This document shows, piece after piece, positions 1 through 39,276 of a DNA stretch of 39,276 nt (the stretch's first letter is position 1; each line of letters opens with the position of its first letter). The translations under genes and the position numbers were made by a program. This stretch comes from an uncultured Bacteroidota bacterium. Lineage in GTDB: Bacteria; Bacteroidota; Bacteroidia; Flavobacteriales; Flavobacteriaceae. The notes beneath the pieces were generated by a model. The model was given only the letters and a program-made list of their open reading frames with translations. It was not told the DNA's origin and did not search any database. Location: contig CABYIO010000010.1 of assembly GCA_902519075.1 (NCBI GenBank), forward strand, positions 1-39,276, written 5' to 3'.

Positions 1-153
1 TTACAATTTGATAACTTTGTATTTGCATACACTTATTCATATCAATCTAATTCTGTAGTATTTGACAACGGCGGATATCACCAGATTACTTTAGGTTTTA
101 ATTTTGGTTGCCGTAAACAGAGATATGACTGCGAATGCCCTTGGCTTAAATAA
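1..153 (+). CDS. C-terminus of a PorP/SprF-like outer-membrane protein (partial)
   Basis: The reading frame is open from the first base to a TAA at 151-153 and gives the last 50 residues of a protein whose start lies outside the window. The visible part has alternating aromatic and polar residues (FAYTYSYQS), then a Gly-His turn and a terminal strand (ITLGFNFG), as in the last strands of PorP/SprF-family beta barrels. That family is attached to T9SS and gliding in Bacteroidota. The very end is Cys-rich (GCRKQRYDCECPW). It converges on murI with one base between the two stop codons. Only 50 residues are visible, so another outer-membrane barrel family is possible. Confidence 0.55.
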   Translation, partial: LQFDNFVFAYTYSYQSNSVVFDNGGYHQITLGFNFGCRKQRYDCECPWLK

Positions 154-154
154 T

Positions 155-931
155 TTAAAATTCTAAATAATTTAAATCATATTCTTGATCAAGGAAATTA
201 TTAGATAATTTCTTTCCATTATAGAATACTTTAATAAATCTTTTATTCTTAGATTTATTCAATATGTTATCAGATTTAAGTTTATTCAAAACATGTTTGT
301 TAACTGGGTCTATAGTATCAACTATTGTGATATTTTCAGGAAGAATTTCTTCAATTATATCTCTTATATGATTATAATGAGTGCATCCTAAAAGCAGGCA
401 ATCAATATTTTTACTAATCATTGGTGTTAAATATGATCTCAAAAGTTTGTTAAGATTCTTTTTTGAATGTAATCCCTCCTCGATAATATTAACTAATTCA
501 TAACCAATTTGTTCATGAATATGAATATCATCAATTTTATTCTTATGTAAAGTTTCAAAAAAAAGCTTGCTTCCAAGGGTTTTTTCGGTTGCTAAAACTC
601 CAATATTTTTTGTTTTTGTAAAATGAATCGCAGGCTTTAAACCAGGTTCAATACCTATTATTGGTATAGATATTATCTCTCTGAGTTTTTGAATTGAATT
701 AGTTGTGGATGTATTACAAGCAATAATTATAATTTTACAATTAAGTTCAATTAATTTTTCACAATTCTTATTACTTAGTGAAAGTATCTCTTTTTTAGAT
801 TTTCTTCCGTATGGGCAATTTAAATTATCAGCGAGATATATAAAATTTTCATTTGGTAATACTTGTTTTAATTTTTCTAAAATTGAAATACCCCCAATAC
901 CAGAATCAAATATACCAATAGGGCTTTGCAT
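155..931 (-). CDS. murI: Glutamate racemase MurI
   Basis: Interconverts L- and D-glutamate in the cytoplasm to supply D-Glu for peptidoglycan. The 258-residue length is normal. The N-terminal DSGIGG motif (residues 9-14) and both catalytic cysteines are present: Cys72 in ACNTST and Cys183 in GCTHY. It is the last gene of the minus-strand envelope cluster nadK-porG-uppS-bamA-ompH-ompH-murI. A strong hairpin with a T-tract lies directly upstream, its T-tract ending about 10 bases before the ATG, so expression must come from read-through or from a promoter overlapping the hairpin. Identification is secure. Confidence 0.97.
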   Translation of the reverse strand: MQSPIGIFDSGIGGISILEKLKQVLPNENFIYLADNLNCPYGRKSKKEILSLSNKNCEKLIELNCKIIIIACNTSTTNSIQKLREIISIPIIGIEPGLKPAIHFTKTKNIGVLATEKTLGSKLFFETLHKNKIDDIHIHEQIGYELVNIIEEGLHSKKNLNKLLRSYLTPMISKNIDCLLLGCTHYNHIRDIIEEILPENITIVDTIDPVNKHVLNKLKSDNILNKSKNKRFIKVFYNGKKLSNNFLDQEYDLNYLEF

Positions 932-940
932 AGCTTTTAT

Positions 941-972
941 AAAAAAAAAGCTGTCTAAATTAGACAGCTTTA
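941..972 (-). terminator. Rho-independent terminator between ompH and murI
   Basis: Inverted repeat AAAGCTGTCTA (947-957) and TAGACAGCTTT (961-971) with a 3-base loop, followed on the minus strand by a run of nine T (949 down to 941). It sits 20 bases after the ompH stop and about 10 bases before the murI start, so it should end most transcription of the bamA-ompH operon. Confidence 0.85.
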
Positions 973-991
973 AAATTTTGATTACTTAACT

Positions 992-1495
992 CTAGAATCC
1001 AAGTTCTTTTTTAACTTCTTCCATTAAATCAGTTCCTTTTGCAACAATAACTCCTTGTCCTTGAGTGGAGTCTAACACATAATCAAACCCAAGAGTTTCA
1101 GCAACCTTATTAATTGCAGCTTGAGCTTTCTCGGTGATTGGCTTCAAAAGATCAAACTCCTTTTTTTGTAATTCTTGTTGTGCCTGACCTTGATATTGCC
1201 TTATGCTTTGTTCCATACCTTGAACTTCTTGAAGTCTTTTGGCATTTTCTTCATCAGTTTGTGTTGCGGCTTCTGAATCATATTGTTTTACTTTACTTTG
1301 AAGTTCAGCAGCCATTGTTTGAATATCAGTCTCATAGGTTTTTGCAAGTTTTTCTAATTCAGCTTTAGCATCATTCATTTCCGGCATTGAAGCTACCAAC
1401 TCAGTTGTGTTAATGTGAGCAACTTTTGACTGTGCGTTAGCAGAAAAAGTAATTGCAAAAAGTAAAATTACCAATGATATTTTAATCTTTTTCAT
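992..1495 (-). CDS. OmpH/Skp-family periplasmic chaperone
   Basis: Skp-like chaperones hold unfolded outer-membrane proteins in the periplasm for the BAM complex. The protein has an N-terminal signal peptide (MKKIKIS..., hydrophobic stretch, cleavage after NAQ), then a long charged helical hairpin rich in Glu, Lys, Gln and Ala (about residues 40-120), and the typical C-terminal end with FDYVLDST and ELGF. I place the start at the ATG at 1495 (167 residues); the in-frame TTG two codons upstream is less likely. It follows another ompH-like gene and bamA, the usual Bacteroidota arrangement. A terminator follows. Confidence 0.93.
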   Translation of the reverse strand: MKKIKISLVILLFAITFSANAQSKVAHINTTELVASMPEMNDAKAELEKLAKTYETDIQTMAAELQSKVKQYDSEAATQTDEENAKRLQEVQGMEQSIRQYQGQAQQELQKKEFDLLKPITEKAQAAINKVAETLGFDYVLDSTQGQGVIVAKGTDLMEEVKKELGF

Positions 1496-1538
1496 AATCA
1501 ATTTTTTGTGTTTTTTATTTTTAATGAAAGTAAAGGTA

Positions 1539-2273
1539 CTAATCTTTTACTTTTCTTTTGTTACTATTTTTTTGTTTTCTTTGTTCAAGCAATTCCTTGA
1601 CAGTCAATTTTTTGTTTGACTCGTCATTATTATCCTCTTTAATATTGTCATTTTCCTTATTTTCTAAATCTGAAATCAAAGTTGATTCATCGTCAATTAA
1701 GCTTTGATTTTCAATTTCTCTCTTGTCTTTTCTAGAGTCAAGTTTTTTTCTATTATTCGCTCTAGATATTGTTCTTAGTATCTGATCACTAACATCAAAT
1801 CTTTTATCTGAATAGAGCATGACAATATCAGCTGATTTGTCAAAAATAAAGTCATAATTTTTAGACTCTGCTAATTCCCTAATTGCATTAAATATTTGAT
1901 CTTGTATTGGTTGAATCAGTTGCTGTTTTTGTATTATTAGATCACCTCTTGGACCAAATCTTTTCTGCTGATATTCACTTAATTCTTCTTCATCAAGGGT
2001 TATCTCTTCTTCAATCTCTTCAATCATTTCATTTGTCAATAGAATTCTTTCCGAATTTAATGCTTCTTTTTTTTGCTCAATTTTTCTTGATCTATCTTCA
2101 ATTTCTTTTTTCCAACCTGCAGCTTTTTCCTCTAATCTATCTGAAACTTGATTATATTCTGGCAGGTTTTCCAGTATGTATTCCGTATCAATATAACCTA
2201 TCTTAACACTTCTTTGTGCACTAACTAAGTAGGTAATTAAAAACAGTAAAATAAAAAAATAGTTCTTTTTCAT
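1539..2273 (-). CDS. OmpH/Skp-family chaperone with charged C-terminal extension
   Basis: A second Skp-like protein, 244 residues, directly after bamA. It has a signal peptide ending near SAQ and the family opening KIGYIDTEYILENLPEY. A long Glu/Lys-rich coiled-coil arm covers about residues 40-110, and the family C-terminal region YDFIFDKSADIVMLY lies near 140-155. Beyond about residue 170 it carries an unusual tail of some 70 residues rich in Lys, Glu, Asp and Asn, absent from the shorter paralogue at 992-1495. The tail is low-complexity and probably disordered; its role is unknown. The paralogues likely share work on outer-membrane protein delivery to BamA. Confidence 0.92.
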   Translation of the reverse strand: MKKNYFFILLFLITYLVSAQRSVKIGYIDTEYILENLPEYNQVSDRLEEKAAGWKKEIEDRSRKIEQKKEALNSERILLTNEMIEEIEEEITLDEEELSEYQQKRFGPRGDLIIQKQQLIQPIQDQIFNAIRELAESKNYDFIFDKSADIVMLYSDKRFDVSDQILRTISRANNRKKLDSRKDKREIENQSLIDDESTLISDLENKENDNIKEDNNDESNKKLTVKELLEQRKQKNSNKRKVKD

Positions 2274-2309
2274 GATAAATTAGAACGTAAAAATAGTTCA
2301 AATATTTTA

Positions 2310-4910
2310 TTAAAAGTTTTGACCAAATATAAAGTGTGTTTCCCAACCATGTTTTGAGGACTGCCCAGGAACAGGATCAAAACCATGACCAAAATCAATC
2401 CCTAAAAGTCCAAATTGAGGCATAAATAATCGAACACCAATTCCAGCAGATCTTTTAAGTAAGAATGGGTCAAAATCTCTAAAGCTATTGTAGGATGAAC
2501 CACCTTCTAAGAAAGTTAATGCAAATATTTTTGCTTGTTCTCCTAGACTTATAGGATACCTTAATTCTAGGGAATATTTATTATAAATTGATCCCCCGTC
2601 TTGTGCTGATAATGACTGATTTGGGTAACCTCTTAATGGAATATTTTCTCTACCGTCAAGATTATACATTCCCATTCCATCGCCACCTAGAAAAAATCTT
2701 TCAAAAGGAATTACACCCCTGTCATTGTTATATGCTCCAAGGAAACCAAATTCAAAAGCAGGTCTTAAGACTAGTTTCTTGGTAAGAGCTGTAAACCATT
2801 CACCCTTAAATTTGATTTTATAGAATTCAAGCCACTTATATCTTTCTTGATCAATTTCAGCTATTCTATCCCCAGCGGATGTATTAGTAGGATCTATTCC
2901 TAGTTGATCTACCAGATCATCTCTTTCATCTTTTAAAGCTTTATAATCAACATCGTTAAATGATGAGTAGGGAAAAGTTAGTTTAGCAGATAGAGTGAAG
3001 TTTGACCCTCCAGTTGGATAAATTGGATCAGTATATGTGTTATTTCTACTTAAGGCAACTGTGTAAGATAAATTGTTAGAAGATCCATTGCCAAAAGTAA
3101 AAAGCCCTGTATTATATTCATTTAAATCATAATATTGAAAGCCAATGAATTGGGATAAAGTAAAATAATCATCAGGAACAGTTAGTCTCTTCGCTAAACC
3201 TACAGAGATTCCAGAAATATTGAAGTATCTGGATTTGTCTGCGGTATAGTTATAAGGATTAAACATAAACTGCTTTGTTTGAGATAATTGAACAGAAAAT
3301 TGAACAGGTCTTTTTCCACCTAGCCAAGGTTCTGTAAAATTGAAACTGTTTACAGTATAAAACCTACTTGCTTGTAATCTCAAGGCTAATCTTTGACCAT
3401 CACCCATCGGAATTGGAGTATATGCTTCTTTTTTGAAAATGTCTTTAATTGAGAAATTATTAAATGATAGTCCTATAGTACCTATAAACCCACCACCACC
3501 ATAACCACCTTGCAATTCAATTTGGCTAGATCCAGTTTCCACAAGAGTATATTCAAGATCAACCGTTCCATCATTGGGGTTAATATTCTTAAAATCAGGT
3601 GAAATTAATTGAGGATCAAAAAATCCTAATTGACCAAGTTCTCTTAAGGATCTAAATACGTTGGCTTTACTGTATAATTGACCTGGCCTTGTTCTAATTT
3701 CTCTATAAATGACATGATCATTAGTCTTATTATTTCCAACTACAGATATTTTATTAAAGTAAGCAGGTTTCCCCTCATTAATTCTAATTTCTAAGTCAAT
3801 TATATTTCCATCTGCGTTTACTTCAACAGGAGTTATTGATGAAAATAGATATCCGTTATTTTGGTAAAGATTGCTTAAATCATCAGCATCAGGATCAGAT
3901 CTGTCTGCAATTCTTTTTTCTAATTCCACACCGTTATAAGTATCTCCCTCTTTAATTTTTAAAATTTGATTAAGTTGCTGGTCTGTATATACACTATTAC
4001 CCAGATATTCTATTTTTCCAAATGTATACTTTGACCCTTCAATTAGTGAAATGGATACATCAATTTGCTGGTAATCATTGTTTAATATTGTGTCTGAAAT
4101 TATTCTTGCATCTCTAAAGCCATTTTCTTTATACTTATCGATTAAGGTAGAAAGATCTTCTTTAAAATCATCTGGAACATACTTTGATCTCTTAAAAATT
4201 CTGTAGAATTTTCTTCTTTTGGTATTTTTCATAGCCTTTTCAAGAGTTTTTGCCTTAAGTTCGTTAATCCCGTTAAAGTTGATTTCATTAATCTTAATTT
4301 TATTACCCTTTAAAATATCTAATGTCATTTTTACCTTAGATTTTTTTGAGGAGTCCGCAACTTCTACTGTTTTTATGATAACTTTGGCATTTAAAAATCC
4401 TTTCTTTTTGTATTTATTTTCTAAATAATTTTTTGTAGTGGTAATTAAGTTTTCGGTAACCTTTACACCTGTTTGAAGTTTATTTTCTTTTATTATTTCT
4501 TCAATTTTTCTTTTTTTAACTCCTGTTACTGTCAAATCAGTTAATTCGGGTAAATCATATAATTCTATTTCAAGGTCAATTATACCATCTTCAACCCTAG
4601 TCTTGTAAACATCTACAGAACTAAATAGGTTAGAACCCCATAATTTTTTTATAGCATTACTTAATTTTTCACCAGGTATACTTATAGCATCACCCTCCCT
4701 TAGTCCAGAAAAGGTGACAATGGTAATAGGACTAAATGATGTATTTCCAGTAACTTCAATTTTACCTATATTATATCTTTCAATATTATTTTGAGAATAT
4801 GATGAGATAGATGATAAAAATATGAGTGGAAGCAGCATAAAGTAAGCCACAAATGAGTACTTTTTATTCAGTTTATCAGTATTATTTAATCTGTTCACTG
4901 GTTTTTCCAA
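2310..4910 (-). CDS. bamA: Outer-membrane protein assembly factor BamA
   Basis: Essential Omp85-family insertase of beta-barrel proteins in the outer membrane. At 866 residues it has a signal sequence ending near SYSQ, a series of POTRA repeats (about residues 45-430) and a C-terminal 16-strand barrel ending in a terminal Phe (FGQNF). The RGYPNQ signature of the barrel loop-6 motif is near residue 757. The start at 4910 overlaps uppS by 29 bases; an ATG at residue 25 (4838) directly before the hydrophobic stretch is an alternative. It lies in the minus-strand operon between uppS and two ompH/skp genes, which fits its job. Confidence 0.96.
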   Translation of the reverse strand: MEKPVNRLNNTDKLNKKYSFVAYFMLLPLIFLSSISSYSQNNIERYNIGKIEVTGNTSFSPITIVTFSGLREGDAISIPGEKLSNAIKKLWGSNLFSSVDVYKTRVEDGIIDLEIELYDLPELTDLTVTGVKKRKIEEIIKENKLQTGVKVTENLITTTKNYLENKYKKKGFLNAKVIIKTVEVADSSKKSKVKMTLDILKGNKIKINEINFNGINELKAKTLEKAMKNTKRRKFYRIFKRSKYVPDDFKEDLSTLIDKYKENGFRDARIISDTILNNDYQQIDVSISLIEGSKYTFGKIEYLGNSVYTDQQLNQILKIKEGDTYNGVELEKRIADRSDPDADDLSNLYQNNGYLFSSITPVEVNADGNIIDLEIRINEGKPAYFNKISVVGNNKTNDHVIYREIRTRPGQLYSKANVFRSLRELGQLGFFDPQLISPDFKNINPNDGTVDLEYTLVETGSSQIELQGGYGGGGFIGTIGLSFNNFSIKDIFKKEAYTPIPMGDGQRLALRLQASRFYTVNSFNFTEPWLGGKRPVQFSVQLSQTKQFMFNPYNYTADKSRYFNISGISVGLAKRLTVPDDYFTLSQFIGFQYYDLNEYNTGLFTFGNGSSNNLSYTVALSRNNTYTDPIYPTGGSNFTLSAKLTFPYSSFNDVDYKALKDERDDLVDQLGIDPTNTSAGDRIAEIDQERYKWLEFYKIKFKGEWFTALTKKLVLRPAFEFGFLGAYNNDRGVIPFERFFLGGDGMGMYNLDGRENIPLRGYPNQSLSAQDGGSIYNKYSLELRYPISLGEQAKIFALTFLEGGSSYNSFRDFDPFLLKRSAGIGVRLFMPQFGLLGIDFGHGFDPVPGQSSKHGWETHFIFGQNF

Positions 4911-5619
4911 ATCTTCTTTCTCTATTTTGATAGCTAACTATAGCTTTGTATAAATCCTTTTTTCTAAAGTCTGGCCATAATTTTTTTGTAAAATATAGCT
5001 CAGAGTATGCAATTTGCCAAAGTAAAAAGTTACTAATTCTTTTTTCACCACTTGTTCTAATCAATAAATCAACATCTGGCAAATTACGGGTGTAAAGATG
5101 GTCATTTATTACGGTTTCATCAATATTTTTTGAAGAAATTATATTATTTTTAACTTTATCTGATACTTCTCTGACGACATTTACTATTTCATTTCGACTT
5201 CCATAACTTAAAGCCAGGGTCAAGGTCAATTTTGAATTTTTTTTAGTCTCTAATCTTACTTTTTCTAAGTAATTACCAATTTTCTTTGGCAGTCTGTTGA
5301 GATTTCCAATAGTGTCAAACTTAATATTATTTTTATTCAAATTTTTTAATTCCCCTTTCAGAGATAAAAATAATAGTTGCATTAGAAAATCAATTTCTAT
5401 TTTAGGTCTATTCCAATTTTCGGTTGAAAAAGCGTAAAGGGTTAAATTTTTAATTCCCAGCTCCAAACATGATTCAATGATTTTTTTAACAGATTTTCTC
5501 CCAGCACGATGCCCATATTCCCTTTTCATTCCTCTTTTTTTTGCCCATCTACCATTACCATCCATAATGACTGCTACATGATGAGGAATATTATTTTTAT
5601 CTATTTTTTCAAAACTCAT
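4882..5619 (-). CDS. uppS: Isoprenyl (undecaprenyl diphosphate) synthase UppS
   Basis: Cis-prenyltransferase that condenses isopentenyl diphosphate onto farnesyl diphosphate to make the C55 lipid carrier for peptidoglycan and O-antigen. The 245 residues begin with the family signature VAVIMDGNGRWAKKRG, with catalytic Asp20. Later family blocks are also visible (TLYAFSTENWNRP; DLLIRTSGEKRISNFLLWQ; the C-terminal RERRFG). The start overlaps the porG stop by 4 bases (ATGA) and the end overlaps bamA by 29 bases, so the genes are translationally coupled within the envelope operon. Confidence 0.97.
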   Translation of the reverse strand: MSFEKIDKNNIPHHVAVIMDGNGRWAKKRGMKREYGHRAGRKSVKKIIESCLELGIKNLTLYAFSTENWNRPKIEIDFLMQLLFLSLKGELKNLNKNNIKFDTIGNLNRLPKKIGNYLEKVRLETKKNSKLTLTLALSYGSRNEIVNVVREVSDKVKNNIISSKNIDETVINDHLYTRNLPDVDLLIRTSGEKRISNFLLWQIAYSELYFTKKLWPDFRKKDLYKAIVSYQNRERRFGKTSEQIK

Positions 5620-6308
5620 TGTCCAATATTACAATAACATGGGTTTCTTCCAAAAGTATATGTTAAACTAAAGTTTGAAAACATATACCAATCTTTATTA
5701 TTTATATTACCAAAGTTATAATTTAAATCATCGCTTATAACACTATTTCCATCAATTTTATCAGTAAAGGTATACCTAGCACCAATTTCTACTGATAAAA
5801 TCAGATTATCATAAAATCTATGTTTTAATCCCACAACCATTGGTATTGCAAATGTGGACTGGTTATTATTTGTATTAGTTAGAGCCCCGTTTAATAGCAG
5901 CTGTTCTTTAAAAGTTGTGTAAGAAATACCCGAGAAAATGTAAGGTGAAAACAAAATATCGAAATCGTGAAGATCGAATTCAAAAAAATTAAATTCCATT
6001 CCTATTGATAATTCGTTAATCGGAGTCTCAAAATTATATCCTCTTTCAATTCTCCTAGGGTCTTTAGATTCTAAATCATTAGCTGATAGTGTAGATCTAA
6101 GGTAAGTTACTCTGTATGAGTGTCTTGGGCTCCGATTCCATTTTATAATCGCACCAAATGTATCGTCTTTTGGATCAATGAAAATGGTATTTCCTATATC
6201 CCCTATAAAATTTGATTTCCCGTATGAAACTCCTACTTCATAAATCTGAGAAAAAGACACTTGAGTAAAAAGAAATATGACTATTATTTTCTTACACCAA
6301 TTGTTCAA
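5616..6308 (-). CDS. porG: T9SS protein PorG / DUF6089-family outer-membrane protein
   Basis: A 230-residue protein with a signal peptide (cleavage near SFSQ) and a predicted small beta barrel. It opens with IYEVGVSYGKSNFIGD, the start typical of DUF6089/PorG proteins, and contains RHSYRVTYLRS. The C-terminus has cysteines close together (NPCYCN). In Porphyromonas PorG belongs to the T9SS outer-membrane machinery, and in flavobacteria this family commonly sits between nadK and uppS, as here. The likely start is TTG at 6308: no in-frame ATG occurs before the upstream stop at 6321-6323. Family membership is clear; exact equivalence to PorG is inferred. Confidence 0.82.
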   Translation of the reverse strand: MNNWCKKIIVIFLFTQVSFSQIYEVGVSYGKSNFIGDIGNTIFIDPKDDTFGAIIKWNRSPRHSYRVTYLRSTLSANDLESKDPRRIERGYNFETPINELSIGMEFNFFEFDLHDFDILFSPYIFSGISYTTFKEQLLLNGALTNTNNNQSTFAIPMVVGLKHRFYDNLILSVEIGARYTFTDKIDGNSVISDDLNYNFGNINNKDWYMFSNFSLTYTFGRNPCYCNIGQ

Positions 6309-6347
6309 AATATTTCGGTTTTAAACATAAACTATAATCTTAATAAA

Positions 6348-7211
6348 TTATTGTTCGGTTCTTCTGTCTTTACCCCACATCAATTTTTCCCTTAGTGTAT
6401 TTATATAGCTATCATCTTCAAATTCTACCATTTTTAAAAAGTATGGAGCTTTTGAAATATAAATTTTTGAATCTATACTTACAGAAAATATTTTTGAGTC
6501 AGCTGAAACAAAATATTCGCTTTCTCTACCATTAATTGAAATTTCAATTTTCTTTTCATCCGAGATAACTAATGGTCTAGCATTTAGATTGTGTGGAGCT
6601 ATCGGGGTTAAAACAAAGTTTTTACTATCGGGCATTATTATTGGTCCGCCACAACTTAAAGAATATCCAGTTGATCCAGTAGGAGTTGATATTATTAAAC
6701 CATCAGCCCAATAAGTATTTAAATATTGATTATCAAGTTTTGTATCAATTGTAATCAGTGATGTTGTATTTTTTCTTGAAACAGAAATTTCATTCAGAGC
6801 ATTTTTTATATTTCCTTCAAACTCAACTTGGATAATTGATCTTTCAGAAATTTTAAACTTTGATGCTTTTATTTTCTCTAATATTGAATCAAAAGCTTCA
6901 ACGGGTGAATTAGCAAGAAACCCAAGTCTTCCTTTGTTTAAACCAATAATTGGAATAGATAATTTACCTATCTCATCGGCGGATCTTAGAATAGTTCCAT
7001 CACCACCAATTGAAACAACATAATCATAATCCTTAGTTAGTTTTTTTATTCGATTAAAATGAATTTTGGAATCAAAACTATTCGATAAAAGATCAGAAGA
7101 ATCAACGTCAACATCAAAATCTATATTATGTTTTTGAAGACTTTTTAACACAGAAAATATATGATCATTATTTTCTTGAGGGTCTAATTTTGTGTAAAGA
7201 GCAAATCTCAA
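6348..7211 (-). CDS. nadK: NAD kinase NadK
   Basis: Phosphorylates NAD to NADP using ATP or polyphosphate in the cytoplasm. The 287 residues carry the GGDGT motif (69-73) with its catalytic Asp, the conserved NE pair (Asn140-Glu141) and the Gly-rich TPTGSTGYSLSCGG block (about 177-189). The frame opens with MRFALYTK, the usual first strand, but the initiator is TTG at 7211. It is first in the minus-strand envelope operon and divergent from pdxJ over an 84-base gap. Confidence 0.96.
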   Translation of the reverse strand: MRFALYTKLDPQENNDHIFSVLKSLQKHNIDFDVDVDSSDLLSNSFDSKIHFNRIKKLTKDYDYVVSIGGDGTILRSADEIGKLSIPIIGLNKGRLGFLANSPVEAFDSILEKIKASKFKISERSIIQVEFEGNIKNALNEISVSRKNTTSLITIDTKLDNQYLNTYWADGLIISTPTGSTGYSLSCGGPIIMPDSKNFVLTPIAPHNLNARPLVISDEKKIEISINGRESEYFVSADSKIFSVSIDSKIYISKAPYFLKMVEFEDDSYINTLREKLMWGKDRRTEQ

Positions 7212-7265
7212 AATTTTGTATAAAATTTAGACTATTTAAAGGATCAAAATTAAGTAAAAATAAAT

Positions 7266-7273
7266 TAGTTTTG
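7266..7273 (+). promoter_or_regulatory. Putative -7 box of the pdxJ promoter
   Basis: TAGTTTTG matches the Bacteroidota -7 consensus TAnnTTTG and ends 22 bases before the pdxJ TTG start. No good -33 TTG element is seen. It would drive pdxJ and the following hydrolase gene. Confidence 0.5.
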
Positions 7274-7295
7274 CAGAAAATATCTTACTTATAAT

Positions 7296-8015
7296 TTGAG
7301 AAAGACAAAGCTTAGCGTTAATATAAATAAAATAGCAACACTCAGAAATTCACGGGGAGGAAATTATCCAAATGTATGTGATTTTGCAGTTGACATTCAA
7401 GATTATGGCGCTAACGGAATAACCATCCACCCTAGGCCTGATGAGCGACATATCAGATACAAAGATGTTTATGATTTGAAAAAAGTTGTAACTACTGAAT
7501 TCAATATTGAAGGTAATCCGATTGATAAATTCGTTAAGATGGTTACCGATATAAAACCATCTCAAGTAACACTTGTTCCTGATGCTATTGATGCAATAAC
7601 ATCAAATTCTGGATGGGATACGAATAATCATAAAAGTATGCTTAAGGAGGTTGTTGGAGAATTTAAATCATACGGAATAAGAGTGTCAATTTTTTTGGAT
7701 CCTGATATCCAGTTTATAGATTCCGTATGTGAGATAAAACCTGATAGAATTGAATTATATACAGAAGATTATGCAAGACAATTCTCCAAAAATAACCTTA
7801 GTGTTATTAATAATTACAGTAAATGTGCAAAAGAAATAGCTAAAGCCGGAATAGGTATTAATGCAGGACATGATCTTTCTTTAAAAAATATCAAATATTT
7901 CAAAGAAAATATTGAAAATCTTCTTGAAGTTTCTATTGGACATGCATTAATAACAGAGAGTTTGTATTTTGGCTTGGAAAATACCATCAAAAAATATCTT
8001 GAATTTTTGTCTTAG
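7296..8015 (+). CDS. pdxJ: Pyridoxine 5'-phosphate synthase PdxJ
   Basis: Last step of DXP-dependent vitamin B6 synthesis: condenses 1-deoxyxylulose 5-phosphate with aminoacetone phosphate to give pyridoxine phosphate. The 239-residue TIM barrel has the catalytic residues expected from E. coli: His45 in ITIHPRPDERH, Glu72 in FNIEGNP and His192 in NAGHDLS. The start is TTG at 7296, because TKLSVNINKIATLRNSRGG is the normal N-terminus and an in-frame stop at 7266-7268 excludes an upstream ATG. Three bases separate it from the next gene, so the two are probably cotranscribed. Confidence 0.97.
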   Translation: MRKTKLSVNINKIATLRNSRGGNYPNVCDFAVDIQDYGANGITIHPRPDERHIRYKDVYDLKKVVTTEFNIEGNPIDKFVKMVTDIKPSQVTLVPDAIDAITSNSGWDTNNHKSMLKEVVGEFKSYGIRVSIFLDPDIQFIDSVCEIKPDRIELYTEDYARQFSKNNLSVINNYSKCAKEIAKAGIGINAGHDLSLKNIKYFKENIENLLEVSIGHALITESLYFGLENTIKKYLEFLS

Positions 8016-8018
8016 CTT

Positions 8019-8783
8019 GTGATTCTTCATTCAAAAATATTAGGTGATTCAAACAAGCACATATTAATTCTTCATGGATTTTTAGGTTCTGGAGATAATT
8101 GGATTTCTGTCGCAAGAAAATTAAATCCAATTGGATTCACAATTCATCTTATTGATCAACGAAATCACGGAAGAAGCTTTCATTCTGAAAAATTTGACTA
8201 TGACCTGATGTGTGAAGATCTATTTAATTATATTAAACATCACAACATTAATAATATAATTTTAATTGGTCATTCAATGGGCGGAAAAACTGCTATGAAT
8301 TTTTCGTTAATTCATCCAAAATTAGTTTCTAAACTTATTGTCTTAGATACCTCACCAAGGGGATACCCAGTACTACACCAAAATATTATTGATCCACTTA
8401 AAGAGATTGATTTCAGTATTTTTACAACTAGAAAAGAAATAGATATTGAGTTAGGAAAATCAGTTATTAAACAAGGTCTAAGAAATTTTATAATGAAAAA
8501 TATTTATAGAATGAATGACGGAAAATTAAATTTTAGATTCAATTTAAAATCACTTTCTGAAAATATTGGTAAAATTGGTCAAAAAATTGAATCGGACGCA
8601 CAATTTACCAGAGAGGTTATTTTTATCAAAGGTGAAACTTCCGATTATATAAATGAATCTGATAAAGTAATGATCAATAATCTATTTCCAAACGCAAAGT
8701 TTTATAAGATTCCTAATGCTGGTCATTGGTTACATGTTGATAATCCAATTGATTTTCTGTCTGTGTTATTAAGTTTAATCTGA
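8019..8783 (+). CDS. Alpha/beta-fold hydrolase (YbfF-like esterase)
   Basis: A 254-residue cytoplasmic alpha/beta hydrolase with a GTG start 3 bases after pdxJ. It shows the oxyanion motif LHGFLGSGDNW (18-28), DQRNHGRS, the nucleophile elbow GHSMGG with Ser86, a candidate acid Asp209 and catalytic His236 in NAGHWLH. This pattern matches YbfF-type acyl-CoA/short-ester hydrolases. The physiological substrate cannot be read from sequence. Its link to pdxJ is positional only. Confidence 0.88.
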   Translation: MILHSKILGDSNKHILILHGFLGSGDNWISVARKLNPIGFTIHLIDQRNHGRSFHSEKFDYDLMCEDLFNYIKHHNINNIILIGHSMGGKTAMNFSLIHPKLVSKLIVLDTSPRGYPVLHQNIIDPLKEIDFSIFTTRKEIDIELGKSVIKQGLRNFIMKNIYRMNDGKLNFRFNLKSLSENIGKIGQKIESDAQFTREVIFIKGETSDYINESDKVMINNLFPNAKFYKIPNAGHWLHVDNPIDFLSVLLSLI

Positions 8784-8822
8784 TAATTAATATTTTTCCT
8801 TTCAGACCAGTAAAAAAAACAG

Positions 8823-8830
8823 TACTTTCG
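8823..8830 (+). promoter_or_regulatory. Putative -7 box upstream of tig
   Basis: TACTTTCG is one mismatch from TAnnTTTG, 18 bases before the tig ATG, in a 65-base gap after the hydrolase gene. A plausible promoter for tig-clpP-clpX; no clear -33 element. Confidence 0.35.
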
Positions 8831-8848
8831 CAGACCAATTTGTAACAA

Positions 8849-10171
8849 ATGGAAATTACCTTAAATAAAAAAAATAAGCTTATCGGAATTATTTCTATAG
8901 AAATAGATAAGAACGATTATGAGCAAAATGTAAATGATGTATTGAAAAGGTATTCAAAAACAGCAAAAATACCTGGTTTTAGAAAAGGATTTGTTCCAAT
9001 GGGCTTGGTAAAAAAGCAGTATGGAAATGCTGTGAAAGTTGATGAAATTAATAAACTGCTTGACTCTAGTTTGAAAAAATATATTCAGGACGAAAAATTA
9101 GATATTTTAGGCGGCCCGATACCTCATATCGATAATGATATCAACTGGAATTCTGAAATAATTAATTTTGATTTTGAAATTGGCTATACACCAGAATTTA
9201 AAATTAATTTAAAACCAAAAAAAGCAATAATTAAATATGAAGTTAAAGCTGACAAAAAGATGGTTGATAGTCAGATAAAAAATATCCAATCTCAATACGG
9301 AAAATTAATTTCAAAATCTAAAGTTGAAAACAATTCAGAGATAACAGCGAGTTTCACTTGCGAATCAGATGCAATAAGTAATTCTACTATGTTTAAGACT
9401 GAGAGTTTAAAACCAGCATTCTTAAAAAGAATTATAGGTTTAAAAGTACGTAATGAATTGACTGAAATTGGTTCAAAGATTTTCAAAGAAGATTATGAGC
9501 TTTCAAGAAATTTGAAGATTGAATTGGAAAAAGCAAAAAAATTTAAAAGTGAAATATTAATTAAGATTGAAGAAATAAACCAAAGAGAAATGGCTGATCT
9601 TGATCAGGATTTATTTGATAAAGTTTTTGGTAAGAATTCTGTTAAAAGTGTAACAGAAATGAAGAATAAGCTTTCTGAAGATTTTGTCAAACAATTTCAA
9701 ACTCAAATTGATCAAAAATTAATGAATGATACAATTGAATATTTAATTGAATCAACAAAAATTAATTTACCCTCTGAATTTTTAATTAAATGGATGAAAT
9801 TAAGCTCTGAAAAAAAAATATCAATTGAGGAAGCAAAAGCTGAGTATGAAAAGTCTGAAAAGGGTATGAAATATCAATTAATTGAAAGTAAAATTATTAT
9901 TGATAATGATTTACAAGTAAATTTCGAAGACCTTAAGTCTTTCACAACTGATTTAATAAAAAATCAGATGTTACAGTATGGTCAAGCCATTCCTGATGAA
10001 AAAGAAATTGAAGCAATAGTTGCGAGAGTGATGAGTAATAAAGATGAAATTAAGAGATTAACTGAACAATTAACTAGTACTAGAATTCTAAACTTTTTTA
10101 AAGATAATTTTAATTATAAAACAAAAAAGGTTGATTATGATGAATACATAAAGGAGGCATATCCATCGTAA
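8849..10171 (+). CDS. tig: Trigger factor
   Basis: Ribosome-associated chaperone that binds nascent chains at the exit tunnel. The 440-residue protein has the N-terminal ribosome-binding domain with PGFRKGFVP (ribosome contact loop, about residues 42-50). A divergent middle FKBP-like domain (about 150-240) and a long charged helical C-terminal chaperone domain follow. The middle domain is poorly conserved, common in Bacteroidota trigger factors, so prolyl isomerase activity is uncertain. It precedes clpP and clpX by short gaps, the classical tig-clpP-clpX order. Confidence 0.95.
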   Translation: MEITLNKKNKLIGIISIEIDKNDYEQNVNDVLKRYSKTAKIPGFRKGFVPMGLVKKQYGNAVKVDEINKLLDSSLKKYIQDEKLDILGGPIPHIDNDINWNSEIINFDFEIGYTPEFKINLKPKKAIIKYEVKADKKMVDSQIKNIQSQYGKLISKSKVENNSEITASFTCESDAISNSTMFKTESLKPAFLKRIIGLKVRNELTEIGSKIFKEDYELSRNLKIELEKAKKFKSEILIKIEEINQREMADLDQDLFDKVFGKNSVKSVTEMKNKLSEDFVKQFQTQIDQKLMNDTIEYLIESTKINLPSEFLIKWMKLSSEKKISIEEAKAEYEKSEKGMKYQLIESKIIIDNDLQVNFEDLKSFTTDLIKNQMLQYGQAIPDEKEIEAIVARVMSNKDEIKRLTEQLTSTRILNFFKDNFNYKTKKVDYDEYIKEAYPS

Positions 10172-10203
10172 TTCTTATATTTATAAATAATAAAATTTAA
10201 ATC

Positions 10204-10878
10204 ATGGACTTCGGAAAAGAGTTTAAAAAATTTGCGACCAAGGATCAGGGTATCAGCAGCACTTATTATAATGACATTGTAAGCAGCATGTTTCCAAGGG
10301 GATTAACTCCAAATATTATTGAGGAAAGGCAAATGAATATTGCAATATTTGATGTTTTCTCTAGATTAATGATGGATAGAATTATTTTTATGGGTACTGC
10401 TATAAATGATCAGGTAGCAAATATTATTCAAGCTCAGTTATTATTTTTAGAGAGTACTGACTCCACCAAGGACATACAAATATACATCAATTCGCCTGGC
10501 GGAAGCGTTTATGCTGGTTTAGGTATATATGATACTATGCAGCTTATTAAGCCTGATGTTGCCACAATTTGTACTGGGATGGCAGCATCAATGGGAGCCG
10601 TGCTTTTATGCGCTGGACAAAAGGGCAAAAGAAGCGGATTGACTCATTCTAGAGTTATGATTCATCAACCTTTGGGCGGTGCTCAAGGGCAAGCAAGTGA
10701 TATTGAAATAACAACCAAAGAGATCCTATCTCTTAAAGAAGAACTCTATAAAATTATAAGTAAACATACTGGGCAGAAATATGATAAAGTCTACGCAGAT
10801 AGTGATAGAGATTATTGGATGAAAGCCGATAAAGCCCTCGAATATGGAATGATTGACGAAATTCTAACCAAAAGCTAG
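10204..10878 (+). CDS. clpP: ATP-dependent Clp protease proteolytic subunit ClpP
   Basis: Serine peptidase that forms the tetradecameric barrel degrading proteins unfolded by ClpX. At 224 residues it carries Ser129 (GMAASMG), His154 (MIHQPLGG) and Asp203 (SDRDYW), equivalent to the E. coli triad. The N-terminal extension of about 25-30 residues before the conserved core may be a propeptide. It lies 32 bases after tig and 5 bases before clpX, so one transcript is likely. Confidence 0.98.
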
Positions 10879-10883
10879 ACAAA

Positions 10884-12110
10884 ATGAGTAAGTCTGATTT
10901 GCAATGTTCATTTTGTGGTAAGAAAAAAGATCAAACCAGACTTCTAATTGCAGGTATTGATGCCCACATTTGTGATTTGTGTATAGAACAGGCGAACGGA
11001 ATTATACTACAGGAAAATAATTCAAAGGAAAATATAAAGGAGAAGTCAGAGCTTGAGCTTTTAAAACCACAACAGATCAAATTATTTTTAGATGATTATA
11101 TAGTCGGTCAAGATTATACAAAAAAAGTTATTTCAGTATCTGTCTATAATCATTACAAAAGAATTAGTCAAGAGACTGAGAATGAAGTAGAGATAGAAAA
11201 AAGTAATATAATAATGGTTGGTCAAACCGGAACAGGAAAAACATTAATAGCAAAGACAATTGCTAAAATGTTAGATGTGCCATTAGCCATTGTTGATGCT
11301 ACTGTTTTAACCGAAGCAGGTTATGTTGGTGAAGATGTAGAGGGTATTTTAACTAAACTTTTGCAATCTGCTGACTATAATGTTGAGAAAGCTGAAAAAG
11401 GAATTGTTTTCATCGACGAGATTGATAAAATCGCTCGAAAGAGTGATAACCCTTCAATAACAAGGGATGTTTCGGGAGAAGGTGTACAGCAAGCCTTATT
11501 GAAGTTATTAGAGGGAACAGTGGTAAATGTTCCTCCCAAGGGCGGTAGAAAGCACCCTGATCAAAATTTCATCGAGATTAACACCGAAAAGATTCTTTTT
11601 ATAGCTGGAGGTGCATTTGATGGTATTGAAAGACATATTTCAAGACGACTAAATTTAAATGTGATTGGGTATAAGAGCACAGGTAAAGATTCAGTTTCTA
11701 AGCACAATATTTTAAAACATATTAACCCAAAAGATCTTAAAGAATTTGGTTTGATACCAGAAATTATTGGAAGACTTCCTGTTGTCACTTATATGAATCC
11801 ACTCAATAAAGATGCCCTCTTAAGTATACTTACAGATCCAAAAAATGCATTAATTAAACAATATGTAAAACTATTTCAAATGGATGATATTGTTCTAGAA
11901 TTTAAAAAAGATGCTTTAAATTATATTGTAGATAAAGCTATTGACTATAATTTAGGAGCTCGTGGACTAAGATCTCTATGTGAGGAAATTCTTAATGATG
12001 CTATGTTCAATTTACCTGGTGGTGAGATTAAGAAATTGATTGTTAACAAGAAATATGCTGAACAACAAATGTCTAGAATAAGTTTAGAAAAATTAAAAGC
12101 AGCTTCTTAA
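10884..12110 (+). CDS. clpX: ATP-dependent Clp protease ATP-binding subunit ClpX
   Basis: AAA+ unfoldase that feeds substrates to ClpP. The 408 residues comprise an N-terminal C4 zinc-binding domain (Cys8, Cys11, Cys30, Cys33), Walker A GQTGTGKT at 113-120, a Walker B with FIDEIDK, and the pore/sensor region ending in [12 protein letters not shown]. The stop overlaps, on the opposite strand, the stop of the GH3 gene if that gene's frameshift is repaired (12107-12109 against 12108-12110). Confidence 0.98.
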
Positions 12111-12167
12111 TTATTTAGCTCTATCAAGCTTTCAATAAATTTCCTTTCATTTGATAGTCTAGGAATT

Positions 12168-13622
12168 TTATTTTGCCCCCCCCATTTTATTATTTAACTC
12201 TAACCATTTTAAAAAAACTCCTTTCTTAGAAATTATAATTTCAGGTTTCTTAAGAGCAAAATCGTTATATCTTTTTGCATCATAATCGGAGTTTTCCGAT
12301 TTTAATTCTTTATCAATTATTTCAGCAATATTAATTTTTTCAGATGGAATATTCTTGAATTCTATGAACCATTGATGGGCACCTTTTTTATTTTTTTTCA
12401 TAAAAACAGGTGCCACTGTATAATCCACAATTTCCAAATTATAGTTAGATGATAATTTATTAATTACATTATCAGTATTTTCAATAATCACCTCTTCACC
12501 AAAAACATTTATAAAATGTTTTGTTCTACCTGAAACAACAATTTTATATGGATTTAAGCTTGTAAATTTTACCGTATCTCCAATTTTGTATCTCCACAAT
12601 CCTGCATTTGTTGTTATTAATATCGCATAATTTAAATCTTTTTCAACTTCGTTTAAAGCGATAATTTTTTCATTCTTAGTTCCATATGTTTTCATTGGTA
12701 TAAATTCATAGAAAATACCATAATCTAACATTAGTAAAAGTTCATTTGAATTATTTTCATATTGAATAGCAAAAAACCCTTCAGAAGCATTATATATTTC
12801 ATAATACTGCATTGAGTTTTTATTAATTATAGCATCATACTGATTTAAATAAGGTTTGAAACTGACTCCTCCGTGAAAATATACTTCTAGGTTTGGCCAT
12901 ATTTCTGAAATATATTTCTTCTTACTTTCTTTTAGGATTTTATTTAATAGTACTAACATCCATGATGGTACCCCAGCAAGACTGGTTACATTCTCGTTGA
13001 CAGTTTCATTGATTATTGCATCAATTTTATAATCCCAATCTTCCATCAAGGAAGTCTTGTTGCTTGGTGTACTACTAAACTCTGCCCAAAAAGGCATATT
13101 ATCAATAAGAATAGCAGATAGGTCACCATAGAATGTACCATTCTTTTCATAAGGGCTTTTACTCCCTCCCAGTCTTAGGCTTTTTCCAGTAAATAGTTGA
13201 GAATTTGGATTGTTATTTAAATACATGCATAACAAATCTTTACCCGCTGCATAATGACAATCCCCAAGGGATTCATCACTTACTGGAATAAATTTACTCT
13301 TTGCATTTGTTGTCCCACTAGATTTTGCAAACCACTTAATTTTTGATGACCAAAAAATATTATTTTCACCCCTTCTGGCTAAATCTATTTTATCCGCAAA
13401 TTCCTCATAACTAAATACTGGAACTCTTTCTGAAAAGGTTTGATAATCTTTAATTGAATTGAAATCATATTTTTTACCAATAAATGTATTTTTTGCTGAA
13501 TTTATCAGATTTAAAAGTATGTCGTCTTGCACCTCATTAGGATATTTTATAAATAGCTCAATTTGATGCATTCTTTTTTTAAGAAGCCAGGAAGCAATTG
13601 AATTAATTAATGGAATTGGCAT
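12168..13622 (-). CDS. GH3 auxin-responsive-promoter family protein (acyl-adenylate/amide-synthetase type), C-terminus frameshifted
   Basis: GH3-family proteins have the ANL adenylate-forming fold; plant members conjugate amino acids to acyl acids, while the role of bacterial members is unclear. The 484 residues include the ATP-binding stretch WFAKSSGTTNAKSKFIPVS (around residues 98-117), YEIYNASEGFFA and the C-terminal hinge VVSGRTKHFINVFGEEV. As read, the frame stops right after KMGGAK. This is caused by a run of eight C (12176-12183 on the plus strand). With seven, the frame continues as QNKIPRLSNERKFIESLIEL and ends at 12107-12109, which is the usual family C-terminus (about 504 residues). 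The gene is otherwise intact. It is divergent from the DUF2797 gene. Confidence 0.88.
   Translation of the reverse strand: MPIPLINSIASWLLKKRMHQIELFIKYPNEVQDDILLNLINSAKNTFIGKKYDFNSIKDYQTFSERVPVFSYEEFADKIDLARRGENNIFWSSKIKWFAKSSGTTNAKSKFIPVSDESLGDCHYAAGKDLLCMYLNNNPNSQLFTGKSLRLGGSKSPYEKNGTFYGDLSAILIDNMPFWAEFSSTPSNKTSLMEDWDYKIDAIINETVNENVTSLAGVPSWMLVLLNKILKESKKKYISEIWPNLEVYFHGGVSFKPYLNQYDAIINKNSMQYYEIYNASEGFFAIQYENNSNELLLMLDYGIFYEFIPMKTYGTKNEKIIALNEVEKDLNYAILITTNAGLWRYKIGDTVKFTSLNPYKIVVSGRTKHFINVFGEEVIIENTDNVINKLSSNYNLEIVDYTVAPVFMKKNKKGAHQWFIEFKNIPSEKINIAEIIDKELKSENSDYDAKRYNDFALKKPEIIISKKGVFLKWLELNNKMGGAK
12176..12183. repeat. C8 homopolymer causing a frameshift in the GH3 gene
   Basis: Eight consecutive C on the plus strand, read as G8 in the coding strand of the GH3-family gene. 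It is a striking G/C homopolymer in otherwise AT-rich DNA. One base fewer restores some 22 conserved residues. It may be a sequencing error, a fixed mutation or a slippage-prone switch. Confidence 0.8.
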
Positions 13623-13664
13623 CTTTTTTTTGTAATTTACTTTCTCTTAAAATTATAAAATTTT

Positions 13665-14462
13665 ATGCATTTTGAAGGAGTTGTAAGAAAAATGACTACT
13701 GAGTATTCTTCAGTAGTTAATTATTTTATCGAATTTGAAAACAGTTATATCCATCTAAACCAATTTTTAGAAAAATTATTTACGATTGAATGTGTAGGAT
13801 ATAGTTGTCTTTCATGTTCCTCTGAAGATGAAATATTTAGGCAAGGCTTTTGTAAGACGTGTTTTTTTGAAAACCCTCTAGCAGGCGATTGGATTATAAG
13901 ACCCGAATTAAGTAAAGCACATTTAAATATTGAAGACCGAGATCTTGATTATGAAAAGAAAATTCAACTCCAACCTCATATAGTTTATTTATCAAATACT
14001 GGATCTTTAAAAGTTGGCATCACAAGAAAATCACAATTACCTCATCGCTGGATTGATCAAGGAGCACATGAGGCAATCGAGATTATTGAAACTCCTAATA
14101 GATTTTTGGCTGGAACTGCTGAAGTTGCGCTAAAGAAGTATATGAGTGATAAGACTAATTGGAGAAAAATGTTAAAAAATGAGAGAGACAACGTTAATTT
14201 ATCAAGTGTTAAAGAACAGGCAAAAACTTATATTCCAAGCAATCTTGTTCACTATTTTAATGAAAACAGTCAAGTGTTAAATATAGATTTTCCTGTTAAA
14301 AAATTTCCTTCAAAACCAAATTCAATTAAGCTCAAAAAAAACTCAAAGTTTTCAGGAAAATTATTAGGTGTTAAAGGGCAGTATTTAATTTTTGACCAGG
14401 ATAAAGTTATTAATTATAGAGGGCATGAAGGACACATATTTAAAATTACTATTAGCTCCTAG
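13665..14462 (+). CDS. DUF2797 domain protein
   Basis: A 265-residue protein of the DUF2797 family, function unknown. It contains two CxxC pairs (Cys48/Cys51 and Cys63/Cys66) that look like a small zinc-binding knuckle. Next comes a segment with HIVYLSNTGSLKVGITRK, whose layout resembles a GIY-YIG-like fold (my inference), and then HRWIDQGA. Basic residues are plentiful in the C-terminal third. It lies divergent from the GH3-family gene with 42 bases between, a pairing I recall from other flavobacteria. It converges on the queuosine transporter gene with 10 bases between stops. Confidence 0.8.
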   Translation: MHFEGVVRKMTTEYSSVVNYFIEFENSYIHLNQFLEKLFTIECVGYSCLSCSSEDEIFRQGFCKTCFFENPLAGDWIIRPELSKAHLNIEDRDLDYEKKIQLQPHIVYLSNTGSLKVGITRKSQLPHRWIDQGAHEAIEIIETPNRFLAGTAEVALKKYMSDKTNWRKMLKNERDNVNLSSVKEQAKTYIPSNLVHYFNENSQVLNIDFPVKKFPSKPNSIKLKKNSKFSGKLLGVKGQYLIFDQDKVINYRGHEGHIFKITISS

Positions 14463-14472
14463 TAAATTAATT

Positions 14473-15177
14473 TTAATCTATATTAATTTCTTCATTAATC
14501 TTTAAATCAAATTTATTTCTGAATAAATAAACACCTAAATATAAAAAGGGAGTATCAACAAGCGCCACCAAAATTTTAAATAGAAATCCTGAAATTAACA
14601 ATCCTGCAAATTGATCCCAATTCAAAATATTTGTTATACACAATAAAAATAAAATGGTGAATGTGTCAACAAACTGTGAGAAAAAAGTTGAAAAGTTGTT
14701 TCTTAACCATAACATTTTTCCCTTTGTCAGGTTTTTCCAAAAATGATATATATGAATATCAATATACTGAGCAAACAAATAACTAAGCATACTTGATAGT
14801 ACAGCAATTATAGTACCTCCGAATACTTTTGTAAACAAGGAATCATTAACTGGTGAATTTTCCATTGCAGGAACTGAATCAGCTACATATATTATTAGAG
14901 TTGAAAAAATTGCAGCAAAAATCCCGACTGTAACAACTTGGTTAGCTTTCTTTTTTCCGTAAATTTCACTGATGAGGTCAGTTATAAGAAAAGTTATCGG
15001 ATATGGAAGAATACCTACTGACAAATAAAACAGTTTTTCACCAAAAATCTCTATATCAATGGGATGCCAATAAAAAAACTTTTGAAAAATTAAATTTGAA
15101 ACTACTAAAGATGTAATGAAAAGAGATGCAAGAATCAAATAAAGTTTTTGAGCTAAAATTTTTTTTTCAGGATTCAT
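14473..15177 (-). CDS. Queuosine precursor transporter (YhhQ/VUT family)
   Basis: Integral membrane protein of the YhhQ (QPTR) family, which imports queuosine precursors (preQ0/preQ1) for tRNA modification. It has about six hydrophobic helices. Family features include the PYPITFLITDLISEIYGKKKA stretch around residues 55-75, and further on LRNNFSTFFSQFVDT. I use the ATG at 15177 (234 residues). A TTG six codons upstream also opens the frame, but a good -7 box at 15193-15200 places the transcript start downstream of that TTG. No queuosine biosynthesis gene is adjacent. Confidence 0.9.
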   Translation of the reverse strand: MNPEKKILAQKLYLILASLFITSLVVSNLIFQKFFYWHPIDIEIFGEKLFYLSVGILPYPITFLITDLISEIYGKKKANQVVTVGIFAAIFSTLIIYVADSVPAMENSPVNDSLFTKVFGGTIIAVLSSMLSYLFAQYIDIHIYHFWKNLTKGKMLWLRNNFSTFFSQFVDTFTILFLLCITNILNWDQFAGLLISGFLFKILVALVDTPFLYLGVYLFRNKFDLKINEEINID

Positions 15178-15192
15178 GAATTTGTCTTTAAT

Positions 15193-15200
15193 CAAATATA
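15193..15200 (-). promoter_or_regulatory. Putative -7 box of the queuosine transporter gene
   Basis: TATATTTG on the minus strand matches TAnnTTTG exactly and ends 15 bases before the ATG at 15177. It favours that ATG over the in-frame TTG at 15195, which falls inside the box. Confidence 0.55.
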
Positions 15201-15236
15201 GTAAATCAATTTCTTTTGACTAATTTGTTATTTCTT

Positions 15237-16361
15237 ATGGATTTTCATAAAAAATATCATATCTCGATCGGGTCTAATATTGGAGATAGATTGAATAATA
15301 TTCAGTCATCAATTGACTTAATTCATTCTAGAATTGCATCAATTCTTACAATTTCATCAATATATGAAACCGAGTCAATTGGATTTAAAGGTGATGATTT
15401 TTTTAATCTATGCGCATCGTTTAATTCTTTCAAATCTCCTTATCATATAATGAATGAGTTGCTTGAAATTGAAACTATTTTAGGAAGGAATAGAAGCAAA
15501 GAAAAAAAATATGTTTCTAGAATTATTGATATTGATATTTTATTAGTTGAGGATACGGTGATTAATTCAGAGGAATTAAAAATACCTCATCTAGAAATTT
15601 GTAACAGAAAATTTGTTTTGGAACCATTATTAGAAATTGATCCAAATTTAATTCATCCTATTAGTAAAATTTCATTTAAAGAAATTTTCACCTCTTTTAA
15701 ATCTAATCAAAAAGTTGAAAAAAAAGATTTATTTCTTAAAAATCCAGCACATTTAATTAACATAACAAATTATAATTATATAGCGATTGAGGGCAATATA
15801 GGTTCAGGAAAAACCAGCTTATCCAAATTAATATCAAGTGATTTTAATACAAAATTGATGCTTGAAAGATTTATTGACAATCCATTTTTAGCTAAATTTT
15901 ATGAGAACCCTAAAGATTTTTCCTTTAAGTTAGAGATGTCTTTTTTAGCTGACAGATATCAGCAAACAAGTGAAGATTTATCACAATTAAATTTTTTTAG
16001 TCAAAATATTATAAGTGATTATGATATCCATAAGTCATTGATTTTCTCAAAAATTAATTTAAACTCTGATGAATATAATTTATACAGGAAATTATTTTAT
16101 TCATTATATAGGAGTATTGTTAAACCTGATTTGATTATTTTTTTAAATCAAACAATTGAAAATCTGAAAACAAATATTAAAAAAAGAGGCAGAGATTATG
16201 AATCGACAATTTCTGCAGATTATTTAAAAAATATTAATCAGAGTTATTCTGAATTTTTTAAATCCAGACCAGATTTAAATGTAAAATTTATAGATGTATC
16301 TGAAATTGATTTTGTAAAAAATAGATTGGATTATTTATCCATCATAAATGGAATCAATTAG
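15237..16361 (+). CDS. folK: FolK (HPPK)-deoxynucleoside kinase fusion protein
   Basis: A two-domain protein of 374 residues. Residues 1-155 are 6-hydroxymethyl-7,8-dihydropterin pyrophosphokinase of folate synthesis: HISIGSNIGDR, the YETESIG turn, and SRIIDIDILL with Mg-binding Asp98/Asp100. Residues about 180-374 are a deoxynucleoside kinase-like domain with P-loop GNIGSGKT (186-193), a candidate catalytic Glu210 and lid KKRGRDYE. The DR[S/T] motif of the kinase is replaced by DYD (261-263). I use the ATG at 15237; an in-frame TTG at 15216 is possible. Such fusions occur in other Bacteroidota as far as I recall. It converges on the methyltransferase gene, overlapping it by 8 bases. Confidence 0.92.
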   Translation: MDFHKKYHISIGSNIGDRLNNIQSSIDLIHSRIASILTISSIYETESIGFKGDDFFNLCASFNSFKSPYHIMNELLEIETILGRNRSKEKKYVSRIIDIDILLVEDTVINSEELKIPHLEICNRKFVLEPLLEIDPNLIHPISKISFKEIFTSFKSNQKVEKKDLFLKNPAHLINITNYNYIAIEGNIGSGKTSLSKLISSDFNTKLMLERFIDNPFLAKFYENPKDFSFKLEMSFLADRYQQTSEDLSQLNFFSQNIISDYDIHKSLIFSKINLNSDEYNLYRKLFYSLYRSIVKPDLIIFLNQTIENLKTNIKKRGRDYESTISADYLKNINQSYSEFFKSRPDLNVKFIDVSEIDFVKNRLDYLSIINGIN

Positions 16362-16887
16362 TTTTTATTTTGGTGAAAAAATCCCAAATAACAATTCCTA
16401 CAGACACCGAAACATTAAATGAGTGCTTAGTACCAAATTGAGGTATTTCAACTACGTCATCGCTTATATCAATTACTTTTTGATTAACACCATTTATTTC
16501 ATTACCAAAAATTATTGCATACTTTTTTTTAAATTGAATTTTAAAATTTTTTAGATCAGTTGAATTGTCAGCTTGCTCAACTGAAATAATTTGATACTTT
16601 TCTTTCTTTAATTTTAAAATTGCATCTTGAATATTTTCAAAATAACTCCATTTTACTGAATTAGTACTTCCTAGTGCAGTTTTTCTGATTTCCTTATTTG
16701 GCGGTTTTGCTGTGATACCGCATAGAATTATCTCATCTATTAAAAAAGCGTCACATGATCTAAATATACTTCCAACATTATGCGCACTCCTTATGTTGTC
16801 AAGTAAAACTTTAATTGGGGTTTTAGAGGAGTTTTTAAATTCCTCAATTGAAATTCTGTTTAATTCACTATTTTTTAATTTTTTCAT
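16354..16887 (-). CDS. TrmH/SpoU-family RNA 2'-O-methyltransferase
   Basis: A 177-residue SPOUT methyltransferase without an N-terminal substrate domain. The three family motifs are present: NIRSAHNVGSIFRSCDAF (31-48), IIFGNEINGVN (125-135) and VEIPQFGTKHSFNVSVSVGI (146-165). These form the trefoil-knot SAM site. It uses SAM to methylate a ribose in tRNA or rRNA; small single-domain members include TrmL, but the target cannot be fixed from sequence. Its 3' end overlaps folK-dNK by 8 bases, and it is divergent from mutS. Confidence 0.92.
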   Translation of the reverse strand: MKKLKNSELNRISIEEFKNSSKTPIKVLLDNIRSAHNVGSIFRSCDAFLIDEIILCGITAKPPNKEIRKTALGSTNSVKWSYFENIQDAILKLKKEKYQIISVEQADNSTDLKNFKIQFKKKYAIIFGNEINGVNQKVIDISDDVVEIPQFGTKHSFNVSVSVGIVIWDFFTKIKTN

Positions 16888-16980
16888 TTAAGCTTACTTA
16901 AAACATTTGTTTTTTAAACAACTAAATAATAATTACATTAGTAAAGATGTAGGTATAAAAATAGTATTTAACTTATCCAA

Positions 16981-19566
16981 TTGAAAAAAGACGCAAAAAA
17001 AATTACTCCTTTAATGCAGCAGTATAATGCTATCAAAGCAAAGTATCCTGATGCTTTACTTCTTTTTAGGGTTGGAGATTTTTATGAAACTTTTGGAGAG
17101 GATGCAATTCAAGCATCTAAAATTTTAGATATTATTTTAACAAAAAGAGGAGCAGGAAGTCAAAGTGAAACTGAGCTTGCTGGATTTCCTCATCATTCTC
17201 TAAATTTATATTTGCCAAAACTTGTAAAGGCGGGTTTACGTGTGGCAATTTGTGATCAATTAGAAGATCCAAAAAAGACAAAAAAAATTGTAAAAAGAGG
17301 AGTAACTGAACTTGTAACACCAGGATTAGCCTCTGTTGACGGTGTGTTATATCCGAAGAAAAATAATTTTTTAGCTTCTATTTTTATAAGCAATAATATT
17401 GGAATTTCTTTTTTAGACATTTCTACTGGAGAGTTTCTGTTGTCACAGGGAGATTCAGAATACATTGCTAAATTATTAGCAAACTTTAATCCAAGTGAAA
17501 TATTAATTGCCAAGCAGCAAAAGAAAATTTTTAAAGAAAAATTTGGCGAGTTTTATAATCTGTTTTTTCTAGACGAATGGGTTTATAATTCAGACTTTGC
17601 CAATGAGCTTATTCAAAAACAATTTAAAACTAATTCAATTAAAGGTTTTGGCATAAAAGATTTAAATGAAGGTGTTATATCTACTGCAGGTATTTTACAC
17701 TATTTAAGTGAAACTCAACATCACAGGTTAAGTCATATAACCAAAATTAATAAAATTCCTATTGATGGTCATGTTTGGCTAGATAGATTTACAGTTAGAA
17801 ATCTAGAAATATTTCATCCAAATAATTTTGAAGGAAAACCCTTAATTGATGTAATTGATAATACAATTTCCCCTATGGGAGGAAGATTATTAAAAAGATG
17901 GTTAGCTCTACCTTCTACAGACAAGGATTTGATTTTTCAAAGACATAATATTGTTGATCATTTTATTTCGGAAGATGAATATAGAAATTTCGTTTGTGAA
18001 ATACTTTCATCTTTAAGTGATATAGAAAGATTAGTGTCGAAAATAGCCACTAAAAAAATCACTCCAAAAGAATTATATAATCTGAAAGAGTCCTTAAAAA
18101 CTATTAAACCTTTAAAAAATAAATTTAAAAAAACCGGATGTAAAGACTTAAATAAATTGATTAATTCATTAAGTTCTTGTGAAGATTTCATAAAAATAAT
18201 TGACACAACACTTTCAGAAAATCCACCTGTAAATATCAATAAGGGGAATTCGATTTCATCTGAATTTTCTAAGGAATTAAAAGAGCTTAGAAGTTTGTCC
18301 AAGAACAATAAAGATTATTTAGATGATATGCTTAAGCAGCAATCAGAAATAACTAATATCCCATCGTTAAAAATTTCTTCAAATAATGTATTTGGATATT
18401 ATATAGAAGTTAGAAATACTCACAAAGAAAAGGTTCCTGAAAGTTGGATTAGAAAGCAAACTCTAGTTAATGCAGAAAGATATATAACTGAGGAATTAAA
18501 GGAATATGAGGCGAAAATTTTAGGAGCTGAGGAAAGAATTATGGAATTAGAAATTAAATTTTTTGACGAATTGTTAAATTCTTGTCAATTATTTATTAGA
18601 GAAATTCAAAACAACTCGCTGCTAATTGCGAAGCTTGATTGCCTTGCTTCATTTTCCAATCTTTCAATCTCACAAAATTATGTAAGACCTGAAATTAACG
18701 ATTCTTTTGAAATCGAGATCATAAACGGAAAACATCCTGTTATAGAATCTCAATTACCAATTGATAAGCCATACATACCTAATAATATATCTCTAAATAA
18801 AGAAAAGCAACAAATTATTATGATTACAGGACCGAATATGTCTGGTAAATCAGCTATTCTAAGACAAACTGCAATAATTTGCTTACTTGCACAGATCGGT
18901 TGTTTTGTTCCAGCTGAAAAATTAAAGATGGGTATAATCGATAAAATATTCACACGCGTTGGAGCATCTGATAATATAAGTATGGGTGAATCAACATTTA
19001 TGGTAGAGATGAATGAGACTGCACTAATTTTAAATAATATTTCAGAAAGAAGTTTGATTTTACTTGATGAAATTGGAAGAGGGACAAGTACTTATGATGG
19101 CATTTCGATTGCATGGGCAATTTCTGAATACTTACACCATCACAAGTCTAAACCAAAAACTTTATTTGCAACTCATTATCATGAATTAAACCAGATGGCC
19201 GATTCATTTGAGAGAATTAAAAATTTTAACGTATCGATAAAAGAAGAAAATAATCAAATTTTGTTTTTGAGGAAATTAGTACCTGGAAGCAGTGAACACA
19301 GTTTTGGAATTCATGTTGCAAAAATGGCTGGCATGCCTAAAGATGTTTTAGATAAGGCAAATGATATGTTAAAACAGCTTGAACATTCTCGATCTTCTAA
19401 AGAATTAACAGTGAATGCTATTTCACCTCAATTACAATTTTTCAACATCAATGACCCTTTACTTGAAGAATTAAGAAAAGAATTGGATGATTTAAATCTA
19501 GAAGAACTAACCCCAATTGAAGCAATGCTTAAATTAAATGAGCTAAAAAGAAAAATTAATAATTAG
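16981..19566 (+). CDS. mutS: DNA mismatch repair protein MutS
   Basis: Mismatch-recognition ATPase of methyl-independent repair. The 861-residue length is normal. The mismatch-binding Phe-x-Glu motif is at 34-36 in VGDFYETFGED, the connector and lever domains follow, and the ATPase domain has Walker A GPNMSGKS (617-624), then GASDNISMGESTFMVEM and DEIGRGTSTYDG. The frame starts with TTG at 16981, with an in-frame stop just upstream (16969-16971), so no ATG option exists nearer than residue 12. Expression of a 51-base downstream neighbour (GH97) appears separately promoted. Confidence 0.97.
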   Translation: MKKDAKKITPLMQQYNAIKAKYPDALLLFRVGDFYETFGEDAIQASKILDIILTKRGAGSQSETELAGFPHHSLNLYLPKLVKAGLRVAICDQLEDPKKTKKIVKRGVTELVTPGLASVDGVLYPKKNNFLASIFISNNIGISFLDISTGEFLLSQGDSEYIAKLLANFNPSEILIAKQQKKIFKEKFGEFYNLFFLDEWVYNSDFANELIQKQFKTNSIKGFGIKDLNEGVISTAGILHYLSETQHHRLSHITKINKIPIDGHVWLDRFTVRNLEIFHPNNFEGKPLIDVIDNTISPMGGRLLKRWLALPSTDKDLIFQRHNIVDHFISEDEYRNFVCEILSSLSDIERLVSKIATKKITPKELYNLKESLKTIKPLKNKFKKTGCKDLNKLINSLSSCEDFIKIIDTTLSENPPVNINKGNSISSEFSKELKELRSLSKNNKDYLDDMLKQQSEITNIPSLKISSNNVFGYYIEVRNTHKEKVPESWIRKQTLVNAERYITEELKEYEAKILGAEERIMELEIKFFDELLNSCQLFIREIQNNSLLIAKLDCLASFSNLSISQNYVRPEINDSFEIEIINGKHPVIESQLPIDKPYIPNNISLNKEKQQIIMITGPNMSGKSAILRQTAIICLLAQIGCFVPAEKLKMGIIDKIFTRVGASDNISMGESTFMVEMNETALILNNISERSLILLDEIGRGTSTYDGISIAWAISEYLHHHKSKPKTLFATHYHELNQMADSFERIKNFNVSIKEENNQILFLRKLVPGSSEHSFGIHVAKMAGMPKDVLDKANDMLKQLEHSRSSKELTVNAISPQLQFFNINDPLLEELRKELDDLNLEELTPIEAMLKLNELKRKINN

Positions 19567-19576
19567 TATTTTTTTT

Positions 19577-19584
19577 TATTTTTG
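19577..19584 (+). promoter_or_regulatory. Putative -7 box of the GH97 gene
   Basis: TATTTTTG matches TAnnTTTG in the 51-base gap after mutS and ends 33 bases before the ATG. It suggests that the glycosidase gene is not simply part of a mutS operon. Confidence 0.45.
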
Positions 19585-19605
19585 GATTCTTATTAAATAA
19601 ACTAA

Positions 19606-21765
<2,160 letters not shown>

Positions 21766-21788
21766 GTTTCATATTTGAAAATTTATCT

Positions 21789-21796
21789 TAAATTTG
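21789..21796 (+). promoter_or_regulatory. Putative -7 box of the tRNA operon
   Basis: TAAATTTG matches TAnnTTTG and ends 35 bases before tRNA-Gly. The upstream TTTG at 21774-21777 is only 11 bases away, too close for a standard -33 element. Confidence 0.5.
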
Positions 21797-21831
21797 CATC
21801 CGCACTTCTGGTGCATGTTCTTTAAAATAAT

Positions 21832-21906
21832 GCGAAAGTAGCTCAGGGGTAGAGCATCACCTTGCCAAGGTGAGGGTCGCGGGTTCAAATCCCGTCTTTC
21901 GCTCCA
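21832..21906 (+). tRNA. tRNA-Gly (anticodon GCC)
   Basis: Complete cloverleaf: acceptor GCGAAAG pairs with CTTTCGC (21896-21902), the anticodon stem CACCT/AGGTG holds loop TTGCCAA with GCC at 21864-21866, and the T-arm is GCGGG TTCAAAT CCCGT (last pair G-U). The 3' CCA is encoded (21904-21906). It is 10 bases upstream of tRNA-Leu. Confidence 0.96.
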
Positions 21907-21916
21907 TAAAATATTT

Positions 21917-22002
21917 GCTGAAGTGGTGGAATTGGTAGACACGTTGGACTTAAAATCCAATGGATAGTAATATCCGTGCGGGTTCAAGTCCCGCCTTCAG
22001 TA
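21917..22002 (+). tRNA. tRNA-Leu (anticodon UAA)
   Basis: Acceptor GCTGAAG pairs with CTTCAGT (last pair G-U). The anticodon stem TTGGA/TCCAA holds loop CTTAAAA with anticodon TAA. A long class II variable arm (GGATA-GTAA-TATCC) is typical of tRNA-Leu. CCA is not encoded: the bases after the discriminator A are CAA. Confidence 0.95.
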
Positions 22003-22003
22003 C

Positions 22004-22035
22004 AAAACCCCCATCAAAATGATGGGGGTTTTTTT
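22004..22035. terminator. Bidirectional terminator between tRNA-Leu and the DEAD-box helicase gene
   Basis: Stem AAAACCCCCATC (22004-22015) pairs with GATGGGGGTTTT (22021-22032) around a 5-base loop, with T on the right arm and A on the left. It begins 2 bases after tRNA-Leu and ends 2 bases before the helicase stop, so it can serve both converging units. Confidence 0.92.
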
Positions 22036-22036
22036 A

Positions 22037-23746
22037 TTACTTAAATCTAGATTTTTTCTTTTTCCTTTTTTTTGATTTTTTTCTGGAGCTAATTTTCCTG
22101 ACTGATTTTCTTCTGTCCTTTCTTTTCCTTGATGGAATTTCTTCAAAATCCATTGGACTATCTAAAATAATTTCATTTCCTCTAAAATCAATTTTTTTAA
22201 TATTTGACTTTAATTTATCAGCAAAATCTTTATCTATTTCAAAAAATGTTTGATATCTATTTAGTTCAATTTTACCAATTTCAATATCATTTGATTTTAA
22301 AGCTCTGTTAATTATTGATATAATATCAATCGGTGTTGCTCTGTGTTTTCTTCCAATATTAATCGAAAACCCAGTTAAAGATTTTCCGTTTCCTCTTTTT
22401 TTCTCAGATTTTTTACTTTTTTTAGATTGTAATCTGTTCGATTCTTTATAATAGTTTAAAAATCTATTAAACTCTGCAGAAACAAATCTTTTAATTAACT
22501 CTTCTCGGTCAAGCCATTCAAGTCTTTTATAAATATCATTTAAAAATGGCTTAATTTGCTGTTCGTCAACTTCCACATTTTCAATTTTGTCTATCATTTT
22601 ATAAAGTTGGTTAGAACAAATTTCAACTCCGGTTGGAACTTCCTTATTTAAGAACTTTATTCCTCCCTTTTTTTCAATTGATTTTATTTTTCGTCTCTCA
22701 CTTTCATTTGAGATTGCAATTGAAATTCCACTTTTACCTGCTCTTGCTGTTCTACCGCTTCTATGAATATATACTTCGGGATCATCGGGCAGGGAATAAT
22801 TAATTACATGTGTTATATCATCCACATCTAACCCTCGAGCAGCTACGTCTGTAGCTATTAAAATTTGTAGGGACTTGTTTCGGAATCTTTGCATTACTTC
22901 ATCTCTTTGGTTTTGAGATAAATCCCCATGTATAGCATCTGCATTATATCCTTCGGCCATAAACTTATTTGCAATATCCTTCGTATGTCTTTTTGTTCTG
23001 CAAAAAACAATACCATATATATTGGGATTAAAGTCTGCAATTCTTTTTAGTGCCTCGTATTTGTTTCTTGAGCTTACATTATAAATATGGTGTTCAATAT
23101 TTTTTGCGCCAGAATTAATTTTTGATACGCTAATTTCTTTTGCATCTTTCATGTATTTTTTTGAAATACTTTTTACCTCCTTTGACATGGTTGCTGAAAA
23201 AAGCATTGTTTGTCTTTCAGATTTTGTTCTATCTAATATAAAATCTAAATCGTCTTTAAAACCCATACTTAACATTTCATCAGCTTCATCCAAAACTACT
23301 TTGTCAACCAATTCTAATTTTAAAACTTTTCTCTTAATTAAATCTTTGGTTCTGCCTGGTGTGCCTACCACTATGTGGACTCCTTTATTTAATGATTTAA
23401 TTTGGGTTTCAATGTTAGTACCTCCATAAACAGATAATATTTTAAGACTAGAAATATATTTTGAATACTTTTCTAGGTCTTTACAAATTTGAATACAAAG
23501 TTCTCTTGTAGGACATAATATAATAGTCTGTACAAATTTGTTATCTATACGGGTTTTTTGTATTACGGGTAATCCAAAAGCCGCAGTTTTTCCAGTACCT
23601 GTTTGAGCAAGTGATATAAGGTCGCTGTTGTTGGATAATAAAAAAGGAATTGATTCTTCTTGAATTTCGGTTGGAGTTGTGAAGCCTAATTCATTTATGG
23701 CTTTACATAAATCTTTATTAATTCCAATTTCTTTAAATCCAACCAT
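22037..23746 (-). CDS. DEAD-box ATP-dependent RNA helicase (DeaD/CsdA type)
   Basis: A 569-residue RNA helicase with Q motif (GFTTPTEIQ, 21-29), Walker A AQTGTGKT (47-54), PTREL, DEAD (153-156), SAT (184-186), and motifs V and VI (ARGLDVDDITHVINY; HRSGRTARAG). After the two RecA-like domains come a DbpA/CsdA-like RNA-binding domain (about 450-535) and a Lys/Arg/Ser-rich tail. Members unwind structured RNA during ribosome assembly, mRNA decay and cold adaptation; which of these applies here is not visible. It is divergent from the trp leader unit. Confidence 0.94.
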   Translation of the reverse strand: MVGFKEIGINKDLCKAINELGFTTPTEIQEESIPFLLSNNSDLISLAQTGTGKTAAFGLPVIQKTRIDNKFVQTIILCPTRELCIQICKDLEKYSKYISSLKILSVYGGTNIETQIKSLNKGVHIVVGTPGRTKDLIKRKVLKLELVDKVVLDEADEMLSMGFKDDLDFILDRTKSERQTMLFSATMSKEVKSISKKYMKDAKEISVSKINSGAKNIEHHIYNVSSRNKYEALKRIADFNPNIYGIVFCRTKRHTKDIANKFMAEGYNADAIHGDLSQNQRDEVMQRFRNKSLQILIATDVAARGLDVDDITHVINYSLPDDPEVYIHRSGRTARAGKSGISIAISNESERRKIKSIEKKGGIKFLNKEVPTGVEICSNQLYKMIDKIENVEVDEQQIKPFLNDIYKRLEWLDREELIKRFVSAEFNRFLNYYKESNRLQSKKSKKSEKKRGNGKSLTGFSINIGRKHRATPIDIISIINRALKSNDIEIGKIELNRYQTFFEIDKDFADKLKSNIKKIDFRGNEIILDSPMDFEEIPSRKRKDRRKSVRKISSRKKSKKRKKKKSRFK

Positions 23747-23763
23747 AAAGTTAATTCTCGCTG

Positions 23764-23793
23764 CAAATGTCGACTATTTAATTGGGTATTCAA
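23764..23793 (-). promoter_or_regulatory. Putative promoter of the DEAD-box helicase gene
   Basis: On the minus strand a TTG (23793-23791) lies 19 bases before GACATTTG (23771-23764), one mismatch from TAnnTTTG. Spacing is in the Bacteroidota range. The box ends 17 bases before the ATG. Confidence 0.4.
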
Positions 23794-23824
23794 TCAAAAA
23801 AAAAATTAAAATTTTTTTCATTTC

Positions 23825-23858
23825 TTGTTTAATTTAAATAAATAGATTATTATATTTA
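23825..23858 (+). promoter_or_regulatory. Putative promoter of the trp leader
   Basis: TTG at 23825-23827, then 23 bases, then TATATTTA (23851-23858), one mismatch from TAnnTTTG. The transcript start would be within a few bases of the leader peptide ATG at 23864, so the mRNA could be nearly leaderless. Confidence 0.45.
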
Positions 23859-23863
23859 CATCA

Positions 23864-23920
23864 ATGAAAAAATTACAATTAAATATGTGGTGGTGGAATC
23901 AAGAAATATATATTTCGTGA
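23864..23920 (+). CDS. Tryptophan leader peptide (TrpL-like)
   Basis: A short frame of 18 codons from ATG to TGA encoding MKKLQLNMWWWNQEIYIS. Three consecutive Trp codons (23888-23896) in such a small frame, a good -7 box just upstream and a strong terminator hairpin 22 bases after the stop are the hallmarks of a transcription-attenuation leader for tryptophan genes. Ribosome stalling at the Trp codons when charged tRNA-Trp is scarce would normally control a trp operon. Here nothing encoding a trp enzyme follows on this strand: a second terminator comes 65 bases later and the next gene is on the opposite strand. It is therefore either a relic or a stand-alone regulatory RNA. Confidence 0.8.
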   Translation: MKKLQLNMWWWNQEIYIS

Positions 23921-23942
23921 GGTAGTTGCCATATTTTAATTT

Positions 23943-23979
23943 AAAAAAAAGCTTATCATCACGATAAGCTTTTTTTTTT
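23943..23979 (+). terminator. Attenuator terminator of the trp leader
   Basis: Perfect stem AAAAAAAAGCTTATC (23943-23957) with GATAAGCTTTTTTTT, loop ATCAC (23958-23962) and T-run to 23979. It works in both directions in principle. Upstream, AATTAAATATG (23877-23887) can pair with CATATTTTAATT (23930-23941), and the Trp codons can weakly pair with TTGCCA (23926-23931). I see no segment able to pair with the terminator arm itself, so the antiterminator is unresolved. Confidence 0.9.
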
Positions 23980-24042
23980 GTAACATTTTAAGTTATATAG
24001 TTAGTAATTAGTTTTAGTTTGTTTATTTATTTATGTTTAATT

Positions 24043-24069
24043 AAGGGAGTAGTTTTTACTCCCTTTTTT
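24043..24069 (+). terminator. Second terminator downstream of the trp leader
   Basis: Stem AAGGGAGTA (24043-24051) pairs with TACTCCCTT (24057-24065) around a 5-base loop, followed on the plus strand by T-rich sequence. It abuts the stop of the converging sugar dehydrogenase gene and may serve that gene as well, though the T-run is on the plus side. Bases 23980-24042 between the two terminators hold no reading frame or other feature I can name. Confidence 0.8.
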
Positions 24070-25411
24070 ATTTTTTTATCAATTTTCTGTATTGGTAATT
24101 ATTAATTTTTAATATGTAAGTACCGCTACTTAAATAACTTAAATCTAAAGTTTGATTGTTAATACTATTATAACTTTTAATTAAAACACCTGATAAATTA
24201 TAAAGTTTAATATCAACCGAATTATCCGATTGAATTTCTAACTTGTCTGCAAAAGGATTTGGAAAATAATTAAAAGAAATATTTTCAATATTATTATTTG
24301 AAAGTGCAGCATCTACAATCTTATAAATTCCTCCGTTAATTGAAGCTATATAAAGTTCACCATTTATATCTTCACCAAACGAAACCCAACTTCCATTAAT
24401 GTTGGGAAATGCCAGGCTCATCTCCCAATTATCTTCATCATTTTTAGAAAGAAACCCGATTTCTCCACTACAATAGTCAGCAAAAAAATAAACCCCATTT
24501 AATCCTGAGATTTGATTACCACGATAGATATATCCTCCAGTCACGGAACATTTAAAGTCACCACTATTATAATGTGAATAAGTAGCAATTGGAAAAGTTA
24601 AATCATCATCATCAGGGCATCCTGACATATTATATGGCTCATTGCCTTCATAGCATCTCCATCCATAATTTATGTTGGCTGGATTTCCTTGAATCATGTT
24701 AATTTCTTCAAATTCATTTTGACCAACATCAGCAATCCATAAATCACCATTCAAACTGTCAAAGCTAAATTTCCAAGGATTTCGAAGGCCAATACTCCAA
24801 ATTTCATCATTATAAGGGTTATTTTCTGGAATTGAATAAGCACCACTGTTTACATTTATTCTAAGCATCTTTCCTAGAAGTGATCCTGTGTTTTGTGAAT
24901 AATTTTGTGGGTCACCGCCACTTCCACCGTCACCCATACCGATATATAGATTTCCATCCGGTCCAAAATTTATACAACCACCGTTATGATTACCGTAAGG
25001 CTGATCTATAACTAGTAATATTGTTTCATTATCATTAGCAATATCTTCATCTGAACTTACGGAAAATTTTGAAATTGTTGTATCACCATTATTATTAGTA
25101 TAATTAACAAAGAAAAATGGATTTTCTGGATAATTTGGATGAAATGCCAAACCTAGTAAACCTCTTTCGTTGGCATTGGTTGACACTCTATCTTCAATAT
25201 CTAAAAATGGAGTAGAATTTACAGTTCCATTTTGGTTTAAAATTTTAATTTTTCCTGACTTTTCAACTACAAATAGCCTATCGTCACCAGAATTTTTAAT
25301 TTCAACAGGTGAGTTAAAAGATGGACCAAAAGATTCTAAAATGACACTCTGTGAAAAGGCTAAATTAGTAATAAGTAATATTATTATATAATGTTGTATT
25401 TTAAATTTCAT
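24068..25411 (-). CDS. PQQ-dependent sugar dehydrogenase with T9SS sorting domain
   Basis: A 447-residue exported protein. A signal peptide (to about residue 20) is followed by a glucose/sorbosone dehydrogenase six-bladed propeller with ERGLLGLAFHP, GNHNGGCINFGPDG (His142) and GDGGSGGDPQN motifs, which in soluble PQQ glucose dehydrogenases bind PQQ and calcium. The last 68 residues (from 380; YFPNPF ... SSGTYILKI ... KLIKK) form a type A T9SS C-terminal sorting domain, so the protein is probably surface-anchored or released. The substrate is not determined. Its ATG overlaps the waaA stop by 4 bases. Confidence 0.9.
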   Translation of the reverse strand: MKFKIQHYIIILLITNLAFSQSVILESFGPSFNSPVEIKNSGDDRLFVVEKSGKIKILNQNGTVNSTPFLDIEDRVSTNANERGLLGLAFHPNYPENPFFFVNYTNNNGDTTISKFSVSSDEDIANDNETILLVIDQPYGNHNGGCINFGPDGNLYIGMGDGGSGGDPQNYSQNTGSLLGKMLRINVNSGAYSIPENNPYNDEIWSIGLRNPWKFSFDSLNGDLWIADVGQNEFEEINMIQGNPANINYGWRCYEGNEPYNMSGCPDDDDLTFPIATYSHYNSGDFKCSVTGGYIYRGNQISGLNGVYFFADYCSGEIGFLSKNDEDNWEMSLAFPNINGSWVSFGEDINGELYIASINGGIYKIVDAALSNNNIENISFNYFPNPFADKLEIQSDNSVDIKLYNLSGVLIKSYNSINNQTLDLSYLSSGTYILKINNYQYRKLIKK

Positions 25412-26631
25412 TGTAGTTTGTTTAAAATTAATTTAACCCCGCCTTTATTTTTTTGAAAAAATTCAGTGCATTTATTAGACATTTCATTTATTATATTTTT
25501 ATTATTGATAATCAATTCTAATGCATTAGTAAAATCACTATAATTTGAAATGCTAATCACATTTCCGTTATCAATCATTTTTTCCGCTTCATCAAATCCT
25601 CTGTAATTTTTTCCTATAATTATTGGTTTGGAAAAGTAGGCAGGCTCTAATATATTATGTAGGCCTTTTGTTCCCATTCCTCCTCCAACATAGGCAATCG
25701 TACCATATGAATATAATGATGACAACATTCCTATATTATCAATAATTAAACACGATAATTCTTTCAAGTCTGTATCTGAATTAATTTTTGAAAATAAAAT
25801 AGATTTACTCCCTAAATACTTTTTAATTCTTTCTGGATTTTTGACAATTTCATGTGGAGCGATAATGTGTTTAGTATTCCCTTTACAATTATTAAGGTAT
25901 TTAATAATTATGTTTTCGTCTTCTTTCCATATGCTTCCAAAAACAATACAATTATTGTCATCAATAAATCTCTCTATAATTTTATTAGTCTCGTTTTTTA
26001 ATTTTGGAATAATAGTGTCATATCTTAAATCACCAATAACAATTACATTTTGATTTCCGATATACTCAACTATTTTTTTTGAACTTTCATTTAAAACAAA
26101 AATCAAATCAAATTCCTTTATTGCTGAATTTATTTTAAATAATTTTTTTAAATAATTTGATGAGAAATTACCACCCACTGAGTAAAGTTTTGAACCACTC
26201 ATTTTTGCATGTTTAATAAAATTTGGCCAAATTTCGTTTTTAATAAAAAATGTAGCCTTAGGTGATATTATTTTGTAAAATTCAACACAATTTTTATTTG
26301 TTTCAAGTGGCAGGTAAATCACACAATCAAATAAATCTAAATTAGCATTTTCATAGCCTGATGGTGAAATAAATGATAAGAGAAATTTATAATTATCAAA
26401 TTTATCTTTAAGATGGATAATTAATTTTTCTGACATTAAATATTCCCCGTGAGATGCACAGTGAATATGTATAATATTATCACTTTTTTTTAATGATGAT
26501 TTTAGTTTTTTAAAACTATTTTTTCTACCCAAGACACCTTTTTCAATTTTTTTTGAAAAAGGAGCACAGAGTCTTAACCCAACTTCAAATATTTTAATTA
26601 ATAGAGAATTAATATTGCCAGTTTTAAACAA
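25408..26631 (-). CDS. waaA: 3-deoxy-D-manno-octulosonic acid (Kdo) transferase
   Basis: Also called KdtA. A GT-B fold glycosyltransferase at the inner-membrane cytoplasmic face that adds Kdo to the lipid A precursor. It has an N-terminal hydrophobic anchor, EKGVLGRKNSF, the catalytic Glu63 in HCASHGEYLM, FIKNEIWPNFI, and the donor-binding region with GGGMGTKGLHNILEPA and a Lys-rich loop. The length, 407 residues, is normal. The start is uncertain: TTG at 26631 is used here because no ATG occurs in frame before the upstream stop at 26656-26658. It lies 76 bases after lspA and overlaps the sugar dehydrogenase gene by 4 bases. Confidence 0.9.
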   Translation of the reverse strand: MFKTGNINSLLIKIFEVGLRLCAPFSKKIEKGVLGRKNSFKKLKSSLKKSDNIIHIHCASHGEYLMSEKLIIHLKDKFDNYKFLLSFISPSGYENANLDLFDCVIYLPLETNKNCVEFYKIISPKATFFIKNEIWPNFIKHAKMSGSKLYSVGGNFSSNYLKKLFKINSAIKEFDLIFVLNESSKKIVEYIGNQNVIVIGDLRYDTIIPKLKNETNKIIERFIDDNNCIVFGSIWKEDENIIIKYLNNCKGNTKHIIAPHEIVKNPERIKKYLGSKSILFSKINSDTDLKELSCLIIDNIGMLSSLYSYGTIAYVGGGMGTKGLHNILEPAYFSKPIIIGKNYRGFDEAEKMIDNGNVISISNYSDFTNALELIINNKNIINEMSNKCTEFFQKNKGGVKLILNKLQ

Positions 26632-26707
26632 AAGTAACCAAAAATTAATATTATGTTAGTTAGTCCCAAATCAATGTTATTATGAAAAAAGGAGTGATTT
26701 ATAAAAA

Positions 26708-27196
26708 TTAAGAATTTTTTTTAAAGCTGGAAATTAAAATTAAAATCATTCCCGTTGTAACGGACAAATCAGCAATATTAAATATACCAGTCTTAAATAT
26801 ACCACCAAAATCTAAATAGAGAAAATCTGTTACCGAGCCATAAACAATTCTGTCAAAAATATTACCTATACCACCTCCGATTATTAATGAAAATCCAATT
26901 ATAGAAATTTTATCAAGTGCTTTGTCAATGTAAGTGTAAATAGTTATAGAAATTAAGACTATTATAGGCAAAACAATTAGTAATAAGATTCTAAGCGTTT
27001 CTGAGAGCTCACTTCCCATGCCCAAAAATGCACCTGTATTTTCAACCTTTATGAGGGTAAATATATTACCAATTATGCTGTTTTCGATATAACTCTCAAA
27101 ATTATTTCTAACCCAAATTTTTGAAATTTGATCAAGTGCAATACTCAAAAAAACTATTGTTGTAATTAATAAATTACGCTTTCTTTTATCCAACAT
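26708..27196 (-). CDS. lspA: Lipoprotein signal peptidase LspA
   Basis: Inner-membrane aspartic peptidase that removes signal peptides of diacylglyceryl prolipoproteins. The 162 residues form four membrane helices. Family motifs are present: DQISKIWV (22-29), VENTGAFLG (51-59), and the two catalytic aspartates Asp124 (SVTDFLY) and Asp143 (FNIADLS). Its start overlaps the end of fabD by 11 bases, so translation is coupled. Confidence 0.97.
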   Translation of the reverse strand: MLDKRKRNLLITTIVFLSIALDQISKIWVRNNFESYIENSIIGNIFTLIKVENTGAFLGMGSELSETLRILLLIVLPIIVLISITIYTYIDKALDKISIIGFSLIIGGGIGNIFDRIVYGSVTDFLYLDFGGIFKTGIFNIADLSVTTGMILILISSFKKNS

Positions 27197-28079
27197 TTTC
27201 CAAATTTAATGAACTTGAATTTATATCTCCATTAATTTTTCTTACCAATCCTTGTAGAACACGACCAGGTCCAACCTCAATAAACTCTTTAGCTCCATCT
27301 TGAACCATTTTATTTATTGACTGAGTCCATTTTACAGGACTAGTTAGCTGAGATATTAAATTTTCTTTTATTTCAATTTCTGAAGAGTAGGGAAGGCCAC
27401 TAACGTTTTGATATATTGGACATATTGGATCAGAAAAAATAGTTTCATTTATAGCATTTTCAAGTTCTCTTTTTGCATCCTCCATAAGCGGAGAATGAAA
27501 TGCACCCCCGACAGGCAAAACTAATGCACGTCGAACACCAATTTCTTTTAATTTTTCGCATGCTAATTCTATTGCATTTAATTCACCTGAAATAACCAAT
27601 TGGCCTGGGCAATTATAATTTGCAGCCACGACAGTGCCATTGACTTCACTACACACATTTTCAACGAGTTTATCTTCCAACCCTAAAACAGCCGCCATAG
27701 TTCCAGGATTATTTTCACAAGCTTTTTGCATTGCATTTGCTCTAATTGAAACTAACTTTAGTCCGTCCTCAAATGAAATAGATTTATTTATAACAAGAGC
27801 TGAGAATTCGCCTAATGAGTGGCCTGCAACCATTGCAGGTAAGATTTCATTTTCTTTACTCATTGCCAATATTACAGAATGTAAAAAAATCGCTGGTTGA
27901 GTGACCGAGGTTTGTTTTAAGTCTTCAGTTGATCCATTAAACATCACATCACTTATTTTAAAACCTAAAATTTCGTTAGCATTATTAAAAAGTTCATAGG
28001 CAGTCTTGGAATTTTCAAATAAATCCTTACCCATTCCTGAAAATTGTGCTCCTTGACCTGGAAAAATATATGCTTTCAT
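27186..28079 (-). CDS. fabD: Malonyl-CoA:ACP transacylase FabD
   Basis: Transfers malonyl from CoA to acyl carrier protein for fatty-acid synthesis. The 297 residues show the opening FPGQGAQFSGMG, nucleophile Ser88 in GHSLGE, and catalytic His195 in GGAFHSPLM. The start codon overlaps the folA stop by one base (TAATG). No other fab gene lies beside it. Confidence 0.97.
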   Translation of the reverse strand: MKAYIFPGQGAQFSGMGKDLFENSKTAYELFNNANEILGFKISDVMFNGSTEDLKQTSVTQPAIFLHSVILAMSKENEILPAMVAGHSLGEFSALVINKSISFEDGLKLVSIRANAMQKACENNPGTMAAVLGLEDKLVENVCSEVNGTVVAANYNCPGQLVISGELNAIELACEKLKEIGVRRALVLPVGGAFHSPLMEDAKRELENAINETIFSDPICPIYQNVSGLPYSSEIEIKENLISQLTSPVKWTQSINKMVQDGAKEFIEVGPGRVLQGLVRKINGDINSSSLNLENVG

Positions 28080-28579
28080 TACTTAATTTTTAAATATGTT
28101 TTATATGTAAACGAATATTTATGGCGTTCATCCTTTTTATGGTTTTCTTCATTAATTAGTTTCCATTCGTTTTTGTTAATTTTTGGAAAGAAAGTATCCG
28201 CTTCGAACTCCTCATGAACCCTTGTTAATTCGATAATATCACTATATTTCATGGCTAGATTATAAATTTGCCCACCACCAATAACATATGGATTTTCATC
28301 TTCATTAGTTGCTTTTACTGCATCCTCAAAATTATTTACAACAATAACTTCGTCAGGAAAATAGCTGTAGAATTTTTTTGAAATAACAATATGTTTTCTA
28401 TTGGGTAATAATCCAGGAAATGAATCAAATGTTTTTCTACCCATAATTATGCAATGACCTGAGGTAAGTCTTTTAAACCTTTTTAGGTCATCTGGCAAAC
28501 TCCAGATTAGATCATTGTTTTTTCCAATAGCATCATTTTCAGCTGCAGCAACAATAATGGTTATAGTTTTTTTTATCAT
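28079..28579 (-). CDS. folA: Dihydrofolate reductase
   Basis: Reduces dihydrofolate to tetrahydrofolate with NADPH, recycling the folate oxidised by ThyA. The 166 residues include IVAAAENDAIGKNNDLIWSLPDDL with active-site Asp31, the NADPH-binding MGRKTFDSF, and the GGGQIYN motif. It follows thyA by 8 bases and overlaps fabD by one base. Confidence 0.97.
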   Translation of the reverse strand: MIKKTITIIVAAAENDAIGKNNDLIWSLPDDLKRFKRLTSGHCIIMGRKTFDSFPGLLPNRKHIVISKKFYSYFPDEVIVVNNFEDAVKATNEDENPYVIGGGQIYNLAMKYSDIIELTRVHEEFEADTFFPKINKNEWKLINEENHKKDERHKYSFTYKTYLKIK

Positions 28580-28587
28580 GAGATTGA

Positions 28588-29412
28588 TTAAACTGCAACT
28601 TTTCCTTTAATGTGAGGATGAGGATTATAATCTTCTAATACAAAATGTTCAAATTTAAAATCAAAAATACTTTTAACCTCTTTATTTATTTTAATTGTTG
28701 GTAGCTTTCTTGGTTCTCTAGTTAGTTGTAATTTCATCTGATCAAAGTGATTACTGTAAATATGAGCATCTCCAAAAGTATGAATAAAATCACCCAATTT
28801 TAAATTACACACTTGAGCTATCATTATGGTTAAAAGCGAATATGATGCGATATTAAAAGGTACTCCCAAAAAAATATCTGCACTTCTTTGATATAATTGA
28901 CAAGAAAGTTTACCGTCAATTACATGAAATTGAAAAAATGCATGACATGGAGGTAATGCAGCCTTTCCATTAGCAACATTGGTTTCAAAAGATTTTGAAG
29001 TATCAGGTAAAACAGATGGATTCCAGGCTGAAATAAGATGCCTTCTGCTACTTGGATTGTTTTTTAAATCATTGATTAAGTTTGATATTTGATCAATTCC
29101 ATCGTTGTTCCAATTTCTCCACTGAAAACCGTAAACAGGACCAAGATCACCATTTGAATCTGCCCAGGCATCCCATATTTTTACTCCATTTTCTTGTAAA
29201 TATTTAATATTTGTATCACCTTTTAAAAACCATAGTAATTCATAAATTATTGATTTAAGATGAAGTTTTTTTGTTGTTACCATTGGAAAACCATCATCTA
29301 AATTAAATCTCATTTGATAGCCGAAAACACTTTTAGTGCCAGTTCCGGTTCTGTCTTCCTTTAGTTCTCCATTATCAAGAACGTGTTTAACTAAGTCTAA
29401 ATATTGTCTCAT
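28588..29412 (-). CDS. thyA: Thymidylate synthase ThyA
   Basis: Makes dTMP from dUMP using methylene-tetrahydrofolate. The 274 residues carry Arg21 in EDRTGTGT, catalytic Cys156 in [15 protein letters not shown], the [17 protein letters not shown] block and the C-terminal KGKVAV. It is the upstream partner of folA, giving a complete thymidylate cycle. It lies 71 bases after nupC. Confidence 0.98.
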
Positions 29413-29483
29413 AAAATTCAGTTAGTAAAAATAATTAATAGTGATAATCTTAATTAATAAGAAAAGTAAAAGTTATTAACTTT

Positions 29484-30887
29484 TTAGCCAATAATCATAC
29501 CTGCAATTGTTGCTGATAAAAGGGATGCTAAAGTACCTCCAATTAAAGCTTTAAATCCAAATTTTGAAAGATTTTTTCTTTGTTTTGGTTCAAGAGCACC
29601 TATTCCTCCTATTTGGATTCCGATTGATGCAAAATTTGCAAAACCGCAAAGCATATAAGTAGCTATGATTATTGATTTTTGATAATTTAAATGAATCACA
29701 TTTGCAGCATCTTTTAAATCGGACAATTGGATGTATCCTATAAATTCACTAGCTGCTAATTTTATACCTAATAGTTGACCCATCAAAGTAATATCTTCTT
29801 TCGCAACACCTATCAACCACATAACTGGAGCAAAAATATATCCTAATATAAGCTCTAGTGATAATTCGGAGTATACAGTTTTATCGCTAATCCAAGCGTT
29901 TAAATTTGTTATCTCACCAAAGCCGCTTAGTATATAATTAATTAAAGCTATAAAGGCGATAAATACTAGGAGCATAGCTGCGATATTAGCTGCTAATTTT
30001 AATCCTTCCGAAGTTCCGATAGAAATAGCATCTAAAAAATTAGAGCCTATCTTGTCTTGGGACACTTCAACATTTGAATCAATTTTTTCAGTTTCTGGAT
30101 AAAGAATTTTAGAAATCACAATTGCACCAGGTGCAGCCATTACTGATGCTGTTAAAAGATGTTTTGCATAATAGACCTTAAGTTCGGGGTCTTCTCCTCC
30201 AAGGAAACCAATGTAAGCAGCAAGAACACCTCCTGCAACTGTAGCCATTCCCCCAATCATAACCAGCAAAATTTCAGATTTTGACATTTTTTCTAAGTAT
30301 GCTTTAATCATTAGTGGAGATTCGGTTTGACCAAGAAATATATTTCCTGCAACACTTAAACTTTCAGGCCCAGAAACACCAAGAAGTTTAGATAATAGTA
30401 AAGCCATCACTCTCACTATTTTTTGTATAATCCCAAGATAAAATAAAATGGATGTTAATGCTGCAAAGAAAATCACAGTAGGTAAAATGGAAAAAATAAA
30501 CACATTTCCAAAATTTTCTACACTCACTAAATCCCCAAATAAAAATTTGGTACCCTCCATTGTAAAATCAAGAATTTTAACAAAAACCTTTCCTGCACTT
30601 TCAAATATCATCTTTACCCAAGAAATTTTAAGAACCCCAACTGCAAGAATTAATTGAAGTATTAAGCCAGTTGATGCAGTTTTCCAGTTGATTGCTTTTT
30701 TATTATTTGAAAGAAGATAAGTTGTTAAAATTAGAAATGATATTCCCAAGAGACCTCTCAGAAATCCTTCAAGGGTAAAGCCATTACTTGGAATAATATT
30801 TTGATCTTGTGCAAAAACAAAACTATTTGCAGTAATAAAAAATAAGGTTGTTAAAAGTATCTTTTTTTTATCTGTTAGAAATTTCAT
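29484..30887 (-). CDS. nupC: Concentrative nucleoside transporter (NupC/CNT family)
   Basis: Inner-membrane symporter importing nucleosides with H+ or Na+. I choose the ATG at 30887 (467 residues); the frame opens earlier at 30932, but that would push into the upstream gene. The N-terminus looks like a cleavable signal (hydrophobic stretch, SFVFAQ), then about ten membrane helices. CNT motifs include FLGQTESPLMIKAYL, MIGGMATVAGGVLAAY, PGAIVISKILYPE, and the C-terminal gate GFANFASIGIQIGGIGAL. Placement before thyA-folA suggests nucleoside salvage linked to dTMP supply. It overlaps the nuclease gene by 20 bases. Confidence 0.93.
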   Translation of the reverse strand: MKFLTDKKKILLTTLFFITANSFVFAQDQNIIPSNGFTLEGFLRGLLGISFLILTTYLLSNNKKAINWKTASTGLILQLILAVGVLKISWVKMIFESAGKVFVKILDFTMEGTKFLFGDLVSVENFGNVFIFSILPTVIFFAALTSILFYLGIIQKIVRVMALLLSKLLGVSGPESLSVAGNIFLGQTESPLMIKAYLEKMSKSEILLVMIGGMATVAGGVLAAYIGFLGGEDPELKVYYAKHLLTASVMAAPGAIVISKILYPETEKIDSNVEVSQDKIGSNFLDAISIGTSEGLKLAANIAAMLLVFIAFIALINYILSGFGEITNLNAWISDKTVYSELSLELILGYIFAPVMWLIGVAKEDITLMGQLLGIKLAASEFIGYIQLSDLKDAANVIHLNYQKSIIIATYMLCGFANFASIGIQIGGIGALEPKQRKNLSKFGFKALIGGTLASLLSATIAGMIIG

Positions 30888-31464
30888 CCCTGATTTTTGC
30901 AGCTGATTCATAATTTTCATTTTGAACAGCAATTTTTAATAATTCTTCTAATTCTTTGGTTGTTTTCTCTTTGAGGTCACTATTTTCAACTTCTGAATTT
31001 TCATCTGAAAATAACTCTTTAAGCAATGACTTTTCATCAATTTCTTTTTCTACTTTAATCACGACTCCTGCTTTTTCAAGAATGTTTTCATAAGTGTAAA
31101 TTGGGGCTTCAAATCTTATTGCCAAAGCAATAGCATCACTGGATCTGGAGTCGATTATTTCTTCAATTCCGTCTCTTTCACAAATAACGCTAGAGTAAAA
31201 CACACCATCAACGAGCTTGTGAATAATTACTTGTTTTATTTTAATATCAAATCTAACACAAAAATTTTTGAACAAATCGTGAGTCAAAGGTCTCGGAGGT
31301 TTAATTTCCTTTTCAATAGCAATGGCAATAGATTGCGCCTCGTTTGTACCAATTACAATTGGCAACTTTCTCTCACCTTCTATTTCGCTCAAAATTAACG
31401 CATATGCACCATTCTGAGTTTGGCTGTAGGAAATACCGTTAATTAGTAGTTCAATAAGATTCAT
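30868..31464 (-). CDS. Bifunctional nuclease (DUF151/BFN) family protein with C-terminal UVR motif
   Basis: A 198-residue protein. Residues 1-130 are a BFN/DUF151 domain (YALILSEIEGERKLPIVIGTNEAQSIA; LTHDLF; SRSSDAIALAIRF). A Glu-rich linker follows, and the end (about 165-198) is a UvrB/UvrC-type UVR motif (LEELLKIAVQNENYESAAKIRDEI). The family has members with DNase/RNase activity; the UVR helix hairpin mediates protein contacts in UvrBC and Clp partners. The role in this organism is unknown. It lies 42 bases after etfA. Confidence 0.9.
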   Translation of the reverse strand: MNLIELLINGISYSQTQNGAYALILSEIEGERKLPIVIGTNEAQSIAIAIEKEIKPPRPLTHDLFKNFCVRFDIKIKQVIIHKLVDGVFYSSVICERDGIEEIIDSRSSDAIALAIRFEAPIYTYENILEKAGVVIKVEKEIDEKSLLKELFSDENSEVENSDLKEKTTKELEELLKIAVQNENYESAAKIRDEISNR

Positions 31465-31506
31465 AAAGTAAATCTAATGTTATGTTTTAATTTAAAAAAA
31501 TAAAGA

Positions 31507-32472
31507 TTACTCATTAGCAGCTTTAAATTCTTTTAGTTTATCAATTAATTTTGGCACAACTTCAAAAGCATCTCCAACAATTCCATAGTCAGCCGCTTTA
31601 AAAAAAGGAGCCTCAGGATCCGTATTTATAACGACTTTTACTTTTGATGAATTAACACCAGCAAGATGCTGAATTGCACCTGAAATACCAATTGCAATAT
31701 ATAAGTTTGATGATACAGGCTTACCGGTTTGCCCCACATGTTCGCTGTGTGGCCTCCAACCTAAATCAGAGACAGGCTTTGAGCATGCTGTTGCACCACC
31801 AAGAACTTCAGCAAGGTTTTCTATTAGATGCCAATTTTCAGGACCTTTTAAACCTCTTCCCCCTGAAACAACAATATCAGCATCGGCAATTGTAACTTTA
31901 TTTGTTGCTCTGTCTATTGATTTTACTTTATTTCTCGATTCAGATATATTAAAATTTATTTCAACAAACTCAGACTTTACAGGGTTTTCTTTTAGACCAA
32001 AAGAATTTTTTGAAATAGCTAAAATAATTTTGTTTTTAATTATTTCTACGGTTTCAAAAGCTTTATTTGTAAAAGTATTTCTTACAACTCTCATTTTTTC
32101 ATCATCACTGGGTTTTGAAATTACATTTGTAACATAACTAGCATCTGTTAAAACAGATAACATACCCCCTATGTACTTTGAATTTGAACTAGAGCTTAAT
32201 AAAATTAAATTACATTTCTCATTGTTAAAAACTTCACAAATACATTTTGAATAGTTACTTGGGTCAAAATTCTTGAGTTCTTCATTTTTAGAGTTTATGA
32301 TTTTATTAACTCCATAATATGATAAACTTTCAGCGTTGGATGCGTTAAAACACAAAGCATTTACACTACCTCCTTTTTCAGATGAAATTTCGAAAGCATA
32401 TGACGCAATTTCAAAGGCATCTTTTTTAAGATTTCCTTTATCATCAGTTTCTGCGAAAATTAGTATTTCCAT
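31507..32472 (-). CDS. etfA: Electron transfer flavoprotein alpha subunit
   Basis: With EtfB, carries electrons from acyl-CoA and other dehydrogenases to the quinone pool. The 321 residues run from the ATG at 32472 (MEILIFAETD), chosen because an upstream in-frame start would lie within etfB. The FAD-binding C-terminal half shows GGRGLKGPENW, RPHSEHVGQTGKPV, AIGISGAIQHLAGV and INTDPEAPFF. One base separates it from etfB. Confidence 0.96.
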   Translation of the reverse strand: MEILIFAETDDKGNLKKDAFEIASYAFEISSEKGGSVNALCFNASNAESLSYYGVNKIINSKNEELKNFDPSNYSKCICEVFNNEKCNLILLSSSSNSKYIGGMLSVLTDASYVTNVISKPSDDEKMRVVRNTFTNKAFETVEIIKNKIILAISKNSFGLKENPVKSEFVEINFNISESRNKVKSIDRATNKVTIADADIVVSGGRGLKGPENWHLIENLAEVLGGATACSKPVSDLGWRPHSEHVGQTGKPVSSNLYIAIGISGAIQHLAGVNSSKVKVVINTDPEAPFFKAADYGIVGDAFEVVPKLIDKLKEFKAANE

Positions 32473-32473
32473 A

Positions 32474-33220
32474 TTATAATGCTTTGGCTTCGTTATGTAA
32501 TAAATCAATTAACTTTTCAATTTCATCTGGGGAAACTAAAGTAACTTCTCCCTTTGGCTGAGGTTTTTCAAAACTTTTTGAATGAGTTACGCTAGGATCT
32601 TCACTAGTCTCAACAACAACTAGTTCTTTTTTTCTTGCCATCATTATTCCTCTCATATTTGGAATCCGTAAATCACTCTCTTCAACTAAACCTTTTTGAC
32701 CTCCGATTATTAGTGGTAAATTTGATGATATATTTTCTTTACCACCCTCAATTTCTCTTGAGGCTTCGACGGAATTTCCTGAAATGTTTAAAGCAATACA
32801 TTTGTCAATAAAATTGATATTAGTTAGGGCTGAAATCATTCCAGGAACCATACCGCCGTTATAATCAATTGACTCTCTTCCAGCAATTATTAAATCATAA
32901 CTATTTTCATTAATGTAATTTGATATAAACTTCGCTACGGAGAAACCGTCTTTAGGATCATGATTTATTCTTACAGCCTTATCTGCTCCGATAGCAAGTG
33001 CTTTTCTAAGTGTGGGTTCGGTATCTTGTAATCCTACATTAATTACATCAATAGTAGCATTATTTTTTTCCTTAAACCAAATGGCTCGTGTTAATCCAAA
33101 CTCATCATTTGGATTAATTACAAACTGCACACCAGCTTTGTCAAACTTACTGTTATTTTCGGTAAAATTAATCTTTGATGTAGTATCAGGAACATGACTT
33201 ATACATACAAGAATTTTCAT
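32474..33220 (-). CDS. etfB: Electron transfer flavoprotein beta subunit
   Basis: Small ETF subunit of 248 residues, starting MKILVCISHVPDTTSKI. It contains the AMP-binding region (VQFVINPNDEFGLTRAI; GRESIDYNGGMVPGMI) and the C-terminal MRGIMMARKKEL recognition-loop area with a Glu-rich end. It is first in the etfB-etfA-BFN-nupC-thyA-folA-fabD-lspA series and divergent from pdhB. Confidence 0.96.
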   Translation of the reverse strand: MKILVCISHVPDTTSKINFTENNSKFDKAGVQFVINPNDEFGLTRAIWFKEKNNATIDVINVGLQDTEPTLRKALAIGADKAVRINHDPKDGFSVAKFISNYINENSYDLIIAGRESIDYNGGMVPGMISALTNINFIDKCIALNISGNSVEASREIEGGKENISSNLPLIIGGQKGLVEESDLRIPNMRGIMMARKKELVVVETSEDPSVTHSKSFEKPQPKGEVTLVSPDEIEKLIDLLHNEAKAL

Positions 33221-33246
33221 AAGATAGATATTCTAAAATTCATCAT

Positions 33247-33254
33247 CAAAGTTA
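33247..33254 (-). promoter_or_regulatory. Putative -7 box of the etfB promoter
   Basis: TAACTTTG on the minus strand matches TAnnTTTG and ends 26 bases before the etfB ATG. It would start the long minus-strand series of genes from etfB onward. Confidence 0.5.
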
Positions 33255-33327
33255 CTAATTTGAAAGACAAAAAACTTTAATTAATAAATAATTTTAACTT
33301 ATTAATGTTTAATTTTAACTGCTTTAT

Positions 33328-33335
33328 TATTTTTG
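33328..33335 (+). promoter_or_regulatory. Putative -7 box of the pdhB promoter
   Basis: TATTTTTG matches TAnnTTTG and ends 16 bases before the pdhB ATG. No clear -33 TTG. Confidence 0.5.
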
Positions 33336-33351
33336 TCAAAAATTAGATTTT

Positions 33352-34329
33352 ATGAGGACTATTCAATTCAGAGAAGCTGTTTGTGAAGCAATGAGCGAAG
33401 AAATGCGAAATGATGAAAGTATATTTCTTATGGGTGAAGAAGTTGCTGAGTACAATGGTGCATACAAAGCATCTAAAGGCATGCTTGATGAATTTGGAGC
33501 AAAAAGGGTTATTGATACTCCAATTTCTGAACTTGGTTTTGCTGGAGTTGCAATTGGTTCAACAATGACAGGGAATAGGCCAATTGTTGAATACATGACT
33601 TTTAATTTCTCATTAGTTGGAATAGATCAAATTATCAATAATGCTGCAAAAATTAGACAAATGTCGGGTGGTCAATTTAATTGCCCAATCGTTTTCAGAG
33701 GCCCTACTGCATCTGCTGGTCAATTAGCAGCAACTCATTCTCAAGCTTTTGAAAATTGGTTTGCCAATACCCCAGGACTTAAGGTAATTGTTCCCTCTAA
33801 CCCATATGACGCAAAAGGTTTATTAAAATCAGCGATTCGTGATGATGACCCAGTGATTTTCATGGAAAGTGAGCAGATGTATGGCGATAAAGGTGAGGTG
33901 CCTGAGGGCGAATACACAATTCCTATCGGGATTGCTGACATAAAAAGAGAAGGTTCTGATGTTACAATTGTCTCTTTTGGGAAAATAATTAAGGAAGCTT
34001 ACAAAGCAGCTGATGAACTAGAAAAAGAAAATATTTCGTGTGAAATTATTGATCTTAGGACTATCCGACCAATGGATCATGAAGCTATCCTAAATTCTGT
34101 AAAAAAAACCAATAGACTTGTGATTTTAGAAGAAGCTTGGCCATTCGGTAATGTTGCTACAGAAATTACTTACCAAGTTCAATCCCAAGCATTTGATTAT
34201 CTTGATGCTCCAATAGAAAAAATTAATACTGCTGATACTCCTGCTCCATATTCTCCAGTTTTACTCAAAGAATGGCTTCCTAACAGTGAAGATGTTATAA
34301 AAGCGGTTAAAAAGGTAATCTACAAATAA
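33352..34329 (+). CDS. pdhB: Pyruvate dehydrogenase E1 component, beta subunit
   Basis: Forms the alpha2beta2 TPP-dependent E1 that decarboxylates pyruvate in the pyruvate dehydrogenase complex. The 325-residue protein has LMGEEVAEYNGAYKASKGM (26-44) with the conserved Glu of the TPP site, DTPISELGFAGVAIG, HSQAFENWFANTPGLKV, and the C-terminal transketolase-like domain (IDLRTIRPMDHEAIL; LEEAWPFGNV). The E1-alpha and E2 genes are not beside it, which is common in flavobacteria. The branched-chain 2-oxoacid E1 beta is the main alternative but is less likely. Confidence 0.92.
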   Translation: MRTIQFREAVCEAMSEEMRNDESIFLMGEEVAEYNGAYKASKGMLDEFGAKRVIDTPISELGFAGVAIGSTMTGNRPIVEYMTFNFSLVGIDQIINNAAKIRQMSGGQFNCPIVFRGPTASAGQLAATHSQAFENWFANTPGLKVIVPSNPYDAKGLLKSAIRDDDPVIFMESEQMYGDKGEVPEGEYTIPIGIADIKREGSDVTIVSFGKIIKEAYKAADELEKENISCEIIDLRTIRPMDHEAILNSVKKTNRLVILEEAWPFGNVATEITYQVQSQAFDYLDAPIEKINTADTPAPYSPVLLKEWLPNSEDVIKAVKKVIYK

Positions 34330-34362
34330 TCAAAGAGTTTTCTTAATTAACTCTGATTTCAC

Positions 34363-34370
34363 TATTTTTG
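34363..34370 (+). promoter_or_regulatory. Putative -7 box of the hppA promoter
   Basis: TATTTTTG matches TAnnTTTG and ends 23 bases before the hppA ATG. An inverted repeat AGAGTT/AACTCT (34334-34339 and 34349-34354) lies just upstream, across the -33 region; it could be a weak terminator or an operator. Confidence 0.5.
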
Positions 34371-34393
34371 CCAACTAATTAAAAAAATTAACT

Positions 34394-37015
34394 ATGGATT
34401 CAATGATGATTTACATGCCAATAATGATGTCAGCATTAGGCCTTGCTTATGTTTTTGTAAGAAGGTCTTGGGTGATGAAACAAGATGCAGGTGACGGAAA
34501 AATGAAAGAGATTTCTGATCATATATACGAAGGTGCACTAGCCTTTTTAAATGCTGAGTATCGTTTATTAACCGTATTTGTATTAGTGGTAAGTGCAGTT
34601 CTTGCAGGTATATCATTTATTGTACCTACAACTCATATTTTGATTGTGGTATCATTTATTTTTGGAGCATTTTTCTCTGCTTATGCTGGTAACATAGGAA
34701 TGAAGATTGCTACCAAAACAAATGTTAGAACTACACAAGCTGCTAAAACATCTTTACCAAATGCACTTAAAATTTCATTTGCTGGTGGAACAGTTATGGG
34801 ATTAGGAGTAGCAGGTTTAGCTGTATTAGGTCTTACAGCTTTTTTTATCATATTCTTTAACCATTTTATGGGTGGTGTTTGGGCTGATACTGATTATGGA
34901 TCTGCCAGTGATACTATGACTATAGTTTTAGAAACTCTTGCTGGATTTTCATTAGGAGCAGAATCAATTGCTTTATTTGCAAGAGTTGGTGGTGGAATTT
35001 ACACAAAAGCGGCTGATGTAGGTGCTGATTTAGTTGGAAAAGTTGAAGCTGGAATCCCAGAAGATGACCCACGAAATCCAGCTACAATTGCTGATAATGT
35101 AGGAGATAATGTAGGAGATGTTGCTGGTATGGGAGCTGACTTATTTGGTTCATATGTAGCAACGGTTCTCGCTGCTATGGTTCTTGGAAATTATGTTATT
35201 ATCGATATGGGAGGCTCTATTGACGATACTTTTGGGGGAATTGGACCAATTTTATTACCAATGGCAATAGCTGGACTAGGTATTATTATTTCTCTGATAG
35301 GTACACTATTTGTAAAAATAAATTCAAATGATGCAAAGGAGGCTGAAGTTATGGGTGCTCTTAATAAAGGAAATGGGATTTCTATCCTACTGGTTGCAAT
35401 ATCCTGTTTTTTCCTAGTTGATTATATGCTTCCCGAAACTTTAAATATGGAGTTTTTTGGTGAAGGATTAAAAGATATAGCTTCAATTAATGTATTCTAC
35501 GCTACATTAACAGGTTTAATTGTTGGCTGGTTTATTTCTGCAATTACTGAATATTACACAGGGCTGGGTAAAAAACCTGTTCTTGAAATCGTTCAAAAAT
35601 CAAGTACTGGTGCAGCTACTAATATTATCGCAGGTTTAGCAACCGGTATGATTTCAACTTTCGGATCAGTAATCTTATTTGCAGCTGCAATATGGGCAGC
35701 ATATGCTTTTGCTGGTTTTTACGGTGTAGCTTTATCTGCTTCAGCCATGATGGCAACAACCGGAATGCAATTAGCAATTGATGCCTTTGGCCCAATATCC
35801 GACAATGCAGGTGGGGTAGCCGAAATGAGTGGACAAGACCCTATTGTAAGGGAAAGAACAGATATATTAGATTCTGTAGGAAATACTACTGCAGCTACTG
35901 GAAAAGGTTTTGCAATTGCTTCTGCAGCTCTTACTTCGCTTGCTTTATTTGCAGCTTATGTAACATTTACCGGAATTGAAGGTATCAATATCTTTAAAGC
36001 TCCAGTTTTAGCAATGTTATTTATTGGAGGTATGGTTCCTGTAGTATTTTCAGCTTTAGCTATGAATGCAGTTGGAATGGCTGCTATGGAAATGGTTTAT
36101 GAGGTTAGAAGACAATTTAAAGAAATTCCTGGAATAATGAAGGGTAAGGCGAAGCCTGAATATGATAAATGTGTAGATATCTCTACCAAAGCATCTCTAA
36201 AAGAAATGATGCTTCCAGGTATTTTAACAATTGGAACCCCAATAATAATTACTGTATTACCGATGTTATTTGGACTGGATAATCAATTAATAGCTGAAAT
36301 GCTTGGTGGATATATGGCTGGAGTTACGGTTAGTGGAGTTTTATGGGCAATTTTCCAAAACAATGCTGGTGGTGCATGGGACAATGCAAAAAAATCTTTT
36401 GAGGCAGGCGTTGAAATTAACGGAGAAATGACATTCAAAGGTTCTGATGCACATAAGGCATCAGTCACTGGAGATACAGTTGGAGATCCTTTCAAAGATA
36501 CATCTGGACCATCTATGAATATTCTTATCAAACTTACATGTTTAATAGGTTTGGTAATTGCTCCGATATTAGGAGGTCATGGAACTCATGATGTTGAACA
36601 TAAATCAGTAACGTATATATACGATGCTACATACCTTGATACATTTGAAATGGGTAATGAGGATAAGGTATTAATTGTACAATCTCTGGTGAGAGATTTA
36701 ATAGCTAAAGATTACACTAAAGTTGCTGAATATCTTTCTGAAGATGTTGTTTTTAATCTTTCTGATGGTTCATTAATCAGAGGTAAGGAATCTGCCATGA
36801 AACATATTTCAGACACATATTCTGAAGTTAATATTGAAGATTATAGTGTTGCGGTTAACCTTGCAGTTACAGGAGATAATGGTGAGGAATGGGTTTTACT
36901 ATGGGATGAAGGAAATATTGTCGAATCAAACGGTAAATCAACAATTAAAAGTTGGATGGAATCTTTCCGATTTGACGGAGATAAAATTAATTTTATTAAT
37001 ATGTATTCCAAATAG
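34394..37015 (+). CDS. hppA: K+-dependent membrane pyrophosphatase (ion pump) with C-terminal NTF2/SnoaL-like domain
   Basis: Pumps H+ and/or Na+ across the inner membrane using PPi. The core (about 1-728) has some 16 helices and the catalytic motifs [11 protein letters not shown] (208-218), [19 protein letters not shown] (224-242), and [15 protein letters not shown] (693-707). Ala500 in GNTTAATG marks the K+-dependent class. Gly252 (DLFGSY) replaces the helix-6 Glu of typical Na+ pumps, while Glu190 (GAES) sits in helix 5, a pattern I recall for the H+-pumping Flavobacterium enzyme. Residues about 752-873 add a soluble NTF2-like domain ([28 protein letters not shown]), absent from ordinary family members. 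Confidence 0.96.
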
Positions 37016-37020
37016 ATAAT

Positions 37021-37053
37021 AAAAAAAAGGCCTCAATTTGAGGCCTTTTTTTT
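37021..37053. terminator. Bidirectional terminator between hppA and the deoxynucleoside kinase gene
   Basis: AAAAAAAAGGCCTC (37021-37034) pairs with GAGGCCTTTTTTTT (37040-37053) around AATTT. It serves the converging hppA and kinase genes. Confidence 0.93.
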
Positions 37054-37657
37054 ATTTCATTTTTTCATCTATCAATGAAATTATTTTTTTAAGGTCATCC
37101 TTGTTTTCAACAAAGTCTAAATCATCAATATCAACGATTAATAATTCTCCCTTGTTATAATTATGTATCCAAGCTTCATATCTTTCATTTAATCTGCTTA
37201 AATACTCAATACTTATAGAATTTTCATATTCACGTCCCCTTTTATGAATTTGAGAAACCAGATTTGGAATAGAGCTTCTAAGATATATTAATAGGTCTGG
37301 TGCAGCTACATTTTCCTCCATTAAATCAAAAAGTGATCTGTAGTTTTCAAAATCACGATTTGTCATAAGTCCCATTGCGTGCAGATTGGGTGCAAAAATA
37401 TTAGCATCCTCATAAATAGTTCTGTCTTGAATTACATTTTTACTTTTTTCATGGATTTCTTTTACTTGTCTAAATCTGCTATTTAAAAAATATATTTGAA
37501 GATTAAAACTCCATCTTTCCATTTGATTATAAAAATCATCTAGGTATGGATTTTTGACTACGTCTTCTAATTGCTTATTAAATTTATAATGTTTAGCTAG
37601 ATATTTAGTCAATGTAGTTTTTCCAGCACCAATATTTCCTGCGATTGCTATATGCAT
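37052..37657 (-). CDS. Deoxynucleoside kinase (dGK/dAK/dCK family)
   Basis: Phosphorylates salvaged deoxynucleosides with ATP in the cytoplasm. The 201 residues have P-loop GNIGAGKT (7-14), the catalytic Glu31 region (KQLEDVVKNPYLDDFY), DRT (78-80) and lid KRGREYENSI. This is the canonical motif set, in contrast to the kinase half of the FolK fusion at 15237-16361. It is one base downstream of an uncharacterised secreted protein gene and probably cotranscribed with it. The base preference cannot be read from sequence. Confidence 0.95.
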   Translation of the reverse strand: MHIAIAGNIGAGKTTLTKYLAKHYKFNKQLEDVVKNPYLDDFYNQMERWSFNLQIYFLNSRFRQVKEIHEKSKNVIQDRTIYEDANIFAPNLHAMGLMTNRDFENYRSLFDLMEENVAAPDLLIYLRSSIPNLVSQIHKRGREYENSISIEYLSRLNERYEAWIHNYNKGELLIVDIDDLDFVENKDDLKKIISLIDEKMK

Positions 37658-37658
37658 T

Positions 37659-38438
37659 TTAGTAATTTAAAATTAAATATTTGTTTAAATGATCCTTGTC
37701 ATAAATATACAAGGTTTCATCGATTACGGAAAAATCTTTTATAAATAATTTTTCATGATTAATATCGATAAATAATTCATCATCATTTTTAAAATGAATT
37801 AATTGATTATTATTTGCAAGAATAACATCATTCTTAAATAACCTTATTTTATTAACTCTGTTACCGTTTTCAGATTTGTAAATTATAGAGCCATTATAAT
37901 TAATTTTATAAAAATATAAGTCCGTTATAACCCACAAGTAATTATAATCACTTTTAAAGTCGAGAAATTCTCCCTCAATTTTGGTTTCAATATTTTCTAT
38001 AAGTAGTTTCTTGAAAAAATCAAATTTTTTTATCTTCATATCTGTTTCATCAAAAATCCATATGCTATTGTCATTTGCTGTTGAGATGTCATAAATTTCA
38101 CCTAATGAATCAATTTCATTAAAATTAATCCTGGTTATTTCATTTAAAAAATTATCAAGAATAACAAGAGTGTTAAAATCTAGAAACCAAACTTTAATTT
38201 TTAATGGATTATATAGGTCAACTTTTGATATAAAACCCATAGAAGAGTCAGAAAATAAAAGATCCTTTCTTTTGGAAAGACGATAATCATTTAAATAATA
38301 TTTGTTTCCCAGATTATCAATTTTTATTAATTCAACACTATTATCACGCTTAGATGTTTCTGTTCTCTCTATTTTAATTTGATTTTGAGCTAGAAAAGAT
38401 TGTAGGAAAATAAAAATGAACAATAATTGTACTCTCAT
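37659..38438 (-). CDS. Uncharacterised exported protein, possible beta-propeller
   Basis: I do not recognise a named family. The frame gives 259 residues from the ATG at 38438 (a TTG five codons upstream lies in the -7 box and is unlikely). It has a signal peptide (RVQLLFIFIFLQSFLAQ) and then short repeated strands with turns such as DNLGNKYYLNDY, DNSIWIFDETD, DYNYLWVITD and DDELFIDINHE. These suggest a WD/NHL-like propeller of about six blades. No lipobox, no T9SS tail. It precedes a deoxynucleoside kinase gene by one base and is divergent from a GLPGLI-family gene. Confidence 0.75.
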   Translation of the reverse strand: MRVQLLFIFIFLQSFLAQNQIKIERTETSKRDNSVELIKIDNLGNKYYLNDYRLSKRKDLLFSDSSMGFISKVDLYNPLKIKVWFLDFNTLVILDNFLNEITRINFNEIDSLGEIYDISTANDNSIWIFDETDMKIKKFDFFKKLLIENIETKIEGEFLDFKSDYNYLWVITDLYFYKINYNGSIIYKSENGNRVNKIRLFKNDVILANNNQLIHFKNDDELFIDINHEKLFIKDFSVIDETLYIYDKDHLNKYLILNY

Positions 38439-38450
38439 AATATCAATGTA

Positions 38451-38458
38451 CAAAAATA
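38451..38458 (-). promoter_or_regulatory. Putative -7 box of the exported protein-kinase operon
   Basis: TATTTTTG on the minus strand matches TAnnTTTG and ends 12 bases before the ATG at 38438. Confidence 0.45.
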
Positions 38459-38507
38459 TTATGATTAATTTAACCGTATATTAATAGCTCATTATTACAT
38501 GAGTTAC

Positions 38508-38515
38508 TATATTTA
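38508..38515 (+). promoter_or_regulatory. Putative -7 box of the GLPGLI gene
   Basis: TATATTTA, one mismatch from TAnnTTTG, ends 10 bases before the ATG at 38526. A short inverted repeat CTCAT/ATGAG (38488-38492 and 38499-38503) precedes it. Confidence 0.3.
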
Positions 38516-38525
38516 AAAAAAAATT

Positions 38526-39276
38526 ATGAATAAACTTTTATTTATTTCTGCCCTTCTTTTAACCTTAAGCATCAGTTCTCAGGATTTCCAAGGACAAGCT
38601 TTTTATAAAACCCAAACATCGATGGATTTTGGATCCTGGGGTGATAGAATGTCTGCCGAACAAAAAAAGGCAATGAAAGAAAGAATGAAGCCCTTTTTAG
38701 AACCTGTTTACATACTTACTTTTGATAAGACCAAATCCATTTACCAGCAAGAGGAAACATTAGATGCGCCAGGAAGTGGTGGCGGAAGAGGTTGGGGAAG
38801 AATGTGGGCATCTGCAGGAGGCCCTGTTTACAAAGATTTAGTATCAAAAAAATCTCTTCAAAGCACTGAGTTTATGGGTAAAAAGTTTCTAATCTCCAAT
38901 GATCCAGATAAAATCAAATGGGTTATGGAAAAAGAACAAAAGATGATTGGAAATTATTTGTGTTTTAAGGCAACAGCGAAAGTTCCTAAGCCAAAAACTA
39001 TGACTAGTGTCTGGAGAAATACAGAAAAACAAAATGACTCAATTAAAGATTCATCTATTGATGAGTCAGAAGAAGAATCCTTGACAATAACCGCATGGTA
39101 TACTCCTCAAATCCCTGTAAGTCATGGTCCTGCCCAATACGGCGGCCTTCCTGGATTAATTTTAGAGTTAACAAATGACTCCACTGTAATGTTATGTACC
39201 AAAGTTGTGATGAACCCAGATAAAAGAATACAAATTTCTGAGCCAAAAAAAGGGGAATTTGTTTCTAGAACAGAGT
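38526..39276 (+). CDS. GLPGLI family protein (partial at the window end)
   Basis: The frame is open from ATG at 38526 to the window edge, about 250 codons, with no stop. It has a signal peptide (LLFISALLLTLSISSQ), FYKTQTSMDF, a Gly-rich patch (GSGGGRGWG), EKEQKMIGNYLCFKATAKV, and the family-naming motif AQYGGLPGLILEL. GLPGLI proteins are exported proteins of Bacteroidota with unknown function, often close to TonB-dependent receptor genes. The Met-rich/Trp segment RMWASAGGP is unusual. The C-terminus lies beyond the window. Confidence 0.93.
   Translation, partial: MNKLLFISALLLTLSISSQDFQGQAFYKTQTSMDFGSWGDRMSAEQKKAMKERMKPFLEPVYILTFDKTKSIYQQEETLDAPGSGGGRGWGRMWASAGGPVYKDLVSKKSLQSTEFMGKKFLISNDPDKIKWVMEKEQKMIGNYLCFKATAKVPKPKTMTSVWRNTEKQNDSIKDSSIDESEEESLTITAWYTPQIPVSHGPAQYGGLPGLILELTNDSTVMLCTKVVMNPDKRIQISEPKKGEFVSRTE

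What the first reader, a model, noticed from the sequence alone, without database searches (positions are those of the whole stretch)
15237..16361. FolK-deoxynucleoside kinase fusion with altered DR[S/T] motif, plus a second free kinase
The fused kinase keeps the P-loop, Glu210 and the lid but has DYD where the stand-alone kinase at 37052-37657 has DRT. The Arg of this motif contacts the substrate phosphates in the family, so the fused domain may have changed substrate, be regulatory or be inactive. Joining a folate enzyme with a nucleoside kinase links the two inputs of thymidylate synthesis; thyA and folA also lie in this window.
Basis: partly seen in the sequence, partly recalled or inferred. 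Interest (0 to 1): 0.5.

Follow-up and report, generated by a model that had tools for sequence, protein, structure and literature searches.

The report
Folate enzyme fused to deoxyguanosine-type kinase
A marine Bacteroidota genome carries one protein that joins a folate-making enzyme to a kinase that looks like the deoxyguanosine-salvage type; the odd-looking motif is the normal mark of that kinase type, and the gene pairing is old and widespread in the phylum, for a reason that is still open.

Summary
In detail: ORF 15237-16361 (+) encodes an intact FolK joined to a deoxynucleoside kinase (dNK) with Asp-Tyr where the free kinase (37052-37657, -) has Asp-Arg. Decay or mere regulation is not supported. 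DY marks an old dNK class that includes Bacillus subtilis dgk (deoxyguanosine kinase); B. subtilis dck has DR. Of 186 distinct kinase domains read, 125 of 125 DY domains have Lys at Asp+5 and 60 of 60 DR domains have Glu; one reads DC with Arg. None of 84 distinct fused domains is DR. Catalytic residues and purifying selection are kept. In the window's family 143 of 149 genera (one genome each) have the fusion: 52 by sequence read, 91 by frame length. In 41 genomes of 25 other families whose DNA I read, the kinase follows folK on the same strand in 35, is fused in 2 (a separate origin), and neither in 4; other families lack it. Best reading: bifunctional HPPK and deoxyguanosine-type kinase, possibly the dG kinase that (recalled) was not found in two flavobacteria. 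The predicted product is dGMP, so the thymidylate link is not supported. Why folK and dgk stay together is unexplained. Nothing was assayed.

The parts
15237..16361 (+). FolK-dNK fusion gene, 374 aa from ATG 15237 (TTG 15216 also opens the frame)
15261..15644 (+). FolK / HPPK domain; only HPPK match found in this (71.6% complete) assembly
15696..15779 (+). variable linker segment (residues 154-181; limits chosen by me)
   Evidence: pN/pS 0.390 in 13 close pairs, the highest of the three segments
15780..16358 (+). deoxynucleoside kinase domain, DY class (predicted deoxyguanosine-type)
15792..15815 (+). P-loop GNIGSGKT (residues 186-193)
15864..15866 (+). Glu210, catalytic-base position (role recalled), invariant in DY and DR kinases
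16017..16022 (+). Asp261-Tyr262, the DY motif replacing Asp-Arg
16032..16034 (+). Lys266, invariant in DY kinases read (Glu at the same spacing in DR kinases)
37052..37657 (-). free deoxynucleoside kinase, DR class (predicted dAK/dCK type)
29484..30932 (-). Na+-dependent nucleoside transporter (CNT/NupC type), a plausible source of deoxyribonucleosides for both kinases
28588..29412 (-). thymidylate synthase thyA
28079..28579 (-). dihydrofolate reductase folA

Best explanation
A bifunctional enzyme. The N-terminal half is a working HPPK (FolK) making 6-hydroxymethyl-dihydropterin diphosphate for folate. The C-terminal half is an active nucleoside kinase of the DY class, the class of B. subtilis Dgk, and most likely phosphorylates deoxyguanosine to dGMP. 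The free DR kinase covers deoxyadenosine/deoxycytidine and a TK1 elsewhere covers thymidine, completing a four-base salvage set fed by a nucleoside transporter. Tyr262 replaces the Arg at the end of strand beta-3; the invariant Lys266 at the start of the next helix probably takes over its positive charge. The fusion arose from an old folK-dgk neighbour pair that became one frame in the ancestor of this family; the joining itself is probably a by-product of tight co-expression rather than an allosteric device. Shown: domains, residue conservation, motif class, distribution, selection. Inferred: activity, dG specificity, role of Lys266, order of events, reason for the fusion.
For: Both domains over curated cut-offs. 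FolK catalytic residues kept and it is the only HPPK match in the assembly. Kinase: P-loop Gly/Lys, Glu and lid Arg/Glu in all 84 fused domains; in the 39 free DY domains the same except the P-loop Lys (94%, Thr 5%) and the lid Gly (66%). DY-Lys 125/125, DR-Glu 60/60, one DC-Arg, of 186 distinct domains. Tree of 105 rows: all 31 DR rows (incl. 2 dck) fall on one side of a branch with support 100/99, the other 74 rows, including Bacillota dgk, on the other. B. subtilis dgk (annotated deoxyguanosine kinase) is DY-K and dck is DR-E. Close-pair pN/pS: dGK half 0.061, FolK half 0.122, linker 0.390, free DR kinase 0.056 (13 of 136 pairs). Model pLDDT 92.2; it matches HPPK (Z 25.3) and dNK structures (Z 23.6). 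Transporter and TK1 present.
Against: I know of no assay of a Bacteroidota DY kinase; specificity rests on one characterised relative (B. subtilis Dgk) that is 36% identical and joins the tree on a long branch midway between the Bacteroidota DY kinases and the DR kinases, so orthology depends on the root. The residue after the Lys (Ser in 82 of 84 fused) differs from Asn in Bacillota dgk and Asp in 18 of 39 free DY kinases, so base preference could differ. Five of 149 genera in the family show no DY kinase match, and several other families of the order and phylum have none, so it is dispensable. Human dGK keeps the Arg motif (recalled), so DY is not required for dG kinase activity.
Confidence: 0.65

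Rival explanations
1. The fused kinase half has lost catalysis and acts as a sensor or scaffold (as the dNK-fold subunit NDUFA10 of complex I does for dGTP), tuning FolK to the purine deoxynucleotide pool.
For: NDUFA10 shows that a dNK-family protein can become a tight dGTP binder (start of the abstract of PMC9226000 seen; NDUFA10 chains match the kinase half); motif Arg is absent; folK-dgk pairing is widespread.
Against: P-loop, Glu210 and lid Arg residues invariant in fused proteins; same DY form in free-standing kinases and in B. subtilis dgk; strong purifying selection over the whole kinase half, close to that of the free DR kinase.
Confidence: 0.1
2. The DY kinase works on another substrate tied to folate or pterin metabolism rather than on deoxyguanosine, which would explain why it sits beside folK across the phylum.
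For: Same-strand folK neighbour in 35 of 41 genomes of 25 other families, plus 2 fused, and fusion in 143 of 149 genera of this family: more than a random pairing. Guanine and pterin share the 2-amino-4-oxo pyrimidine face (established chemistry).
Against: Motif class shared with B. subtilis dgk, which is not beside folK in the record read; the base-side Arg (R240 here, R70 in B. subtilis dCK) is conserved.
Confidence: 0.12
3. Active kinase but broad or dA/dC-preferring, redundant with the free DR kinase.
For: A Mycoplasma dAK phosphorylates dA, dG and dC (passages of PMC6609329); specificity in this family shifts with few residues (passages of PMC11357392).
Against: Both classes are kept side by side in nearly all genomes of the family, as dgk and dck are in Bacillus, which argues for split tasks.
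Confidence: 0.13

Closest known systems
Bacillus subtilis Dgk (YaaG), deoxyguanosine kinase
   Same: dNK family, DY..K motif, partner of a DR..E kinase (Dck) in the same genome
   Different: Not fused to FolK and not beside folK in the record read; 36% identical; Asn instead of Ser after the Lys
Free DY kinases beside folK in other Bacteroidota families
   Same: Same motif class and same folK partner, gene directly downstream
   Different: Separate, adjacent or overlapping frames instead of one
FolK fusions with pathway neighbours (DHNA-HPPK 2cg8, Francisella HPPK-DHPS, yeast Fol1)
   Same: Bifunctional enzyme with an HPPK domain
   Different: The partner there is another folate enzyme; here it is a nucleoside kinase of another pathway
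Free DR kinase of the window and B. subtilis Dck
   Same: dNK family, same catalytic frame
   Different: Asp-Arg with Glu at +5; separate side of the tree

Membership tests
HPPK / FolK (PF01288, TIGR01498) | Match over curated cut-off along the whole model | tested here: met
   (107.5 bits vs 25.7; 103.3 vs 54.1, 3-128 of 128)
HPPK / FolK (PF01288, TIGR01498) | Catalytic Arg, two metal Asp (DxD) and His kept | tested here: met
   R84, R95, D98, D100, H118, R124 invariant in 35 fused proteins; they align with the E. coli enzyme; their catalytic roles are recalled
HPPK / FolK (PF01288, TIGR01498) | HPPK activity | not testable with these tools
   no assay
dNK family (PF01712) | Match over cut-off along the model, dNK fold | tested here: met
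   134 bits vs 27, 1-198 of 203; 8puu Z 23.6, rmsd 2.0 over 191; human dGK 2ocp Z 23.0, rmsd 2.1 over 194
dNK family (PF01712) | P-loop, catalytic Glu, lid Arg residues | tested here: met
dNK family (PF01712) | Asp/Glu-Arg-Ser/Thr motif after strand beta-3 | tested here: not met
   DY instead; but B. subtilis dgk, annotated deoxyguanosine kinase, lacks it too, so the motif does not define the whole family
B. subtilis Dgk-type (DY) class | DY with Lys at +5 | tested here: met
   84/84 fused, 39/39 free DY, 2/2 Bacillota dgk
B. subtilis Dgk-type (DY) class | Falls with dgk and apart from dck/DR kinases in a tree | tested here: inconclusive
   unrooted, bootstrap not settled; dgk lies on the DY side of the 100/99 branch but on a long branch between the groups
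B. subtilis Dgk-type (DY) class | Preference for deoxyguanosine | not testable with these tools
   no assay

The most novel reading that the evidence does not exclude
FolK and the DY kinase form a real functional unit kept together across much of the phylum: the deoxyguanosine kinase half (or its dG/dGTP ligand) controls or is controlled by FolK, so that folate output, and with it de novo dTMP, is balanced against purine deoxynucleotide salvage; the same protein would be the overlooked deoxyguanosine kinase of flavobacteria.
Probability: 0.15. Interest if true: 0.7.

Novelty: new variant of a known kind. Interest (0 to 1): 0.42.

Why it matters
Flavobacteria are major consumers of algal matter in the sea (general knowledge), and dG was the most incorporated deoxynucleoside in most stations of a bay and a lake (PMC7046229, abstract and passages). 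I recall, but could not open, a 2012 study (Tinta et al., FEMS Microbiol Lett; reference seen) that tested kinases of two flavobacteria and found none that used dG. A dG-type kinase hidden behind a folK annotation would explain that gap and is directly testable. The Arg/Glu to Tyr/Lys swap also gives a simple sequence rule that separates two bacterial dNK classes, and the folK-dgk pairing is an unexplained link found in many families of the phylum.

Tried and rejected
Rejected: a chance fusion or frame error (143 of 149 genera); a decaying kinase half; a DR-containing fused relative (0 of 84 distinct domains). The joint MAFFT alignment gave another register for the motif; it was set aside because hhalign and strand positions in two models agree on the other one; the tree was built on an automatic alignment of the same kind. 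The first pN/pS run used different pairs for each segment; replaced by matched pairs. Led nowhere: ten paper searches. I saw their listings only (up to 20 rows each; one search had 1,244 hits swamped by the word 'folk'), and none of the listed titles or abstracts describes a FolK-dNK fusion or DY in dNKs; the library holds open-licence papers only. The single genome-contig scan returned 10 loci: 8 full fusions and 1 end-cut fusion of close relatives, and 1 FolK-only match, so named distant relatives (F. psychrophilum, Polaribacter) were not checked. Regular-expression scans missed some members on first pass (L121, L131, L134), read later. No DY-class chain was seen among the PDB alignments printed (5 of 36 matches, 3 of 40); the other listed chains were not inspected for the motif.

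Full report
What is there. The ORF 15216-16361 (+) is best started at ATG 15237 and encodes 374 aa. Its N-terminal part is HPPK/FolK, its last 193 residues a deoxynucleoside kinase; both pass curated cut-offs. The assembly (1.24 Mb, 69 contigs, 71.6% complete) shows two PF01712 matches, both in this window, one HPPK match and one TK1 match on another contig. The window also holds a CNT-type nucleoside transporter, thyA and folA. Close relatives are assemblies labelled uncultured Bacteroidetes or Flavobacteriaceae.

The motif. The fused kinase reads D261-Y262-D263, the free one D78-R79-T80. Whether these positions correspond had to be checked, since a joint MAFFT alignment gave another register. 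Profile-profile alignment pairs D with D and Y with R. Two AlphaFold2 models (pLDDT 92.2 and 89.8) place both pairs at the end of strand beta-3: strand 258-260 then D261-Y262, and strand 75-78 then R79. The following helix begins at K266 (Asp+5) in the fusion and at I81 (Asp+3) in the free kinase.

DY is a class signature. B. subtilis dgk, annotated deoxyguanosine kinase in a public record, reads A-D-Y-H-I-Y-K-N; its neighbour dck reads Q-D-R-S-I-Y-E-D. Of 186 distinct kinase domains read, 125 of 125 DY domains (84 fused, 39 free, 2 Bacillota dgk) have Lys at Asp+5, 60 of 60 DR domains (58 plus 2 dck) have Glu there, and one (G033) has Asp-Cys with Arg at +5. So a positive side chain at +1 has been exchanged for one at +5. 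In B. subtilis dCK the Asp that follows that Glu (D93) contacts the base, and R70 is the other base-side residue (passages of PMC11357392; positions checked). The Arg is kept in DY kinases (R240 here, invariant in 35 fused proteins); the Asp is not in most (Ser in 82 of 84 fused domains; Asp in 18 of 39 free DY domains). A tree of 105 rows, thinned from the 186, puts all 31 DR rows, dck included, on one side of a branch with support 100/99. Bootstrap had not fully settled, several branches are long, the tree is unrooted, and B. subtilis dgk joins on a long branch between the two groups, so strict orthology is not proven.

Not decaying. P-loop, Glu210 and lid residues are invariant in the fused set. 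Over 13 close genome pairs within the genus (of 136 matched pairs; pS below 0.6 in FolK, kinase half and free kinase, and above 0.05 in the kinase half), pN/pS is 0.061 for the kinase half, 0.122 for FolK, 0.390 for the linker and 0.056 for the free kinase; over all 136 pairs the order is the same (0.130, 0.309, 0.481, 0.078; synonymous sites near saturation).

Distribution in the family. In the genus, 18 of 21 genomes show the fused-type kinase (one cut by a contig end); the three without are 56-65% complete. In the family, one genome per genus, 142 of 149 have a DY-type match at E below 1e-55, 141 of them in frames of 374 aa or more and one (G464) split from folK by a single in-frame stop. 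Of the seven others, two (G472, G483) proved to be divergent fusions that still read DY..K, three have an HPPK match in a short frame, and two have no HPPK match. So 143 fused, 1 split, 5 without. I read the DNA of 53 of the 149: 52 have FolK and a DY..K kinase in one frame, one is the split G464; the other 91 of the 143 rest on frame length alone.

Distribution beyond. In the order-wide draw of 147 genomes, other families show DY-type matches in separate frames of 198-257 aa, while families f5, f6 and f15 show only DR-type scores and 31 genomes show no match at all. In the phylum-wide draw 118 of 198 genomes, 100 of them outside the family, score as DY type (E up to 6.1e-59; the next match, 4.0e-54, is the window's DR kinase), so 80 do not (class by score where not read). 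In 41 genomes of 25 other families whose DNA was read, folK lies directly upstream on the same strand in 35, is fused in 2 (both in family f44), and is not so placed in 4, one of which (G216) seems to have folK next door in divergent orientation. These 41 were not a random draw: they are best-scoring loci plus ones I picked for long frames and for new families, and none lacks the DY kinase by construction. Pfam confirms HPPK plus dNK in both f44 proteins; in the tree they sit within another lineage, so fusion most likely happened at least twice.

Reading. FolK half: HPPK by sequence and fold (E. coli HPPK Z 25.3). Kinase half: by conserved residues an active member of the dNK family, of the Dgk motif class, so dG is the likeliest substrate. 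Bacillus keeps the same pair, dgk (DY) and dck (DR). The paper that characterised them (Andersen and Neuhard 2001) was seen only as a reference and could not be opened; its content is recalled. Why folK and dgk stay side by side is not explained by the pathways. Translation coupling or shared regulation is the cheap answer; a regulatory link between folate and purine deoxynucleotides is the bold one.

The first fits, in the sense that DY and DR mark different enzymes rather than a mutated one. The other two have no support here. The thymidylate link does not follow, since the predicted product is dGMP.

Literature. Ten searches of the open-licence library (listings seen) showed no paper describing the fusion. 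PMC7046229 (abstract and passages) reports dG as the most incorporated deoxynucleoside in most stations of a bay and a lake, and cites Tinta et al. 2012, which I could not open; that its tested flavobacterial kinases did not use dG is recalled.

Noticed in passing
window 34394-37015 (+): The H+-pyrophosphatase ends with about 150 residues beyond the Pfam domain (which stops at 722 of 873) that match no Pfam family at 1e-4; the tail looks like a small NTF2/SnoaL-type domain by eye.
   Followed up: partly
window 28079-31464 (-): A bifunctional-nuclease-domain protein with a UVR motif overlaps the start of the nucleoside transporter frame, followed by thyA and folA: a possible nucleic-acid scavenging and dTMP cluster.
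   Followed up: no
L194 (G173), 741-aa frame: In family f44 one FolK-dNK fusion has a further open stretch of about 330 residues in front with no Pfam match; it may be an upstream open frame rather than protein.
   Followed up: no
L151 (G033): One free folK-linked kinase reads Asp-Cys with Arg at +5, an intermediate-looking form of the motif.
   Followed up: no
L147, L148, L149, L150, L152: A second dNK frame (DR type where read) lies 5-7 kb from the folK-dgk pair, beside what looks by eye like the H+-pyrophosphatase gene in most of them; in the window the same two genes are 21 kb from the fusion.
   Followed up: partly
L072 (NZ_AP028966.1): A B. subtilis 'plasmid' of 20 kb carries the dgk-dck-serS region, which is chromosomal in the type strain as I recall.
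   Followed up: no
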